A stretch of 64,000 nt of DNA from Candidatus Latescibacterota bacterium (GTDB lineage: Bacteria > Latescibacterota > UBA2968): contig JAJEDY010000048.1 in assembly GCA_022821275.1 (NCBI GenBank), positions 1 through 64,000 of the forward strand, read 5' to 3'. Of the stretch, positions 1 through 64,000 are shown piece by piece. Position 1 is the stretch's first letter, and each line of letters starts with the position of its first letter. The notes under the pieces are model-generated. The model saw nothing but the letters and a program-made list of their open reading frames with translations, was not told the DNA's origin and did not search any database. Position numbers and translations under genes: made by a program.

Positions 1-44
1 AAAACTGTTTGGATCGCTTCGGCAATTTGAGGTATCTTATTCAT
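1..44 (-). CDS. 5' end of a probable IS4-like transposase (cut by the window edge)
   Basis: The first 14 residues read MNKIPQIAEAIQTV. An AGGAG Shine-Dalgarno lies 9 bases before the ATG. This start resembles the N-terminus I recall for one group of IS4-family transposases, but the fragment is too short to be certain. An imperfect inverted repeat just upstream (about 45-64 against 92-112) would suit an IS end. The IS4 call is inference; a real start codon here is well supported. Confidence 0.4.
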   Translation of the reverse strand, partial: MNKIPQIAEAIQTV

Positions 45-112
45 GAGAGGCAACTCCTGTGAAGTTCATAACTGTCCACTTAACAGCATGATACTTCACG
101 GTTTGCCTCTTC
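45..112. repeat. imperfect inverted repeat upstream of the partial gene
   Basis: GAGGCAACTCCTGTGAAG on the left arm faces CTTCACGGTTTGCCTC on the right arm, with about 28 bases between. The left arm contains the Shine-Dalgarno of the partial gene, so the repeat covers its promoter and leader. It may be the end region of an insertion sequence or an operator. Confidence 0.4.
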
Positions 113-135
113 TCAACCCTTAACTTGATGCACAT

Positions 136-200
136 GGGGCGAGGCATGCCTCGCCCCTACGGTTGCTTCACACTTCATACTTCCTACTTCAAACTTCTTA
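136..200. repeat. palindrome plus five-unit heptamer array
   Basis: A perfect 22-bp palindrome (136-157; arms GGGGCGAGGCA and TGCCTCGCCCC) is followed 8 bases later by five consecutive 7-bp units beginning CTTC (166-200: CTTCACA, CTTCATA, CTTCCTA, CTTCAAA, CTTCTTA). The same two-part arrangement recurs at 588-657. It resembles in kind the short tandem heptamer repeats described in cyanobacteria. No coding gene is supported in 112-342; the ORF across it is a by-product of the repeat. Confidence 0.75.
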
Positions 201-331
201 TGTCGCGTCTGTCTGCTGGTGCTGGCCGATGAAACCAATAACAACGCGCGCCTTGCTCTTGTCTCAATCAAAAGCGATTCGAATGGTATAACGCGCATTC
301 CTATTGCTCCCCATTCCGACTATTTTTTACC

Positions 332-369
332 ATAAAAAACAAGGGGTTATGCAATGAATGCATAACCCC
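332..369 (-). terminator. Rho-independent terminator of the tRNA
   Basis: On the minus strand an 11-bp perfect stem (GGGGTTATGCA and its complement, 343-369) with a 5-base loop is followed by a T-rich run (332-342). It lies only 8 bases downstream of the tRNA 3' end, so it should terminate the tRNA transcript. Confidence 0.8.
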
Positions 370-377
370 CGTTATAA

Positions 378-454
378 TGGTCGGAGCGACTGGATTTGAA
401 CCAGCGACCCCCATCACCCCAAGATGGTGCGCTACCGAGCTGCGCTACGCTCCG
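378..454 (-). tRNA. tRNA-Pro(GGG)
   Basis: The 77-base sequence folds as a cloverleaf with a perfect 7-bp acceptor stem (CGGAGCG/CGCTCCG), a GCGC/GCGC D stem, a CCATC/GATGG anticodon stem with loop TTGGGGT, a T loop TTCAAAT and an encoded 3' CCA. The loop gives anticodon GGG, which reads CCC and probably CCU proline codons. The sequence closely follows bacterial proline tRNAs. It has its own promoter (473-501) and terminator (332-369). Confidence 0.95.
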
Positions 455-472
455 ACAACTCGTTCGTGAATA

Positions 473-501
473 AATTTACCCATTTTGTTAGAGACCGTCA
501 A
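473..501 (-). promoter_or_regulatory. sigma-70-type promoter of tRNA-Pro
   Basis: On the minus strand TTGACG (-35, 496-501) and TAAATT (-10, 473-478) are separated by exactly 17 bases. The -10 ends 18 bases before the mature tRNA 5' end, as expected for a short leader removed by RNase P. Confidence 0.7.
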
Positions 502-513
502 GATAAACAAGTG

Positions 514-588
514 ATCAGCGAAAACCTCCTGGATCGCGGCTAACATCATGCTTGCCCCTGCATGGTTTAAGCAGGGGCCGCGATGACG
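514..588. repeat. dispersed palindromic (REP-like) element, copy 1
   Basis: An outer TCGCGGC/GCCGCGA pair encloses a second hairpin (CCCCTGC...GCAGGGG). The left flank ATCAGC(G/A)AAAACCTCCTGG and the right flank ATGACG are shared almost exactly with the copy at 63647-63721, while the inner hairpin differs. Related but more divergent forms occur near 51377-51455. It is intergenic and non-coding. Confidence 0.75.
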
Positions 589-657
589 GGCGAGGCATGC
601 CTCGCCCCTACGGTTGTTCCCACTTCACCCTTCACACTTCCTACTTCACACTTCTAC
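588..657. repeat. palindrome plus five-unit heptamer array, copy 2
   Basis: A perfect 20-bp palindrome (588-607) is followed, after CTACGGTTGTTCCCA, by five consecutive heptamers beginning CTTC (623-657). The organisation is the same as at 136-200. The stop codon of the FG-GAP-like gene (654-656) lies in the last heptamer, so the array touches a coding end. It directly abuts the REP-like copy at 514-588. Confidence 0.75.
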
Positions 658-1526
658 CTCCCCGAACTCAAAAAACTCTCGGATTGCAGATCCACATCAA
701 AAATGCGAATAAATTGATGGGGCTTTGTCGTCTCGCCGATCAACTCGGGAATGCCATCGCCATCGAGATCTGCGTAGCCAATCTTCTCACCAAAGCCATC
801 GCGGTACTCCCACTCAACGCGTTGATAAGTCGCGCCAATAACAAACCCCGTATTGAGTATAATCTCAAGCTCACCGTCATCATCGAGATCGCCGACAGCC
901 ATACTCTGTGCCCACAGCCCCTGCTCGCTGCGCCATTCTAAAAACAGATTTTTGCAATCGAACACAAATAAGCGCCCAACCTGTGAGGCGCGCTCCTGAT
1001 CGGAATTATCGCGCGACCCACCCAGCGGTCGATAGCTCCGACTCTCTGCAGCATCCTCACCGCAAAATACCAGTTCAAGCTGCGGATCATCGTCAATATT
1101 TTCAATCACCATAGCCGAAACCGATGCAAACTCATCATCCGTACTTCGCCATATCTCATGAAAATCGCTGGCGCGATAAAACACAATATCTCCAGCATGG
1201 GTATATGCAACGATCTCCAACTCGTCATCGACATCGATATCCAGAACAAAAACTTCTGCAATCTCCGCTCTCAGCGGAGGACTTCTCCACACCTCGCGAA
1301 AGCGTCCCTCTTGCATTTCCAGCACATAAATTGCGCCATGACGGTCGCCATACACAATGCGCGGTGCCTCATCACCTGTACCCACAATTGCTTTTACGGC
1401 TCGCATTTCGGGTACAAACCCGCCAAAAGAGATCGCGTCATTATCTTTCCAATGAAACCACGCCAGATCGGTCGCTGAAATCGTAGCAGTAAAGGCAACG
1501 AGTAAAAGCAGAATCCTGATAACCAT
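654..1526 (-). CDS. exported FG-GAP/VCBS-like repeat protein
   Basis: The protein has about 290 residues. The first 18 or so (MVIRILLLLVAFTATISA) are a signal peptide. Beyond it are several acidic calcium-binding-type repeats (for example DIDVDDELE, NIDDDPQLE, DLDDDGELEI, DLDGDGIPEL), the pattern of FG-GAP/VCBS beta-propeller blades. The start at 1526 is chosen over an upstream in-frame ATG because GAGGAG lies 6 bases before it and the signal peptide begins there. It follows mlaD by 10 bases and is probably the last gene of the mla operon. A periplasmic or surface-exposed adhesive or sensor-like propeller is likely; its link to lipid transport is unknown. The C-terminus runs into a heptamer repeat. 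Confidence 0.7.
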   Translation of the reverse strand: MVIRILLLLVAFTATISATDLAWFHWKDNDAISFGGFVPEMRAVKAIVGTGDEAPRIVYGDRHGAIYVLEMQEGRFREVWRSPPLRAEIAEVFVLDIDVDDELEIVAYTHAGDIVFYRASDFHEIWRSTDDEFASVSAMVIENIDDDPQLELVFCGEDAAESRSYRPLGGSRDNSDQERASQVGRLFVFDCKNLFLEWRSEQGLWAQSMAVGDLDDDGELEIILNTGFVIGATYQRVEWEYRDGFGEKIGYADLDGDGIPELIGETTKPHQFIRIFDVDLQSESFLSSGR

Positions 1527-1536
1527 AGTGAACTCC

Positions 1537-2448
1537 TCAAAATATACTAATACTGAGATAGCGTTTGGGATTCCGCTTGATATCTTCAATAAGACTATCC
1601 ACAGACGTCAGTGTGCGATCCAGATGCTCGTACACCGCCTCGTCCTTAACCAAACGCCCGACCGTACCGCGTCCATCTCGTATTCCTTTGGAAATATCAT
1701 CGAGATTGGCAAATGTATTCTGCATTGCAACCGAAGTCGATTCCATCTGTGCCGAAATCCGCGCAAGACGTTCCATCGTCACAGTTAGATTGGTCACTGC
1801 AATACTCAAATTCTCGCGATTATCCCGCATCAAGCCACTCGCATCGCCCGTCGCCACCGTCAAACTATCGAGCATCTTATCGACCTTACCCAGATTATCG
1901 TCATTCAATAATCTGTTGAGATAGTACGTGGTCGTATCAATACGCGAAAGAACGCTTTCCAGATGCATGAGATTGTTATCACTGACCACGCCATCTACTG
2001 CATTGCGAATTTTCTCAATCATAAGCCTGCTTTCAGACACCATCGCATCGAGATCAGAAGCAGAAGTCCCCTGCACAACAGCACCATCTGGCAGACGCTG
2101 TGCCGACTCCCCCAACTGAATTTCGATCATCTGCCCACCCAGGAGTCCATCGGACTTGAGTAAAAAACGCGAATCCACCGGCAAATCTCTCACTGAGGCA
2201 AACCCGAGCGCAACAAAAGGCAGCCCATCCTCAAGGGTGATGGACAGCACCTTTCCCACCCGCACCCCGCGAAACGTCACGGGATTGCCCACTTGAAGCC
2301 CCGGCACACTGTCGAATTTAGCATGGATGCGATATCCGCCAGCAGCACCTGCATAACGCTCTGAAAGCCACACCGTGCCAACCACCAGAATAACGGCTGC
2401 AAAAAATACAACTGCACCCAGGATAATTTCTTGCCGACGATTTCTCAT
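1537..2448 (-). CDS. mlaD: MlaD/MCE-domain lipid-binding protein
   Basis: The protein has 303 residues. One N-terminal membrane helix (about 8-29) is followed by an MCE domain (about 38-115) with the family motif VPGLQVGNPVTFRGVRVGKV, then a long, mostly helical C-terminal part. It is longer than E. coli MlaD (about 183 residues), resembling longer MCE proteins whose helices extend into the periplasm. MCE proteins form hexameric rings that carry phospholipids between the inner-membrane ABC transporter and outer-membrane partners. It sits 2 bases after mlaF, in the order permease-ATPase-MCE. Confidence 0.9.
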   Translation of the reverse strand: MRNRRQEIILGAVVFFAAVILVVGTVWLSERYAGAAGGYRIHAKFDSVPGLQVGNPVTFRGVRVGKVLSITLEDGLPFVALGFASVRDLPVDSRFLLKSDGLLGGQMIEIQLGESAQRLPDGAVVQGTSASDLDAMVSESRLMIEKIRNAVDGVVSDNNLMHLESVLSRIDTTTYYLNRLLNDDNLGKVDKMLDSLTVATGDASGLMRDNRENLSIAVTNLTVTMERLARISAQMESTSVAMQNTFANLDDISKGIRDGRGTVGRLVKDEAVYEHLDRTLTSVDSLIEDIKRNPKRYLSISIF

Positions 2449-2450
2449 AG

Positions 2451-3194
2451 CTACCCCAATCTGCCCTGAACAAACAATTCGAAAACCTCATTGTTAGCTG
2501 CCTCGACATCTTCCATCGCACCTTGAACCACTGCTTTGCCGTCATAGAGCAGAGCAACCCGGTCTGAAACGCGCCGGGCAAGGGGCATATCGTGGGTGAC
2601 GACCACCGATGTCACATTGAGTTCCGATTGCAACTTGAGTATATAGTCCCCCACAACACTGGATGTATTTGGATCCAGACCCGTTGTGGGTTCATCGTAA
2701 AGAATAAAATCGGGTTCCATCGCAATCGCCCGCGCAAGTGCCGCGCGCTTTCTCATTCCTCCCGACAACTCAACAGGCATCTTGGCCTCTGTACCCGCCA
2801 GCCGCACGGCATCGAGGCAGACATGCACGCGCTCTGCAATTTCTTCTTCGGACATCCTGGTGTGCATACGCAGCCCAAAAGCCACATTTTCCTTCACCGT
2901 CATCGAATCAAAAAGTGCCGAAGACTGAAACAAAACCCCAATGCGCTTGCGCAACTCGATCAACTCGCCATGGCGAATCCGCGCCATGTCATAACCGGCA
3001 ACGACGACCTTTCCCACATCTGCCCGCTCAATCCCAATCACATGCTTTAAAGTCACACTTTTGCCGCATCCACTCGGTCCCAAAATGGTCGTAATCTCAG
3101 ACCAGGGAATCCGCAGGTCAAGCCCTTTCAGCACGGATTGTGCATCAAAAGACTTAAACACCTCGACAAACTCAATAGCCGTTTCAGTCGCCAT
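2451..3194 (-). CDS. mlaF: MlaF-type ABC transporter ATPase
   Basis: The 247-residue protein is a complete ABC ATPase: Walker A GPSGCGKS (about 39-46), signature LSGGMRKR (about 143-150), Walker B FILYDEP, the D-loop TTGLDP and the H-loop VTHD. The SGGM signature and overall similarity are those of the Mla/Mce subgroup. It should energise phospholipid movement with MlaE and MlaD. It lies 3 bases downstream of mlaE and 2 bases upstream of mlaD, so the three are co-transcribed. Confidence 0.92.
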   Translation of the reverse strand: MATETAIEFVEVFKSFDAQSVLKGLDLRIPWSEITTILGPSGCGKSVTLKHVIGIERADVGKVVVAGYDMARIRHGELIELRKRIGVLFQSSALFDSMTVKENVAFGLRMHTRMSEEEIAERVHVCLDAVRLAGTEAKMPVELSGGMRKRAALARAIAMEPDFILYDEPTTGLDPNTSSVVGDYILKLQSELNVTSVVVTHDMPLARRVSDRVALLYDGKAVVQGAMEDVEAANNEVFELFVQGRLG

Positions 3195-3197
3195 AGT

Positions 3198-3971
3198 TTA
3201 ATACAACAACGCGTGTGTTAAAAAATAATCGAGAATGAGAACGAGCGCAGAAGATATCACAACTGCAGCCGTGGCAGCCCGTCCAACACCCTGTGCACCG
3301 CCTGCGGTACACAGCCCCTTGTAAGATCCCATAAACGTCAGCAACCCACCATAAACAACGGATTTGACCAACCCGACAAAAACATCATACACCTCAAAAT
3401 AGAGCTTCATACCTTTGACTAATTCCGTAGGCGTAATAGCCATCTTGATCATCGACATGGCAAACCCGCAGATAATCGCGACCAAAAAAGAGTAAATCAC
3501 GAGAATTGGAACCATAATCGCGCCAGCGAGCATTCGGGGCAACATGAGATATCCCACGGGATCGACAGCCATTGACGCGAGCGCATCCACTTGCTCTGAG
3601 ACTTTCATCGTGCCGAGTTCAGACGCGACGCCCGCACCCACCCTGCCCGAGAGCACGAGACCCAACAGAATAGGCGACAGCACGAGTATCACAGAGCGCA
3701 CCATAAGCGCACCAACCATATAGTCGGGCACATACTCTTCCATCTGATAAGCCGTCTGAATAGCGATCGCCATCCCGCTAAAAGCCGAAATCAGGCAAAC
3801 CAGAGGCAGAGAACTAACCCCAACAGCATAACACTGTTCAATAATCTGATGTCGATAGAGGTAGAGATGCCGCATTTCAGTCACGCACCGGACGCCATAG
3901 CAGAACATCTGGAAAACCTGAATAAAAAATGCGGCGAGTTGCCCGCCGAGGAAAGCAAATAGTTTGCCCAT
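3198..3971 (-). CDS. mlaE: MlaE-type ABC permease
   Basis: The protein has 257 residues with an amphipathic N-terminus and about five membrane helices. It carries the MlaE-family region LSGRVGAGVASELGTMKVSEQVDAL (only partly quoted here: GRVGAGVASELGTM), which contacts the ATPase. It is the first gene of the mla operon, and a promoter with an overlapping palindrome sits 50-80 bases upstream. The Shine-Dalgarno is weak (TTGGATT). Length and position match bacterial MlaE. Confidence 0.9.
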   Translation of the reverse strand: MGKLFAFLGGQLAAFFIQVFQMFCYGVRCVTEMRHLYLYRHQIIEQCYAVGVSSLPLVCLISAFSGMAIAIQTAYQMEEYVPDYMVGALMVRSVILVLSPILLGLVLSGRVGAGVASELGTMKVSEQVDALASMAVDPVGYLMLPRMLAGAIMVPILVIYSFLVAIICGFAMSMIKMAITPTELVKGMKLYFEVYDVFVGLVKSVVYGGLLTFMGSYKGLCTAGGAQGVGRAATAAVVISSALVLILDYFLTHALLY

Positions 3972-4017
3972 ATCAAGTGAAATCCAATAGTGAGGCGGGT
4001 TAAAGGATCCAGAAAAC

Positions 4018-4032
4018 GTGTAGAATCTACAC
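4018..4032. promoter_or_regulatory. palindromic operator candidate over the mla promoter -10
   Basis: GTGTAGAATCTACAC is a perfect 7-bp inverted repeat about one base. It covers the predicted -10 hexamer (4024-4029) of the mla operon, a classic repressor position. The regulator is unknown and none is encoded nearby. Confidence 0.5.
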
Positions 4033-4052
4033 TTCCTTTTTCAATAAATCAA
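4024..4052 (-). promoter_or_regulatory. predicted sigma-70 promoter of the mla operon
   Basis: On the minus strand TTGATT (4047-4052) and TAGATT (4024-4029) are 17 bases apart, each matching four of six consensus bases. It lies between the sigma-factor terminator and mlaE, so the mla operon is transcribed independently of the sigma gene. Confidence 0.5.
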
Positions 4053-4079
4053 CCCTTTTACTGAAAGAACCTGCACAAT

Positions 4080-4112
4080 AAAGGCGGCCCTGGAAAAACC
4101 AGAACCGCCTTT
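4080..4112 (-). terminator. terminator of the sigma-factor gene
   Basis: A strong hairpin with AAAGGCGG/CCGCCTTT outer arms, extended inside by CTGG/CCAG, follows the sigma gene stop by about 24 bases. The T run after the stem is short, so part of the signal is the T residues within the 3' arm. Confidence 0.65.
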
Positions 4113-4135
4113 ACGACTCCGAAGATAAGATCGTA

Positions 4136-4999
4136 TCAAACCAGATCTTCCACTTTTCCACCCGGAACATTTCTCCGGAAATATCGCTGCAACTTGGCAA
4201 GCGCGCGGTTGCGAATCTGGCGCACGCGCTCTCGGGTAACACCCAGAGAAACGCCAATATCACTCAGCGTCCGGCGCTCACCTCCATCGAGACCGAAATA
4301 AGCGCGAATAACATCTCGCTCCCGGGGATCCAGAGAATCGTTGAGAGACCGCAATATAAACTCAGACTGATCCCGATATATCACGAGTTGATCTGGATCC
4401 TCTGCATCCGCCTCGAGTATATTCTGGAGCGACTGCTCGCCTGACGTATCTACGGGCGCAGACAAAGACAGATCTGGGCGCACACAGCGCAACGCCCGCT
4501 CTGCGCGTTTGTTGCTGATCTTCATATCGCTGGCAACCTCGTCCAGCGTGGGCACGCGCCCCAGTTCCTGGGTCATCTGCCCCCAGCGACGCGCCATTCT
4601 GTCCATATCCTCCTGGCGATTTGCAGGCATAAGCACATTAGATGTGCGCTTGAGCGCATTGAGAATGCACTGCCGAATCCACCACACAGCATAGCTGATG
4701 AACTTAAACCCGCGTTCTTCGTCAAAACGCTTGAGAGCTTCCATCAACCCCATATTGCCCTCGGCAATCAAATCGGCAAGAGGCACACCCCGCCCCTGAT
4801 ATTCGAGCGCAACACTGACGACAAAACGCAAATTTGACGTAATAATCTTATCAATCGCCGCTTGATTTCCCCGTTTGGCCTTGCGAAGGACTTTTTGTTC
4901 CTCTTCTCGGCTCAATGGGGGATACTTGCGCAGTTCCTTGAGATAGCTCTGAACAGAAGCTTCGCGCGCGTACTGTGTTTCTTGTTGCGTGTATTCCAT
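4136..4999 (-). CDS. RNA polymerase sigma-70 family factor (RpoD/RpoS-like, group 1/2)
   Basis: The protein has 287 residues from the chosen start. Region 1.2 (SYLKELRKYPPLSREEE), regions 2.1-2.4 (NLRFVVSVALEYQGRG, FKFISYAVWWIRQCI), region 3 and region 4.2 with the helix-turn-helix (TLSDIGVSLGVTRERVRQI) are all present. There is no long region 1.1, so it is either a compact primary factor or a group 2 factor. The start at 4999 has GGAGA five bases upstream. Two alternatives are a GTG at 5071 behind a very strong GGGAGGGGG, and an ATG at 5098 without a Shine-Dalgarno; both only add a low-complexity tail. It is a single-gene unit with its own terminator. Confidence 0.9.
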   Translation of the reverse strand: MEYTQQETQYAREASVQSYLKELRKYPPLSREEEQKVLRKAKRGNQAAIDKIITSNLRFVVSVALEYQGRGVPLADLIAEGNMGLMEALKRFDEERGFKFISYAVWWIRQCILNALKRTSNVLMPANRQEDMDRMARRWGQMTQELGRVPTLDEVASDMKISNKRAERALRCVRPDLSLSAPVDTSGEQSLQNILEADAEDPDQLVIYRDQSEFILRSLNDSLDPRERDVIRAYFGLDGGERRTLSDIGVSLGVTRERVRQIRNRALAKLQRYFRRNVPGGKVEDLV

Positions 5000-5201
5000 T
5001 GTATCTCCTACCACTTGTTCCTCTTTACCCGATCTGGTACGGGATTCTAATACAACAGTTGGCGTCTCCACTTGATTGTCACCCCCTCCCAGAAACATTG
5101 TTTAATGAGTTGTTATATACCTTTCTTAAACGCATTTAACATTCACAAAGTTTCACAATATCGAATATATTTTTCGATTGCTGTCCATCCCCTGTTACAT
5201 C

Positions 5202-5224
5202 TTAGATACACGCCATATATCTAA
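5202..5224. promoter_or_regulatory. inverted repeat in the divergent intergenic region
   Basis: TTAGATA (5202-5208) faces TATCTAA (5218-5224), a 7-bp dyad with a 9-base spacer. It lies in the region between the sigma gene and the aminotransferase, just upstream of the possible structured leader. It could be a regulator site for either gene; no regulator is known. Confidence 0.3.
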
Positions 5225-5238
5225 AGGTTTCAAAATAG

Positions 5239-5315
5239 TGCGTGTGGGGAGGAGATCCCGAATTGCTTGCGGGACCGGTGCCAAAAGGCTATCTTGCCCG
5301 CTGCCTCACAATTTT
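5239..5315 (+). ncRNA. possible structured RNA leader before the aminotransferase gene
   Basis: TGTGGGG (5243-5249) can pair with CCTCACA (5304-5310), enclosing two further hairpins: TCCCG/CGGGA and GCC-AAAA-GGC. The leader ends about 20 bases before the ATG, next to the Shine-Dalgarno AAAGGA. This layout is what a cis-regulatory leader would show, but I could not match it to a riboswitch class I know. It could also be chance pairing in GC-rich sequence. Confidence 0.3.
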
Positions 5316-5334
5316 ATAAACGAAAGGAAAAACA

Positions 5335-6675
5335 ATGCCCCGGCATAAAGATCACATCTTTCACAGAACACTAAAAAAAGAATGGCCGAAGATATCACAC
5401 GGAGAAGGCATTTACCTATTCGATACAGAAGGAAAACGCTATCTCGACGCCTGTGCGGGCGTGCATGTGGTCAGTATCGGACACGGAGTCAAAGAGATCG
5501 CAGAGGTCATGGCCGAACAGGCGGAGAAAGTCTGTTTCACCTACGCCCGGTTCCTCACACAGCCACAGATCGACCTATCAGACAGGATCGCCAGCCTCAC
5601 GCCGGAAGGCCTGAATCGGGTCTTTTTCATTTCCGGAGGGTCCGAAGCCACAGAGTCGGCCATGAAAATCGCCCGGAAGTACCATATCGCAACCGGCAAT
5701 CTCGGAAAGCACAGGGTCATCTCCCGGTGGCAGGCCTGGCACGGGAATACGGTTGGCGCCCTCTCCATGTCCGGGCGGTCGCCCTGGCGCGAGGACTATA
5801 TTCCCTACCTGCTGAATTTCCCCCATATCCCCCCGCCCTATCCCTACCGGTGCGCCTACTGTAAAGACCACTCGGAATGCCAGCTCCACTGCGCAGAGGA
5901 ACTGGAGCGGGTCATCAAACAGGAGGGAAGCGAGTCGATCTCCGCCTTTATCGCCGAACCGATCCTCGGCACCTCCGCCGCTGGTGTGACGCCTCCTCAG
6001 GACTACTACCCTCTCATTCGGGAGATCTGTGACCGGCACAATATCCTGATGATCGTCGATGAGGTCGTCACCGGCTTTGGCAGAACAGGCCGCAACTTCG
6101 GCATCGAACACTGGGATGTGGTCCCCGATATTATGGCGACCGGGAAAGGATTGAGTAGCGGCTATACGCCCATAGCCGCAACCGTCGTACACGAAAAAAT
6201 CTACAACGCCATCTACAGGGAATCCGTCTCTTTTGTACACGGGCACACCTATGGCGGAAACGCCCTTTCCTGCGCCACAGCCCTGGCCGTGCAAAACCAC
6301 ATCCAGACGCACGATCTGGTATCGAACTGCGCCCGAATGGGCGACCTGATGCTGGAAAAACTCATGCCCCTGCAGGACTTGCCAATCGTCGGGGGCATAC
6401 GCGGGAAGGGCCTGCTGACCGGCATCGAATTCGTGGCCGACAAATCCACGCGCGCCCCCTTCGACCTCTCAAAAGGGGTAACCGCAAGGATCGTGGACCT
6501 GGCCTTCGAAAAAGGAGTACTGGTCATGCCCGGAGCCCCCGGCCTGGTCGATGGTGTCGAAGGCGATCATATCGCCATCAGTCCCCCTTTCACCATCACC
6601 GAATCGGAAGTACAGCACGTTGTCGATGTGATACAAGAAACCATTGAGGAAGTCTCGGCACAGCTGTGTAAGTAA
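5335..6675 (+). CDS. class III PLP-dependent aminotransferase
   Basis: The protein has 446 residues and is full length for the class III (acetylornithine/omega-amino-acid) aminotransferase family. The PLP-binding lysine is K271 (ATGKGLSSG), the ring-nitrogen aspartate is D242 (IVDEVVTGFG), and the cofactor phosphate site is GGSEATESA (101-109). A Cys cluster at 173-186 (CX2CX6CX3C) is typical of one subgroup acting on omega-amino acids or beta-alanine. Substrate specificity cannot be read from the sequence. It precedes the glycoside-hydrolase-like gene by 21 bases, so the two are probably one transcript. Confidence 0.85.
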   Translation: MPRHKDHIFHRTLKKEWPKISHGEGIYLFDTEGKRYLDACAGVHVVSIGHGVKEIAEVMAEQAEKVCFTYARFLTQPQIDLSDRIASLTPEGLNRVFFISGGSEATESAMKIARKYHIATGNLGKHRVISRWQAWHGNTVGALSMSGRSPWREDYIPYLLNFPHIPPPYPYRCAYCKDHSECQLHCAEELERVIKQEGSESISAFIAEPILGTSAAGVTPPQDYYPLIREICDRHNILMIVDEVVTGFGRTGRNFGIEHWDVVPDIMATGKGLSSGYTPIAATVVHEKIYNAIYRESVSFVHGHTYGGNALSCATALAVQNHIQTHDLVSNCARMGDLMLEKLMPLQDLPIVGGIRGKGLLTGIEFVADKSTRAPFDLSKGVTARIVDLAFEKGVLVMPGAPGLVDGVEGDHIAISPPFTITESEVQHVVDVIQETIEEVSAQLCK

Positions 6676-6696
6676 TTCTCGGCATGGAGAGGGAAT

Positions 6697-8286
6697 ATGA
6701 CAAAAAAAGCCCATCGGATCCTCTATGTGAGCGACCCATCCACCATCTCACGCACGGTATTGCCCGATCCAGTAGAAGAAGCAGACCTGCGCAAATGGGT
6801 GGATATGGTCGCGGACAGCGGAATAGATATATTCAATCAGGAGATATTCTCTCAAGGATGGACGGCCTACTGGCAATCCGAACACTACGAATACGACCAG
6901 CGGCCTCAGCACCAGCGGTTCAGGCCATTAATCAAAGCGGGCACACAACCACTGGATATCCTCATCGACCAATCGCACCGGCGCGGCATGCAATTTATCG
7001 CTGGCTTCCGCATAAATGACGGCCACGCCGCACACAACCGCAAACAAGGCGTCGGCATTGCCAAATATATCGAATCCAATCCACATCTGCGGTTACACGA
7101 CCCGCGCTCCGGACAAAACTACCAGGAACCAGAAGCGCTCGACTTCACCCATCGGGAAGTTCGAGAATTCACTTATGGCGTTATAGAAGAAGTCGCCTGC
7201 GGATTTGATATCGACGGTGTGGAACTGTGTTTTCGAGACACGGCGTACTTTCCGCCGCACCATGCTGCCGAACGCGCAGACCTCATGACAGAATTGATAC
7301 AAAATATCCGCACGCGACTGAATGAATGCGGCAAAAAACTCATGTTGGGTGCGCGCATATACGCAACGCCGGCAGAATGCGAGAGTCAGGGCCTGGACAT
7401 CTGCAATTGGATACGAAATGGACTGCTCGACTACATCAGCCCGCAAGACACCATGTATGCCGACCACAATTTGCCCTATTCGGAATGGTCGGCACTAACG
7501 CGGGAAACAGAGTGTCTGATCTACCCCGGCCTGCTACCGTGGAACAGCTACCGCGCGCGCTACCGCCTCGGGCGAATCCCCTTAAGCCATGCCACCTGCC
7601 GCGCACTCGCGCACACCATGTACGGCGCCGGTGCAAATGGCATATCGATCTACAACCATTTTGTACCCTCCGTGTGGCAGCAACCTTTTTACCCCCAGGG
7701 CATGCAAGTCCTCCATCAACTCCGCGACCCCGAACGCGTCGCGCGTGGCGAACGGCACTACATCTTCGATCCTACCTGGGATGGATTCAGCGGTTTTGGA
7801 GCCAATGGCAGATGCAGCACAGGCGTAACCAACGCACAACAACTTCGACTATCGCGCAGCGAACAGCGCCCCACGGGCGAATTTCGCTTTCAACTCTATG
7901 AAAACCTGCAACACGCGCATTGCGCGACCCTCCTCTTTCGGGGATTTGGCCTGACCGCGGACGATGAACTGAACGTGCGTCTCAACAGCCATATCATCCC
8001 CGACGAAGCCATCGGACGCACCGCATCCTCTGATCGCGTTACAACCGTAGATTCGACACGGGAAAAAGACGGCAGAAACATACCCTGTACCGCGCAGGGA
8101 GGACGGATCGAATTTCGCGCACTCGCGGAAAAACCCGTCTTTTCCACGCGCTGGTTTGTGCTCTCGGACCCGCTCGTCGAACGCGGCAATAACTACCTAT
8201 CCATCACACTCACCAAAAGCGATCCCGAAGCCACATCCTCCACAATTGTAATCGACGAAGTAGAAATCTTCGTCGAACCGCGGTGA
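6697..8286 (+). CDS. TIM-barrel glycoside-hydrolase-like protein
   Basis: The protein has 529 residues with no signal peptide, so it is probably cytoplasmic. The N-terminal two thirds look like a glycoside-hydrolase-type barrel: repeated strand-like segments such as GMQFIAGFRIND, FDIDGVELCF and LMLGARIYA, with acidic residues at strand ends. The C-terminal 150 residues look like a beta-sandwich accessory domain. It most resembles the glycosyl-hydrolase-like proteins (GHL10 type) common in uncultured bacteria. GGAGAGGG lies just before the ATG. Exact substrate is unknown. Confidence 0.55.
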   Translation: MTKKAHRILYVSDPSTISRTVLPDPVEEADLRKWVDMVADSGIDIFNQEIFSQGWTAYWQSEHYEYDQRPQHQRFRPLIKAGTQPLDILIDQSHRRGMQFIAGFRINDGHAAHNRKQGVGIAKYIESNPHLRLHDPRSGQNYQEPEALDFTHREVREFTYGVIEEVACGFDIDGVELCFRDTAYFPPHHAAERADLMTELIQNIRTRLNECGKKLMLGARIYATPAECESQGLDICNWIRNGLLDYISPQDTMYADHNLPYSEWSALTRETECLIYPGLLPWNSYRARYRLGRIPLSHATCRALAHTMYGAGANGISIYNHFVPSVWQQPFYPQGMQVLHQLRDPERVARGERHYIFDPTWDGFSGFGANGRCSTGVTNAQQLRLSRSEQRPTGEFRFQLYENLQHAHCATLLFRGFGLTADDELNVRLNSHIIPDEAIGRTASSDRVTTVDSTREKDGRNIPCTAQGGRIEFRALAEKPVFSTRWFVLSDPLVERGNNYLSITLTKSDPEATSSTIVIDEVEIFVEPR

Positions 8287-8321
8287 AGACCCAAAGCTCT
8301 ACAATGAACCCATAAAAGTCC

Positions 8322-10196
8322 CTACCCCGAAGTTTTGTTATCTGAAATTGTAAGCGGCGTGTTGCGAATCATTTCCCACTCTGTACGTAGATTTTTTACC
8401 CAGGCTGGCAAAGTTCCCAGACGCAATTCGAGCTGTGCTTCAAAAAGCGATTCCGGATCAACCGCCCTGCCATTCGATTCCAGAATCTCGAGATAGATCT
8501 TCTTAAAGGTGGCCCGATTGCCGTGAAAGCCCACAATAATCGGATGCAAAAATTTGAGACCTCCCTCCCAAAAATTATAGCGTTTAACATCACCCCCGTG
8601 GTTGAAATTCCAGAACACGAGATGCCTGAGATGGTGTGGCGGAACCCCGCTACCGCTGCTACCAGACAACCTGCCATTATTCACGCAGTCGTACAAATTG
8701 GCATAGCAGGGATCCGTCTTATGGATATCAAGGGGCTGGTTGGGAGCCATATCAAAACGATAGATCACATTACCCGTTGAGCTATGGCTCATACCCACAC
8801 CGTGATGTTGCCCTGGAATTGCACGCGTGTTGGAAGGACCATCGATGAGAGGAACCGTACTATAAGGTGCCATACCTGCAATATCTTCTGCCAAACCAAA
8901 CCATATCCCATAACTGCCCTGACTCTTCATCGCATAATGACCCTTATTTCCCGCTATTGTAACCTGATAAACCGACACAGCAGCACTGGCAGTAACACCA
9001 AGTCCGCGACTGACATGCATAAAAGAGACGCGCCGAACCCAGGAATTGACACACCGGTTGAATGAGAGCAACTTCCAACCAGAATCGTGGATGCCATTTT
9101 TGGCGTGATGGACAAATGACTCAAAGAACGAACCGTGGAAACTGATATCTTCAACGCCGACTTCTTCGAGATGCGGCAAGGACTGCACCCGCCAATCATA
9201 CGCATGATTCACATGGGTACGCAGGGGTTCATTGAGACGAACCCGATTGCCTTGAATCTCGGCAATGCTGTGTTCTTCCCGTATATTAAGCCCCACCTCA
9301 AAAAGTTCCCGCAAGCCGGATGTTGACAAAACAGGGGCAATAAACTCATTTATTGCTTCTTCCTCATTAGTATTCACAGAGACCCAAATCCACTGACCGA
9401 CTGAGAGCCTGGAAGCATCTTCTACTGTAATCCAAAAAGTTTCTCGCTCCGCACGCTCTGTAATGCGCGCTAAGGTAGAACGAGCGAAGCTAACAGGCCT
9501 GAAAAGGAACATAGGGGGCAAATCGGATCCCTCGGGACCGCGGGTCATGTGATTTACCATCCGGATGATGGTGCCACCCGTTCTGCTACCGCTACCTCTC
9601 AAAACAATATTGCTGCTCCTAACATAGATAGACTCATTGTAACCCTCGTCATTTTTATCCGCATCGGTATTGACGAGAAATTCACCTGGCGGAAAAAACA
9701 CAATGCCCCTGCCATTTTCCTCTGCTGCGGCAATAGCTCTTACAATGGCAGGCTGGTCAGACACATCGTCATTGGGAATAGCACCGTAATCTGTAACATT
9801 AAAAATGGGATGTGTGACATCGGGAACTGGCTTATTAAAATAGTGATAGCCCGAATAAGAAAAATCGGGTAAAATGGGTTCTGTTCCGTACTCTTTCGCC
9901 TTCACAAACTGCTGATAGGTCGTCGCGTTCCGCAAAAATTCCACTGTCCTGCCAAAGTCGTTGACAAAGAGCAGAAAATCGCCAAACCCAATCTCGCCAT
10001 CACCATTCAAATCATACTTTGCATCGTACCTCTCCTGGCCTTCCCGAGACCCAAACGCGCTTACAAGTAGCAAAAAGTCGGTAAAATCGACCGCACCGCT
10101 CTCGTCAAAGTCGGGCGAAGGCGCCGCAGACACTGGTTGGACCAACAGCGCGATGAGTATGATTATAAACGTTTGTAACCGCATTCGAAATAGCAT
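8322..10196 (-). CDS. exported protein with N-terminal dockerin-like pair and pectate-lyase-like beta-helix
   Basis: The protein has 624 residues. After a signal peptide (about 1-24, ending VSAAP) come two F-hand calcium motifs (about 29-82): DFDESGAVDFTDFLLLVSAFG and DLNGDGEIGFGDFLLFVNDFG-type repeats, the dockerin type I pattern, here at the N-terminus. The rest (about 125-600) starts with NVTDYGAIPNDDVSDQPAIVRAI-like sequence, the entry of the pectate-lyase-3/right-handed beta-helix fold, and has the glycine- and asparagine-rich turns of such helices. It is likely a secreted polysaccharide-active enzyme or carrier. AGAAGGG lies before the ATG. It converges with the upstream plus-strand pair, with a gap of only 35 bases. 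Confidence 0.7.
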   Translation of the reverse strand: MLFRMRLQTFIIILIALLVQPVSAAPSPDFDESGAVDFTDFLLLVSAFGSREGQERYDAKYDLNGDGEIGFGDFLLFVNDFGRTVEFLRNATTYQQFVKAKEYGTEPILPDFSYSGYHYFNKPVPDVTHPIFNVTDYGAIPNDDVSDQPAIVRAIAAAEENGRGIVFFPPGEFLVNTDADKNDEGYNESIYVRSSNIVLRGSGSRTGGTIIRMVNHMTRGPEGSDLPPMFLFRPVSFARSTLARITERAERETFWITVEDASRLSVGQWIWVSVNTNEEEAINEFIAPVLSTSGLRELFEVGLNIREEHSIAEIQGNRVRLNEPLRTHVNHAYDWRVQSLPHLEEVGVEDISFHGSFFESFVHHAKNGIHDSGWKLLSFNRCVNSWVRRVSFMHVSRGLGVTASAAVSVYQVTIAGNKGHYAMKSQGSYGIWFGLAEDIAGMAPYSTVPLIDGPSNTRAIPGQHHGVGMSHSSTGNVIYRFDMAPNQPLDIHKTDPCYANLYDCVNNGRLSGSSGSGVPPHHLRHLVFWNFNHGGDVKRYNFWEGGLKFLHPIIVGFHGNRATFKKIYLEILESNGRAVDPESLFEAQLELRLGTLPAWVKNLRTEWEMIRNTPLTISDNKTSG

Positions 10197-10358
10197 ATTA
10201 AATCCCTTCTAAAGGTAGCTAACAATCCTCCGACAGCACGATAGGAAATTTAAGCCCTTTGCTTTTACTAATCCACAACTTTTGAAATACCTCAAAGAAA
10301 GACGAGAGAGAATATGTAAAACGTACTCAAGCCCCTTGCTACTCAATGAGACATGTGC

Positions 10359-11681
10359 CTATGAAGCAATCTCATCAAGGGCATTTCCGACAGCCAAAAT
10401 CAGGCTGTCAATGTGATCATCCTGCGTCGGAAGACTAATCGCACACATAGTCAGTCCCTGACTACAGAAATAGCCCTGATTGAGCAGAGACAGGAACACG
10501 GCGTGTGCGAATGCCTTGTCCGACCGGGTCAAATCGCGATAATCGCGTAACCGGTCAATGCCAAAGTGGATACCAAACACCGACCCCGTCACAACGACCT
10601 GCGCCACAACACCCCGTTCGGCAAACAAATCTTCCAGACCGGTCTTCAACCGATTCCCCAAACGGTTCAGATGCGCGTAAGCCTCGTCCGTCATAGATTC
10701 GAGCGTAGCGATCCCCGCAGCCATCGCCACCGCGTGACTGCTATGGGTACCACTCTGAAAAACAGATGAAGATCCGCTGGAATTATCCACCAGATCCATA
10801 ATATCCGCTCGCCCGCCAAAAGCCCCGACGGGAAACCCGCCGCCGATCATCTTGCCAAAACACGTCAAATCGGGCCTGATCCCCACATGACTTTGCAGAC
10901 CGCCCTTCGCCTGACGAAATCCGACAATCTCATCGAGAATCAGCAAAATGCCGAGTTCCTCGGTAATCGCGCGCACCCGCTGGATAAAATCGTGCCGGAT
11001 CGGAATAATACCCGCCTTTGGATCGAAAATCACACACGCCAGTTCATCCCGGTGGCGCGACAAAAGCCGCTCGACACTCTCCTCATCGTTATAGGGCAAA
11101 ACAATCATATCCTCAAGCGCGTGCAACGCCATCCCCCCCGCGCTGGGAACCGCATTGGGCGCAGACGCTTCCCCCTCGGATTCCAGCGGCGGAGCAGTGC
11201 TGATCTCCACAGCGTCGTGACTCCCGTGGTAACCGCCCTCGAACTTCGCGATCTTCGGCCTGCCGCTGAAACATCTCGCCAGCCGGACCGCGTGCAATGT
11301 GGCTTCGGTTCCGGAACTGACAAAACGGATGCGCTCAACCGAAGATATGCGCTCGCACATCACTCGCGCCAACCGGGTCTCGATACCCGTTGCAGCACCA
11401 AGCGCGATGCCATCGACCAACTGTCTCTCCACCGCTTCTACAATCGCGGGATGGTTATGCCCCAGAACCTGCGCGGTGTGGTGATTCGAGAAATCGACAT
11501 AGGACCTGCCGTCAACATCTTCGAGCACACATCCCTTTCCCCGTCGCAGCGTAATCGGATACGGCGCAAAAAAATAGGCGCCCTTGGCGGCGCCAGCATT
11601 CACCGACCGCCCGTCCTCAAACATCTGACGGGACATCGGCGTCAATTCGCGATATCTATCTTCAATAGTCTCTTGCGACAT
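10359..11681 (-). CDS. glutamate-1-semialdehyde 2,1-aminomutase-like class III aminotransferase
   Basis: The protein has 440 residues. PLP lysine K277 (CFGKMIGGG) and D250 (LILDEIV) are present, as are the GSAM-like features VSSGTEAT (121-128) and KFEGGYHG (146-153). In a heme pathway setting this would be HemL, but here it closes an operon with aconitase X, amidohydrolases and PhyH, so a catabolic aminomutase or aminotransferase is more likely. GAGGGAGA precedes the ATG, and it lies 13 bases after the amidohydrolase gene. No heme genes are adjacent. Confidence 0.8.
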   Translation of the reverse strand: MSQETIEDRYRELTPMSRQMFEDGRSVNAGAAKGAYFFAPYPITLRRGKGCVLEDVDGRSYVDFSNHHTAQVLGHNHPAIVEAVERQLVDGIALGAATGIETRLARVMCERISSVERIRFVSSGTEATLHAVRLARCFSGRPKIAKFEGGYHGSHDAVEISTAPPLESEGEASAPNAVPSAGGMALHALEDMIVLPYNDEESVERLLSRHRDELACVIFDPKAGIIPIRHDFIQRVRAITEELGILLILDEIVGFRQAKGGLQSHVGIRPDLTCFGKMIGGGFPVGAFGGRADIMDLVDNSSGSSSVFQSGTHSSHAVAMAAGIATLESMTDEAYAHLNRLGNRLKTGLEDLFAERGVVAQVVVTGSVFGIHFGIDRLRDYRDLTRSDKAFAHAVFLSLLNQGYFCSQGLTMCAISLPTQDDHIDSLILAVGNALDEIAS

Positions 11682-11694
11682 TGCTCAATCTCCC

Positions 11695-12444
11695 TCACAA
11701 TCTCAACAGGCGTTTCGCATTTTCCCCAAGCACCAGGCGCTTCTCGCAATCGCCAATCCTCGCGGTAATAATCTTCCCCAGTTGCGTTCGCGGATCCATA
11801 AGCGGAACATCCGAACCGAAAATTACGCGATCGGCACCCGCTTCGGCCACCAGCCTTTCGATCACACCAGGCTCGCGGAAAGTGGAACACGTCTCGACAT
11901 AAACATTCGAAAACCGCTGCGCCGCCCGGATCGCCTGACTTCTGTACGGCTCGGAATTGCCCGCATGCGCGATCACAAAATTCGCATTCGGATAGCACCC
12001 GGCAATATCCTCAACATAAACGGGCCAACACGTCTCTTCCGCACCCGTATGCGAAATAATCGCCAAACCTCGGTCATCCGCGAACTGATAGACCGGATTC
12101 CAAACGGGATCGTTCAACTGCCAGCGGGAATAGGGCGGATAGATCTTAATCGCCAAAAATCCGAGTTCGTCAATCGCCCGTTCCAACTCCGGTACCATAA
12201 ATTCGGACATCAGGGGAGAGACATAGGCAAAGCCGATAAACCGCTCCGGATAGCGACTCACAAAAGCCGCAGTCTGGTCATTGCCCGTCGCGCCATCTGG
12301 ATGAAAGATATTGAACAGACAACAGCGATCAATACCCACGGCATCCATCGCGTGGAGAATCTCGTCGGTATCATCGCTCATCTCAAAAATATCCCATCGG
12401 CCGACGTGCCCGTGAAAATCAATAACTTCCCGACCATCAATCAT
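11695..12444 (-). CDS. amidohydrolase-2 family metal-dependent hydrolase
   Basis: The protein has 249 residues with an amidohydrolase-related TIM barrel. Metal-ligand motifs are visible in order: DFHGH (9-13), a KIYPPY lysine region, ISHTGAE, IAHAGNSE and GSDVPLMDP. The start at 12444 is chosen because its ATG overlaps the end of the upstream gene by 8 bases, giving translational coupling; the longer reading frame begins with a GTG inside that gene. It probably hydrolyses or decarboxylates a small cyclic or carboxylated intermediate made by the neighbouring enzymes. Confidence 0.8.
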   Translation of the reverse strand: MIDGREVIDFHGHVGRWDIFEMSDDTDEILHAMDAVGIDRCCLFNIFHPDGATGNDQTAAFVSRYPERFIGFAYVSPLMSEFMVPELERAIDELGFLAIKIYPPYSRWQLNDPVWNPVYQFADDRGLAIISHTGAEETCWPVYVEDIAGCYPNANFVIAHAGNSEPYRSQAIRAAQRFSNVYVETCSTFREPGVIERLVAEAGADRVIFGSDVPLMDPRTQLGKIITARIGDCEKRLVLGENAKRLLRL

Positions 12445-13183
12445 AAAGAACCCGCTCCAGATTCGCCGCACAGATCAACCTGAGATCACCGTCTGATATC
12501 TCCAGATGATGGAGCGCAAACAGCATCGGTCCCATCGCATATCGCGGAAAAAACGACCCGTAAAGTAGCCGTCCCGCACCAAACTCCCGAACCAACTTCT
12601 CGATCCCACAGATATTCTCATAACGGCTGAGTTCGAGAAACGCATTGGGCAATACCCGCATCATCGGACGAATCATCATCGAATGCGTATAGTGCGCGCC
12701 GACCAGCACGACAGTCAGGTCCGGATATCCACCCAGCGTATCGACGATCTCTGCCGGAGGCGTATCCACCAACGAGATCCAGAGAGGAATACCCTCAGCA
12801 CTCAGCCAGGCGAGCAAATCACCGTAAAGCCACGAAACAAATGGCAGCCTGCATTCCTCGGTATTGTGCAGCCGAACGCTCGAAACGACACCATTCCGGT
12901 GGAAATTGCACAACTGCCTCAGCGATCCAGAATCGCACCCGGCGACGAACTGCGGAACAAGCGCTTCATTTTCCTCAGTCCACACCGCGAGCGAATCATT
13001 GCCCTGCATCGGACTAATCCATTCGCCTTGAACGGCATAGACAAGCGCGCGATCAACCCCGTGGCGCGACATCTCCTCGGGCAACTGACCGGGAGAATCG
13101 ACTGGCGATCGCCGGTCGTGGCGATTGCCGATCCCGACATTGGCATCAAATACGGGAACGCGAGATCTGAAAGACAAAGACAT
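12437..13183 (-). CDS. degenerate amidohydrolase-fold protein
   Basis: The protein has 248 residues and aligns in outline with the following gene, suggesting paralogues. Metal ligands look lost: the expected DxHxH near the N-terminus reads FDANVG, and the expected GSD near the C-terminus reads YGSFFPRY. It may therefore be a non-catalytic partner of the downstream amidohydrolase, forming a pair, or use a different metal site. GAGGAG lies about 11 bases upstream. The gene overlaps the next one by 8 bases, so the two are likely made in equal amounts. Confidence 0.65.
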   Translation of the reverse strand: MSLSFRSRVPVFDANVGIGNRHDRRSPVDSPGQLPEEMSRHGVDRALVYAVQGEWISPMQGNDSLAVWTEENEALVPQFVAGCDSGSLRQLCNFHRNGVVSSVRLHNTEECRLPFVSWLYGDLLAWLSAEGIPLWISLVDTPPAEIVDTLGGYPDLTVVLVGAHYTHSMMIRPMMRVLPNAFLELSRYENICGIEKLVREFGAGRLLYGSFFPRYAMGPMLFALHHLEISDGDLRLICAANLERVLYD

Positions 13184-13197
13184 GTCGGGTCATCTCC

Positions 13198-13614
13198 TCA
13201 TTTTCGCGTCACCCGCAGCACGCCCTCATCGGCATCCACCACCACATGGTCGCCCGTAGCGATCAGTTCAAACGGATCCCGTTCCAGCTCTGTCATCATC
13301 GGAATCTCATTGACAATACATCCGAGAGCAGCCAATCCATCCACCTCCACATTGACAAAAGCCACTGGCGCATTGCCTTCCAATTGTGCCAGATTTAAAA
13401 CCATAGGCGTACCCGAAGAACCTTTGGTCGAGCGGATAACCAGCACGCGCCCCCCCAGAGAAATCCCCTCCAGAGGATGCCCCACGCCGATCACCTTGCC
13501 CGTAATTGCATCCACCTCGCCCCAGAACGACAGCGTCGTATCAGCCACCAGCGCCTCGCCCTCCGCGTATCCCTTAACCACACCGTGCCCCCTGATATCA
13601 ATGGTATCAGCCAT
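13198..13614 (-). CDS. aconitase X small subunit (swivel domain, DUF126)
   Basis: The 138-residue protein matches the AcnX swivelling domain: GHGVVKGYAEGEALV near the N-terminus, GVGHPLEGISLGGRVLVI, and STKGSSGTPMVL. This domain pairs with the large subunit to form the active site of AcnX dehydratases. The start at 13614 has GGAGG ten bases upstream and overlaps the end of the large-subunit gene by 8 bases (ATGG...), typical of tightly coupled subunits. A longer reading frame exists but lacks a ribosome site. Confidence 0.9.
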   Translation of the reverse strand: MADTIDIRGHGVVKGYAEGEALVADTTLSFWGEVDAITGKVIGVGHPLEGISLGGRVLVIRSTKGSSGTPMVLNLAQLEGNAPVAFVNVEVDGLAALGCIVNEIPMMTELERDPFELIATGDHVVVDADEGVLRVTRK

Positions 13615-14857
13615 CTCCGAGCCACCTCCCGGCAACTGCTGCGCGTATGCAGGCATCCGTCTTGGCAATAATCACTTCCGCGCCCACCATCCCCCGTGCA
13701 TAGTGCGCCTGTTTAAAACCGTGGGTCACAATGCGCTTCGCCGGAATCCGCATATTTGTCGGACAGGTATCGCAAAGAATGCGCCCGCCAGCCGCCTCAA
13801 TAATCTCCGTATAGCCCATCCTGTCCGCATTTCCCTTGGTACCCCGCGCCGTATCGATCCACAGACGCACGCCTTCCGCCACCTTTTTACCCTTCAAAAG
13901 AGCGGCAATTTTCGACAATTCATTAATAGACGCATGCGGACAGCCCAGAATTACCGAATCAATTTCATCGCCCGTGCGCACCCTCAGTGATTCATAAGTC
14001 TCCTTCAACGTCTCTGCATCAAACGTCAGATAATCCTCGGGAACATCCCCCTGAAACGCCGCATCCAGAGTAGGTGCCTCTGGCGTAACACCCGCGATAT
14101 GACACATTGTCACCCCGCCCGAAGTCGCCAGAGCCGCACACAGTTGCTTGGCCTCGTCCTGAGAGGGCCGTCGTATGCCATTGAACACCGGAATACCCAG
14201 ACCCGCTGCTTTCCCTGCAAAATAACCCAGAGCACCCCAATCCGGTGGATCCTCCAACTCCGCCGTCACCTCTATCCGAAGCGTACCCTTGCGATTCTCA
14301 TCCAGCAACACGCCAAACTCCGGAACCAGACCCAGAAGCGAGGCAGCAATCGCGCTCTCCGTGCCGTGTCGCGTAGTCCGCGCACCCAGAATAGAATTGG
14401 CATAAACCACCGCTGACGACTCCGTCCACGCCAGAACCTCCCCCTTGAGCGGCACATTGCCCACCAGGTACGGAGCACAGGTAAAAGTGGGAATAAATCC
14501 CGCATCCGAAGCCAGAACCGCCAGATCCTTCTGCATCTGCACCTGTTCGGGATCATTCTCGGGGACATCCACATCGTCCAGAGTCACAAACGCGGCATGC
14601 ACCGTACAGGTACATCCGGGATGCGTCCCGTGGGAACACGCCTCCACGAGATCGGCCATATATCGGTCCATCGTCTCTTTGGACGCCCCCTGTGCCATCA
14701 AATTGGGCACCGGCAGCAAAGCGTGTGTATTATCCACTTTAATCAGCCGTTTTGCCCCCATCACCTCGCCCCATTCAACCAGCCAGCGCATGCACTTCGC
14801 CAGATAGTCTCCCCGCGACCCATCCAGAACAGCCTGCTGTTCTCCTGTCAGTTCCAT
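13607..14857 (-). CDS. aconitase X large subunit (catalytic domain, DUF521)
   Basis: The protein has 416 residues, full length for the AcnX catalytic chain. Conserved features include the SSAVVYANSILGARTTRHG stretch (partly quoted), ILGCPHASINEL and the Cys-rich CDTCPTNM near the C-terminus, consistent with Fe-S cluster ligands. Characterised AcnX enzymes are cis-3-hydroxy-L-proline dehydratase and, in archaea, phosphomevalonate dehydratase; neither partner pathway is visible here, so the substrate is open. GGAGG precedes the ATG by 8 bases. It is the second gene of the operon, after PhyH. Confidence 0.9.
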   Translation of the reverse strand: MELTGEQQAVLDGSRGDYLAKCMRWLVEWGEVMGAKRLIKVDNTHALLPVPNLMAQGASKETMDRYMADLVEACSHGTHPGCTCTVHAAFVTLDDVDVPENDPEQVQMQKDLAVLASDAGFIPTFTCAPYLVGNVPLKGEVLAWTESSAVVYANSILGARTTRHGTESAIAASLLGLVPEFGVLLDENRKGTLRIEVTAELEDPPDWGALGYFAGKAAGLGIPVFNGIRRPSQDEAKQLCAALATSGGVTMCHIAGVTPEAPTLDAAFQGDVPEDYLTFDAETLKETYESLRVRTGDEIDSVILGCPHASINELSKIAALLKGKKVAEGVRLWIDTARGTKGNADRMGYTEIIEAAGGRILCDTCPTNMRIPAKRIVTHGFKQAHYARGMVGAEVIIAKTDACIRAAVAGRWLGDG

Positions 14858-14870
14858 AAAACACGCCTCC

Positions 14871-15746
14871 TCAATTGCCAATCGGATCGATACCCGCCAT
14901 CTCGTAATTCCTGATCCAGTCGTGATGGGACCTCGCCACACCCTCCGGATTAACCCGACTGCGGGCGATAAAACCCGGCACATTCTCACGACCAGTCGGA
15001 AGCCCAATGCGGCTATAGCGGACATCCAGACTCCACCTGACGGATTTTGTCGTATGTGGCGTTGAACGATGAAGAACGCGCTCCATCGTCATCAACACAT
15101 CACCCACATCGACCTCGCAAGTCACAACCTCAAAATCCGGAAGATCGCTTTCGAATACCCCTTTAAAATGAGGCGTTCGATAATCATGCGGCAAAAGACC
15201 GACCCGATGGGAACCGCGAAGCACCTGCAAACACCCATTATCAGCCGTCGCCTTAACCAGTGGGATCCAGAAATTGACAAATAGCGTCTCTCCCGCATCC
15301 TCCGGTATGAGATACGCCAGATCCTGATGCCACGGCACCACAGTCGCTTCCAGATCTGGCAATTTGGCGCGCAGATTGGACTGCGGATGGGCGTAAATCT
15401 CAGGACCAATCAGAGATTCAGTCGCATCCAGTATAGCCGGGTGCGTCCTGAGCGCGAACATCCCGGGCGTCTTAAATCTCTTCCCCTGAAAATTCTTCCA
15501 GATCTTCTCCGGCTCCGAACAGGCATTCGACACCAGAGCCAATCGGGTCTCAAAAGGCGCGTCGGGAAAAGTATCTCCCGGATCGAGCAGACCCTCATCC
15601 ACTGCCGCGCCCACCACCTCGTCAATTTTAGCCACGAGTTCATCGACAAACGGTTGGTACGCTTCTTTGGGAAGTTGATCGCGGACGATCAAAAAACCAT
15701 CGTCGTGGAACTGCGCCACCTGTTCCACGCTCAGTCCATATTTCAT
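14871..15746 (-). CDS. phytanoyl-CoA dioxygenase family protein
   Basis: The 291-residue protein has the PhyH double-stranded beta-helix: an iron-binding HxD (WHQDLAY), a distal His in LHRSTPHTT and a downstream arginine (RWSLDVRYSR) for 2-oxoglutarate. It should be a Fe(II)/2-oxoglutarate-dependent hydroxylase. Being the first gene of the AcnX operon, it could make the hydroxylated substrate that AcnX then dehydrates. GGAGGG lies 5 bases before the ATG. Confidence 0.85.
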   Translation of the reverse strand: MKYGLSVEQVAQFHDDGFLIVRDQLPKEAYQPFVDELVAKIDEVVGAAVDEGLLDPGDTFPDAPFETRLALVSNACSEPEKIWKNFQGKRFKTPGMFALRTHPAILDATESLIGPEIYAHPQSNLRAKLPDLEATVVPWHQDLAYLIPEDAGETLFVNFWIPLVKATADNGCLQVLRGSHRVGLLPHDYRTPHFKGVFESDLPDFEVVTCEVDVGDVLMTMERVLHRSTPHTTKSVRWSLDVRYSRIGLPTGRENVPGFIARSRVNPEGVARSHHDWIRNYEMAGIDPIGN

Positions 15747-15766
15747 GGGAACCCTCCAATAAGTTT

Positions 15767-15796
15767 TTATCCACGCATCACTTTGTAATCAACCGC
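15767..15796 (-). pseudogene. short remnant of a gene 3' end
   Basis: The minus strand reads AVDYKVMRG-stop just upstream of the PhyH gene. Nearly the same bases and residues (TVDYKAMRG-stop) end a longer open remnant at 34617-34790. Other similarity between the two loci extends patchily upstream, so both look like decaying copies of one gene. The rest of 15797-15946 holds nothing else I recognise. Confidence 0.45.
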
Positions 15797-15946
15797 AGAA
15801 TCCTCTCCAGGTCAAGCGTTCTCTGCGATACCCTCTTTGGAAGCGATCCACGACCGCCTGCCGCTAACCTTACGTCATTAGAATGCACTGATCTCAGGTC
15901 TAATCCGCACACTGAGCCCTTGCCTCTCCGGGTGGGCAAAATTCAC

Positions 15947-18436
15947 CTATCCCGGCGTACCGCCATAATAAAAAACAACCTCTCGCACTCTGGTCTCACC
16001 GCTGACCAGATCTTCAACTGTAATCTCCAAAACATTCACGCCAGCTTTTGCCTTCTTCAGGTCGAGTTCGACATATTCGTACTCGGACCGCTCCTTCCCC
16101 ACCTGCTCGTAGGTCACCGACACCTGAGGCTTTCTTCGTTTGAAGAGCGAACGGAGCCCGGTCGTAATCGCTCCGGCAATTCCCACAGTAGCTTCAGGCG
16201 TGAACCGCACCAGGTATTTTACCTTATAATGGGTCTGACCGTAGTCATTCCTTTTCAGGTTATAGATCTCGAAATAGGCGTAAATCTTCTGCTCCTTTGT
16301 GTATGTCCTGGAAGGTACCGGAACCACCCAGAGTTCGCCCTTTCGAAATCGGTCATTCGTCCCTTCATCCCCAATTGAAGAAGCGAGCTGGATACCGCTG
16401 ACATGGAGGCCATCCGATGCATAGTCCGGGACCTCTACAGACTGTTTATAGATCCCGGTGCGTCCCGAAGCCAAGTCCTTGAGCTGAACCTGTAGCTCGT
16501 ATTTCCCGGGAGGTACCTGAACTTGAAGCTGGTCGGGCACAAACCCCCCCCTCGCCTTACTGAAACCCTTGCTATTCTGGTAAAAAAACTCATCTGTAGC
16601 GCGGTAAATATGGGTGTAATCCTCGTTCATCAGAGCCATGGAACTCTGAACCCGGATCATGAAGTTCTCGTCTCCCTCGACGATCTCCACCTCGCGGGGG
16701 GGAATACCGTAATAGACTTCGAAATTGGTCTGTCCCTCGGAACCGCGGAAATCGGCCAGATCGTAATAGAAATGCAACGCGGCACCTCGCATGCTCGGAC
16801 GATAATAATCGGGGGTTTGTGCAATGGTCCTCTGGAAGACCGTCCCGGGAGCATACTCGAGCATTCGCGCGGCATTTGCGAGCTTATTCTCTCCGGTGGG
16901 AATGGGGGGAACCCGGGCAAACTCGTAGTCGCCGCTGCCAAACTCATCGGTAAAAGTAAACTCCACACCTCCCTGGAGCTGGGTGTAGGTCCACGTTTCC
17001 CAGGGCACGGTTTCAGCGCTGCGTTCCATCGTCACTGGCGCATAGTTTTCGAAGGTGAGGCGGAGATTTGGATTTCCCAACTCATCCAACATACTCGTGG
17101 GATTCAGGCCGAGCATATCGGCGTCGGCATCTCCTTCCGCTTCTGCCGGAGCCGGACCCACGGTCTCTTCCAACTCCCCGGGCGCGTCGAGGGATTGCGT
17201 TTCGATATCGAACTCCATATCGGGGCGACGAGGACTGGATCGGATGGGAAAGACCGGCCCGGTAAAGGTTAAATACGTGGCGGCAGGACCGTAAAGGTCC
17301 ACGGCCATCCGGGTGCGCACCGCCTCGACCTCAGGGCTCATACTCAATTGCCTCTTACTGGAACGGTAGTCGGGCTCACCGTAGCGAATATAGACCTCTC
17401 CCCGCTTGTCCCATGGGAATACCTTTTTGGAAAAAAAGGTGCGTGCGTACCAGACCCTGCGGTAATGTTCAATGATGCGCTCGTTGATCCGCGTCAAGAT
17501 ATCGGAATCCCGCCGCAACCAGAATTTTTCCAGATAGTCCAGACGCTCGGTGCTGTCAGAGATCGCTTGATAGGCGTGAAATTCCCTCTCAGACGCAACG
17601 AGCGAGATGTCGGTATAGTGCTGGCGCTCCTGATCATCCACCTTTTGCAGATAGCGCTCGAACTGTTCTAAGGCGGTTTCATAGCGGTCTAAAAAAAAGT
17701 AGCCCTGGGCTATTAAGGGGATCAGCCGGGTCTCCATGAGATGCGGTTTCAGGTGAGGCGTGAGGTATGTGTTGATCTTGCTGTACTGTTCGCCCTGCAC
17801 ACAGGCGAGCCCGAAGTAGTAAAGCCCATCTACATTGTCGGGCTCCAGCGCGACGTACTTCTCATAGTAGTGGATGGCTTTCTCGTGATCCTGCCAGAAG
17901 CGCTCGTAGAGTTCGCCCAAAAGCCGGTAGGCCGAGGCATAAGTAGAATCAATTCTGATCGCACGCCTGGCCTCGCCTCGAGCGCGCCTGGAGTTAAAGA
18001 AAGCATTGAGTCCCCTACCAGAGCCCTCCACATAAACCAGCCCGAGCCCCACATAGGCATCGGGACGGGTTGCATCCAGCTTTTTGGCCGTTTTGAAGGT
18101 CTTTTCAGCCTCCTTGAAGTCCCGATTTTTGAGATAGGCGTAGCCGAGCTGAGAGTGAAGAGCGGCATCCTCTGGATAAGCCTCAACCAGCCGGGTGAAA
18201 GTGATGACCGCATCGCCGGATGCGCCTTCGAGCATCTGTCGCTCTCCCCGGGCAAGCATAGTGTCCTTCTCGGCTTTGGAAAGCACCACCTTCTGTTCTG
18301 TTTCACCCTCTTCACGGGCAGAAACGGCAGATACGAGGATCGCAACCCCTACCCCCACCAAAAGGATCCAATTGCAGGGAAATTTGTTCCGGTTTCCCCG
18401 GTCTCGTAATCGACTCAATCCGGTCAAAGCATTCAT
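15947..18436 (-). CDS. GWxTD-domain protein with TPR repeats
   Basis: The protein has 829 residues. A membrane or signal segment (about 24-40) is followed by TPR-type helical repeats (about 65-260), then the GWxTD-type region (VFPWDKRGEVYIRYGEPDYR, quoted only in part: PWDKRGEVYIRYGEPDY) and a long beta-rich C-terminal half. GWxTD proteins are exported or membrane-associated proteins of FCB bacteria with unknown function. The start at 18436 has AGAAGGG upstream; a longer frame overlaps the previous gene. It ends the sulfatase/PhyH gene run. Confidence 0.75.
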   Translation of the reverse strand: MNALTGLSRLRDRGNRNKFPCNWILLVGVGVAILVSAVSAREEGETEQKVVLSKAEKDTMLARGERQMLEGASGDAVITFTRLVEAYPEDAALHSQLGYAYLKNRDFKEAEKTFKTAKKLDATRPDAYVGLGLVYVEGSGRGLNAFFNSRRARGEARRAIRIDSTYASAYRLLGELYERFWQDHEKAIHYYEKYVALEPDNVDGLYYFGLACVQGEQYSKINTYLTPHLKPHLMETRLIPLIAQGYFFLDRYETALEQFERYLQKVDDQERQHYTDISLVASEREFHAYQAISDSTERLDYLEKFWLRRDSDILTRINERIIEHYRRVWYARTFFSKKVFPWDKRGEVYIRYGEPDYRSSKRQLSMSPEVEAVRTRMAVDLYGPAATYLTFTGPVFPIRSSPRRPDMEFDIETQSLDAPGELEETVGPAPAEAEGDADADMLGLNPTSMLDELGNPNLRLTFENYAPVTMERSAETVPWETWTYTQLQGGVEFTFTDEFGSGDYEFARVPPIPTGENKLANAARMLEYAPGTVFQRTIAQTPDYYRPSMRGAALHFYYDLADFRGSEGQTNFEVYYGIPPREVEIVEGDENFMIRVQSSMALMNEDYTHIYRATDEFFYQNSKGFSKARGGFVPDQLQVQVPPGKYELQVQLKDLASGRTGIYKQSVEVPDYASDGLHVSGIQLASSIGDEGTNDRFRKGELWVVPVPSRTYTKEQKIYAYFEIYNLKRNDYGQTHYKVKYLVRFTPEATVGIAGAITTGLRSLFKRRKPQVSVTYEQVGKERSEYEYVELDLKKAKAGVNVLEITVEDLVSGETRVREVVFYYGGTPG

Positions 18437-18459
18437 CGCACCCTTCTCCTTATTCCGCT

Positions 18460-19383
18460 CTACTTTGCCTTTGTGGTAAAGCCCCATTCTTTGCGGAATT
18501 CCCCAATGGATTTTCGCTCTTCCAGAGGAGCTTTAGGAATGATGTCGCCCGCATCCTCTCCCATATGGCGATCGTCAACCGCTTCGGATGCGAGCTGATA
18601 GCGGGTATCGCTACTAAAGCGAAAATAATTGGACGTGTTTTCAAGCGAGGCGTGCATGAAATACATGCCGAAGATGACGACATCGCCTGCATTAAAAGGG
18701 GTAGATGCCCAGCGGACATCCAGAGTTTTCATAACGTCATCGGGATCGGTGGAAAACGCGCCCCCATCCAGATCCTGATGCGCGTCCATTGCGCCGTAAG
18801 TATTTTTTAGATGTTGGATTTTATGGGAGCCTAAACAGAGGGCAAGCGGGCCCATATCCAGAGATATATCGCCGAGCGCGGTCCACATCGTATAGAGGTT
18901 TTTAGTGCCAGCACCCATATAGACCACATCGTAATGCGCCCCCGCATTCTGACCGCGGCAGATCACGCGGAGCCATTTGTGGTCAAATGAAAGAACAGGG
19001 CCACCCATAAAGCGTTCGAAGAAGGCCATCGTGTTTTTGCCTTCAACGATTTCGAGAAATCCCGGCCATTGTTTCACAAGTCGGTCCGCAAAGCGGGGAC
19101 GGCGATTCTCGCCAATCACCGCCTCGTCTATAGGCGTGTTCGGGGCAAGGAGATTCTGGGCGGCCATGTGTTCCAGGATTTCTCTCCGGGCATTTTGAAT
19201 TTGCTGCCGCGTATGAAAATTGCGAATAATGAGATAGCCGTCTTCTTCAATGCGCTGGTGAAGGGCCTCGGTATCGTCGAGCAGGTGGGTGGCTTCCCTC
19301 GGGGTGAAAATAGTTTCGCCAAAGACGAGTTCGCGCCCAGACATCGAAACCCGGGTACCGTCGGAAATGTTAAAAGTGGACAT
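18460..19383 (-). CDS. phytanoyl-CoA dioxygenase family protein
   Basis: The 307-residue protein is a PhyH hydroxylase. It has HxD in GAHYDVVY (iron ligands), a distal His in FMHASLENTS and an arginine in FSSDTRYQL for 2-oxoglutarate. It differs from the other two PhyH proteins of the window by lacking their WHQD motif, so it is a distinct subgroup. AAGGAGAA precedes the ATG. It lies between two sulfatase genes upstream and the GWxTD gene 23 bases downstream. Confidence 0.85.
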   Translation of the reverse strand: MSTFNISDGTRVSMSGRELVFGETIFTPREATHLLDDTEALHQRIEEDGYLIIRNFHTRQQIQNARREILEHMAAQNLLAPNTPIDEAVIGENRRPRFADRLVKQWPGFLEIVEGKNTMAFFERFMGGPVLSFDHKWLRVICRGQNAGAHYDVVYMGAGTKNLYTMWTALGDISLDMGPLALCLGSHKIQHLKNTYGAMDAHQDLDGGAFSTDPDDVMKTLDVRWASTPFNAGDVVIFGMYFMHASLENTSNYFRFSSDTRYQLASEAVDDRHMGEDAGDIIPKAPLEERKSIGEFRKEWGFTTKAK

Positions 19384-19582
19384 GGGTATTCTCCTTAGAG
19401 ATGAGAGTTCCTGAGGGTCGTTGATTCTTCTTCGACTAATCTTTGCTCATCAAAGATGGGGAAGAGCCTTGATTTGTGCATCTGAGAGTGCCATCAGTTC
19501 GACCTCTTTTCTTGTGAAAGACTACCTTTAAAATTATTCGAGACCGGAGAAAGGTCAACTCTGACCTGAGCCGATTCCCGAA

Positions 19583-21142
19583 TCACCCTGCACAATGCCT
19601 TTCCCATGCGTCATACATCTCGGACATCTCTTTCACCCGGTTCGGGTATTGATCCGCAAGGTCATTCACCTCTGTTCGATCAACCTCCATATCGTAAAGT
19701 TCCCAAAGCGAATTCGGGTCCGGCCGCGCTTTCTGTTCTGACTCTCTTTCAGGACGCCAGGGATTGTAATCTCTCCAATAATCAGGAGAGACGAGTTTCC
19801 ATTTTCCCATTCTCACAGCACGCCAGAGGGCGGTCTCACTATACTGATTCCAGTACAGCGCCCTGTGGCCCTCGCGCTGTTCGCCTCTGAATACCGGCAG
19901 CAGGCTCTTGCCTTCCAGGGGCAGGACGCCTTTATCGGAGGACGGGTATTCCGCCTCTGCAATATCTGTACAGGTAGCCATAACATCGATGAGGTGACCG
20001 ATCTGATGGGTGATCTCGCCCCCGTTTTGAATCACGCGCGGCCAGTGTGCGATAAACGGTGTAGAGATGCCTCCCTCGTGGTTCCACCGCTTGAATTTGC
20101 GAAAAGGCGTATTGCTGAGATTGGCCCAGGGCAGATCTACCGTACGGTACGACGCCATGGGACCGGGCGGAATATCGGGGGTGCTGGTCCTGTCTTCATC
20201 GCTGGCGCCGTTGTCGGACAGAAACAACACGAGGGTGTTTTCTTCTATACCGAGTTCGCGGAGTTTGGCCTGAAGGCGTCCGACATTCTGGTCCACGCGG
20301 TCAATCATGGCCGCGTAAACAGCCATCTTCAGATCCCAGGCATCTCGATCCTCAATCTCCTCCCACGACAGCGAATCCGGATCGCGTGCCGAAAGTGCCC
20401 ACCGCTCGTCAATCAGGCCCATCTCGACCATGCACTCGAGGCGCTGCTCCCGCAGCCTGTCCCAACCGACTTTGTATTTACCCTTATACTTTGCGATGTC
20501 CCTCGGCCAGGCGTGCAGAGGATAGTGTGGTGCAGTATAGGCCACGTAGAGAAAGAAAGGTCTGTCTTCCCGCCCGTACTCGTCCAGGTATCCAAGGGCG
20601 TAATCGGTGAACGCATCGGTGGTGTAGAAGTCCTTGTCTTCGGGCGTGTAGGGCTGGATGACCCTGTCGTCGATGGCAAATGCGGGATTGTCGTCCGGAA
20701 ATTTTTCACCTGGCAGTTCTTCACCGGGTCGTTGCAGGCCCGGGTTAAAAAAGTTGCAGCATCCATCGACGAGGCCGTAATAGCGGTCGAAACCCCGTTC
20801 GACGGGTAATCCAGAGAAAAGCCCGGACAGATGCCATTTTCCCGCCATGAGGGTTCGATAGCCAGCGGCCTTGAGTACCTCGGCGATGGTAACACAGCCC
20901 TTCGGCCCTCCCCTGCTGACTTGCTGGGAGTAAAGCCCGGTCAGCAGAGACGCCCGAGTGGGTGCGCACAGGGCATTGTTGTAGAACTGGGTGAAGCGAA
21001 GGCCGTTTGAGGCAAGCTGATCGAGGTTGGGAGTGCGGATCTCGCCGCCATAGCATCCCAGGTCGGAAAAGCCCATATCATCGACCATAATCAAGAGAAT
21101 ATTCGGCCTTGAGCTATTTTCCGTCAATCTACTCGAGTTCAT
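19583..21142 (-). CDS. type I sulfatase (arylsulfatase family)
   Basis: The protein has 519 residues. The sulfatase signature CAPTRASLLTG is present, with the cysteine converted to formylglycine by a maturation enzyme not seen in this window. MVDDMGFSDLGCYGG supplies metal-binding aspartates, and GKWH and SDNGASDE are the usual downstream motifs. It has no clear signal peptide, so a cytoplasmic or non-classically exported location is likely. The start at 21142 has AAGGAGA upstream; the first ATG of the frame lies before that site. It most resembles large arylsulfatase-A-type enzymes. Confidence 0.9.
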   Translation of the reverse strand: MNSSRLTENSSRPNILLIMVDDMGFSDLGCYGGEIRTPNLDQLASNGLRFTQFYNNALCAPTRASLLTGLYSQQVSRGGPKGCVTIAEVLKAAGYRTLMAGKWHLSGLFSGLPVERGFDRYYGLVDGCCNFFNPGLQRPGEELPGEKFPDDNPAFAIDDRVIQPYTPEDKDFYTTDAFTDYALGYLDEYGREDRPFFLYVAYTAPHYPLHAWPRDIAKYKGKYKVGWDRLREQRLECMVEMGLIDERWALSARDPDSLSWEEIEDRDAWDLKMAVYAAMIDRVDQNVGRLQAKLRELGIEENTLVLFLSDNGASDEDRTSTPDIPPGPMASYRTVDLPWANLSNTPFRKFKRWNHEGGISTPFIAHWPRVIQNGGEITHQIGHLIDVMATCTDIAEAEYPSSDKGVLPLEGKSLLPVFRGEQREGHRALYWNQYSETALWRAVRMGKWKLVSPDYWRDYNPWRPERESEQKARPDPNSLWELYDMEVDRTEVNDLADQYPNRVKEMSEMYDAWERHCAG

Positions 21143-21229
21143 CAGGTATCTCCTTTGCATTTACTCCGGCTTTTTAATAGTTGTGAACATTGTGCCCATT
21201 GCCCGGGAACCAGATCAGGTCCACCCCCA

Positions 21230-22726
21230 TCATCCGTCGCCCCGCGCAATGATCTCCGACCAGGGGACGCCCGAATGGATGTCCTGGTGCGCCTGAGACC
21301 AAGTTTCAGTTTCATAACCCGGAACATTTGCCGGAGTCAATCCCTCTGGAAGCGGACCGTGCATAAGCGGCGGGCAGGATCGGAAGCGCAACAGATCGAT
21401 CAGCAGCTTTTCTCGGATCTCGCGGTAATCCGGATCATCCCATCGGTTGATGAGTTCACCCGGGTCAATGCGATGGTCGTAGAACTCACTCTCGTCTCCC
21501 GTAATATCGACCGTAATCCGAAATTCTTCTGTGCGCATCGACATATGGTGATACGACTTGACGTGTTCGCACAGCACAGCCTGCTTGTTCCAGGAATCCC
21601 TTCCCTGAAGAGCGGGAATCAGGCTTCTGCCCTGAACAGTATTGGGCGCATCAATACCCAGAAGATCGGTCAGAGTGGGATAGAGATCCACAGATTCCAC
21701 AAACCCATCGAAAACCACCCCCTTCGGCAACGCTGCGGGATAGCACATGATAAACGGCACCCGATGGATACACTCGTAAAATCCGAGATTTTTCCAGATC
21801 AGACCGTGTTCGCCAGCAAAATCGCCGTGGTCTGCCGAATAAATGACAATCGTCTCCTCCAGAATACCCTGGGATTCCAATTCTTCGAGAATGCGCCCGA
21901 TCTGCTCATCAATCAAGGAGACCAGCCCGTAGTAATGGGCAATGCACTTTTGCAGATGTGCCCTATCCCTGGGCCTGAACGGATAGGGAAGCTCCCCTCG
22001 TTTGGCCTGTTGCTGGCGTTCGGACTTGCCCTCAAACGCATCCGTTGCATTGTCCGGCACCGTTACCTCCTCGGGATCGTACATGCGATCAAAGGGCGCG
22101 GACACGGTAAGCGGGTCGTGTGGCCTTGAAAAAGAAATACACGCGAAGAAAGGTTTGCCCTTATCGCGGTCCCGAAGATATTTGACAGACTCATTCCCAC
22201 ACCAGACCTCGACCGAATGCGCCAGTGGCAGCGGCGAAGTCACCGCACATTCGGGGTGCTTTGCCCACTTTTTGGTCAGGTCAAAATCATCTGCCACCCC
22301 GGCCTCGACCAGACTGCGGAAATAGTCACAACTCAGAGGGTCGTCGGGTAGGGCGTCGGTCATGTGGTCAAAACGGTGATAATCGAACTCGCGGCGGGGC
22401 CAGTGGACGCCGATATGCCCCTTGCCGATAAGAGCCGTTTGATACCCCACCTTCTTCAATGTAGATGTGATCGGATTCAGGTGATCGGGCGGTTCGTCCG
22501 TATTGTTGTGCCGCCGGTGAAAATGCTCGTACATCCCCGTCATATAGGAAATTCGGGACGGACCACAATGCGCGCTATTGCCATACGCCCGCGAAAACCG
22601 CACCCCCTCGTGCGCCAGGCGATCCATATTCGGCGTCCGAAGCAGGGGTTCCCCAGCACAGGACATCGTGCGCGCATTGTGCTGATCGGTCAAAATCCAG
22701 AGAATGTTGGGTTGTTCAGTTGCCAT
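21230..22726 (-). CDS. type I sulfatase
   Basis: The protein has 498 residues. The formylglycine motif is HCGPSRISYMTG (C-x-P-x-R form), metal residues are in LTDQHN, and YSADHGDFAGEHG is the late metal motif. No signal peptide is seen. It is closer to choline-sulfatase and iduronate-sulfatase-like enzymes than to the next sulfatase, so the pair probably attacks different ester positions. GGAGATATAACCCACC precedes the ATG. It follows a transporter gene, 32 bases downstream. Confidence 0.9.
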   Translation of the reverse strand: MATEQPNILWILTDQHNARTMSCAGEPLLRTPNMDRLAHEGVRFSRAYGNSAHCGPSRISYMTGMYEHFHRRHNNTDEPPDHLNPITSTLKKVGYQTALIGKGHIGVHWPRREFDYHRFDHMTDALPDDPLSCDYFRSLVEAGVADDFDLTKKWAKHPECAVTSPLPLAHSVEVWCGNESVKYLRDRDKGKPFFACISFSRPHDPLTVSAPFDRMYDPEEVTVPDNATDAFEGKSERQQQAKRGELPYPFRPRDRAHLQKCIAHYYGLVSLIDEQIGRILEELESQGILEETIVIYSADHGDFAGEHGLIWKNLGFYECIHRVPFIMCYPAALPKGVVFDGFVESVDLYPTLTDLLGIDAPNTVQGRSLIPALQGRDSWNKQAVLCEHVKSYHHMSMRTEEFRITVDITGDESEFYDHRIDPGELINRWDDPDYREIREKLLIDLLRFRSCPPLMHGPLPEGLTPANVPGYETETWSQAHQDIHSGVPWSEIIARGDG

Positions 22727-22758
22727 GGTGGGTTATATCTCCTTTTGAAAATTCCAAA

Positions 22759-24771
22759 TTACCAACCGTGAACATAATGCCCATCTCCAAGGGGAAACCA
22801 GATGTAGTCAACAAGGGAGGAAAGGAAGACCCCCGCGACGTAGCCTATCGGGAGACCGATGAAAAAAGGAGCTGCACTGCGATACAGACCAATGCCCCCG
22901 ATGCGCATAATCAGGCTCTTGGCGGTCCAGGTCAGAAAGATGGAGAAAGCGTAGATCCGGGGACCCGTGGTATTCTGGAAGGCCAGGCCAAGGGGATGAA
23001 GGGGCCACCAGGACAGGCGGTTGCGCAACAATACCATGAGCAGAACCTGCAGGGCGCCGAAAAGACAAACGCCCACCTTGGCGGGGTCAAAGACGGTGAG
23101 ATCGCTCTCCAGAACTTTCGCCGCCAGCCTGTTGTACGGAGCGACCAGTGCTCCCGCCGGGTTAAAAGGCCCTTTGTGCAAATTCTGTCCACCGTAGATG
23201 TAGGGCAAGTAGATCACAAAGAAGAAGGAGGCGAACAGGCCCGCGAGAAACGCCAACAGAACGAGCCAGACGACGAGTGATCGCCTAGGGGTGAACCTGC
23301 TGAGGAGCTTGAAGTGGTGGGGCAGCGCTGGCCAGGCCGGGATGCGGAGATTGCCGAAGAAGGCACCCGTGTTGACCATGCCGATGCCGACGAGGTCCCC
23401 CCGGGAGAGGTTCGCGGTTCCGACCAGAGTCTCCAGCATAGGTCCTCCTTTTACGGCCACCGGAAAGAGATGGGTAAACCCGCTGGCGGCCGTGAACTTG
23501 GCAACGGTCAGGTAGGCGATGTAGAGCATTAGAGTGTGGGCGATGGCCATTGGGAACGATATCCCGAAGGCGTGCATCAAGCCGACGATGAAGACGGTAG
23601 AGATCCCTAACCCGAGCAGGGCAATCCGATAGGATGCGGTCCCCTCATCTTTCGGATCACCCACGCCCCCGAGTGCGGTGCGCCAGACCCGCTGCAGATG
23701 GCCCCGCGCGACCCAGACCGACCAGAGCGCCAACAGGACCATTGCGCCGTAGCCCTCCAGGTCGAGGATCCCACTGGGAGGAGCCTGCTGTCCGGACAGT
23801 CCAATACCGAAGCCAGTGCGGTTCATGATCCCCAGTTTGAAGATCGCCAGCAGGCGGAACGCCCAGAGGCTGAGCAGGATATCCAGGTTGCAGAAGTAGG
23901 TAAGCCCGATCACAGTAGGCAGGACGCGGAGATAGACCGGAGGAAAGTCCCTGCTTACATGCACTGCCTTGGTCAGGTAGAATCCAAAAACGGTGATTTC
24001 GGGCAATACGACCGCGAAGTAACCTGCGATATTCCAGAGAAAGATACCAAATACCAGAAAAAAGCCCGCCCAGAAGACGCCATCGCGGAAGAGACGGGGT
24101 ACCCGCCCCGGCTCGTCGAATCCCGACGTCAACTCTACGGCAAATTGCGCAAGCGGATAGGTCAATCGCTCGGCATCCTCCCACTGACGCTGGAGGATGA
24201 TAAACGCGCAGATGCCGGCTGTGAGCACGGCGATGGGAATCGCCGTACCCCAGAAGAGGGGCCTGACCCACCCGATCCAGGGCACGGGTGTCTCGGGCGC
24301 AAGGCCGTCGTAATAGGGCCGTATAACGGCCGGAGACGCATCGGGCATATACCACCAGGGCAGAGCGTCGAAAAACGCCTCTTCCCACCGGTTTTCGGGG
24401 GAGGCGAAGTAGGTGGGTGCGGCCAGAGTACTCGCCCAGTAGCCAGTAAAACCCTCAAAGGGGATATTTCCGGCGATCCAGGACATGCTGTAGATCACCA
24501 GGAGTTCGGTACCGCTCAACGCCGCCCGGGGGAAGAATGCCTTCAGGCCCAAATTGACAAAGAGCCAGAGACCAAACGGGATCAGCATCGCCATCGGAAA
24601 CTGGGACTTGTTCAGGGAAAAGGAGCCCATGACCATGCCGGCATAGTCGGCATAGATGTTGAGAATTACGACAGTGGCCGCGCCCAGGAGAACGGAGCGG
24701 AGGGTGATGCGGGCGGGCGCCTTCTCGGGAGCCTGGCTGGCGTTGGTATCAAGAGCTGAAGAATCTGGCAT
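22759..24771 (-). CDS. large integral membrane protein, DUF6785/DUF6784-like (transporter paralogue C)
   Basis: About 670 residues with roughly 14 hydrophobic segments. Shared blocks with two paralogues in this window (32595 and 38006) include ALSGTELLVIYSMSWI, SPENRWEE, PWWPLHPLGLAFQ and a C-terminus WFPLGDGHYVHGW. I believe this is the DUF6785/DUF6784 family, whose transport role is unproved. Its position between outer-membrane genes and two sulfatases suggests it imports a sulfated or released product. The start at 24771 lacks a clear Shine-Dalgarno; a TTG 45 bases upstream is an alternative. Confidence 0.7.
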   Translation of the reverse strand: MPDSSALDTNASQAPEKAPARITLRSVLLGAATVVILNIYADYAGMVMGSFSLNKSQFPMAMLIPFGLWLFVNLGLKAFFPRAALSGTELLVIYSMSWIAGNIPFEGFTGYWASTLAAPTYFASPENRWEEAFFDALPWWYMPDASPAVIRPYYDGLAPETPVPWIGWVRPLFWGTAIPIAVLTAGICAFIILQRQWEDAERLTYPLAQFAVELTSGFDEPGRVPRLFRDGVFWAGFFLVFGIFLWNIAGYFAVVLPEITVFGFYLTKAVHVSRDFPPVYLRVLPTVIGLTYFCNLDILLSLWAFRLLAIFKLGIMNRTGFGIGLSGQQAPPSGILDLEGYGAMVLLALWSVWVARGHLQRVWRTALGGVGDPKDEGTASYRIALLGLGISTVFIVGLMHAFGISFPMAIAHTLMLYIAYLTVAKFTAASGFTHLFPVAVKGGPMLETLVGTANLSRGDLVGIGMVNTGAFFGNLRIPAWPALPHHFKLLSRFTPRRSLVVWLVLLAFLAGLFASFFFVIYLPYIYGGQNLHKGPFNPAGALVAPYNRLAAKVLESDLTVFDPAKVGVCLFGALQVLLMVLLRNRLSWWPLHPLGLAFQNTTGPRIYAFSIFLTWTAKSLIMRIGGIGLYRSAAPFFIGLPIGYVAGVFLSSLVDYIWFPLGDGHYVHGW

Positions 24772-24853
24772 GGAATCTGTTAAAAAATCGCAATGGCGCA
24801 AAAGCCACCCATTCAAACCAAAAGGTCCCTGTCGAGTAAACTCTGCGCCACTT

Positions 24854-24897
24854 GAGATTCCCTCGGCCCCACCTGAAAGGGAAGCCGAGGGGATCTC
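24854..24897. terminator. long hairpin between the PorV-like and transporter genes
   Basis: GAGATTCCCTCGGC pairs with GCCGAGGGGATCTC, 13 of 14 positions plus one wobble, around a 16-base loop. On the minus strand there is no T run after it, so it may be a processing or attenuation hairpin rather than a full terminator. It separates the receptor genes from the transporter/sulfatase genes in the same direction. Confidence 0.45.
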
Positions 24898-24915
24898 GCG
24901 TTTTTAGCCTGTCAA

Positions 24916-25899
24916 TTACAGCGAACCGGAAAAACTCAGACGGATCGGGGCATCGAAATATTTCCCGAAGTCGGAGTAGGCGATGTCCAGCCGAATATTT
25001 CGACCTGAGAAGGTGCCCTTCAGCCCTGCCCCGACGGTCCACGATTCTGCATCGTAGTCAAACTTATAGCCCGCGCGTAGCGCGACGATATTTTTCAACC
25101 ACAGCTCGCCGCCCAGATTATAGCGCTGGTCGCGGTCGGTGAAGTAGGCCCCCTCAAAGGAGGCGGTCAGCGACATCGGGTCGCCCAACTCGCCGACAAT
25201 CTCCATCGAAGTGCCCACATTGAACACCACCGGAAATTCCGCGGGGTCGCTGTGGATCTTCATCTCGTTGCCCAGGTTGTTAATGCCCATGCCAATGCGG
25301 AGGCTGCGGTAGCCGGTATGCAGCAACGTGTAGAGGCTCAGCGAGGTCCCGCCCAGCTTTTCCGGGCCGAGATTGGACTGGACAAATGAGAACTTGGCAG
25401 CCGCTGAAAGCTTGTCGGTCAACTGACGGGCAAAAATCACACCTAAGGCGTAGTCGCCTACATCCAGCATTTCTCCTGTGCCATTGGGCTCCAGGATGGT
25501 GGTCCGTTCGATCTCTGGAGGTTGGTGGTTGACCACGGAAATGCCCAGCATAGCGTTCCATCCAACATTGAGGGCGACAGCGCCAGAGTAGAACTTAGAA
25601 TCTACCAGCCACTGTGCGTATCCGAAGGAATAACCCAACCGCCGCACCGAGGTGATACCGGCCGGATTCAAATAGATCGCATCCATGCCCTCGGCAACAG
25701 AGGTATAGGCGTCGCCCATCGCCGCAATACGGGCACTGGGTGTGACCTTCAGGAAGGCGAGCGTGCTCGGCCCTTGCTTTTCAAAAGCTCCGGTAACCTT
25801 GTCATTAAACAGGTGCGGCACGTCCAGTTCTTGCTGTGCCTCCGCCTCCAGCGCGCCGCAGACGGCAATCGCGATCGCAAATAAGAGAATTCTTTTCAT
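24916..25899 (-). CDS. PorV/PorQ-like outer-membrane beta-barrel protein
   Basis: The protein has 327 residues after the chosen start. A signal peptide (about 1-22) is followed by the PorV/PorQ family start: SARIAAMGDAYTSVAEGMDAIYLNPAG (key parts AAMGDAYTSVAEG and YLNPAG). The rest is alternating beta-barrel sequence ending in an aromatic-containing strand. In Bacteroidota, PorV is part of type IX secretion; here it follows a FlgD-tailed protein, which suits a related export route. AAAGGA lies before the ATG at 25899. Confidence 0.8.
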   Translation of the reverse strand: MKRILLFAIAIAVCGALEAEAQQELDVPHLFNDKVTGAFEKQGPSTLAFLKVTPSARIAAMGDAYTSVAEGMDAIYLNPAGITSVRRLGYSFGYAQWLVDSKFYSGAVALNVGWNAMLGISVVNHQPPEIERTTILEPNGTGEMLDVGDYALGVIFARQLTDKLSAAAKFSFVQSNLGPEKLGGTSLSLYTLLHTGYRSLRIGMGINNLGNEMKIHSDPAEFPVVFNVGTSMEIVGELGDPMSLTASFEGAYFTDRDQRYNLGGELWLKNIVALRAGYKFDYDAESWTVGAGLKGTFSGRNIRLDIAYSDFGKYFDAPIRLSFSGSL

Positions 25900-25927
25900 A
25901 GTTGAAACCATCCTTTATTTAAAGCAG

Positions 25928-28288
25928 CTACTTGTGCAGGATAAAGGCTCCTCGAGACAGCTTGCCCATGCTCTCCTGTACTTCGGATTCCACGACAAAA
26001 TAGTACAGCCCGGAAATGACCTCTCCACTGAGGAACCGGTCCTTTAACTCCCAATTGGTCTCGCCGAGAAGCGGGTTGTCGTGTTTGATTATCGCCACCA
26101 TATCGCCCGATACCGAAAAGATGCGGATCGTGCACTTGTGGGGCAATCCCACAAATCGCAAGCTCTCGGCACCCTGGTAACTCTGGCCGTCCAGAGTCAC
26201 ACTGAACGGGTTGGGCACCACCCGCACCTGTCGCTCCAGGTTGTCGCTCATTGTGCTACTGGCCATCTTGGGGCGCAGCGGCACATTGACCTTTGTCTCC
26301 GGCGAGGAGTAGCCGCCCTCCAGTCCACTTCCAGTGAGGTGTTCCCGGACTTTCAGAGGCAGATCGGCCAGAGTCACTGACCCTTCGCTCCAGTCCTGTT
26401 TGGGAGAAGCAACGGCGCGGACATTGTAGATATAGCGGAAGCCAGCCAGAGAGTTCGTATCTACATACCTATACGTTCCGGCACTGGTGGCGGGAATCTC
26501 TTCCACCAGTGCCCACGGGCCGTATTCCTGAAAGGTAGATCGGTAGATCCGGTAGGCCACAACGTCGGCCGCCCCATATTCGGGATTGATTGCCTTTTCA
26601 GCTGCGTCGGTCCACGAGATCTCGATGTTGGCATCCTGGTTGTTTCCCGCCTGAAAGTCCACATCTGGTGGGGCGTTGGGGATGCGAAAGCCGCTGTCGT
26701 ATGCGAACTGGGCGTGCGATAGGTTTTGCAGAAGGGCTTTTTCACCCTGGGCGAGCACCTGCTTGCGAGCATCGTCATTCAGGCCCCTTTCCCCCACCCC
26801 GAATGCCCAGCTCATCTGGTCCCTTGCAAAACCGGTCCTGGAATCGACATTGCTCTCTTCTATGTCCCCGGCGTGGCCGAAGACATAGGTGACCACGATC
26901 TTGGCCTTATCTCCAGGCGCCAGATCGTAGGGACCGTAGATCTGGTCGGACCAGACGACCCCCTCCGAGGGGGGATCGGCCATTGAGGGAGCCGTGTAAA
27001 TATCGTAGAGTTCGGCCATACCTACGCCCTTGCCGATGGGATCGTCGATATTATCAAGCCCGTGTGCCCTGAACCAGTGCCCCAGAACCTGGTCGCTCTT
27101 CGGATCCACATAGCCCTGTACCAGATCGTTCGCGTTGAAAACGTGGCTGGAACCGGAATTGCGAAACGCCAGGGGGGCAAACCCGGCGTATTCGGGCGCG
27201 ATCGGTGTGCCCTTTGGCCGGTCTCCGCTGGCGGGGAAGGAACCACCGGGGTTTTCAAGGTCGGGATCAAATGGATCTCCCGTGTCTTCCTCAAAGCTAT
27301 TCGTGGTATTCCCGTCATATACATAGGTGATGTATTTGCCGGCAAAGTCCGCAGCGGTCAAGCCGCTGAGGGAATTGGGCTGAAAGCCGGGAGAGCCAGA
27401 GAAACGGAAGAAATCGTCCAGCCCACCCGACCTGTTGTATCGGATCATCCCACCTTCGTGCCCCCACCGGTAAGAGGTACCGGTGGAATTGACGTAGAGG
27501 GTGTTGTTGAAGCCGAAGTAGGTGTCGTTGAGCTGTTTGTCGCCCCGGTTCTCGAATTCGACATCCACGATAATGAAGTCGTCAAAGTCCTGGTGGCTCC
27601 AGGCGTATATCTTCCGCGTCATCACGATGTTGTGCTTGAACCGCGTCTGGGTGATGTGAATTTCCTCAGGCGCGTCCTGCACGGGTGGATAGATATGGTA
27701 GTCGTAATTGTGAATTTCGTAGGGGTCGGCGGCTGTGGCATCGCCCGACTTGGGCGTTGCGCCGGGATACCAGTTGGCCATTTCCAGGCCGACCTTGATC
27801 CCTCTGGTGGGCACGACCGTGCGGATACCCCAATTGGCCTCTGGGCCGTTCAGGATATCGTAGATCATCGGGAACACATCCTCCGAGGGGTGGCGCGGAC
27901 CAGTCCATGAGACGTGTTTTTCTCCATCCACGTTCGTGAGTACCAGCACGCCATTGCCGGATGAATGCATGGTGCCTTCGGACTTGTTCGCACCGTCAGA
28001 CCAGGCCTTGTCACCCCAGTATTCCATGTAATCGGTAGGATTCATCAGGGTGTAAAATCCCATCATCATGCCGGGGTAGATCAGACGGAATGCAGCCCGG
28101 CCCGCGCTGTCGGCGTAGTGCATGCCGGAAAACCCGTAGTTGTGAAAGGTCTCCCAGACAAGCGAGCGCGTCATCATGCGGCTGGCGTAGTAATCGAGCT
28201 GGGCCGAAGCGGTCAGGGCGCCCGACAGCAGCAACGCCAGCGCCAGCAGGCCCACCCCAAGCCATTTCTTTATCAGAGATACAAACAT
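25928..28288 (-). CDS. large exported protein with Fn3-like and FlgD-like/T9SS-type C-terminal domain
   Basis: The protein has 786 residues. A signal peptide (about 1-29) is followed by a large domain of unknown type (about 30-540), an Fn3-like segment (about 560-655, VAYRIYRST, YNVRAVAS), and a C-terminal domain with VVPNPFSV and GLYYFVVES, the pattern of FlgD-Ig/type-A sorting domains. It may be a surface protein that binds the substrate taken up by the TonB receptor, taking the place of a SusD partner. GGAGG lies 7 bases before the ATG. It is 27 bases after the receptor gene. Confidence 0.7.
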   Translation of the reverse strand: MFVSLIKKWLGVGLLALALLLSGALTASAQLDYYASRMMTRSLVWETFHNYGFSGMHYADSAGRAAFRLIYPGMMMGFYTLMNPTDYMEYWGDKAWSDGANKSEGTMHSSGNGVLVLTNVDGEKHVSWTGPRHPSEDVFPMIYDILNGPEANWGIRTVVPTRGIKVGLEMANWYPGATPKSGDATAADPYEIHNYDYHIYPPVQDAPEEIHITQTRFKHNIVMTRKIYAWSHQDFDDFIIVDVEFENRGDKQLNDTYFGFNNTLYVNSTGTSYRWGHEGGMIRYNRSGGLDDFFRFSGSPGFQPNSLSGLTAADFAGKYITYVYDGNTTNSFEEDTGDPFDPDLENPGGSFPASGDRPKGTPIAPEYAGFAPLAFRNSGSSHVFNANDLVQGYVDPKSDQVLGHWFRAHGLDNIDDPIGKGVGMAELYDIYTAPSMADPPSEGVVWSDQIYGPYDLAPGDKAKIVVTYVFGHAGDIEESNVDSRTGFARDQMSWAFGVGERGLNDDARKQVLAQGEKALLQNLSHAQFAYDSGFRIPNAPPDVDFQAGNNQDANIEISWTDAAEKAINPEYGAADVVAYRIYRSTFQEYGPWALVEEIPATSAGTYRYVDTNSLAGFRYIYNVRAVASPKQDWSEGSVTLADLPLKVREHLTGSGLEGGYSSPETKVNVPLRPKMASSTMSDNLERQVRVVPNPFSVTLDGQSYQGAESLRFVGLPHKCTIRIFSVSGDMVAIIKHDNPLLGETNWELKDRFLSGEVISGLYYFVVESEVQESMGKLSRGAFILHK

Positions 28289-28315
28289 TGAAATTCCTCC
28301 AGTGTATATTCAAGG

Positions 28316-31300
28316 TCAAAACTTCAGGCGTGCGCCGACCACCCAGTTGCGGGGATAGCGGCCCAGTCCCTGGTCGTAACGGTCTATATCGCCGTCCCCA
28401 TACTTCAGATAGGTGCCGTTATCCGGGTCTGGCATCTGCTTCCCCCACTGTATCCAATCGAAACCGGTAGTCATGTCGGCCTTGTCGTTCCAGAGATTGC
28501 GGATCTCCAGAAAAGCGGTGGCTGTCATAGTGCCGCCAATGTAGAATTCCTTCTCCAGGTTGATATCGCTAACCAGAGAGATCGGCCCGGTCCGTCGCTC
28601 CTGGGGACCTGTCGGAGGCGTATAGTTGAAGGGAATGCCGGTATGGAGCCGGTAGAGCAACGATATCCGGAGGCTGGCCAGGGGTGCAATGTGAAAGTCA
28701 GCAGGACTGGAGAAAAGGAATTGCCCGCTGAGAATATTGCGCCGATCGATACCGCTTTGCAATGTCGGCGTATTGTATCGGCCGATAGTGTACGCATAAA
28801 TCCCTGGCTCGAGTATCTCCACCGGAGCGTTCCAGTAGCCATCGGACAGAGGCTCGCCGATTCGGCTATCGTAATCCCTGAGTTGTGCCCTGGCCCTTTC
28901 GGCCAATTGCACCCGCTCCTCCTGGGTGGGCGCATGGGGGACCTCCTGTCCGTCCGCCTGCGCATCCACACCCACGAAGTATCGGTCACTCATGACGTAT
29001 GAGGGGCCAACCACGTGGTAGGCTCGCCAGTTCCGAAAGCCGGAGTTATTCATATTTTTTGTCCACGCGAGATTGTACGCCACGTTGAACGTGACCATGT
29101 TGCTGAACTGCTTTCGCAGAGAGACCTCGAACCCCCGGGACCACTTCCGACCCCGGTTGCCGGATCCCCTTGAAGATACGCCGTCGTACCCGAAAGCCGG
29201 TTCCTCCAGGCGCCAGGAGGTGGAGCCGTTGGTGATAATCCCCATCTGATCCCTGTAAAAGGCGGTGACACTGGCAACGTATTCACCGGCGAAGTTCCAG
29301 TCAAATCCGGCCTCGAAACTGGTTGATTTTTCCGGCTCGATGTCGGACATCCCGGAGACCGCGTGGTGGAACTGCTTCAGGCTGTTGTACTTCTCCCTCT
29401 GATCGATCTGTCCGTTCCCGTTCACATCCCTGTCCTCTCCGGTCCCGCCGAATTCCCGCTGGTAAAAATTCTGGATATCGGGAAATTGCCGGAAGACGCC
29501 AGTGAAGAACCGGATCGTGGAGCGATCGGTGATGGGATGAGAGACCCCAATCCGGGGACTCCAGGCGTGCAAAATCGGGAGGTCTTCGGTTACGGGCATG
29601 TTTCGAAAGCGCGTCAGGGATTCGTAGTGTCTGAACATCCAGAGCGTGGCGATATTGCGCCAGCCCTTTACCGGATCCATCGCGTCGAACCGGATACCGG
29701 CGTTGATCACCAGGCCCTCAAATTCCATCTTGTCCTGGATATAGATCCCGTACTGGATGGGATGAGCCCGCTCCATACCGATGATGGGGTCGCCCGATCC
29801 GCCAGCAAGGCGGATCGTAAAAGCGCGGGCCTGCCGGGAGCCTTCCTCGTGGTGATAGAGGCCGTAGCGGGTGATCTCAAACCCGGTTTTGACAAAGTGT
29901 CCCTTGGTGACCTGGCTGCTCAGATCGGCTTTGAGGCGCACCCGCTTGTTGTCCATATACTTAAAGGAATAAATGTCCCTCGGCAGGAAGTACCCCTTGC
30001 TGTCGCGCCGGATGCCTTCGGTAACAGGGGGCACATCGCTGGTGTCGGTCAGGGTTTGCTGCCAGTTGAGACGCACTTCATAGAAGGTCGTGGGGGATAG
30101 GGTATGGGTAAAGAGGAGATACGCCATCCTTTCGCTGAAGTTCTGTTTGCCGGCTGCGGAATAACCCTCGGGCAGGAACAGGTTGCGCCCGCTCCTGGTG
30201 ATACCCCGCACACCCCCATCGGTATCTAGCTGCTGGCCAGCGAAGGGATCATCGGGATCGATCCTCGTATTGGATCCTCCAATTCGCCTGCTGCCTCTGG
30301 TTCCGGGATCGAACCCCTCGTAGTAGGCGAAAACCCCGCCCAACTTCACCTTGAAGTTGGGGGACGGCCGGGTGACAAAATTGCCGAAGGTCTGGATGTT
30401 AAACGGCTCGCGGTTGAGCGCGCTGGGATAGATGGGGGCCTTGCGACTGTGGGCCGCATTCACAAAGAAGGAGACATCCCTGGCGATCGGACCAGAGGCC
30501 GAACCCTCCAAATAGTGCCCGAACACGCCCGTGTAGTCGGTGCGTTCATGCACCTTGCGCCCGGTCTCGGGATCGGTCTCGTTCGCAAAGGTCGGATCAT
30601 TCCAATCCACCTTGCCTGCGTGGAAGGGATGATCGTAGATATTCGGTCCCCAGTGCCTCTTGGCCGGCAGGTCCAGGCGGTATTCCCCAAAGCCCGTATA
30701 GGCGTCCCGGCCCTCTTTGGTGACCAGGCTGATCACGCCGGCCTGAGCGTTGCCGTACTCGGCCTCCATCCCACCGGTAACCACCTGCACCTCCTGCAGG
30801 GCACTTTTGTTGATGCCCATCCAGGTGGGGGCGACAAATCCGTCGTTGTTGACGAGCCGAACCCCGTCAATTTCCACGAAGGTATCGTTTGAGCCAGCCA
30901 TAGACGCATTGTTGCTGCCCCGGATGCGGAGATTGCCGTCCAGCGACACGCCCGGCTGTAGCGCAATCACCTCATCAAGGGTGCGCGCAAGGGGTACGTT
31001 CTCGATGTCCTCGGCATCGACGACATAGCGGCTGAAGGTCCGGTCCGGCTCCACTGGCGGTCGCTCGGCAATCACCACCAGTTCTTCGGCCTGTAGCGCG
31101 GCCTCCACCAGGTTAAAATCGACGGTGGTGGTGAAGTCCGCACGCACGACCACATCCTGTTTGGTCGCCGCGGTATAACCGACCATTGAGGCTTCCAGTT
31201 TATACCTGCCAGGTTCGACCGACAGGATGAGAAAGTAGCCCTCTGCATCGGTCGTAGCACCCCTGCGGGTGCCCTGGATCACCACGTTGGCCCCGGGCAG

Positions 31301-31429
31301 TGGCGCGCCAGAGGCGTCGGCCACAACACCATTGAGTTTGCCGACCGTCCCGGCTGGTACGTCTGCGGGCGAGAAGGCGACCAGCACCCCAACGAGAAAC
31401 GGGCAAACCAAATAATAAAGGTATTTCAT
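28316..31429 (-). CDS. TonB-dependent receptor with N-terminal carboxypeptidase-regulatory-like domain
   Basis: The protein has 1037 residues. A signal peptide (about 1-27) is followed by a carboxypeptidase-regulatory-like beta-sandwich (about 30-110: GVVADASGAPLPGANVVI), a plug (about 130-250: LDEVIALQPGVS, EIDGVRL, EYGNAQAGVI) and a 22-strand barrel ending in RLKF, a terminal aromatic as in outer-membrane proteins. This is the SusC/CirA-type architecture for import of large or scarce substrates. No SusD gene is present. AAGGAGG lies before the ATG. Confidence 0.9.
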   Translation of the reverse strand: MKYLYYLVCPFLVGVLVAFSPADVPAGTVGKLNGVVADASGAPLPGANVVIQGTRRGATTDAEGYFLILSVEPGRYKLEASMVGYTAATKQDVVVRADFTTTVDFNLVEAALQAEELVVIAERPPVEPDRTFSRYVVDAEDIENVPLARTLDEVIALQPGVSLDGNLRIRGSNNASMAGSNDTFVEIDGVRLVNNDGFVAPTWMGINKSALQEVQVVTGGMEAEYGNAQAGVISLVTKEGRDAYTGFGEYRLDLPAKRHWGPNIYDHPFHAGKVDWNDPTFANETDPETGRKVHERTDYTGVFGHYLEGSASGPIARDVSFFVNAAHSRKAPIYPSALNREPFNIQTFGNFVTRPSPNFKVKLGGVFAYYEGFDPGTRGSRRIGGSNTRIDPDDPFAGQQLDTDGGVRGITRSGRNLFLPEGYSAAGKQNFSERMAYLLFTHTLSPTTFYEVRLNWQQTLTDTSDVPPVTEGIRRDSKGYFLPRDIYSFKYMDNKRVRLKADLSSQVTKGHFVKTGFEITRYGLYHHEEGSRQARAFTIRLAGGSGDPIIGMERAHPIQYGIYIQDKMEFEGLVINAGIRFDAMDPVKGWRNIATLWMFRHYESLTRFRNMPVTEDLPILHAWSPRIGVSHPITDRSTIRFFTGVFRQFPDIQNFYQREFGGTGEDRDVNGNGQIDQREKYNSLKQFHHAVSGMSDIEPEKSTSFEAGFDWNFAGEYVASVTAFYRDQMGIITNGSTSWRLEEPAFGYDGVSSRGSGNRGRKWSRGFEVSLRKQFSNMVTFNVAYNLAWTKNMNNSGFRNWRAYHVVGPSYVMSDRYFVGVDAQADGQEVPHAPTQEERVQLAERARAQLRDYDSRIGEPLSDGYWNAPVEILEPGIYAYTIGRYNTPTLQSGIDRRNILSGQFLFSSPADFHIAPLASLRISLLYRLHTGIPFNYTPPTGPQERRTGPISLVSDINLEKEFYIGGTMTATAFLEIRNLWNDKADMTTGFDWIQWGKQMPDPDNGTYLKYGDGDIDRYDQGLGRYPRNWVVGARLKF

Positions 31430-31476
31430 AGAAAAACCTCCTTATCGCGTAAAGTCGAATCTGAAATGACACATGG

Positions 31477-32190
31477 CTACTGCTGGGTATAGAACTTGAA
31501 CCGCACACCGACGTTGAGCTTCTGGAAAGGGAAGACCTCTTCCAATCCCCAGGCCTCCAGCGGACGCACACTACCCAACACGACGTTATACTGCCCTCTT
31601 AAGTCAATGGTCAGAGATTGGGAGGTGAAAAACTGCACGCCCAACCCAACATTGAGCCCCAGCGTCATGTGCTGGTCAATCGCAGGCTCCAACAGCAGAT
31701 TCTCGTTCAGAGGCGGCGCGGGCTGACCGGGCCAGATCAATCCACTGACCTCGTTCTTATATTTAAAATACCCCGTACCCACCACCAGATAGGGCGCCCT
31801 ACCCCCGCCTTCTGTCAGCTTCCTGCCCCCCTGATTGAAATGATACAGCCAGCTAATCGTCCCGCCCATCCATGTCATCTTCGAACTGGCCTGTGGGCTG
31901 GCATACTCCTGCTTGTCGATCGACCAGAGAAATTTCCGGTTCTCCAGTTCTCCGCCACTGTATTTGACGTAGTGTCCCTCCACTTCGGCGGTCCACTGCT
32001 CGTTGAGGACATAGAGCACCGTCCCACCGAGATTGATACCACCGGAGGGAAACCATTCGTTTAATTTGAAGGTAGGCAGATCGTAGCTGGCAGCGACGCC
32101 AAAGCCCCACGTCCCACCAACTTGCGCAACGGCGCCAAAGGGCCAGGCCAGCAGCAAGACCCCCGCTAAGAGCAACATCCTATATTTCAT
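31477..32190 (-). CDS. small outer-membrane beta-barrel protein
   Basis: The protein has 237 residues. A signal peptide (about 1-22, MKYRMLLLAGVLLLAWPFGAVA) is followed by alternating strands with aromatic girdles, for example FGVAASYDLP, GGINLGGTVLYVL and LTIDLRGQYNVVLGS, ending in VRFKFYTQQ. It looks like an eight- to ten-stranded barrel of the OmpW/OmpA-fold type. It begins the receptor operon, with AAAGGAGG before the ATG. It may be a porin or an assembly helper for the receptor. Confidence 0.7.
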   Translation of the reverse strand: MKYRMLLLAGVLLLAWPFGAVAQVGGTWGFGVAASYDLPTFKLNEWFPSGGINLGGTVLYVLNEQWTAEVEGHYVKYSGGELENRKFLWSIDKQEYASPQASSKMTWMGGTISWLYHFNQGGRKLTEGGGRAPYLVVGTGYFKYKNEVSGLIWPGQPAPPLNENLLLEPAIDQHMTLGLNVGLGVQFFTSQSLTIDLRGQYNVVLGSVRPLEAWGLEEVFPFQKLNVGVRFKFYTQQ

Positions 32191-32594
32191 AGTTCCTCCT
32201 TTTTTGAGACCTTCAATCCCCTCGAAAACCACCCCAAAATACTATTAGATCTTCCCGCGCTTCACCTCCTTTCAACAGGTATAACAGTTTACTACATAGC
32301 ACTTTAATACAAGATTTATCTTGACAATAAGAGACAACCCGTTTTATTTTTTGACCTGGATATGCGAGGAGGTGACAGCACCTCTTCACATCTTTCCAAA
32401 GCCGTTAGCTCCAGTCCCACCAAGGTCGGTAGCTGACGGCTCTTTTTTTGTTTGAACTCACATATCTCTTTCCCTTATACACCTTTCTGATAGTGCCCAG
32501 CAGTTCATCAGAAAGGTCTGAAAAAAAGATAAACTTTAAGAATTCCTATGTCAAGCTATTAGTCAAAGTAAATATGCCCTTCTCAATTTCATAT
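32191..32594. other. 404-base intergenic region with signals on the plus strand
   Basis: This region separates transporter gene B from the receptor operon, both on the minus strand. The only strong signals are on the plus strand: a promoter-like pair at 32321-32348 and a clear terminator at 32399-32451 (see the ncRNA entry). A minus-strand promoter for the receptor operon is expected here but I could not place one with confidence. Confidence 0.5.
32321..32452 (+). ncRNA. candidate small RNA with promoter and terminator, antisense to the flanking genes
   Basis: A perfect -35 TTGACA (32321-32326) and a four-of-six -10 TTTATT (32343-32348) are 16 bases apart. A transcript from about 32355 would contain a GAGGTG/CACCTC hairpin (about 32370-32385) and end at a strong terminator: AGCCGT...ACGGCT stem with TAGCT/AGCTG extension (32399-32444), then a run of seven T (32445-32452). 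The product would be about 98 bases with no ORF. Part of the 3' half recalls GEMM riboswitches (AAAGCC, GGTAGC), but the class signature is incomplete, so I do not call it one. Confidence 0.45.
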
Positions 32595-34586
32595 TCACCA
32601 ACTATGCACGCTGTGACCTTGTCCAGGGAACCAGGCAGCGTCGATGAGGAAACACCAGACGACCCCGAACGTGTACCCAATCAGCAGACCCAAAAACAGG
32701 GGCATGGCCCGACGGTAGAGAGCCACCCCGCCAACGCGCATCAGGATCGCCTTGCAGGCCCAGGCGAAGAAGACCGGGATGACGAGAGACTTAGAGTTGT
32801 CCGAAGCGGATATGGCCAAACCGATGGGATGGATTGACCACCAGGCGAACCGATACCTCAGGAAGGTGAGCAAACCCATCAGAGCCGCGCCAATGCCAAA
32901 GAAGATCATCCGGTCCTGGGCCATTGGCCCAGGTGTCCTCATATGCGACAGGGTAGAGGAGAAGACACTCTTGGGATTCCCTTTGTAGTAGAACGCAAAG
33001 TTGTAGGCCCCGTGGATGTATCCCAGATAAAGCGTAAGCCAGACCGAGGCGACAAGCCCGACCAATGCACCGACCACTACCCAGAACACCAGCATGCGTC
33101 GGTTTTTCCGAATTAAGTCACCCAGCTTGACGGCCTGCGCCAGCCCCGGCGCGAACAGGCCCCGGATATAGTCGATCAGCGAATATGAGAGAAGCATCGA
33201 GGTGAGGGTGGACCCTGTCATCACGTCGGTTCCACGCATGTCCATCGTAAAGGCCTGTGCGGTAATGGGGGCCTGTGTGATGACCAGGCCGGTCTCGGAG
33301 ACGATTCGAGCCATCCCGATGTAAATGATCCCCGTACCGGCCAGGAACACCAGTGCGGTAAGGAGGTCCATGCCGGATTGATGGATCAGAAACAGGATAT
33401 ACAACAGGCTCAGCAACAGGCCCAAAACCGATGTGCGGTAAGAGAGGATTTCCTGGCGGTCGTCGGCTGGATAACGGGAATTGAGGGCCTTCAAAAATAC
33501 GTCCCTCAGATGGTGCCGGGCCACCCAAAGTCGCCAGAGGACCAGGCTGGCCAGTGCGCCGAAACACTGCCAGGACTGAATCTCCTGATCGGCGGTGAAA
33601 GAGTCCGAGGGTTGTTCGGTCTGCAGGCCCATGCGGTTGATGATGTGCCCTTCCACCACGTGGATCACAAAGAAGAACCAGACGCTGAAGAGGACCTCCA
33701 GATTAGCGAAGTAAGCAAAGCCAAGGGTGTAGAACTGCAAAGGGCGAACTCGTAGGGACGGCGAGTAGCGCGTGAATTGGAAGTAGCCCCCGGAGGGGAT
33801 AAGGGCGATATCGGGGACGGCGGGAAAGAACCAGGAGAGAGATTTCCAGAAGAAGAGTCCAAACGCCAGAAGGGCCGCGACCCAGAAGAGCTTGCTCCGC
33901 ATCAAGGCCGGCCAGAGGCGCTCCGAATCGGCGTCTCGGGCCAATTCAATCGGTATGGAGACCAGCGGGTACACGAGTTTCTCGTGCTCGACCCACTGCT
34001 TTCGAAGGATGACCATCACACACGCCGTTCCAACCAGGATAGCCGCGATGAGGCTGCTCCACCACACCAGCGGGACCAGCCAGACCGTCCAGGGAGCCTG
34101 TGCGCCTGGAGGCAGCCCCTCGTAAAACATCCTCAGGGCCTCACGGTCAGTGGGCACCATCCAGGTGCTGAGATGGGGATGGTAGAATTCGGCCCACTGG
34201 TTTTCAGGGGTGTCGAAGTAGAACGGGGAAGTGATGATGCCCAGGAAAAAGCCAGTAATGCCGGAACCGGGAACGACCGACCCGACAATACCTATAGCCA
34301 CGACTGTCAGAAGTTCGGCGGGGGAAAAGGCAAGCCGTTGCCGATAGAGCTTGAGCAGAGGATTGAGAAATCCCACCAGGAGGACGAAGAGGGCCAGGAG
34401 TGGGAGTTGAAAATAGGCCAGGTTAAGCCGGGTGGACTTGACCACCGCTTCGGCATAGGTCACCCAGAGGTTGGTGAGGATCACAATGGAGAGCCCCAGA
34501 GCGACCGCCCGGAATGTGACCCCACGCTCGGGGAACGGACTGGCCTGCGTTTCGGGCCGTGGAGCAGCAATGACATTCTCAGACAT
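32595..34586 (-). CDS. large integral membrane protein, DUF6785/DUF6784-like (transporter paralogue B)
   Basis: The protein has 663 residues with about 14 membrane segments. It is the most divergent of the three paralogues here, yet keeps LAFSPAELLTVVAIG, TPENQWAEF, AWWSIHPIGLAI and a C-terminal AWFPGQGHSVHSW. AAAGGAGG lies 4 bases before the ATG, the best ribosome site of the three. A truncated toxin-antitoxin module and the tail of a lost gene lie just upstream. Function is unproved; substrate import is inferred from context. Confidence 0.7.
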   Translation of the reverse strand: MSENVIAAPRPETQASPFPERGVTFRAVALGLSIVILTNLWVTYAEAVVKSTRLNLAYFQLPLLALFVLLVGFLNPLLKLYRQRLAFSPAELLTVVAIGIVGSVVPGSGITGFFLGIITSPFYFDTPENQWAEFYHPHLSTWMVPTDREALRMFYEGLPPGAQAPWTVWLVPLVWWSSLIAAILVGTACVMVILRKQWVEHEKLVYPLVSIPIELARDADSERLWPALMRSKLFWVAALLAFGLFFWKSLSWFFPAVPDIALIPSGGYFQFTRYSPSLRVRPLQFYTLGFAYFANLEVLFSVWFFFVIHVVEGHIINRMGLQTEQPSDSFTADQEIQSWQCFGALASLVLWRLWVARHHLRDVFLKALNSRYPADDRQEILSYRTSVLGLLLSLLYILFLIHQSGMDLLTALVFLAGTGIIYIGMARIVSETGLVITQAPITAQAFTMDMRGTDVMTGSTLTSMLLSYSLIDYIRGLFAPGLAQAVKLGDLIRKNRRMLVFWVVVGALVGLVASVWLTLYLGYIHGAYNFAFYYKGNPKSVFSSTLSHMRTPGPMAQDRMIFFGIGAALMGLLTFLRYRFAWWSIHPIGLAISASDNSKSLVIPVFFAWACKAILMRVGGVALYRRAMPLFLGLLIGYTFGVVWCFLIDAAWFPGQGHSVHSW

Positions 34587-34616
34587 TATTCCTCCTTTGA
34601 TCTGGAGGCAAGTCGT

Positions 34617-34790
34617 TTATCCACGCATCGCCTTGTAATCAACCGTCGCAAAAGCACCCTTCCATTCCCTTCCAAACGCAATCACATCTTCCGCGCCCTC
34701 TTTCAGCGATACCCCGACCACATTCGGCGCCACCTTTCGCACGCATGGCCTGTTCTCGCCCTCTCGATGCGGCACAATAACCGCGGATGA
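34617..34790 (-). pseudogene. 3' fragment of an unidentified gene fused behind the truncated hepT
   Basis: A frame overlapping the end of the hepT reading frame stays open for about 57 codons and ends VDYKAMRG-stop. The internal sequence (for example NVVGVSLKEGAED) looks like real protein. A shorter, decayed copy of the same end sits at 15767-15796. I do not recognise the family. The sequence joins hepT near 34790, so a deletion or recombination event probably fused the two. Confidence 0.5.
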
Positions 34791-35029
34791 GTCAGTAGAT
34801 TGCGAAAATCTACGATTCGACGAGCCTGTGTGATGCTACCGAAAATCTCCTCCGACAGGCGATTAAGGGCTGCAAGTGCTTCGCCAATAATTGTGAACTC
34901 ACGCTCTACTGAGGAACGGACGAGCCGGTTGTCTTCGTAGCTCTGGAGATCGAGGCCCTGAACTGCGTTGGTGATTGCATCGCAAGCCTCAATCACATCA
35001 GACAGGTAGGCTCTTGCGTCACGCGGCAT
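34703..35029 (-). pseudogene. hepT: HepT-like HEPN toxin, truncated at its active site
   Basis: The first 95 or so residues match HepT/DUF86 (LSDVIEACDAI, SVEREFTIIGEALAAL, RRIVDFRNLLTH). The RX4HXY active site normally reads RNxxxHxY; here it reads RNLLTHPR, so the tyrosine is gone. After it the sequence (LLCRIERARTGHAC) is unrelated to HepT and is an out-of-frame reading of the gene tail at 34617-34790. In studied pairs MntA adds AMP to this tyrosine, so both the catalytic and the neutralised residue are lost. The start at 35029 overlaps mntA by 11 bases. Confidence 0.75.
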
Positions 35030-35327
35030 ACAGCAACTCCTTCGTCTTCTCAATGTCGCGGGCGATATAGCGGTTCTTCACAGCTCCGGAAACGACCAGA
35101 TCGACTTGATCACCCAGTATCGTTCTCAGGTCTTCCAGCAGACCGAAATAGGCATCGACTCGAGCATAAGGCTCCATCGGACCAAGTTCGACCAATAGAT
35201 CCACGTCACTCTGACCGGGATGGAAGTCATCGTGTAGAGCTGAACCAAAGGCGTCCAACCGGGTTACGCCATGGCGCTTGCAGGCTTTCGCGATGGCGTC
35301 GCGCTTGCTTTCGAGAATCTCTGTCAT
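35019..35327 (-). CDS. mntA: MntA-like nucleotidyltransferase antitoxin
   Basis: The 102-residue protein is a minimal nucleotidyltransferase with AFGSALHDDF and SDVDLLVELG, the GS...DxD metal motif, and a later DLVV aspartate. In characterised pairs it AMPylates the HepT toxin. The start at 35327 has GGAGG five bases upstream; earlier in-frame ATGs lack a site at a good distance. It seems intact while its toxin is broken. Confidence 0.8.
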   Translation of the reverse strand: MTEILESKRDAIAKACKRHGVTRLDAFGSALHDDFHPGQSDVDLLVELGPMEPYARVDAYFGLLEDLRTILGDQVDLVVSGAVKNRYIARDIEKTKELLYAA

Positions 35328-35384
35328 CATTACCTCCATTGCAATCGAACCGCGTTCGCTTATGAACTTCTGTTGCACATCGCT

Positions 35385-36833
35385 TCACAACACCGCCAAT
35401 AATTTCCCCACCTTATCCTCAAAAATCATCTGCCATTCAGACGCCAGCATACAATCGCTATCTTCCTGTGCACCGCCCCAATTTTTGAGTTGCTCAGCCG
35501 TTGGCGTATAATAGATATAACCATTTGTAACACCTGCGATAAAAGTAAACTTATGCGGAGACCTTTTCTTAATATTGAGACCAATCTCCACCGACAACTC
35601 ACCCGGGAACGTAACCAGAACAAATTCCCCAACCCTCAAACCCATCATCTCAACTTCGATTGTACTCTCTCCAGCCGCTACATTCCGCGCCTGATGTTTC
35701 TTAAGCAAATTTAGATTGATCTGGATCCTCGTCAATTGCTCCATCGCGTAAATATTCTCAATATACTGATTCATATTCGCTCTATTTTCGGCATCCAGCT
35801 TCTTCAAACCATCTCTCCCCATCATCTCCTCATGCAAATAACGGTGAGAATAATAAGATGGAAAATCGCGGGAAAGATTGTATTTCACATACAGGGGAAT
35901 AAACGTCTTCAAATTGAGACTCGTCCCCTTCAAAGCCTGAAGCAATTGTATCTGTTCCGCCTGTAGAGATTCTATACGCCCCGCGAGATCGGCCCTCGGC
36001 AGTTCAATGGTCTCGCGAACGATCTTCAACGCCCCGCCTTCACTGCTACAGATCTTCTTCAACCCCTGCAATGTGTTAAGACCCAGCATATTTCCCAGAA
36101 CCTCGGCATCCCGAGGATTATTGACATCCTTGTACAAAATCGGATTGACATCGCCTCCGCAACCCTGCAAAAACAGCGCAATCGTATCCTCGCTCAAATT
36201 ATTTTCAATCACCTTTGACGCAAACCCAGAAATATCCGCCGTATTCTCTCTACTCGGCACCTCCAGAATCGGATGACACGCAAAATTGAAAACAACCGCC
36301 AGCGTCTCTCCATCCTCCCGGTCCAGCCGAAGAATGCCAATCTCCGGATCAACTGGCCCGACCGAAGCGACCTCCTCATCGGGTGGAAGCGAATACGCGT
36401 GACGGACATCGGCTTCCTTTCCATTCTTCAACACAAGCCTGCGGTTCTCCATAATCCTGTCCTCGTAGCCGGTACCAGCACCGACACTTACGGGGACCAT
36501 ATTTTGCCACGCCTCTACCACCGCCCGAACAGTCCGCGCTTCCACATCTGCACAAACCCTGCCATGACAATGGCTCGCATTGATCAAAACACGCGCGGGA
36601 TCGAGCTTTAACTCCCTATTCAATTGCGAACGCACATTGGCGAGAAAGTCATTTCTGATAGAACCGATCTCAGCTATCGCTACCGCATCTACAGTCACAA
36701 CAACAGCGGTCTCAGCACCAGACTTCAACACCAGCGCTTTGACGTAAAGTGGATCATTAGCCGGTCCCGCCTCTGAATCGGTTATCACCACCCTGGCAAC
36801 ACCCGCCAGAAAATTGTTCGAAATCATTTCCAT
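35385..36833 (-). CDS. neutral/alkaline ceramidase-like hydrolase
   Basis: The protein has 482 residues and no signal peptide. It matches the N-terminal catalytic domain of neutral ceramidases: AGVARVVIT start, NASHCHGR (Zn-type histidines), FACHPILEVP, SGFASKVIE and LQGCGGDVNP. It lacks the C-terminal domain of the eukaryotic and Pseudomonas enzymes. Uncultured bacteria have many such proteins acting on unknown amides. The ATG at 36827 has a better-spaced TAAGG site than the first ATG at 36833. It is 7 bases after a PhyH gene on the same strand. Confidence 0.8.
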   Translation of the reverse strand: MEMISNNFLAGVARVVITDSEAGPANDPLYVKALVLKSGAETAVVVTVDAVAIAEIGSIRNDFLANVRSQLNRELKLDPARVLINASHCHGRVCADVEARTVRAVVEAWQNMVPVSVGAGTGYEDRIMENRRLVLKNGKEADVRHAYSLPPDEEVASVGPVDPEIGILRLDREDGETLAVVFNFACHPILEVPSRENTADISGFASKVIENNLSEDTIALFLQGCGGDVNPILYKDVNNPRDAEVLGNMLGLNTLQGLKKICSSEGGALKIVRETIELPRADLAGRIESLQAEQIQLLQALKGTSLNLKTFIPLYVKYNLSRDFPSYYSHRYLHEEMMGRDGLKKLDAENRANMNQYIENIYAMEQLTRIQINLNLLKKHQARNVAAGESTIEVEMMGLRVGEFVLVTFPGELSVEIGLNIKKRSPHKFTFIAGVTNGYIYYTPTAEQLKNWGGAQEDSDCMLASEWQMIFEDKVGKLLAVL

Positions 36834-36840
36834 ACCTTAC

Positions 36841-37962
36841 TTAAAGCCCCAGATCTCTCAGATTGTAGTTCTTCAAAATACTCTCCCGCGTCTCCTCATT
36901 CCAGCGATTGGCATCCTCCTCCCCAATCAAAGGCTGATAAACATAGCGAGGCTCATCTGGAAACCGTTGCTGCCGCGCATCAATCCCCAAAGCGATCAAA
37001 CGAGAGCGCTCATAGATGCGCGCCTCGTCGTAAATCACCTCCTCGTCCCCGCGCCTCACCCGCGCATTCAGAACAGAAGACCGGCGGTGAAAGCCAAAAT
37101 TGATCGTCATCCGCTTATCCGGCGACGTATTGGCAAAAGAAGCGTGCAGAGCCTGGCGGTTGGACATAACCACATCGCCGGGTTCACACACCATGGGAAC
37201 CGCCCCCGGCAAACGGTCAGAACCATTGTTATCCGCAATCATCGCTTTAATATCCAGCTTGCCCTGCTTGTGCGACCCCGGAACCACCCACACCCCATTG
37301 GCCGCAGTACTACCGAAAAGCTGAGCCATAAAATTAAACCCATGCGTCCCTTCATCCCAATCGGGCCTATCCCACTGCGTGGTGCCATCCTGATGCCAGG
37401 CCACCGATGCCCCCAGCCCCGGCTGCTTGACAATAATAGACTCCGTAAACGGCGTAAAATCCGGCCCATTGATCTGCTCTGCAACAGACAGCAGTTCGGG
37501 ATGTCCGTAAAGCCGCAAACAAGAATCCATAATTTGCAGAGGCGCAGCGATATTGGAAATCACATAATCCGGCGCATCAGCCGGAGGCTCTGGCTCTGTC
37601 ATCCTGGCCGGATGCCGCCCATTATTGCTCGACGTACCCCCTACGGGATCGCTCAGTGGTCTGACAAAGCGAAAAGGCTGTCGCGCCAAATCTGCCCCAA
37701 GTGCTCTGCGGCCCTTTGCATCAACCACCGCGTCTTTAGTATGCGGCGCTCGCTCAAACGCATGCGCCAGATCCGCATGCAAATCTTCGAGTTCTTCATC
37801 GCCCAGCGCACCCTCAAACACATAAAAACCCACGCGCCAATACGCCTCTACAATATCCTCATCCAGCGTACCGTCCGCATTAAATTTGATAGCACCGCGA
37901 TTCCCAAGCGCGAACGCCATCTCCTCGCCCTCGCGGACATAAGCGTCCTCTGATTTATCCAT
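36841..37962 (-). CDS. phytanoyl-CoA dioxygenase family protein
   Basis: The protein has 373 residues from the start at 37962, which has AAAGGAGAG upstream. Iron ligands are HxD in AWHQDGTTQW and the distal His in ALHASFANTSPDKRMTINF, with the arginine for 2-oxoglutarate close behind. It is longer than the other two, with N- and C-terminal additions. It is sandwiched between transporter A and the ceramidase-like gene. The heptamer array at 37977-38004 lies directly upstream of its ribosome site. Confidence 0.85.
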   Translation of the reverse strand: MDKSEDAYVREGEEMAFALGNRGAIKFNADGTLDEDIVEAYWRVGFYVFEGALGDEELEDLHADLAHAFERAPHTKDAVVDAKGRRALGADLARQPFRFVRPLSDPVGGTSSNNGRHPARMTEPEPPADAPDYVISNIAAPLQIMDSCLRLYGHPELLSVAEQINGPDFTPFTESIIVKQPGLGASVAWHQDGTTQWDRPDWDEGTHGFNFMAQLFGSTAANGVWVVPGSHKQGKLDIKAMIADNNGSDRLPGAVPMVCEPGDVVMSNRQALHASFANTSPDKRMTINFGFHRRSSVLNARVRRGDEEVIYDEARIYERSRLIALGIDARQQRFPDEPRYVYQPLIGEEDANRWNEETRESILKNYNLRDLGL

Positions 37963-37976
37963 TTTATCTCTCCTTT

Positions 37977-38004
37977 TTTCACACTTCTCACTTCTCACTT
38001 CCCC
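37977..38004. repeat. heptamer array, copy 3 (without palindrome)
   Basis: Four consecutive 7-bp units of the form TTTCACA, CTTCTCA, CTTCTCA, CTTCCCC occupy the gap between transporter A and the PhyH gene. They share the period and the CTTC core of the arrays at 166-200 and 623-657. They end at the transporter stop codon. Confidence 0.6.
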
Positions 38005-38005
38005 T

Positions 38006-40000
38006 TTACCATCCATGCGTCCAGTGCGGCGTTGACGGAAACCAGATATAATCCACAAGCGAAGAAAGCGCGCACCCCGTCACATATCCAACGACGAGAC
38101 CAAAGAAAAACGGACGCACGCGATTGTAAAGCGGGATACCACCAAACCGCAGAATCATATGCTTGGCCGACCACGTCAGGAACATACTGAACGCATAAGT
38201 CCTCGACCCTATACTAATCTGAAAAGCCAGCCCCATCGGATGCAGCGGCCACCACGGCACGCGATTTCGCAAAAGCGTAAGCAAACCGGCAAAAAGCACG
38301 CCCAGAACCCACACAGTCGCCTTGGCCGGATCGAACACCGTCTTATCGGCCTGCACAATAATCGAAACCATGCGATTATAGAGATTCTTATTGCCACCTT
38401 GAAATCCGCCCAACCCCAAATTCTGCGCCGCATTGTCATAGCCGAGATAAATCGTATAGAGCATAGACGCGAAAAAACACGTCGAAAAAGCCAAAAAAAT
38501 CGTCCACACAACCCGCTTCCGTTTCACTTCGGACGAAAAAATTTTGAGATGATGGGGCAGCGAAGGCCAGACCGGAATGCGGTAATTCCCAAAAAACATA
38601 TTGGAATTGACGAGACCCAGACCAACGACCTCCCTGCGCGTAAACGTCGAATAGCCAATCAGACTCTCAATAATTCGCCCGCCTCGAACCGCCACCGGAA
38701 ACAAATAGGAGAACCCACTCGCCGCCGTGTATTTCGCAATCGTAAAATAGGCAATATAGAGAAGCGCCACCTGAAGAATCGCAAGGGGCAGCGAAAGCCC
38801 CATATACGTGACAAACCCCACGACAAAAATCGTAGAAAGCACCAACCCCACAAGCGCAAAACGGTAAGGGATAAGACCATCATCTTTGGGAGATCGACAG
38901 CCTTCCATCGCCGCCTGAAACACCCTGCGCAAATGCCCCCGAGCAATCCAGACCGACCACAGCGCGAGAAAAACAAAAGCTCCGTGAGATTCCAGCAGCA
39001 AAATCTCATAGGCATCTGCCTGCTGACCCGTATAGCCCACCGTATATCCAACGCGGTTGATAAATCCCTCTTTCAAAATCGCAAAAAGTCGAAACGCCCA
39101 AAAAGAAAGAAGAATATCGAGATTGCACAAATAAGTCAGCCCAATAACGGGCGGCATAATACGCAGCCTCAAAGGCGGGAAATGTTCTGCAATAATAACA
39201 TCCTTATTCGCGATACGAACCGAATCGTAAATCCCAATATGGGGCAAATTGGGCGCAAAATACGTGATGATATTATAGACATAAACCAGCAGCACAACCA
39301 GAACGCCCGCCCAGAAGATGCCGTCTTTGAACATCGCGGGAATGCGCTCTTTACCGTCAAAACCCTCGGTCAGAGCGACGGGAAAAGTCACCAGAGGAAA
39401 AGTCAGCTTTTCGGCATCTTCCCACTGCCTCTGAAAAATAACCGAAACACAAAGCGCGGCCACCACAAGCGCGATAGACAAGCTGAACCACCAGCAAAGT
39501 GTGCCTACCCAACTCCCCCACGGAATACTCTCGCCCGGTGGCAGCCCCTCGTAAAAGGTCGTTATGGACCCCTTAGACACCTGGGGCAACACCCACCAGG
39601 GCATAACGTCAAAAAGAAACTCCTCCCATCGGTTTTCCGGCGAAGCATAATAAGTCGGGGAACTGACAATACCGCCCCAATACGTGGCCCATCCCGCAAC
39701 GGGAATCGTCCCCACGATCCACGACATACTGTAAATCAAAACGAGTTCAGAACTGGAAAGCGCAATGCGGGGCCAAAAGAATCTGAGAATGAGATTGACG
39801 CCAATCCAACCCACAAAAGGCAACAACACGGACATCGGGAGTTGCGACTTAACCAGCGCGCTATTGACGAGCACCATGCCCGTATAATTCGTATAAGTAT
39901 TGAGCAAAACCCCCGTAGCCACACCCAATATAACTGCCCGCACAGTAATAACCGGCCGTTTTTGTTCGGATACATCCTCTGAAGGTTGAGCGCGTGCCAT
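38006..40000 (-). CDS. large integral membrane protein, DUF6785/DUF6784-like (transporter paralogue A)
   Basis: The protein has about 664 residues and is close to paralogue C: ALSSSELVLIYSMSWI, SPENRWEEFLFD, PWWPLHPMGLAFQ and a C-terminal IWFPSTPHWTHGW. About 14 membrane segments are expected. The start at 40000 has TAAGGT upstream. It heads a minus-strand run with PhyH and the ceramidase-like gene, so the family member may import what those enzymes act on. No substrate is known. Confidence 0.7.
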   Translation of the reverse strand: MARAQPSEDVSEQKRPVITVRAVILGVATGVLLNTYTNYTGMVLVNSALVKSQLPMSVLLPFVGWIGVNLILRFFWPRIALSSSELVLIYSMSWIVGTIPVAGWATYWGGIVSSPTYYASPENRWEEFLFDVMPWWVLPQVSKGSITTFYEGLPPGESIPWGSWVGTLCWWFSLSIALVVAALCVSVIFQRQWEDAEKLTFPLVTFPVALTEGFDGKERIPAMFKDGIFWAGVLVVLLVYVYNIITYFAPNLPHIGIYDSVRIANKDVIIAEHFPPLRLRIMPPVIGLTYLCNLDILLSFWAFRLFAILKEGFINRVGYTVGYTGQQADAYEILLLESHGAFVFLALWSVWIARGHLRRVFQAAMEGCRSPKDDGLIPYRFALVGLVLSTIFVVGFVTYMGLSLPLAILQVALLYIAYFTIAKYTAASGFSYLFPVAVRGGRIIESLIGYSTFTRREVVGLGLVNSNMFFGNYRIPVWPSLPHHLKIFSSEVKRKRVVWTIFLAFSTCFFASMLYTIYLGYDNAAQNLGLGGFQGGNKNLYNRMVSIIVQADKTVFDPAKATVWVLGVLFAGLLTLLRNRVPWWPLHPMGLAFQISIGSRTYAFSMFLTWSAKHMILRFGGIPLYNRVRPFFFGLVVGYVTGCALSSLVDYIWFPSTPHWTHGW

Positions 40001-40098
40001 AACGACCTTAATCGTCATAAGTGACGACAACATCATCGCCATCAATCTCTACCGCGTAGGTCTTGACATACACCTCCGGATCCACTTTACGGGTATCT

Positions 40099-40124
40099 CA
40101 GTACCTGTTAAACCAAAAGTACTG
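40099..40124. promoter_or_regulatory. inverted repeat in the divergent control region
   Basis: CAGTAC (40099-40104) faces GTACTG (40119-40124) with a 14-base spacer. It lies in the 235-base gap between transporter A (minus) and the Gfo/Idh cluster (plus). A minus-strand pair TTGACA/TACTTT and a plus-strand TTGACG near 40166 flank it, so a regulator binding here could control both directions. Confidence 0.35.
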
Positions 40125-40235
40125 ACACCTCTGAGCACTTGTCAAGACAGAACGGGCTATTTTTGTTGACGTATTGGGAGATTGGTAGTTATTTCTTACC
40201 CTCAAAATCATGTTCACGGATGAAAGGAGCGTATT

Positions 40236-41237
40236 ATGGCAAACAAAATTCGAGTCGCAGTAATCGGCACAGGACAGCGCGGACCATCGCATGCGCGCGA
40301 GCTATTGGGATGCGATGAAGCCGAACTCGCGCTCGTATGCGACCTGGACGAAGAACGCGCCAAAAACGCGGCTGAAAATTTCAACGTAAAATACGAACTC
40401 GACCATCGGGAAGTCATCGCGCGGAATGACATCGACGCCCTGGCAATTGCAACACACACGCGACACCACGCAGGCGTCATGCGCGACGCAGCCGCGGCAG
40501 GCAAACCATTTCTGGTCGAAAAACCATACTGCGACAGCATTGAATCGGGCGTAGAAATCTGTGAAACGGCAGAAAAAAATAACGTCGTAGCAATGGTGGG
40601 ATATCAATCTCGCTTCACGGCTTTTGCCCAGGAAATGAAAGCCCTTGCCTCACAGATCGACCTGATACAAACCAACGTAACACTTCAGCGCGGATTTTTT
40701 AACCCGCAGTATTTCTTCCCCGAACACTACAGCGGCATCCTCGACGCGCTATCGCACACCATGGACCTGGCTTTGTGGTGGACGGGATCTTTGCCCGTAG
40801 AAGTCATGGGACACGAGCGTTGCGGCTTATTCAAACCCGACAAAGACGCCGTAGAATTCGTCAACATCACGACCCGGTGTAAAAACGGGCAAATCGTGTG
40901 TATGACCGGCAGCATGGCGGGCATCCAGATGCAAAACATCTATCAAATGGCGGGCTTGCGGGGAAACATCTCGGCGACAGAGCGCAATCGAATCCGATAC
41001 GTGACCCATCGCGGATTTGAAGAAGACAAAACACCGATTGACCTGAAAAAAGGAGAATGGACGGGTTCGGGACAGCCGCCGACAGACATGTGGACGCATT
41101 TCGCGCAATGCGTAAAAGAAGGGCGAACCGATGTATCACCCGGAGCGAGCTTGCGAGATGGACTCGCACAAGTAGCGGTAAGCGAAGGCGCGTATTTCTC
41201 TTCCCGCGAAGGAAAAGCCATCACAGTCGCGCTTTAG
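40236..41237 (+). CDS. Gfo/Idh/MocA family oxidoreductase
   Basis: The protein has 333 residues. A Rossmann domain (GTGQRG at 11-16, then D/E at the second strand end) binds NAD(P), and VEKPY is the family motif with the catalytic-type lysine. ALSHTMDLALWW supplies the HxxD-type substrate motif. It likely oxidises a sugar or cyclitol. AAAGGAG precedes the ATG. It is followed 14 bases later by an isomerase/epimerase and by cupin, sulfatase and MMSDH genes, one operon. Confidence 0.85.
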   Translation: MANKIRVAVIGTGQRGPSHARELLGCDEAELALVCDLDEERAKNAAENFNVKYELDHREVIARNDIDALAIATHTRHHAGVMRDAAAAGKPFLVEKPYCDSIESGVEICETAEKNNVVAMVGYQSRFTAFAQEMKALASQIDLIQTNVTLQRGFFNPQYFFPEHYSGILDALSHTMDLALWWTGSLPVEVMGHERCGLFKPDKDAVEFVNITTRCKNGQIVCMTGSMAGIQMQNIYQMAGLRGNISATERNRIRYVTHRGFEEDKTPIDLKKGEWTGSGQPPTDMWTHFAQCVKEGRTDVSPGASLRDGLAQVAVSEGAYFSSREGKAITVAL

Positions 41238-41251
41238 CGAAGGAAAACAAA

Positions 41252-42034
41252 ATGAAACTCGGATGTCAGGCGAGATCATTTGGCAAAGGCATATACCCCA
41301 GCGAAGCGGATTTCCTCGCAGTTGTCCACCAGATCGGAAACCTCGGATTCAAGGGACTGGAAGCAAATTGGAAAAATCTGGAGCGCTATTTTCAAGATCC
41401 CGAAGCATTCAAACGCATCCTGACCGAAACCAATCTCGAACTAATTGGCGCGCATTACGGTGCCGCTCACTGGGATGAATCCTCGCGTGAGCAAATCAGA
41501 ACCGAAGGCAGTCAAATCGCCGACTTTGTTTCCTCCGTCGGCGGACAGTACATCGTCTGTAGCGGACGGCGCCCAACACAGGGAGCCGTATCAGATGAAA
41601 TGTGGGAAAAAACCGCAGAAGGTCTGAACCTCCTGGGTGAACACTGCGCGCCCAAAGGCATCCAACTCGCCTATCACAACCACTGGTGGGAATCTGAGCA
41701 AGAAGGACTGGTCAAACTATCGTCATATACCGACCCGTCATACGTGGGATTTGCCTTTGACACCGGACATCACATACGGGCGGGCAAAGACGCAATCGCA
41801 TTGGTGGGAGAACTCTCAAACAGACTACACATCATCCACCTCGCAGACCATTCAGCAGACGCCAAAGGCAATGCCCTTCGACCGCAACTGGGCACTGGCG
41901 TATTAGACCTATCAGCATTGCGAAACGCGCTACAAGGATTTACGGGATGGCTGGTTTTAGAAGAAGAAAATAACGCCCCATCCCCAGAGAAACAGGTAGC
42001 CGAATGCATCGAAGTAATGAGAACAATGACTTAA
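41252..42034 (+). CDS. sugar phosphate isomerase/epimerase family (AP-endonuclease-2 fold)
   Basis: The protein has 260 residues and a TIM barrel of the IolE/IolI/xylose-isomerase-like type. Metal residues are visible as EANW, YHNHWWE, FDTGHH and HLADH, ending with LVLEEE. The ATG at 41252 follows GAAGGA; a longer reading frame overlapping the upstream gene has no ribosome site. Its position after a Gfo/Idh dehydrogenase copies inositol-type operons, so a keto-inositol or keto-sugar isomerase or dehydratase is plausible. Confidence 0.8.
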   Translation: MKLGCQARSFGKGIYPSEADFLAVVHQIGNLGFKGLEANWKNLERYFQDPEAFKRILTETNLELIGAHYGAAHWDESSREQIRTEGSQIADFVSSVGGQYIVCSGRRPTQGAVSDEMWEKTAEGLNLLGEHCAPKGIQLAYHNHWWESEQEGLVKLSSYTDPSYVGFAFDTGHHIRAGKDAIALVGELSNRLHIIHLADHSADAKGNALRPQLGTGVLDLSALRNALQGFTGWLVLEEENNAPSPEKQVAECIEVMRTMT

Positions 42035-42064
42035 AATCCCTTGAATCCACGCGAAAGGATAGTT

Positions 42065-42586
42065 ATGGAATTCGTTCAAAAAGATGTGCGGATAACACCG
42101 CATTATTTTCGAGACGACGGAATAGTTCCAAACAGCGCGTTCCCCCTCATAGTCTATCAAGACGCTCTATCACTACCCGAAGACGATCCCGCACGGGCAT
42201 TTGAGCAGGTATTTGCGGCCAATCGCTGGTCGCGTTCATGGCGCAATGGCATTTATCCCTTTCACCACTACCACGCCACAGCGCACGAAGTGTTGGGCAT
42301 CGCACAGGGAAGTGCCAGAGTATGCATGGGAGGTGAACAGGGCGCGCGCTTGACAATCGGACCTGGCGATGTCATGGTCGTTCCCGCGGGCGTGGGACAC
42401 AAAAACCTGGGCGCGAGTTCAGATCTATTGGTCGTAGGCGCGTATCCCGATGGACAGCACCCGGACCTGTGCCGGGAAAGTGCTCATGAACACAGACACG
42501 CCCTGGAAAATATCCCCAAAGTACCAATGCCCGCTTCTGATCCCGTCTTTGGAATAAATGGTGCCGTAATGAATTTATGGAAATAG
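42065..42586 (+). CDS. YjlB-like cupin protein
   Basis: The protein has 173 residues. A cupin barrel is visible from FHHYHATAHEVLGIAQG (three histidines and a glutamate as metal ligands) through GPGDVMVVPAGVGHKN. This arrangement is that of Bacillus YjlB, an uncharacterised cupin. AAAGGA lies before the ATG. It could be an isomerase acting on the product of the neighbouring dehydrogenase. Confidence 0.8.
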   Translation: MEFVQKDVRITPHYFRDDGIVPNSAFPLIVYQDALSLPEDDPARAFEQVFAANRWSRSWRNGIYPFHHYHATAHEVLGIAQGSARVCMGGEQGARLTIGPGDVMVVPAGVGHKNLGASSDLLVVGAYPDGQHPDLCRESAHEHRHALENIPKVPMPASDPVFGINGAVMNLWK

Positions 42587-42615
42587 TAATAGGCGGCGTA
42601 ACTCTACCACTCAAC

Positions 42616-42639
42616 GGGCGGGCACAGGGGCACCGCCCC
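42616..42639. repeat. GC-rich imperfect palindrome
   Basis: GGGCGG and CCGCCC flank a short loop, followed by CTAC. It resembles the palindromes at 136-157 and 588-607 in composition and in the CTAC that follows, but has no heptamer array. Confidence 0.45.
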
Positions 42640-42684
42640 TACTGCTATCGCTGATTTAATATTCCACCCTTCTATGAGGTTTTT

Positions 42685-44142
42685 ATGCAACAGACAAACA
42701 TGCTCTACATCATCTCCGATCAACACAATCGCAATCTACTCGGATGTTATGGGCATCCGGTGGTGCAAACGCCCAACCTGGACCGGCTATCCGAACAGGG
42801 CACGCGGTTCACCAATGCCTACACCAACTGCCCAATTTGCGTCCCGGCGCGCGCATCTCTCGCCACCGGACGCTACGTACATCAAATTGGCAACTGGGAT
42901 AATGGACATCCATACATCGGAGACACGCCAAGCTGGCATCACCGCTTGCGCGAGCAGGGTTTTAACGCCACATCAATTGGTAAACTACACTTTAAGGGCC
43001 AGGACACAGATCACGGATTCACCGAAGAAATCGAGCCATTAAACGTCGTCGATGGCACAGGCGATGTCCTCGGCTGTATCCGAACACAGCCGCCCTTTCG
43101 CAACAAACGGCCGGGAATCCGAGAGGCCGGACCGGGTGACTCGACCTACTTGCAATACGACCAGCGCAATGCTGACAACGCCATAAAGTGGTTACAGGAG
43201 CATCGGCACGACGAAAAACCCTGGTGTCTGTTTTTATCATTTGTATGCCCACACCCGCCGTATATTTCGCCGCCAGACACATACGACATCTACGACCCGG
43301 ACCAATTGCCCATGCCGCCGCAATGGCGAACTGAGGACTGGCCCGATCATCCCGCAATGGACTACTTCAGGCGATTCTTCACATTTGACCCCCAATTCCC
43401 CGAAGCCACCGTGCGGCAACTAAATGCGGCGTACTACGGTGTCTGCACATATTTGGATCGGCAAATCGGTCGGGTACTAAACACCCTGGACGAACTGGGA
43501 TTAACCAACACAACGCGCCTGATCTATACAACAGACCACGGTGAACACCTGGGCGGACGCGGTATCTACGGCAAATTTACAATGCATGAAGAATCCGCCG
43601 CCGTGCCATTTTTGATGGCAGGTCCCGACGTTCCCGCGGGCAAAGTCGTAGAAACACCCGTATCGCTCGTCGATAGTTTCCCGACAATTTTGGAAGCCGT
43701 GGGCGCGCAACAAACCGAGGAAGACGCGGATTTACCGGGCGAATCCCTGTGGTCCATTGCACAGGAAGAAGACCGCGACCGCACGGTCTTTAGCGAATAC
43801 CACGCGATAGGCGCGCAGAACGGGGCGTACATGTTGCGAAACCAAAAATACAAATACATATACCACGCCAATAATCCACCGCAACTATTCGATACAATAG
43901 ACGACCCCGAAGAGTGCCGTGACCTCGCGCAATCCTCCGATCACCAGAAAGTCCTGGAAACCTTCGAACGCGAATTGCGCGACCTCCTCGATCCCGAAGT
44001 CGTGGACACTCAGGCCAAAGCCTCGCAAAAAGCAATGATTGAATCTCTGGGTGGCGAAGAAGCCGTCATTCATCGGGGCGCATTTGACAACTCGCCCGTA
44101 CCCGGCGAAGCACCAAAATTTCGACAGCACGGAACGGAGTGA
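42685..44142 (+). CDS. type I sulfatase (choline-sulfatase/phosphonate-hydrolase-like)
   Basis: The protein has 485 residues. The formylglycine motif is CVPARASLATG, metal residues lie in ISDQHNRNLLGCYG and TTDHGEHLGG. No signal peptide is seen, so it may act in the cytoplasm. It belongs with the compact sulfatase/phosphonate monoester hydrolase group, unlike the two sulfatases at 19583-22726. It sits inside the Gfo/Idh-MmsA operon, suggesting the substrate of this pathway is a sulfate ester. GAGG precedes the ATG by 5 bases. Confidence 0.9.
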   Translation: MQQTNMLYIISDQHNRNLLGCYGHPVVQTPNLDRLSEQGTRFTNAYTNCPICVPARASLATGRYVHQIGNWDNGHPYIGDTPSWHHRLREQGFNATSIGKLHFKGQDTDHGFTEEIEPLNVVDGTGDVLGCIRTQPPFRNKRPGIREAGPGDSTYLQYDQRNADNAIKWLQEHRHDEKPWCLFLSFVCPHPPYISPPDTYDIYDPDQLPMPPQWRTEDWPDHPAMDYFRRFFTFDPQFPEATVRQLNAAYYGVCTYLDRQIGRVLNTLDELGLTNTTRLIYTTDHGEHLGGRGIYGKFTMHEESAAVPFLMAGPDVPAGKVVETPVSLVDSFPTILEAVGAQQTEEDADLPGESLWSIAQEEDRDRTVFSEYHAIGAQNGAYMLRNQKYKYIYHANNPPQLFDTIDDPEECRDLAQSSDHQKVLETFERELRDLLDPEVVDTQAKASQKAMIESLGGEEAVIHRGAFDNSPVPGEAPKFRQHGTE

Positions 44143-44157
44143 GCACAGGAGATAATC

Positions 44158-45633
44158 ATGGCTGAAACCGTCAAATTATTCCTCAATGGCGAATGGGTGG
44201 CATCTGAAGCAACGGAAACAGTACCCGTTTACAACCCATCGGATGGAACGGAAATAGCGGCAACACCCTTATGTGGCGCGTCAGAGATAGATCGCGTGGT
44301 ACAATCAGCCGCAGATGCATTTCCCGAATGGGCGAACATACCGGCAGTTGATCGCGCCCGCGTGATGTTCCGGCTCGTCGCACTCATGGAAACCCACTTC
44401 GAAGAACTGGCCCAACTCGTAACCCTCGAAAACGGCAAAACCATAGAAGATGCACGCGGTGAAATTCGACGTGGGATCGAAGTCGCAGAATTTGCCTGCG
44501 GTGCGCCCGCGCTCTTGATGGGCGACGCGCTGGAAAATATCGCACAGGGAATAGATTGCGACACCATCCGACAACCCCTGGGCGTATCCGTAGGCATCAC
44601 GCCATTCAACTTTCCATCTATGGTACCCATGTGGACATTGCCCATTGCCCTCGTATGCGGCAACACCTACGTATTAAAACCATCGGAGCGCGTGCCCTTG
44701 AGTGCAATCCGAATTGGCGAATTATTGGCCGAAGCCGGATTACCACCCGGCGTATTCAACATCGCACACGGTGGAAAGGACGCGGTAGATGCCCTGCTCG
44801 CCCATCCCGAAGTAAAAACCATTTCATTCGTCGGATCAACACCCGTGGCGCGCTATGTCTATGAGACAGCCACCCGCAATGGCAAACGCGTACAATCAGC
44901 CGGTGGCGCGAAAAATTACATAATCGTATTGCCCGACGCCGACCTGGACTCAACCGTAGCTGCCGTCATGGGATCTGCTTATGGCTGCGCGGGCGAACGG
45001 TGCATGGCTGGCAGTGTACTCGTCTGCGCCGAAGGAGCCGGTGACCGTTTTCTGGAACCCCTCAGCGAAACCGCGCGCGAATTTCGGGTGGGACCAACCG
45101 ACCGCGATCCCGGTGTGGATATGGGACCAGTAGTGACCAAAACGCACCTGGACCGCATCCATCAACACATCGAAAATGGGCTGAAAGAAGGCGCAGAACT
45201 AATCGTAGATGGACGCGATGTACAGGTCGAAGAAACACCACACGGCTTCTACCTCGGCGCGACAATTTTCGATCGGGTAAAACCCCAGATGTCCATTGCG
45301 CGAGAAGAAATTTTCGGACCTGTATTATCGACCATGCACACAGACGACCTGAGCGGAGCCATTGCCCGGTGCAATGCCAGCGGATACGGCAACGCAGCCG
45401 TATTATTCACATCCAGTGGCGGCGCCGCACGCAAATTTCGCCACGAAGTAAACGCCGGCATGGTCGGCATCAACATCGGCGTCCCCGCGCCCATGGCATT
45501 CTTCCCCTTCTCAGGATGGAACAATTCCTTCTTCGGCGACTTACATGTACAGGGCACCGAAGGCATATCGTTCTTTACGCGACAAAAAGTAACAATCAGC
45601 CGATGGATTGACACAAAGCGACAATTCTTTTAG
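44158..45633 (+). CDS. mmsA: CoA-acylating methylmalonate-semialdehyde dehydrogenase
   Basis: The protein has 491 residues. Catalytic C282 (GERCMAGS) and the MMSDH-specific TPFNFPSMVPMW (148-159) are present, and the QSAGGAKNY cofactor region replaces the EGGK loop of ordinary aldehyde dehydrogenases. MMSDH makes propionyl- or acetyl-CoA and CO2, the end step of valine and inositol catabolism (MmsA/IolA). Being last in this operon it probably finishes degradation of the cyclitol or polyol handled upstream. Confidence 0.92.
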   Translation: MAETVKLFLNGEWVASEATETVPVYNPSDGTEIAATPLCGASEIDRVVQSAADAFPEWANIPAVDRARVMFRLVALMETHFEELAQLVTLENGKTIEDARGEIRRGIEVAEFACGAPALLMGDALENIAQGIDCDTIRQPLGVSVGITPFNFPSMVPMWTLPIALVCGNTYVLKPSERVPLSAIRIGELLAEAGLPPGVFNIAHGGKDAVDALLAHPEVKTISFVGSTPVARYVYETATRNGKRVQSAGGAKNYIIVLPDADLDSTVAAVMGSAYGCAGERCMAGSVLVCAEGAGDRFLEPLSETAREFRVGPTDRDPGVDMGPVVTKTHLDRIHQHIENGLKEGAELIVDGRDVQVEETPHGFYLGATIFDRVKPQMSIAREEIFGPVLSTMHTDDLSGAIARCNASGYGNAAVLFTSSGGAARKFRHEVNAGMVGINIGVPAPMAFFPFSGWNNSFFGDLHVQGTEGISFFTRQKVTISRWIDTKRQFF

Positions 45634-45647
45634 AGTAGAGGAAAAAC

Positions 45648-46106
45648 ATGGCAAGTCGGCACGCAGATTGGTTTAGACAGGGGGAACGCGACCTGGACCA
45701 CGCGCGCAGAGCAACAGAGCATGGCGATTATGAATGGGCCTGCTTTGCCGCTCAGCAAGGTGCTGAAAAAGCCGTTAAGGCAGTCTTTCAAAAAGTCGGT
45801 GCCGTCGCCTGGGGGCATTCCGTTGCGGCACTATTAGAGGCTTTGTCCGATATTTCTCCACTCGACGACGCCCTATTAGATGCGGCAAAAGAGTTGGACA
45901 AACATTATATCCCGGCGCGGTATCCTAATTCGCACCCTCAGGGCGCACCATTTGAATACTATACGCAAGGAGAGGCGGATCGTGCTGTATCAAACGCCGA
46001 AAAAATCATCACCTTCTGTTCGGGTTTTCTATTTGAACCGCCCAAAGACGATCCAACGGATTCGGAAGGCGATAAAAATATTGAAGACCCAGCATCCCGA
46101 GATTGA
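45648..46106 (+). CDS. HEPN-domain protein (COG2250-like)
   Basis: The protein has 152 residues. HEPN features are DYEWACFAAQQGAEKAVKAVF and the later DKHYIPARYPN. It pairs with the nucleotidyltransferase gene 45982-46350, which overlaps its 3' end by 125 bases. Such pairs are widespread minimal-nucleotidyltransferase/HEPN modules, some of them toxin-antitoxin systems. The last 30 residues are extra and low in structure because they share DNA with the partner. It lies 15 bases after mmsA and may be read through from that operon. Confidence 0.8.
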   Translation: MASRHADWFRQGERDLDHARRATEHGDYEWACFAAQQGAEKAVKAVFQKVGAVAWGHSVAALLEALSDISPLDDALLDAAKELDKHYIPARYPNSHPQGAPFEYYTQGEADRAVSNAEKIITFCSGFLFEPPKDDPTDSEGDKNIEDPASRD

Positions 46107-46350
46107 ACGCGCAGTCCTATTCGGCTCTTTGTCCCGCGGTGATGCTGTACCCGGAAGCGATGCCGATGTGTTGCTGGTGCTTCGAGAAAGTGCGCTATCT
46201 TTTCGAGAACGCAGTGCCTATTATGTTCCCAAAGATATCGGAATCGGCGTAGATATTTTTGCGTACACGCGTTCCGAACTGGACGCGATGCAAATATCTA
46301 AAAATGCCTTTGTTCTTCAAGCACTAAAAGAAGGAATGGATCTGATTTAA
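45982..46350 (+). CDS. minimal nucleotidyltransferase (MNT, COG1708-like)
   Basis: The protein has 122 residues from a GTG at 45982, chosen for AAGGAG nine bases upstream. The nucleotidyltransferase motif is VLFGSLSRGDAVPGSDADVLLV with a later DIFAY aspartate. The gene is in another frame and overlaps the HEPN gene by 125 bases, unusual for such pairs. An earlier ATG at 45880 is possible but lacks a site. It may modify the HEPN partner. Confidence 0.75.
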   Translation: MLYQTPKKSSPSVRVFYLNRPKTIQRIRKAIKILKTQHPEIERAVLFGSLSRGDAVPGSDADVLLVLRESALSFRERSAYYVPKDIGIGVDIFAYTRSELDAMQISKNAFVLQALKEGMDLI

Positions 46351-46409
46351 AAGCCTTTCGTCAAACCAAAAAAGTGTTCCATAGAAAGCCTTTCCCGTCA
46401 GGAGGAAAC

Positions 46410-47747
46410 ATGGCAGATGATATCAAAGCTGCGGCGAGAACTGCGCGGCAGGCTGCACTCGCATTGAGTCAGACCACGGAAAAGCAGCGCAATGCCGCGC
46501 TTGAAGCCATAGCACAGACATTGCATGCAAATCGCGACCGCATATTAGACGCCAACAAACGCGATCTAACAGCAGCAGAAAAAATGCTGGCGCAGGGAGA
46601 AATCACCCCCCCGCTAATCAAGCGCCTGAAAGTAGATACTGAAAAACTGGACAGTGAAATAATAGTTGGCGTTCGCAGTGTCGCAGCCCAAGAAGACCCC
46701 ATTGGCAAAACACAGGCCGCGACCGAATTGGCCGAAGGCTTAAATCTCTATCGCGTAACCGTCCCAATCGGCGTAATAGGCGTGGTCTTTGAATCGCGAC
46801 CCGACGCCCTGGTACAAATCGCGACCCTGTGCTTAAAATCGGGTAACGCCATCATGCTCAAAGGCGGCAGCGAGGCATTTCACACCAACCGCGCACTGGC
46901 CGAAATCATGGTCGCTGCAACCGCTGATCTGGATGGTATCCCCGAAGGATGGATGCACCTTCTGGAAGCGCGAGAAGAAGTCGCAGCCATTCTCGAATTA
47001 CACGACCTCATCGACCTGATCATTCCGCGCGGCGGCAATGAACTCGTGCAACACATCATGAACAACACCAAAATCCCCGTCATGGGGCATGCCGACGGCA
47101 TCTGCCATGTGTACATAGATAAGGACGCCGATCTAAAAAAAGCCGTGCGCATCGCCATCGATTCCAAGACGCAGTACGTGGCCGTCTGCAACGCCGCCGA
47201 AACCCTGCTCGTACACGCCGAAATCGCCAGAAACTTTTTCGCCACGGCAATTCAACAACTCACCGACAAAGGCGTCTTGATCCGCGGCGACGCCCGCACT
47301 CTGGAACTCGCCGCCAGCGCAGATGCCCTGACCCCGGCCAGTGACAGCGACTGGTCAACCGAATACCTCGACTATGTCTTATCGGTCAAGATCGTCGATT
47401 CGGTCGAAGAAGCAATCGCCCACATCAACGAATACAGCAGCCATCACACCGATGCGATTGTCACCGAAGACCAGCAAGCCGCGCAGAGATTTTTGCAAGC
47501 CGTGGATTCGGCATCGGTCATACACAATGCTTCCACGCGATTTGCCGACGGATTTCGCTATGGCCTCGGCGCCGAAGTGGGTATCAGCACCAACCGCCTG
47601 CACAGCCGCGGTCCCGTCGGCCTTGAAGGTCTCGTTATCTACAAGTATATAGTAACAGGTGACGGACATATTGCGGACGATTACATCGGCGAAAATGCCA
47701 GAACATTTACACATCGCAAAATGGATGCGGTCTGGCGTCCGGAATAA
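46410..47747 (+). CDS. proA: glutamate-5-semialdehyde dehydrogenase (gamma-glutamyl phosphate reductase)
   Basis: The protein has 445 residues, full ProA length. Catalytic Cys is in YVAVCNAAETLLVH, and GVIGVVFESRPD, IIPRGGNELVQ and GPVGLEGLVIYKYI are ProA signatures. It makes glutamate semialdehyde for proline synthesis. The start at 46410 has CAGGAGG five bases upstream; the upstream in-frame ATG at 46374 has none. proB is not adjacent. Confidence 0.95.
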   Translation: MADDIKAAARTARQAALALSQTTEKQRNAALEAIAQTLHANRDRILDANKRDLTAAEKMLAQGEITPPLIKRLKVDTEKLDSEIIVGVRSVAAQEDPIGKTQAATELAEGLNLYRVTVPIGVIGVVFESRPDALVQIATLCLKSGNAIMLKGGSEAFHTNRALAEIMVAATADLDGIPEGWMHLLEAREEVAAILELHDLIDLIIPRGGNELVQHIMNNTKIPVMGHADGICHVYIDKDADLKKAVRIAIDSKTQYVAVCNAAETLLVHAEIARNFFATAIQQLTDKGVLIRGDARTLELAASADALTPASDSDWSTEYLDYVLSVKIVDSVEEAIAHINEYSSHHTDAIVTEDQQAAQRFLQAVDSASVIHNASTRFADGFRYGLGAEVGISTNRLHSRGPVGLEGLVIYKYIVTGDGHIADDYIGENARTFTHRKMDAVWRPE

Positions 47748-47770
47748 CAACTCAAATAGAAGGGAATATC

Positions 47771-50626
47771 ATGATCAGGAATTATTTTACCCTCCTTTGC
47801 TGTGCCTGTATCATAATCTCGTGTGCAACAACGCAGACAGAAGTTGAAACACCTCAACCACCAGCCCCCCAACCGCCACCATCACCCTCCCTGCCCATTG
47901 ATCCGGCTGTGCGAACGGGAAAACTGGCAAATGGGCTTCGCTACGTAATCCGGAAAAACAAACGACCGGAAAACCGCGCCGAATTGCGCCTCGTCGTCAA
48001 TGCGGGATCCATTCTGGAAGACAAAGACCAGCAGGGACTGGCGCACTTTGCCGAACACATGGCATTTAATGGCACGGCCAACTTCCCCAAACAGGAAATT
48101 ATCGATTTCCTCGAAAGTATAGGCATGCGCTTTGGCGCGCACTTAAACGCCTACACGAGTTTTGACGAGACCGTCTATATGCTTCGCGTGCCCACAGACA
48201 GCACCGAAGTCATGGAAAAAGCATTTCGCATTCTGGGCGACTGGGCGCATCAGGTAAAATTTGATTCCGAAGAAATAGAAAAAGAAAGAGGTGTGGTCAT
48301 TGAAGAATGGCGTTCGGGACGCGGAGCCAGAGCGCGCATGAGCGACAAACAATTGCCAGTCTTGCTCAAAGACTCGCGTTATGCCGAGCGTCTGCCCATC
48401 GGCAAAAAAGCATTGCTCGACACATTCAAGCACGAATCCCTCACGCGCTTTTATCGCGACTGGTATCGCCCCGACCTCATGGCAGTCATTGCAGTGGGAG
48501 ACTTTGAAACAGACGCGATTGAGGCCCTGATCAAAAAGACCTTTGATCCGATACTAAAAACAGAGAACCCGCGTGCGAGAACCGCCTATACGGTTCCCGA
48601 CCACGGTGAAACCCTGTTTGCGATTACAACCGACCCGGAAAATTCTCAATCTTCCGTCGCTATTTATTTCATGCAAGATGTCGCGCCCGAAGGAACAGTG
48701 GAAGACTATCGCAGCATGCTCATTCGCAACATGTTTAACAGCATGCTCAATCAGCGATTTAGAGAAATGACCAAAAAGCCCGATCCGCCATTTTTGGGCG
48801 CAGGCTCCAGCCGCGGGAACCTCGTCAGAACCAAAGCGGCGTACATCCTGGGCGCAGGCGTCAAAGAAGGGGGAATTGAACGCGGACTGGAAGCCGTCTT
48901 AACCGAAGCCATTCGCGTCCAACGCCATGGATTTACGCAACCCGAAGTAGATCGCTTAAAAACCAACATGTTGCGCAGCATCGAACAATCTTATCGCGAA
49001 CGCGACAGACGCCGTTCACGCGGTTTTGCATCGGAATACATCCGTCACATATTGACGGGCGAACCCATCCCGGGTATTGAAATCGAACGCGACTTATTTC
49101 GTGAACTACTCCCCGGCATTCAAGTCGAAGAAATCAACCGCCTCGTCGGCGAATGGATCACCGACAAAAACCGCGTCATCGTAGTCAGCGCACCGGAGAA
49201 GGAAGGATTGGCTGTTCCATCCGAAGCGGACCTGCTAAATATTATCAACGAAGTCCAACAAAAAGAGGTCGAACCCTATGTGGAAGATGTACCCGACGAC
49301 CCCCTCATCGCGAATATCCCAACGCCGGGAAAGGTCGTACGCGAAACCACAATTGACACCTTTGACGTCACAGAATGGACCTTGAGCAATGGGGTAAAAG
49401 TCGTCATGAAACCCACGGACTTCAAAAACGACGAAATCCTGTTCACATCCTTCAGTCCGGGCGGACATTCTCTATCAAGCGATGAAAATTACATGGCGGC
49501 ATCCACAGCGACCTCAGCCATAATGGAAAGCGGCCTGGGCAAATTCAATCAAATTGAACTCAACAAAAAACTCGCCGGCAAAGTCGTGCGCGTATCGCCC
49601 CGCATCAGCAGCCTCAGCGAAGGCGTATCGGGCAGCGCGTCTCCCGAAGACATAGAAACCATGTTTCAACTCATATATCTCATCTTCACAGAACCGCGTG
49701 CAGACTCACTGGCATTTCAAGCACTCCTGGACCGCTATCGAGGCATGTTGCAAAATCGGGACATGAGGCCAACGACTGCTTATTCCGATACAATCCAGGT
49801 TACCATGTCTCAATACCACGTCAGATCGCGCCCGTGGACAAATAAAATATTGGGAGAATTGGATCTCCAAAAATCACTGGCATTTTACAAAGACCGATTT
49901 GCCGATGCCAGTGACTTCACATTTGTATTTGTCGGCAACTTTGAGCCAGAAAAAATCAAACCACTGATAGAAACCTATCTCGGCGGATTGCCCGCACTCA
50001 ACCGCGGAGAAACCTGGCGCGACACAGGCGTCAGAGCACCAAAAGGTGTCATTGAAAAAACCGTGAAACGGGGACAGGAACCCAAAAGTAGCACACGGCT
50101 GATCTTCACCGGGCCTATTGATTACAACGATCGATTCAGGCGGTATGTCTTTGGCTCAATGGGCGATGTCTTGCAGATAAAACTTCGGGAAGTACTCCGG
50201 GAAGATGAGGGCGGCACGTACGGCGTTGGCGTGCGCACATCTCTTTCGCGTTGGCCCGAAGGCCGATACAGCATCTCGATCAGCTTTGGATGCGATCCCG
50301 AACGGTTGGAAGAATTGACACAACTCGTCTTTGCCCAAATTGACAGCATGAAACAAAAACCCGTCGAACAATCCTACATCGACAAAGTGACCGAAATGGA
50401 CTTGCGGGGTCGAGAGACCAACAAAAAAGAAAACGGTTACTGGCGCAGAACGCTAAGCTCATATTACCAGAATGAGAGGGACTTGATGGCGTGGTTGACA
50501 TACGAAGACGAAGTCATCAAAAAACTCACAGCAGAACACGTGCAGAAAGCAACACAGCAATACTTCAACATGGAAAACTACGCGCGATTCGTCTTACTAC
50601 CGGAAGAAGGGATAGCTGAAAAATGA
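47771..50626 (+). CDS. M16 family zinc peptidase, lipoprotein
   Basis: The protein has 951 residues and two M16 halves. The zinc motif HFAEH (about 92-96) with the distal glutamate EERGVVIEEW is in the first half; the second half lacks it, as usual. The N-terminus is a lipoprotein signal (IIISC at about 14-18) followed by a Pro-rich linker, so it is membrane-anchored in the periplasm. Typical of the long M16 proteins of FCB bacteria. Its stop overlaps the next gene as ATGA. Confidence 0.9.
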   Translation: MIRNYFTLLCCACIIISCATTQTEVETPQPPAPQPPPSPSLPIDPAVRTGKLANGLRYVIRKNKRPENRAELRLVVNAGSILEDKDQQGLAHFAEHMAFNGTANFPKQEIIDFLESIGMRFGAHLNAYTSFDETVYMLRVPTDSTEVMEKAFRILGDWAHQVKFDSEEIEKERGVVIEEWRSGRGARARMSDKQLPVLLKDSRYAERLPIGKKALLDTFKHESLTRFYRDWYRPDLMAVIAVGDFETDAIEALIKKTFDPILKTENPRARTAYTVPDHGETLFAITTDPENSQSSVAIYFMQDVAPEGTVEDYRSMLIRNMFNSMLNQRFREMTKKPDPPFLGAGSSRGNLVRTKAAYILGAGVKEGGIERGLEAVLTEAIRVQRHGFTQPEVDRLKTNMLRSIEQSYRERDRRRSRGFASEYIRHILTGEPIPGIEIERDLFRELLPGIQVEEINRLVGEWITDKNRVIVVSAPEKEGLAVPSEADLLNIINEVQQKEVEPYVEDVPDDPLIANIPTPGKVVRETTIDTFDVTEWTLSNGVKVVMKPTDFKNDEILFTSFSPGGHSLSSDENYMAASTATSAIMESGLGKFNQIELNKKLAGKVVRVSPRISSLSEGVSGSASPEDIETMFQLIYLIFTEPRADSLAFQALLDRYRGMLQNRDMRPTTAYSDTIQVTMSQYHVRSRPWTNKILGELDLQKSLAFYKDRFADASDFTFVFVGNFEPEKIKPLIETYLGGLPALNRGETWRDTGVRAPKGVIEKTVKRGQEPKSSTRLIFTGPIDYNDRFRRYVFGSMGDVLQIKLREVLREDEGGTYGVGVRTSLSRWPEGRYSISISFGCDPERLEELTQLVFAQIDSMKQKPVEQSYIDKVTEMDLRGRETNKKENGYWRRTLSSYYQNERDLMAWLTYEDEVIKKLTAEHVQKATQQYFNMENYARFVLLPEEGIAEK

Positions 50627-51327
50627 CCATAGACGCCGACATGGATCGCTTAAAAAATGCCACCTATCCCGGTCGTGGCATTGTAATAGGACAAACGCCT
50701 GATGGCACATGTATGGTTCAAATCTACTGGATCATGGGACGCAGTCCGAGCAGTCGCAACCGCGTATTTGTGCGCGAAGGCGATGCGGTTAAAACCGACA
50801 CCGTGGATAAATCCCATGACATTGATCCGCTGACCATGTACTATCCCATCCGCGTACTGGGCGACGCGCACATCGTCACAAATGGCGATCAAACCGACAC
50901 AATCGTCCATACCCTGCAAAACGGCGGCTCATTTGAATCCGCCCTCAAAACCCGCACTTATGAACCCGACGCCCCCAACTTTACACCGCGCATCTCTGGC
51001 CTTACCGACCTGGGCGATTCCCAGGCCTATCGACTATCAGTCTTAAAAACCGTTGGCGGCGATGCGCGCTATTGTTCGCGCCAATTTTTCGACTATGAAA
51101 CCGCGATCCCCGGCACGGGCCACTGCATCACAACATACATAGACGACGGCAATCCCCTGCCCTCATTCAAAGGAGAGCCGTATGCCGTCGAATTATTCGA
51201 CGACATACAGCAAACCGCCGATGTATTCTGGAATCTGTTAGATGCGGACAATCGCGTTTCACTACTCGTAAAATTCATCCATTCCGAGACCTCTGATCTG
51301 GTAATCGTGAACAAATATGGAGACTAA
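50623..51327 (+). CDS. purO: IMP cyclohydrolase (PurO-like)
   Basis: The 234-residue protein begins NATYPGRGIVIGQTPDGT, matching the PurO-type IMP cyclohydrolase family (first found in archaea). Further matches include QIYWIMGRSPSSRNR and the C-terminal VIVNKYGD region. PurO closes the purine ring to give IMP, replacing the cyclohydrolase part of PurH. It overlaps the M16 gene by 4 bases (ATGA), so it is translationally coupled to an unrelated peptidase. No other pur gene is near. Confidence 0.75.
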   Translation: MTIDADMDRLKNATYPGRGIVIGQTPDGTCMVQIYWIMGRSPSSRNRVFVREGDAVKTDTVDKSHDIDPLTMYYPIRVLGDAHIVTNGDQTDTIVHTLQNGGSFESALKTRTYEPDAPNFTPRISGLTDLGDSQAYRLSVLKTVGGDARYCSRQFFDYETAIPGTGHCITTYIDDGNPLPSFKGEPYAVELFDDIQQTADVFWNLLDADNRVSLLVKFIHSETSDLVIVNKYGD

Positions 51328-51376
51328 GTGCTCTTTCAAAAAAATTTGCTAACATTTTATCTGATAGACTGGATTG

Positions 51377-51455
51377 CGGCTTACACCCTACCGCAATGAC
51401 AACCCCCGTTCGTCACGCCTGCATGTTTTAAGCAGGCGTCCAGTGGTTTAAGTCA
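51377..51455. repeat. dispersed palindromic (REP-like) element, divergent copy
   Basis: TGGATTGCGGC...CCGCAATGAC is followed by GCCTGC ATG TTTTAA GCAGGC, an inner hairpin whose loop (ATG-TTTAAGC) matches that of the element at 514-588. The two parts occur here in tandem instead of nested. Confidence 0.5.
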
Positions 51456-51491
51456 ATAAACTCATTTGAAATACCACTAAGGAGCACCTCT

Positions 51492-52589
51492 ATGGAACCA
51501 ATCAAATACGGTATGTTCATCATGCCCTTCCACGCCCCGGACAAGCCATTGAGTCAGGGATTTGACGAGGATCTGGAGCTCGTTGTCAAAGCCGAGGAAC
51601 TGGGCTTTGATGAATTCTGGATCGGCGAACACCACACCATGAAATACGAGACCATTGTCACGCCCGAAATTTTCATTGGACGCGCCCTGGGTGAGACCCG
51701 GCGCATCCGTCTGGGACCGGCACCGGTCTGTTTGAACCTGCACCACCCCGCCTATGTGGCCAGCCGTCTATCTTTTCTGGATCACCTATCCAAAGGCCGA
51801 CTCAATCTGTGCTTTGGCCCGGGCAGTGTCACCTCAGACCAGGAACTATACGGATTGGATCCCAGGTCGGGTGGCGCAATGACCGAGGAAGCCATTGACG
51901 CCATCCTCAATTTATGGACATCGGATCCGCCCTACGAGCACCGGGGGAAATACTGGCAATTCCAACTCAAAGACAATATTGATGAAGAAACCCTGATCGG
52001 TTTCATCCACAAACCCCTGCAACAGCCCCACCCGCCCATCGCCATGCCGGGAATGAGCCGCAACTCACACAGCATGCAAATAGCTGGCGAGCGCGGCTTC
52101 CAGCCCTTTTCCGCCTGTCTGATATCGGGCAACGTGGTAGCCGACAACTGGCAGATCTATGAGCAGAGCGCCCTGCAAGCGGGACGACAACCGCAGCGGG
52201 ACGACTGGAAAATCGCCCGTTCAATCTTCCTGGCCGACACCACAGCCGAAGCCATAAAAAAGGCGCAGAACAATTCCCTGGCAAAAAATTACGAATACAT
52301 CGGGCGTCTATTCGACAAGGGCCTGGGGCGCCAGGTGTACAAGCGCGACCTGGACATGCCCGACTCCGAGTGCAATCTGGACTATTTGATGACCGAACAA
52401 ATCATCGCTGGCGACGTCGATGAAGCCCTGCGTCGCTTGCTGGACTTGATCGAAGAAACCGGACCCTTTGGCACTCTGGTACTGATGGGCTATGACTGGG
52501 ACGACAAAGATAGTTGGGTGTACAGCATGGAATTATTCGCCCGTGAACTAATGCCAGCTTTGAACAAGGCAGTGGGCGCGGTACCTTAG
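51492..52589 (+). CDS. LLM-class flavin-dependent monooxygenase (luciferase-like)
   Basis: The protein has 365 residues and the bacterial-luciferase-like barrel: KYGMFIMPFH at the start, FDEFWIGEHH, a strand with LGPAPVCLNLHHP, and GRLNLCFGPGS. It likely uses FMNH2 from a separate reductase. AAGGAG precedes the ATG by 7 bases. Two HAD-family genes follow at short distance, so a dehalogenation or hydroxylation route is plausible. Substrate unknown. Confidence 0.85.
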   Translation: MEPIKYGMFIMPFHAPDKPLSQGFDEDLELVVKAEELGFDEFWIGEHHTMKYETIVTPEIFIGRALGETRRIRLGPAPVCLNLHHPAYVASRLSFLDHLSKGRLNLCFGPGSVTSDQELYGLDPRSGGAMTEEAIDAILNLWTSDPPYEHRGKYWQFQLKDNIDEETLIGFIHKPLQQPHPPIAMPGMSRNSHSMQIAGERGFQPFSACLISGNVVADNWQIYEQSALQAGRQPQRDDWKIARSIFLADTTAEAIKKAQNNSLAKNYEYIGRLFDKGLGRQVYKRDLDMPDSECNLDYLMTEQIIAGDVDEALRRLLDLIEETGPFGTLVLMGYDWDDKDSWVYSMELFARELMPALNKAVGAVP

Positions 52590-52598
52590 AGGCTAAAA

Positions 52599-53306
52599 AT
52601 GACAATCAAAGCATTGACATTTGATGTATTCGGCACAGTGGTCGATTGGCGCAGTTCCGTCATCCGCGACGGCGAGCGATTGGGCGAACGCATGGGATTG
52701 AATGTGGATTGGGCCGCATTTGCCGATGCATGGCGCGGGGGCTATGGTCCGTCGATGAACCGCGTGCGCACGGGCGAATTGCCCTGGACAAAAATCGACG
52801 ACCTCCACCGCATGATCCTGGACGAACTCCTGAAAAAATTCGGCATCTCGGGATTATCCGAAAAAGAAATCGAGGACTTCAATCGCGTCTGGCATCGCCT
52901 CGACCCCTGGCCCGACGCCGCAGGCGGCTTATGGCGGTTAAAATCGCGGTACCTGATCGCCACCCTATCCAACGGCAATGTATCGCTACTTGCCAACATG
53001 GCGAAATACGGCGGACTGCCCTGGGACTGCATCTTATCCGCCGAATTGGCCGGGCATTACAAACCCGACGCCGAGACCTATTTGAAAGCCATCGAACTGC
53101 TCAGTTGTGAACCCCATGAAGTCATGATGGTCGCCGCCCATCAGGGCGACCTGCACCACGCAGCAAGCGTCGGCATGAAAACGGCATTCGTATTCCGACC
53201 CCTCGAACGGGGACCCAACGCAAAAAAAGACCTGCCTCCCGATCTGGACTTTGACATCATAGCCCATGATTTTCACGACCTCGCCGATCAACTGGGGTGT
53301 CATTAA
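52599..53306 (+). CDS. HAD-superfamily type II haloacid dehalogenase-like hydrolase
   Basis: The protein has 235 residues. The nucleophile motif is FDVFGTVVDWR, with the conserved threonine/serine region LSNGN, the lysine GHYKPD and a later aspartate region AAHQGDLHHA. This is the L-2-haloacid dehalogenase group, though many members act on phosphates. It follows the flavin monooxygenase by 9 bases. A truncated relative follows it. Confidence 0.85.
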   Translation: MTIKALTFDVFGTVVDWRSSVIRDGERLGERMGLNVDWAAFADAWRGGYGPSMNRVRTGELPWTKIDDLHRMILDELLKKFGISGLSEKEIEDFNRVWHRLDPWPDAAGGLWRLKSRYLIATLSNGNVSLLANMAKYGGLPWDCILSAELAGHYKPDAETYLKAIELLSCEPHEVMMVAAHQGDLHHAASVGMKTAFVFRPLERGPNAKKDLPPDLDFDIIAHDFHDLADQLGCH

Positions 53307-53310
53307 CAAA

Positions 53311-53691
53311 ATGAAACTCACCGATTTCAAAGTCCTGACATTCGACTGCTATGGCACGCTTATCGATTGGGAAACCGGGATGATCAAAGGGCTGGCGCCG
53401 CTTCTATCAAAGGTCGAACGAAAAGTGTCGCGCAATGAAATACTTCAAACACACGCGCGACACGAATCAACGCAACAAACCTGGACGCCGGGCATGCGCT
53501 ATTCCGAACTCCTCGCCATCGTATATAAACGCCTCGCCGAAGAATGGGACGTCGCCGTCACGCCTGATGAGTGCGCCGCATACGGCCAATCGATAAAACA
53601 ATGGCCGGCATTTCCCGATTCTCCCGACGCACTGCAATACCTCAAAAAGCACTACAAGCTCGCGATCCTGTCCAACGTCGTTGACGTAATC
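53311..53691 (+). pseudogene. HAD-type hydrolase truncated by a TnpB element
   Basis: The reading frame starts MKLTDFKVLTFDCYGTLIDW, a haloacid dehalogenase N-terminus, and is normal as far as the YKLAILSNV strand (about residue 125). The lysine and second aspartate motifs that should follow are missing, because the frame enters the right end of the IS605-type element at about 53692. I found no matching 3' half beyond the element near 55040, so the rest was deleted. It is a near-tandem duplicate of the preceding dehalogenase gene. Confidence 0.8.
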
Positions 53692-53830
53692 CCAAAGCTA
53701 AAGCTTATGGATTATAGAACCTGTTGCTTCAGCAGGGATTGTGGAATCAACAGTAGTTGCTTGCTTTCCCGAAGGTCAGCAAGTCTTACGCTACCTCCGC
53801 CACAGGTGGACGCCCCCACCTGTGAATGTT
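53692..53830 (-). ncRNA. candidate omega (right-end) RNA of TnpB
   Basis: The 3' end of tnpB and the following 100 bases hold three hairpins on the minus strand: CACAGGTGG/CCACCTGTG (53801-53824), CTTGCT/AGCAAG (53760-53783) and the right-end hairpin (53692-53710). TnpB guide RNAs overlap the gene end and run through the right end in this way. The guide would be flanking sequence just past the element. Confidence 0.4.
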
Positions 53831-54889
53831 TATCGCTGCATTGAGGTCTCTGTCCATCTCAAGACCACATTGACAACAGTGGAATGTTCTTTCTCGCAAT
53901 TCAAGATTCTCTTTTACATTGTCGCAAGCAGAGCAAGTCTTTGACGACGGCAAACCCTGTTTGATTTGAGTAACATGCTTGCCTGTCTTTTTTGCGACAT
54001 ACTTGAGAATAGTCAAAAAGTCTGAGAATCCCAGATCATTAATTTTTCTTCCCCACAACTGTTTCATGGCTTTGATATTGAGTTTTTCAAAGCACATTAC
54101 GTCATATTCTTTGCAGAGTTGATAGGCAAGTTGCCAATGATATTCTTTGCGCTGATTCGCCACGCGCCTATGCACTCTGGCAAGGTTTACTCTTGCCCTA
54201 TGACGATTGTTGCTACCTTTCTTCTTGCCAGAAAGATTGCGATGCGCCTTTTTGACCTTTCTCGAATTACGATTGAAGAACAATGGCGATTGTATTTTTG
54301 TGCCGTCACTTGCCGTCAAGTATGTTTTCAAGCCAAAGTCAAAGCCTGCGGTCTTACCCGTCTTGACAATGAATGACTTGAACGCTTCAGCTTTTACAAC
54401 AACACATAGCCACAAGTCGCCTACTCTATCACGCTTAATGGTGACTGTTTTAACACGATCTACGTCAAAATCTCTACTTTTATGATACCTGAATACGCGC
54501 TCACCTATACGCATCTTGTTACCGTCCAGAAACTTGTATCCAGCTTGCTTAAGCGTATAGGACTTGTATTTGAATTTACTGCGGAATTTAGGCGGTCTCT
54601 TGTTGTCTTTTACAAAGAACTTCTGGTATCCAAAGTCTATGCGCTCGATCACATTTTGCAATGCCTGACTCGGCAAGAGACGCCAGTGAGAAAAACGCAC
54701 TGTCTTTTTCAACTTCGCCAAGTGATTGATCATTCTGAACTTGCCTGGATACTTCTTAAATCGCCGATAGTATCGCTTGTGCAAGGCGATGAAATGATTA
54801 TACACACCAGCAAAGGCGTCAATCTCGCGGTGGAGATACTTGTTGCGATCACATCGGCTATACATCTTGTATTTGTAGGTCACATACAT
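53786..54889 (-). CDS. tnpB: TnpB, RNA-guided nuclease of IS605-type element
   Basis: The protein has 367 residues. RuvC-type residues are in place: D184 (GFDFGLK), E268 (FEKLN) and D348 (DRDLNAAINI). A zinc finger has CSAC and CCQCG. The start at 54889 gives the usual MYVTYKYKMY beginning; a GTG 39 bases upstream is possible. TnpB is an RNA-guided DNA nuclease. All three catalytic residues are present, so it should be active if expressed. Confidence 0.92.
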   Translation of the reverse strand: MYVTYKYKMYSRCDRNKYLHREIDAFAGVYNHFIALHKRYYRRFKKYPGKFRMINHLAKLKKTVRFSHWRLLPSQALQNVIERIDFGYQKFFVKDNKRPPKFRSKFKYKSYTLKQAGYKFLDGNKMRIGERVFRYHKSRDFDVDRVKTVTIKRDRVGDLWLCVVVKAEAFKSFIVKTGKTAGFDFGLKTYLTASDGTKIQSPLFFNRNSRKVKKAHRNLSGKKKGSNNRHRARVNLARVHRRVANQRKEYHWQLAYQLCKEYDVMCFEKLNIKAMKQLWGRKINDLGFSDFLTILKYVAKKTGKHVTQIKQGLPSSKTCSACDNVKENLELRERTFHCCQCGLEMDRDLNAAINIHRWGRPPVAEVA

Positions 54890-55095
54890 TGGCAACCGCG
54901 CAGTAAAGAAATCCCCAGAAATTGTCACACAGATGCATAAAGCTCTCTGTCCGCTGAGGCTTGAGAAATAGCTACAAAAAAGGCATCATTCTTAATCTGT
55001 ATAACACTATAAATATACATAAAAACAATATCTTAATCAAGTAATATATGGGGCTTACGGGCTTACCAGATAATTTTAAAACAGCTTATCAGTAA

Positions 55096-55383
55096 TCAAA
55101 TAGGTGTCGCGTGCAACCGAAAACCCAATGCGTGTATAACCTTGAGCACGGTAGCAAAACCCGGATTCCCGTCAGGTGACAATGCTTTGTAAAGGCTTGC
55201 GCGTCCAAGACCTGTTTCACGGGCAATTTGCGTCATACCTTTGGCGCATGCGATATCACCTAAAGCAGCAGTGATTAAACTGGGATCGCCATCTTCGAGT
55301 ACGGCTTCGAGATATGCGGCGATATCTTCTTTCGTTTTCAGATGGGTCGCTGCATCCCAGGGATATGTTTTTGTTTTTGCCAT
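55096..55383 (-). CDS. HI1420-family addiction-module antitoxin
   Basis: The protein has 95 residues with TYPWDAATHLKTKEDIAAYLEAVLEDGDPS (first part diagnostic), then ARETGLGRASLYKALSPDGNP, a helix-turn-helix typical of the HI1420/HigA-like antidotes (putative addiction module antidote). GAGGAGG lies 5 bases before the ATG. Its toxin partner lies upstream as a decayed fragment. Confidence 0.85.
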   Translation of the reverse strand: MAKTKTYPWDAATHLKTKEDIAAYLEAVLEDGDPSLITAALGDIACAKGMTQIARETGLGRASLYKALSPDGNPGFATVLKVIHALGFRLHATPI

Positions 55384-55539
55384 GATTGCCTCCTCCTCAT
55401 AAATTGCACGCCAAATTCTGTGCTGTTTAATATCTTGATTTTGTGTTCGTTTGTCACCACCAGCGAGTAGGATCACCAGCAGTACAGGTGACGTTCCAGT
55501 GTCCGAGTGTCGCTTCCGTTGCACATAACGATATCCAGA
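55384..55539 (-). pseudogene. remnant of a HigB-like toxin
   Basis: Just upstream of the antitoxin, in frame with it, the minus strand reads GYRYVQRK...LLVILLAGGDKRTQNQDIK, matching the C-terminal strand and helix of HigB-like (HI1419/RelE-type) toxins. An insertion between YVQRK and LLVILL and the lack of any N-terminal two thirds show that the toxin is destroyed. No stop codon separates it from the antitoxin start. Confidence 0.65.
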
Positions 55540-55726
55540 TTATCGCTGATGAAGAACTTATGTTCAATAAATGCTGGTTCAACACCATCCAACCCGGCGA
55601 ACCCTGCATTACTGATGCACCCCACATTCCCAACCTGATTTTTAATTGTGTTCACACAGTTCAATAGCTATTATGGGACGCGGCTGGAAAGAGTCAAGTA
55701 TTCATTTGTTCGATGAGGAAACAAAA

Positions 55727-56947
55727 ATGCATTTGAGAGGAATCCATTTAGTAACGGACGATTTAGAAGACTCGGTCAACTTCTACACCCAGACTCTGGG
55801 GCTGAAGGAAATAGAGCGTGCATCTGACATAGTGGCTTTGCAGGGGAAAGATATAAGCAGTTGTTTATTACTCCTGCAAAAGGACACGGACATGGATGAA
55901 GGATTAGATCACATATCCTTCACAGTGGAAAACTTAGACAACATCGTTCAGAAACTTGAGGATGCGGATGTGGATGTCGAACTCAAAAGCTATGATGACG
56001 GGACGCGGGTAGCCCATTTTGAGGGTCCTGAGAATGTGATAATAGGATTGGCAACAGCAGACCTACTTGATACGTCTGGCGGCGAGGAAACAGAAATTCG
56101 GATTTATGGATTCGCCCTGAAAACGGACGATGTAGAAGACTCGGTGCAATTCTATACTCAGGTCTTGGGGTTAAAGGAAATAGAGGGCTTATCCTATGAG
56201 GACAATGAGGACTACGTTGGTTTACAAGCGGGGAATATAGTCATAGAACTCTTAGCGACAGGATGGTTTGAGTCTGAAGGCTTTGACCACATAGACTTCG
56301 CTGTGGACAACTGGGACAATACTATCCAGAAACTTGAGGGTGGGGATATAGATGTCGATTTTTTTGAAGACGCGCCTGGTGAGAAAAGGGCTTCATTATA
56401 TGATCCCGATGAGCAGGTGCACATAATATTAGGATCATTAGCCAAGAATGCAGAAACACAGATACCCGTATCAGACGAGAAAACAGAAAGTCCAGATGCA
56501 AATACTGAAATACCGAATATCGGAGAAAAAGTGCGGTTCTGGGAGGAGCAGGACCGAATCAACCAGGAGCTAATTCCCCGAGTCATTCGCCAGAACGAAC
56601 TGCTAACCCAGCACATAGCCGAGCACGACAACTTGCAGCAAATACTTAGCGATACTATCCAAAAGGCTCTATCTGAGCAAGCCCAACAGTATGAATCAGC
56701 CCTGGATACCGCCCAAAAACAGCTAAACGAAACTCATGAACAAATCACTCAAAAGGCTCTATCTGAGCAAGCCCAACAGTATGAATCAGCCTTGGACACC
56801 ACCCAAAAACAGCTAAATGAAACCCATGCCAAAGCACTTGAGACTCTGCGCCAAGAGGCACGTCAGATCCGAAATCGGCTTACCGCCATCGCTGCTGGCA
56901 GTGCTATCATCGCAATAGCCGCGCTAATCGTCGCGGTGCTCGCTTAG
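55727..56947 (+). CDS. double VOC-domain protein with coiled coil and C-terminal membrane anchor
   Basis: The protein has 406 residues. Two VOC-fold (glyoxalase/bleomycin-resistance) domains lie at about 1-115 and 125-237 (both start with a strand, then DSV.FYTQ.LGLKEIE). Metal ligands are partial: H7 and H62 in domain one, E174 and H188 in domain two. An acidic linker follows, then a coiled coil (about 268-382) with a 30-residue tandem duplication (312-371), and a terminal membrane helix (386-406). The start has GAGG eight bases upstream. No known family has this architecture to my knowledge. It is 17 bases before the next gene, probably one transcript. Confidence 0.7.
   Translation: MHLRGIHLVTDDLEDSVNFYTQTLGLKEIERASDIVALQGKDISSCLLLLQKDTDMDEGLDHISFTVENLDNIVQKLEDADVDVELKSYDDGTRVAHFEGPENVIIGLATADLLDTSGGEETEIRIYGFALKTDDVEDSVQFYTQVLGLKEIEGLSYEDNEDYVGLQAGNIVIELLATGWFESEGFDHIDFAVDNWDNTIQKLEGGDIDVDFFEDAPGEKRASLYDPDEQVHIILGSLAKNAETQIPVSDEKTESPDANTEIPNIGEKVRFWEEQDRINQELIPRVIRQNELLTQHIAEHDNLQQILSDTIQKALSEQAQQYESALDTAQKQLNETHEQITQKALSEQAQQYESALDTTQKQLNETHAKALETLRQEARQIRNRLTAIAAGSAIIAIAALIVAVLA
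56660..56837 (+). repeat. 90-base tandem duplication in the coiled-coil coding region
   Basis: Bases 56660-56749 and 56750-56837 are nearly identical in frame (30 codons, QKALSEQAQQ...QLNETH), differing at a few third positions and one A/T codon. It is a recent duplication that lengthens the coiled coil by about four heptads. Confidence 0.85.
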
Positions 56948-56964
56948 GAGATAGATACCAGGCC

Positions 56965-58086
56965 ATGCAGTCCCTCAATCTATTACCGGAACTACAGAAA
57001 CTTCCCGGCCCGGAATCCGATCAGCGCAAATCCTTTCAGGATATTATCACCGATCTGATGAGTATGGATCGAGGACTTTATGCGGCAGAAGCATCGGCGG
57101 CGACCTCGTTCGCAATGTGGGGCATTTTTGATACCATCAACGTAGATGATAAACTGGCCCAAGCCCACGAAATGGCCTTTGGTAACTATGAGGGCTCACT
57201 TCACGAACACTGGCAGGAAATGGCAGAAGGCGGCAACGAATCCATGACCGGGTTCGTCAGCGCACTGAAAGGCAAAGTGGCTGAACTCAACTTTGCAGAA
57301 GATCTCGAAGCGAGAGGATACACCAACGTAACAATACCCGATGACCCCACCCAACCTGTCTGGGATATATCCGCTATCACGCCTGATGGCGAACCCATCT
57401 TCTGGCAGGTCAAAACTGGATTAGCAGACCGCGCTGGTGAAGTCCAACAGCTAATGACCGATAATCCGGACGTACACTACGGCGTTGGCACTGAAATTTA
57501 CGCCGAAATTTACGACAGAATCGCTGAGCGTAGCCCGGAACTCATTGACCGAATGGCCGCTATAGGATACGACTACGAACTGGTGCAAGGAATAGGTGAT
57601 GGTCTCGAAACCCTCAGTGCCAATCAGGGCTTTGACCTGCCCGACAGTGTCGGAGAGATAGTCCCTTACGCGGGCGCAATTATTATGGGCGCTCGTCTGA
57701 TATACAATGTCATTAAAACCGAGAAGGAATTCAGCACGGCTGATCGTACCACCAAAAACAAAATGCAAGTCGTGCAAGCCCTCACTACAATGTCTCGGTT
57801 CGGCATTTCAACTGTCCTTTCAACCGCCGGTGGTTTTGGCGGGGCTGCCGCAGGCTCATTTATCCCAGGGTTTGGCAATCTGGCCGGCGGTGTTGGCGGC
57901 GCGTTATTCGGAGCCGGAATAGGAATGTACCTGAACAAGCACCTCCAACCCCATATGTTGAATCTAGCTCTGAATATCACCGGGCTCCCCCACGATGATC
58001 TGTTCTACTACAAGAACAAGCCGCATATTGACAGCGTGGCCCTATCCTTCCGTCAAAACGCTGGTCTGCTGACCGCTGCCTCCTGA
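56965..58086 (+). CDS. PD-(D/E)xK-like nuclease-domain protein with glycine-zipper membrane tail
   Basis: The protein has 373 residues. An N-terminal helical part (about 1-95) leads to a segment typical of restriction-endonuclease folds: GKVAELNFAEDLEARGY (E107), WDISAITPDGEPIFWQVKTG (D134, Q148-V-K150, a QxK variant of the ExK motif). After a helical middle, residues about 285-323 form a glycine-rich hydrophobic stretch (GGFGGAAAGSFIPGFG, GGVGGALFGAGIG) resembling glycine zippers of pore-forming proteins, then a short C-terminal part. It follows the VOC/coiled-coil gene by 17 bases. I do not recognise a family; a two-protein defence or effector unit is possible. Confidence 0.6.
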   Translation: MQSLNLLPELQKLPGPESDQRKSFQDIITDLMSMDRGLYAAEASAATSFAMWGIFDTINVDDKLAQAHEMAFGNYEGSLHEHWQEMAEGGNESMTGFVSALKGKVAELNFAEDLEARGYTNVTIPDDPTQPVWDISAITPDGEPIFWQVKTGLADRAGEVQQLMTDNPDVHYGVGTEIYAEIYDRIAERSPELIDRMAAIGYDYELVQGIGDGLETLSANQGFDLPDSVGEIVPYAGAIIMGARLIYNVIKTEKEFSTADRTTKNKMQVVQALTTMSRFGISTVLSTAGGFGGAAAGSFIPGFGNLAGGVGGALFGAGIGMYLNKHLQPHMLNLALNITGLPHDDLFYYKNKPHIDSVALSFRQNAGLLTAAS

Positions 58087-58241
58087 TTCTGTCCTATAAG
58101 TGGACAGATTCGGATTACTGGCGTCGTGCTGCATATAGGGATCAAAATCCTGTCGCAATGACGGCTTAGTTGATAGGGTTGACTAACTCATTTTTTTGAT
58201 TTCGGAAAGAACGTCACACATCATCTAACATACATTCAAAA

Positions 58242-58270
58242 ACCCCTAGAGAGATAATCTCTTCAGGGGT
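58242..58270 (-). terminator. terminator of the orphan antitoxin-like gene
   Basis: ACCCCT/AGGGGT arms with an inner GAGAT/ATCTC extension form a strong hairpin, followed on the minus strand by TTTTTG. It lies 51 bases after the small gene at 58322, so that gene is transcribed alone. Confidence 0.75.
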
Positions 58271-58321
58271 GTCATTTGGATGGATTTGGGTTACAAGAGA
58301 AGGTATGAGAGATCACCAAAA

Positions 58322-58528
58322 TTATTCATCATACGCCATTGCTCGGGTCACTTCACCGCCAACAACATCAGAATCCTTCACGATAAATTCCGACGGAGCT
58401 ACTTTCCGCTTGATAATGGGCTGTAGTCCACCACTATTCTCACCTCGCGCTTTCCAAATCGCAACGAGATTTTTGAGATATTGTATTCGATCTTCAGGCA
58501 ATCCTGCCACATCAAGCGTCGTTTCCAT
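58322..58528 (-). CDS. small antitoxin-like protein, orphan
   Basis: The protein has 68 residues (METTLDVAGLPEDRIQYLKNLVAIWK...). The start, DVAGLPEDRIQYLKNLV, is of a type common in short proteins beside PIN-domain toxins. GGAGAGG lies next to the ATG; a longer frame lacks a site. A terminator follows and no toxin gene is present on either side, so it is an orphan or a solitary regulator. Confidence 0.6.
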   Translation of the reverse strand: METTLDVAGLPEDRIQYLKNLVAIWKARGENSGGLQPIIKRKVAPSEFIVKDSDVVGGEVTRAMAYDE

Positions 58529-59000
58529 TATCCTCTCCACTGGTACGTATTTCAAACAGTCATAGATTGATATTTCAAAATTACTGTGTTATACTACAAT
58601 GGTTCGGACACTTTTCGATAGATTTTTAACCAACCAAAAACTCTAAATTTCTATAAAACAATGGTTTATATAAGGATATGTTTTTATCAAGCTCAGGGTA
58701 CAGACCTAAGTTGAAAATAAAACATTTGGCCTCATATAACTTGTTGATTTCAAAGAAACTTCTACAGCCAAAAACTGTCCGAAGTATTGATACTACAAAA
58801 GTCAATTTCGACATTTTAGGGGCAGTTTCCCCGGGCAGAATCATCACGAGGCAGACTTTTGCTGTCCCTTATCTGCAACACCGCGCTGACGGGTAGGCAC
58901 AACGGATGGAGATGAGACAGGATATGATCAACCAGGAAGCGAGGCGTGAGGGAATTTGAGGCTTTTTTAGCAGTGTAGCAGCATCACAATGGATGGTCGT
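58529..59000. other. AT-rich intergenic stretch
   Basis: This 470-base stretch is much more AT-rich than the rest. Two overlapping ORFs of about 72 codons on opposite strands lack ribosome sites and clear protein character, so I do not call them. No repeat or RNA signal was recognised. Confidence 0.5.
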
Positions 59001-59192
59001 TTACTTCAAGGACGCTGTCTGCCCTGCGAACTTAGAGCCTTGCAATTCTTGGAATAATTTCACTTGATCTGAATACTTCGTATTAAACGATTTTAAATAG
59101 GCTATGTATTTATCCGAATTATGATCACACACTTTAGACATAAGCTTCCGGCTTTCTCGGATGTTTTCAATCAATTCGTGATATGTATCCAT
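59001..59192 (-). CDS. small hypothetical protein
   Basis: The protein has 63 residues (MDTYHELIENIRESRKLMSKVCDHN...), rich in Lys, Glu and Ser and predicted helical. GGGAGATG lies 7 bases before the ATG, a better site than is usual for chance ORFs. I do not recognise a family. The 269 bases beyond it (59193-59461) hold nothing further. Confidence 0.4.
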   Translation of the reverse strand: MDTYHELIENIRESRKLMSKVCDHNSDKYIAYLKSFNTKYSDQVKLFQELQGSKFAGQTASLK

Positions 59193-59461
59193 GACTATTC
59201 ATCTCCCATGAGTTCCAGTAAGCATCTCATTTTTCTTAAAATATGCAGTATCGCACTCGTATCCACAACCCGAATTTAAGCACTTCCTCAAAAATCAAAA
59301 ACGGATCAGAACGCGCCGCGTATGCAACAGTGAACATTTTGATCTATGAATGCAATAATGGATTGAAATCATTGCGCCCTACAAAGGGGATTGCGCGAAA
59401 GGCGATTCTGAGATAAATTCTAAAAATAAAATTCCGAAAGCACAAATTCAGGAAACCCACC

Positions 59462-60733
59462 ATGATCCAAAGCGGCGTTGCAAGCGGAGACATCACACCA
59501 GAACCCGGTCCAGTGCTTCAGGGGCATTGGAACACCAACCCATCGCATGCCGTACTCTATCCTCTTGAAGTGCGAGCGGTCGTATTTGCCGAAGAAAACG
59601 CACAAATAGCCATCGCCACACTCGACGTCATCGGCATAACCAGAGCCACCACTGACCGAATCCGAGCGCAGGTAGCAAGCGCGTGTGGAATCCCGGGAGA
59701 CAGCGTAATGGTAGCGTGCAGCCACACGCATTGTGCCCTCCCCACACTGCCGTGTTTGGGCATGACCCCCGACCCCGAATATATGGATCGCATCGTCGAA
59801 ACCACCGCCGCGTGCATAGTCGAAGCAGCCGCAAATCTTCAGCCCGTAACCCTCGGTCTCGGATGTGGATCCGCGCATTTCAACATCAACCGCCGTCCGC
59901 TCCCCGGAGCCTCGAGCATGACCTTGAACTACGGCGGCATCGTCGATCGCCGCGTGCGGGTCTTACACGTAACAGGAGCAAACGGCACCCCCCTCGCCAC
60001 ATTATTCCACTACGCCTGCCACCCGACCACATTGAGCGGCGCCAACGGCATCATCTCGCCCGATTACCCCGGCATTGCCCGCACTCGAATTGAACAAACC
60101 CTCGATAGCAAAGCACTCTTCTTACCTGGATGCTTTGGCAATATCCGCCCCGCCATCCTGAGCGAAACCGGAGGATTCGCCTCCGCCACCAGAGAACAAT
60201 TAGACGCATGCGGTCACGAACTCGGCGATGAAGTATGCCGCGTAGCTACAGGACTGAACACCCGGAGCGCAGAAGGCATATCTGCCCGCCGCACCGACAT
60301 CGCAATACCTTATGGCGACCTCATGCCCGAAGACGAACTGCAAAAGATGGCAGCAGACGAAAGCGACCGCGGACAATTATTAACGGGTCCCTGGGCAAGA
60401 AAAGTATTGGAAATGGCGGCATCAGGCACCGTCCCAACCGAAAAACCCACTGAAATGCAACTGATACAGGTGGGACCACTATCACTGGTCACCATACCGG
60501 GCGAACCCGTACAGGAAATTGGGCATGCAATGGAAAAAAGACTGCGGAACATCAGCGAGGACCTGTGGCCCGTGGGCTATGCCAACGACGAGGTGGGATA
60601 TTTGTGTACAGAGCGGCAATACGAAGAAGGCGGATACGAACCCAATGCCTATCCGTATTACGGAGAACCTGCGCCATATCGGGGCGAAGAAGAAATCATC
60701 CTGCAAACAGCAGACACTTTAGCACGGGATTAA
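59462..60733 (+). CDS. neutral/alkaline ceramidase-like hydrolase
   Basis: The protein has 423 residues. It shares the family motifs with the protein at 35385: CSHTHCALPTLPCLG (Zn-type histidines), HYACHPTTLSG, FLPGCFGNIRP and VTIPGEPVQEIG, but is otherwise distant. No signal peptide. AGGAAACCCACC lies before the ATG. It is followed 2 bases later by a LarA-type gene, suggesting that the hydrolysis product (perhaps a hydroxy acid amide) is racemised next. Confidence 0.8.
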   Translation: MIQSGVASGDITPEPGPVLQGHWNTNPSHAVLYPLEVRAVVFAEENAQIAIATLDVIGITRATTDRIRAQVASACGIPGDSVMVACSHTHCALPTLPCLGMTPDPEYMDRIVETTAACIVEAAANLQPVTLGLGCGSAHFNINRRPLPGASSMTLNYGGIVDRRVRVLHVTGANGTPLATLFHYACHPTTLSGANGIISPDYPGIARTRIEQTLDSKALFLPGCFGNIRPAILSETGGFASATREQLDACGHELGDEVCRVATGLNTRSAEGISARRTDIAIPYGDLMPEDELQKMAADESDRGQLLTGPWARKVLEMAASGTVPTEKPTEMQLIQVGPLSLVTIPGEPVQEIGHAMEKRLRNISEDLWPVGYANDEVGYLCTERQYEEGGYEPNAYPYYGEPAPYRGEEEIILQTADTLARD

Positions 60734-60735
60734 AC

Positions 60736-61992
60736 ATGAAACACATCGATATACCCTATGGCCGAGGAGCCGTATCTGTTCAAACAGATCCCAAACAGGC
60801 GCACTGGGATGTAATCCGCCCCTCGTTTGAACCCGCACTTGAAGACCCCAAACGGCTCTTTCACAAAGCCGTGCGCGACCCCATCGGCACAAAACCCCTC
60901 AGAGAAATAGTCAAGCCTTCAGACCGGGTCGTAATCGCAACATCCGACGGCACCCGCCCCGTACCCAACAAACAACTGATCCCCTATCTACTCGAAGAAC
61001 TGCCCGTATCCCCCGACCAGGTAACCGTATTGATCGGCACGGGCACGCACAGGCCAAATACAGAGCGCGAAATTGTCGAAATGTTTGGCGAAGAGATGGT
61101 TCGCAGCGTACGCATCGTCAATCACGATGCATTTAGCGAAACGCAAAACGAACAGGTGGGCAAAACTGCGGATGGAACAACCGTATTTTTGAACAGGGAA
61201 TACATCAATGCAGATGTGCGCATTGCCCTCGGATTTATCGAACCGCACTTCTTTGCGGGCTTCTCGGGGGGTCCCAAAGCCGTCGCCCCTGGCGTGGCGA
61301 GTATTGAAACCATTTTTCGACTGCACCGCGCCGAACTGATCGCCGACCCAAACAGCACCTATGGCGTACTCCAGGAAAACCCACTACACAGTGAAATCCG
61401 CGAATGCGTCGCCCTGTGTCCCCCAGATTTTTTGCTCAACGTGACACTCAATGCAGAAAAGAAAATCTCGGGATATTACGCGGGCGACCTCTCCCAAGCC
61501 CATGCAAAGGGATGCGCCGATGTAAAAGCCTCGGCGATGGTACCCGTCGAAACCCCCTTCCCACTGGTGGTCACATCCAACAGCGGCTTTCCTCTGGATC
61601 AAAACCTGTATCAAACCGTAAAAGGCATCTCAGCCGCTGCGCGTATCGTAAATGACGGCGGAACAATTCTCGTAGCCAGTGCGTGCAGCGATGGCGTCCC
61701 CGATCACGGCAATTTTGCGGCATTGATGCGCGAAGGTCGTACACCTGCAGACGTAATAGAATCGGTTTATGCACGCGAACCGATCCTCGACCAGTGGCAG
61801 GCGCAAATTCTATCGGGCATATTAGACCGCGTAAACGTAAAAGTCTATACCGAAATGGACAGCGACGAGGTCCGCGCCTGCAAACTACAGGTCATACCCA
61901 ATCTCAACGAATCCATACGCGACCACTTAAAAGCCGAAGATGCCCGCATAGCCGTATTACCCGATGGCCCCCTGGTCATCCCCTACCTGTAA
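60736..61992 (+). CDS. LarA-family nickel-pincer racemase/epimerase
   Basis: The 418-residue protein is a LarA (DUF2088) homologue. Compared with Lactobacillus LarA, the pincer lysine K184 corresponds to K181 (GGPKAVAPG), and histidines H108, H174 and H200 to H105 (GTGTHRP), H171 (EPHFFAGF) and H197 (LHRAE), all at the same spacing; D71 and R74 (DGTRP) match the substrate-binding pair. It should bind the nickel-pincer nucleotide made by LarB/C/E, none of which is in this window. Substrate may be a 2-hydroxy acid other than lactate. It has no good Shine-Dalgarno and is probably coupled to the upstream gene. Confidence 0.9.
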   Translation: MKHIDIPYGRGAVSVQTDPKQAHWDVIRPSFEPALEDPKRLFHKAVRDPIGTKPLREIVKPSDRVVIATSDGTRPVPNKQLIPYLLEELPVSPDQVTVLIGTGTHRPNTEREIVEMFGEEMVRSVRIVNHDAFSETQNEQVGKTADGTTVFLNREYINADVRIALGFIEPHFFAGFSGGPKAVAPGVASIETIFRLHRAELIADPNSTYGVLQENPLHSEIRECVALCPPDFLLNVTLNAEKKISGYYAGDLSQAHAKGCADVKASAMVPVETPFPLVVTSNSGFPLDQNLYQTVKGISAAARIVNDGGTILVASACSDGVPDHGNFAALMREGRTPADVIESVYAREPILDQWQAQILSGILDRVNVKVYTEMDSDEVRACKLQVIPNLNESIRDHLKAEDARIAVLPDGPLVIPYL

Positions 61993-61999
61993 TCTCTCC

Positions 62000-63580
62000 T
62001 CAAACGGGACCCGCCTTCAGAATCTCATCGCTGATCCCATCTTCAAACTGCTTGAAATTCTCCTTAAACAACCGCGCCAGATATGTAGCCCTCGCGTCGT
62101 ATTCAGACGGATTCGACCACGTTGCACGCGGAGACAAAATACTACCCGTAACATCTGGACAGGTTTTGGGAACCTCGAAACCAAAGCGCGGGTCTGTTTC
62201 GCATTTGACATCTGTCAAAGCACCATTGTGTATCGACCGAATAATTGAGCGGGTATTCGTCAACGTAATGCGCTTGCCAACGCCGTAGCCACCGCCCGAC
62301 CAGCCCGTATTGACCAGCCACACATCCGAATCGTGTTGCTGGATTTTTTCTGCCAGTTGCTCGGCGTACTTCCCCGGATGCCACACGAGAAAAGGCGCGC
62401 CAAAACAGGCCGAAAAAGAAGCCTGTGGTTCGGTAACACCCATCTCTGTACCCGCGACCTTAGCCGTATAACCGCTGATAAAATGGTACATCGCCTGTGC
62501 GGGCGTGAGCTTGCTCACCGGAGGCAAAACACCAAACGCATCGCAAGTCAAAAAAATGACATTTTTCGGATGACCACTCACACATGGAATTTGTGCATTG
62601 GGAATATACTCAATGGGATATGCCGCACGCGTATTTTCTGTAATCGTATCATCGTCGTAATTAACCACGCGCGTGTTCTCGTCAAAAACGACATTTTCGA
62701 GCACCGTCCCAAAACGGATCGCATTGTAAATCTCCGGCTCGCGCGCTTGCGAAAGACCAATGCACTTGGCGTAACAACCGCCCTCAAAATTGAAAATACC
62801 GCGATCGCTCCACCCGTGTTCATCATCGCCAATAAGACGGCGCCGTGGCTCGGCGGAAAGCGTCGTCTTTCCCGTACCAGACAGACCAAAAAAGAGCGCC
62901 GTATCACCCGCTGCACCCACATTGGCCGAACAGTGCATCGACAAAATATCCTGCTTGGGCAAAACATAGTTCAGAACTGTGAAAACACCTTTCTTCATCT
63001 CACCCGCATATTCCGTCCCCAAAATAACCATCTCTCGCATTTCAAAACTCACATCTACACTCGTCGTCGAAGTCATTTCAGCCGTGTAACGGTTCGCGGG
63101 AAATCTACCCGCATTAAAAATGACATAATCCGGCTCGCCAAAATTTTCGAGTTCTGTGCGCGAGGGACGCATAAGCATATTGTGCATAAACAGAGCATGG
63201 TACGCGCGGGCGCAAACAACCCGCACCTTAACGCGATATTTGGGATCCCAACCCGCATAACCGTCAACCACATAGATGCGGTCGCAAACATTGAGATAAT
63301 CGATAGCCCGCTCTCTATTAATCAGAAACGTGCGCTCATCGAGTTTGATATTGACCTCACCCCACCAGATATCATCCGCACTATCTGGATGATGCACAAT
63401 GCGTTTATCCTCGGGACTGCGCCCGGTCTTTTCTCCCGAACGCACAATGAGTGCCCCAGTACTCGTAATAGTCGATCCGGTCTCGTGGGTCAGCGCCTCT
63501 TCGTAAAGCAACGCTGGCGAAGCATTGCGCAAAATAAGCGGCCTGGTAATATTGTAGCGTTCCAAATTTATTCCGGTCAT
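62000..63580 (-). CDS. pckA: phosphoenolpyruvate carboxykinase (ATP)
   Basis: The protein has 526 residues, full length for the ATP-dependent enzyme. The kinase-1a motif is [11 protein letters not shown], with [21 protein letters not shown] (metal and substrate motifs) and [11 protein letters not shown]. It converts oxaloacetate to PEP for gluconeogenesis, which suits growth on CoA-derived carbon from the neighbouring catabolic genes. AAAGGAG lies before the ATG. Its stop is 8 bases from the end of the LarA gene on the other strand. Confidence 0.95.
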
Positions 63581-63646
63581 AAATGGACTCCTTTCGGGAT
63601 CAGGATGATCAGGATTAAAGGATGATCAGGATGGTCTCCAGCGGCA

Positions 63647-63721
63647 ATCAGCAAAACCTCCTGGATCGCGGCTCAAGCATGCCCCGTAGTGTTTTTATAC
63701 GGGGATCATGCCGCGATGACG
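63647..63721. repeat. dispersed palindromic (REP-like) element, copy 2
   Basis: ATCAGCAAAACCTCCTGG, TCGCGGC/GCCGCGA outer arms and ATGACG match the copy at 514-588; the inner hairpin is CCCCGTA...ATACGGGG instead of CCCCTGC...GCAGGGG. It lies between pckA and the nitrilase gene. Nothing else is seen in 63581-63859 apart from a possible -10 (TATATT) near 63826. Confidence 0.75.
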
Positions 63722-63859
63722 AGTGCCTTTAACGTCTCGCCTCTCAAAATATATCACACAAAACACTTCAAACCAAATATTACTCCGCGCCCAAAAATTC
63801 CTTCATTTTTGAAAAATAGTCATTATATTTCGCGTCTGATCATCGATCGGAGGAAGACA

Positions 63860-64000
63860 ATGTCCAAAAAATGGTTGCGCGTTGCCGCATGTCAAATGCA
63901 TGCCAATGAGAACATCGAAAAAAACACATGTGGGGTCATCGACCGTCTGAACACCTGTGCGCGTGAAAAAGTAGATATAGCCGCATTTCACGAAGGGGTT
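63860..64000 (+). CDS. nitrilase-superfamily protein, 5' part (cut by the window edge)
   Basis: The first 47 residues (MSKKWLRVAACQMHANENIEKN...) match the start of carbon-nitrogen hydrolases: RVAACQM then a helix and DIAAFHEGV, where the glutamate is the catalytic one of the E-K-C triad (usually FPE). GGAGGAAGACA precedes the ATG. The rest lies outside the window, so the substrate cannot be guessed. Confidence 0.7.
   Translation, partial: MSKKWLRVAACQMHANENIEKNTCGVIDRLNTCAREKVDIAAFHEGV

Follow-up and report, generated by a model that had tools for sequence, protein, structure and literature searches.

A mntA-hepT Toxin-Antitoxin Module with a Toxin Gene Truncated, Probably by Deletion, in a Candidatus Latescibacterota Bacterium

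Introduction

The best described relative of the locus reported here is the type VII (HEPN-MNT) toxin-antitoxin system MntA-HepT of S. oneidensis (SO_3165/SO_3166), with which it shares the position of mntA directly upstream of hepT, the overlap of the two frames, the RX4H motif in HepT, and the GS...DXD motif in MntA, the latter being published as GSX10DXD. HepT is presented in PMC11586414 as a five-helix bundle, in which RX4HXY is located in a loop (Y-loop) between helices 4 and 5. According to PMC7641770, S. oneidensis HepT is still toxic upon substitution of Tyr104, while its neutralisation by MntA is only weakened.

Decay of toxin-antitoxin pairs is known from other systems. The review PMC2654758 covers anti-addiction by a chromosomal toxin-antitoxin system and the degeneration of the chromosomal pair ccdO157 of E. 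coli, which the present case resembles, albeit with other toxin and antitoxin families. In the largest toxin and antitoxin families, more than 50% of the genes are solo genes and solo antitoxins are common, as given by Makarova et al. 2009 (PMC2701414). An antitoxin without its partner is also what is described here; unlike in that survey, the remnant of the lost toxin is readable at several loci and the lesion can be named. Type II toxin-antitoxin systems are mentioned for sponge-associated Latescibacterota in PMC12993501, in which HepT does not occur. A search of the open-licence literature by title and start of abstract yielded no work on orphan MntA among the matches listed.

Organization of the Locus

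The window is the whole stretch of 64,000 nt that was analysed. Its source is a draft genome of 101 contigs (G000); ten congeners are designated G001-G010. The features are compiled in Table 1.

Table 1. Features at and around the truncated mntA-hepT module.
Feature	Position	Strand	Basis
DUF6785/DUF6784 protein gene, flank common to G006 and G007	32595..34586	-	Pfam, blastn
Heparinase II/III-like gene remnant, last 55 codons, own frame	34617..34785	-	homology to G007, G008
Heparinase-gene DNA, out-of-frame HepT' tail (PRLLCRIER...), stop at 34703	34703..34785	-	ORF, translation
hepT' frame, 108 aa = 81 native + 27 foreign residues	34703..35029	-	ORF, alignment
Join hepT/heparinase-like gene, 0-1 bp common to both sides	34785..34786	.	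blastn
Surviving 5' part of hepT (MPRDARAYL...RNLLTH + one base), R76/H81 kept	34786..35029	-	blastn, alignment
mntA, intact minimal nucleotidyltransferase antitoxin, 102 aa, GS-X11-DXD	35019..35327	-	ORF, Pfam, NCBIfam, motif
Opposite edge of acquired piece: end of mntA-hepT homology at 35343-35358, varying with the relative; congener match restarts at 35381	35343..35381	.	blastn
Neutral/alkaline ceramidase-like gene, flank common to nine congeners	35385..36833	-	Pfam, blastn

On the minus strand, mntA is followed by hepT, whose ATG at 35029 lies within the mntA frame. That MntA is intact, as the initial annotation had it, was borne out: the frame is open and encodes a complete nucleotidyltransferase (PF01909, 6.4e-11, 42.9 bits, cut-off 21) with the motif GS-X11-DXD and a later acidic position in VDLV. 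The X11 spacing, which is one residue longer than published and distinguishes the protein from MntA of S. oneidensis, is also found in close relatives, while that of G043 is X12 by our count. The NCBIfam model MntA_antitoxin is matched at 2e-7 with 30.8 bits, below the family cut-off of 60. A match to PDC-S09, a candidate defence family of PADLOC, extends over the full length of the window MntA (1.3e-31); PADLOC models gave no match at E values up to 1 to either the truncated toxin (HepT') or the intact HepT of G041.

By blastn, homology to mntA-hepT modules spans position 34786 up to 35343-35347, with DNA identities of 85.6% to G041, 84.0% to G040, 80.3% to G017, 78.2% to G015, and 67.7% to G043; G019 is 87.6% identical over 34955-35358. 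The intact modules that are matched belong to other families of the phylum. Homology to the heparinase-like gene of congeners ends at 34785 (90.2% to G007 over 34500-34785 and 77.8% to G008 over 34622-34785), and the last hepT base adjoins the first heparinase base, with at most one base shared. Since DNA identity is 78-90% on both sides of the join, chance is excluded. The join had initially been placed at 34790; it is real, but its actual position at 34785/34786 is about five bases away. Likewise, the other gene's tail into which hepT runs is indeed that of a heparinase-like gene, but it is entered in another frame, the gene's own frame being that of its last 55 residues with the stop at 34617. 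For this reason, an in-frame fusion protein was rejected. Among the 60 relatives searched, none showed a HepT'-heparinase fusion.

The Site in Congeners

Congener G007, which is present as one contig of 6,530,187 bp, matches the window at 26739-34785 (92.8% over 8,080 bp) and at 35381-36848 (91.6% over 1,468 bp). Between these flanks, 3,009 bp of G007 (L026 5936-8944) are replaced in the window by the 595-bp mntA-hepT' piece. Beyond 36848, G007 is rearranged, and G006 is collinear with the window at 92-94%. Because both flanks match a one-contig congener that carries 3,009 bp at the position of the insert, comparison of the sequences makes a deletion far likelier than an assembly chimaera.

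The gene order in G007 is ceramidase-like gene, small two-gene pair, heparinase-like gene, and DUF6785 gene. The heparinase-like gene encodes 861 aa with the Pfam domains DUF4962 and Hepar_II_III_C; its counterpart in G008, a genome without a match to the ceramidase stretch, encodes 836 aa. Among 21 genomes searched at 1e-60, the whole gene was found in these two only, and no match to its missing part was obtained elsewhere in G000, whereby a relocation within the source genome was rejected. G002 contains mere scraps of the gene, and the contig of G009 ends 58 bp downstream of the ceramidase-like gene in sequence resembling the start of the heparinase-like gene. In G001, G003, G004, G005, and G010, the ceramidase-like gene is directly followed by another gene. 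Within the genus (G000-G010), the distribution of the heparinase-like gene is thus patchy, with a whole gene in G007 and G008 and its tail in the window and in G006. G006 has lost most of it through a second, different lesion, in which a 189-aa frame (L028:8902-9471) fuses sequence without a Pfam match to about 27 last residues of the heparinase-like protein. The small two-gene pair occupies the place of mntA-hepT' in G007 (L026:5969-6450) and the corresponding position in G006 (L028). It resembles, as we assume, a BrnT/DUF4258-type toxin with its antitoxin; its first ORF matched nothing in Pfam or NCBIfam.

The Truncated Toxin

HepT' starts with MPRDARAYL and matches intact relatives as far as RIVDFRNLLTH, that is, up to His81 of R-NLLT-H; there follow PR and 25 further out-of-frame residues (PRLLCRIERARTGHACERWRRMWSGYR) before the stop. 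The translation confirms the initial observation that RNLLTH is kept with PR at the tyrosine position. Of the RX4HXY motif, R76 and H81 are present, and Arg replaces Tyr across the join. The motif is complete in HepT of G040, G041, G017, and G043, in which the mntA-hepT operon is also whole; in the window, the gene order and overlap of a type VII operon are present with a hepT that is not intact. PF01934 covers only residues 13-81 of HepT' (2.6e-5, 24.4 bits versus 60.0-64.9 bits in the four intact relatives), and the NCBIfam model HepT_toxin, against which the window protein alone was scored, gives only 13.4 bits at a cut-off of 60. Close intact relatives are 114-125 aa long and carry RNQLTHQY. 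The alignment with intact HepT proteins, which had been proposed as a check, revealed Tyr in 24/24 relatives and PR in none of them; these were picked as intact frames (23 loci of the wider search described below and one phylum locus) and do not form a random sample. The possibility that PR is a family variant was rejected on these grounds. At one further locus of the wider HepT-found set, L087, HepT has His at the Tyr column.

The initial annotation held the toxin to be dead for want of its tyrosine, with the antitoxin kept. A dead toxin is supported by the exact join and by the invariance of Tyr in the 24 relatives, but the missing tyrosine does not stand as the cause: since, by the account in PMC7641770, the Tyr-substituted toxin of S. 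oneidensis remains active, loss of this residue alone would be dangerous rather than safe. The inactivating change is, from the structural models, likely the loss of the Y-loop end together with the last helix, the latter distinguishing the window protein, in addition to the lacking Tyr, from its S. oneidensis counterpart. AlphaFold models the last helix of the intact G041 HepT at residues 88-113 (pLDDT 96-97 over residues 91-110). HepT' is well modelled at residues 1-80 (pLDDT 82-95), while residues 81-108 have a pLDDT of 58-60, and both the Pfam comparison and the models show a HEPN bundle that is incomplete for want of the last helix. Helical segments are predicted with low confidence in the foreign tail (82-93, 98-105), so the tail may to some extent replace the lost helix. 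The best 15 PDB matches of the G041 model are all HepT/HEPN toxins (among them 5yep, 6m6u, 6m6w, 7bxo, 7ae2, 7ae6, 7ae8, and 7ae9) with a probability of 1.00 and E values of 0.02-0.1, none being below 0.001. The best of these are 5yep, 6m6u, and 7ae6-7ae9. In the fold alignments, identity to the solved HepT proteins is 12-15%. A HepT profile found no match at 1e-3 among PDB sequences. The PDB matches of the HepT' model are weak, with a best HEPN match of E 1.2 and probability 0.80. With the Y-loop end and the last helix gone, the 81-residue stub with its foreign tail would be inactive as an RNase.

Origin and Age of the Loss

A full-length hepT was sought in related genomes, as had been suggested: a search of the 10 congeners yielded no close mntA-hepT module, and it is whole in other families of the phylum, which contribute the nearest copies of the window genes. 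Therefore, horizontal acquisition of mntA-hepT would be the simplest reading of the sequence comparisons. Plasmid carriage of close relatives was not evident, 4 of 72,556 plasmid records matching with a best identity of 42.3%. The source genome itself has two other MntA-HepT modules (C25 and C84), both whole.

Over hepT codons 1-81, pairwise dN/dS of the window copy is 0.069 versus G041 and 0.056 versus G040 at dS 0.65-0.70, and intact pairs yield 0.044 (G041-G017), 0.033 (G040-G017), and 0.026 (G041-G040) for the same codons. A value of about 0.06 in the remnant indicates that most of the divergence accumulated under constraint and, consequently, that the truncation is recent relative to that divergence. 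The recent decay that had been proposed is thereby supported by the exact join and by the signature of purifying selection in the hepT remnant. For mntA, dN/dS is 0.070 between the window and G041 and 0.162 between the window and G019; these low values would mostly reflect the time before the loss and therefore neither prove nor exclude continued use. In the same vein, a recent loss of hepT implies that the intact mntA frame says little on its present use. The window copy may already have been truncated on arrival, acquisition and deletion being conceivable in either order.

Recurrence across the Phylum and Beyond

In a census of 64 genomes of the phylum, 20 mntA places were obtained at E up to 1e-12, and all were classified. 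Nine have a whole hepT (G041, G040:C56, G017, G043, G001:C117, G019:C48, G000:C25, G005, and G048), ten have an open mntA without a whole hepT, and at one (G046) both genes are broken. A hepT remnant is readable at five of the ten open mntA places. Besides the window, these are G016:C19 with a stop after 26 aa, G015:C79 with two bases lost close to the start and a changed C-terminus, G019:C4 with an internal deletion, and G039:C159 with a frameshift, whereby the lesions of G015:C79 and G039:C159 may also be sequencing errors; mntA of G015 has Leu instead of Met at the usual start. At the other five (G018:C101, G040:C37, G037, G045:C30, and G045:C36), hepT is absent or reduced to a few codons and presumably was once present. 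The close clade (at least 71% identity, G046 being included on a partial match) comprises four whole modules, four mntA without a whole hepT, and one with both genes broken. The reverse search, starting from hepT, returned 20 places, of which the window, the G007 heparinase tail, the G019:C4 fragment, and G015 were set aside; an open mntA lies just upstream of hepT at 16/16 whole hepT places of the phylum.

The wider set, found by HepT and therefore biased towards whole hepT, included 66 loci, 65 of which were examined after L096 (the G007 heparinase tail) had been dropped; L037, L038, L039, L088, and L092 are the census loci G040:C56, G041, G017, G043, and G019:C4. By our reading there are 52 whole pairs, eight loci with a defective or short HepT beside a full MntA match (L042, L047, L058, L079, L083, L087, L092, and L102), four with both partners defective (L053, L080, L100, and L101), and one undecided at a contig start (L040). 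A whole HepT with a defective MntA was read at none of these 65 loci, the one at the contig edge being undecided. Inspection by eye covered L042, L047, L058, L079, L080, L087, and L102. Among the 52 whole pairs, HepT of L044 reaches the contig edge and MntA of L075 is without the searched motif; the profile matches of six distant MntA proteins (L089, L090, L093, L094, L095, and L097) cover only 73-90 of 102 positions.

Both L058 (HepT from 4001) and L047 (HepT from 3511) encode a full-length HepT beside a full MntA match, with the RX4HXY His replaced in the former and the Arg in the latter; they are possible point-mutant counterparts of toxin-first decay. At L080:3300-4500 of Synechococcus sp. 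SB0662_bin_14, only fragments of MntA are left, and HepT goes out of frame about 15 residues after RNLLTHAY.

Alternative Explanations

The asymmetry between the partners might also mean that orphan MntA is selected as an anti-addiction or defence gene, which would adenylylate HepT proteins brought in by mobile elements or those of the two resident modules. The ten open mntA of the census and the presence of whole modules in the source genome are in line with this, as are the full-length PDC-S09 match, which on sequence grounds would allow a role for MntA alone, and the documentation of anti-addiction for ccd in PMC2654758. However, toxin-first loss by itself predicts the same pattern, the recent loss of hepT in the window makes an open mntA frame expected without selection, PDC-S09 is a candidate by name only, and the MntA proteins of the resident modules are merely 43% and 38% identical to that of the window, each having its own HepT. 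Selection of the orphan is, hence, considered unlikely. Still a little less likely is its extension to the phylum, in which mntA would repeatedly have been stripped of hepT and then selected as a resident antidote to incoming HepT proteins, that is, as an immunity gene. We read the asymmetry as toxin-first decay, which explains it without a new role for MntA.

A false join during metagenome assembly or binning would be conceivable for a draft genome, but on either side of the 595-bp insert the sequence resumes at one and the same G007/G006 locus, which would take two false joins, and G006 has its own lesion in the same heparinase-like gene; an artefact is accordingly very improbable. Least credible of all is a working or repurposed HepT', either as a toxin that MntA cannot modify at Tyr or as a dominant-negative partner, for in spite of the conserved R76 and H81, the well-modelled residues 1-80, and the toxicity of the Tyr-substituted S. 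oneidensis protein (PMC7641770), an out-of-frame tail of low model confidence has taken the place of the last helix, the fusion is confined to the window among the relatives searched, and a toxin escaping its antitoxin should be lethal.

Conclusions

Summarizing, a type VII mntA-hepT module would have been acquired horizontally between the ceramidase-like and the heparinase-like gene, and a deletion would have taken the 3' third of hepT along with almost the entire heparinase-like gene, fusing the remnants out of frame. MntA, judged from its sequence, is probably an adenylyltransferase which is now without a partner and on its way to decay; it would persist because toxin-first loss is tolerated, while antitoxin-first loss is not. 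This history of an acquired module with a deletion-fused, inactive toxin stub that is outlasted by its antitoxin is very probably correct as a whole. The locus looks like a known toxin-antitoxin module whose decay is real, recent, and ordinary, rather than a new system.

To this are added a corrected reason for the likely death of the toxin and a modest recurrent pattern around the locus. Absence of the tyrosine by itself must not be taken as evidence of a dead HepT. The locus provides a clear, recent example of the decay of a type VII module, the toxin being lost before its antitoxin, whose frame survives longer. With 10/20 mntA places lacking a whole hepT, and no hepT-only locus read in the reverse counts, the phylum offers material on which anti-addiction by orphan MntA may be tested.
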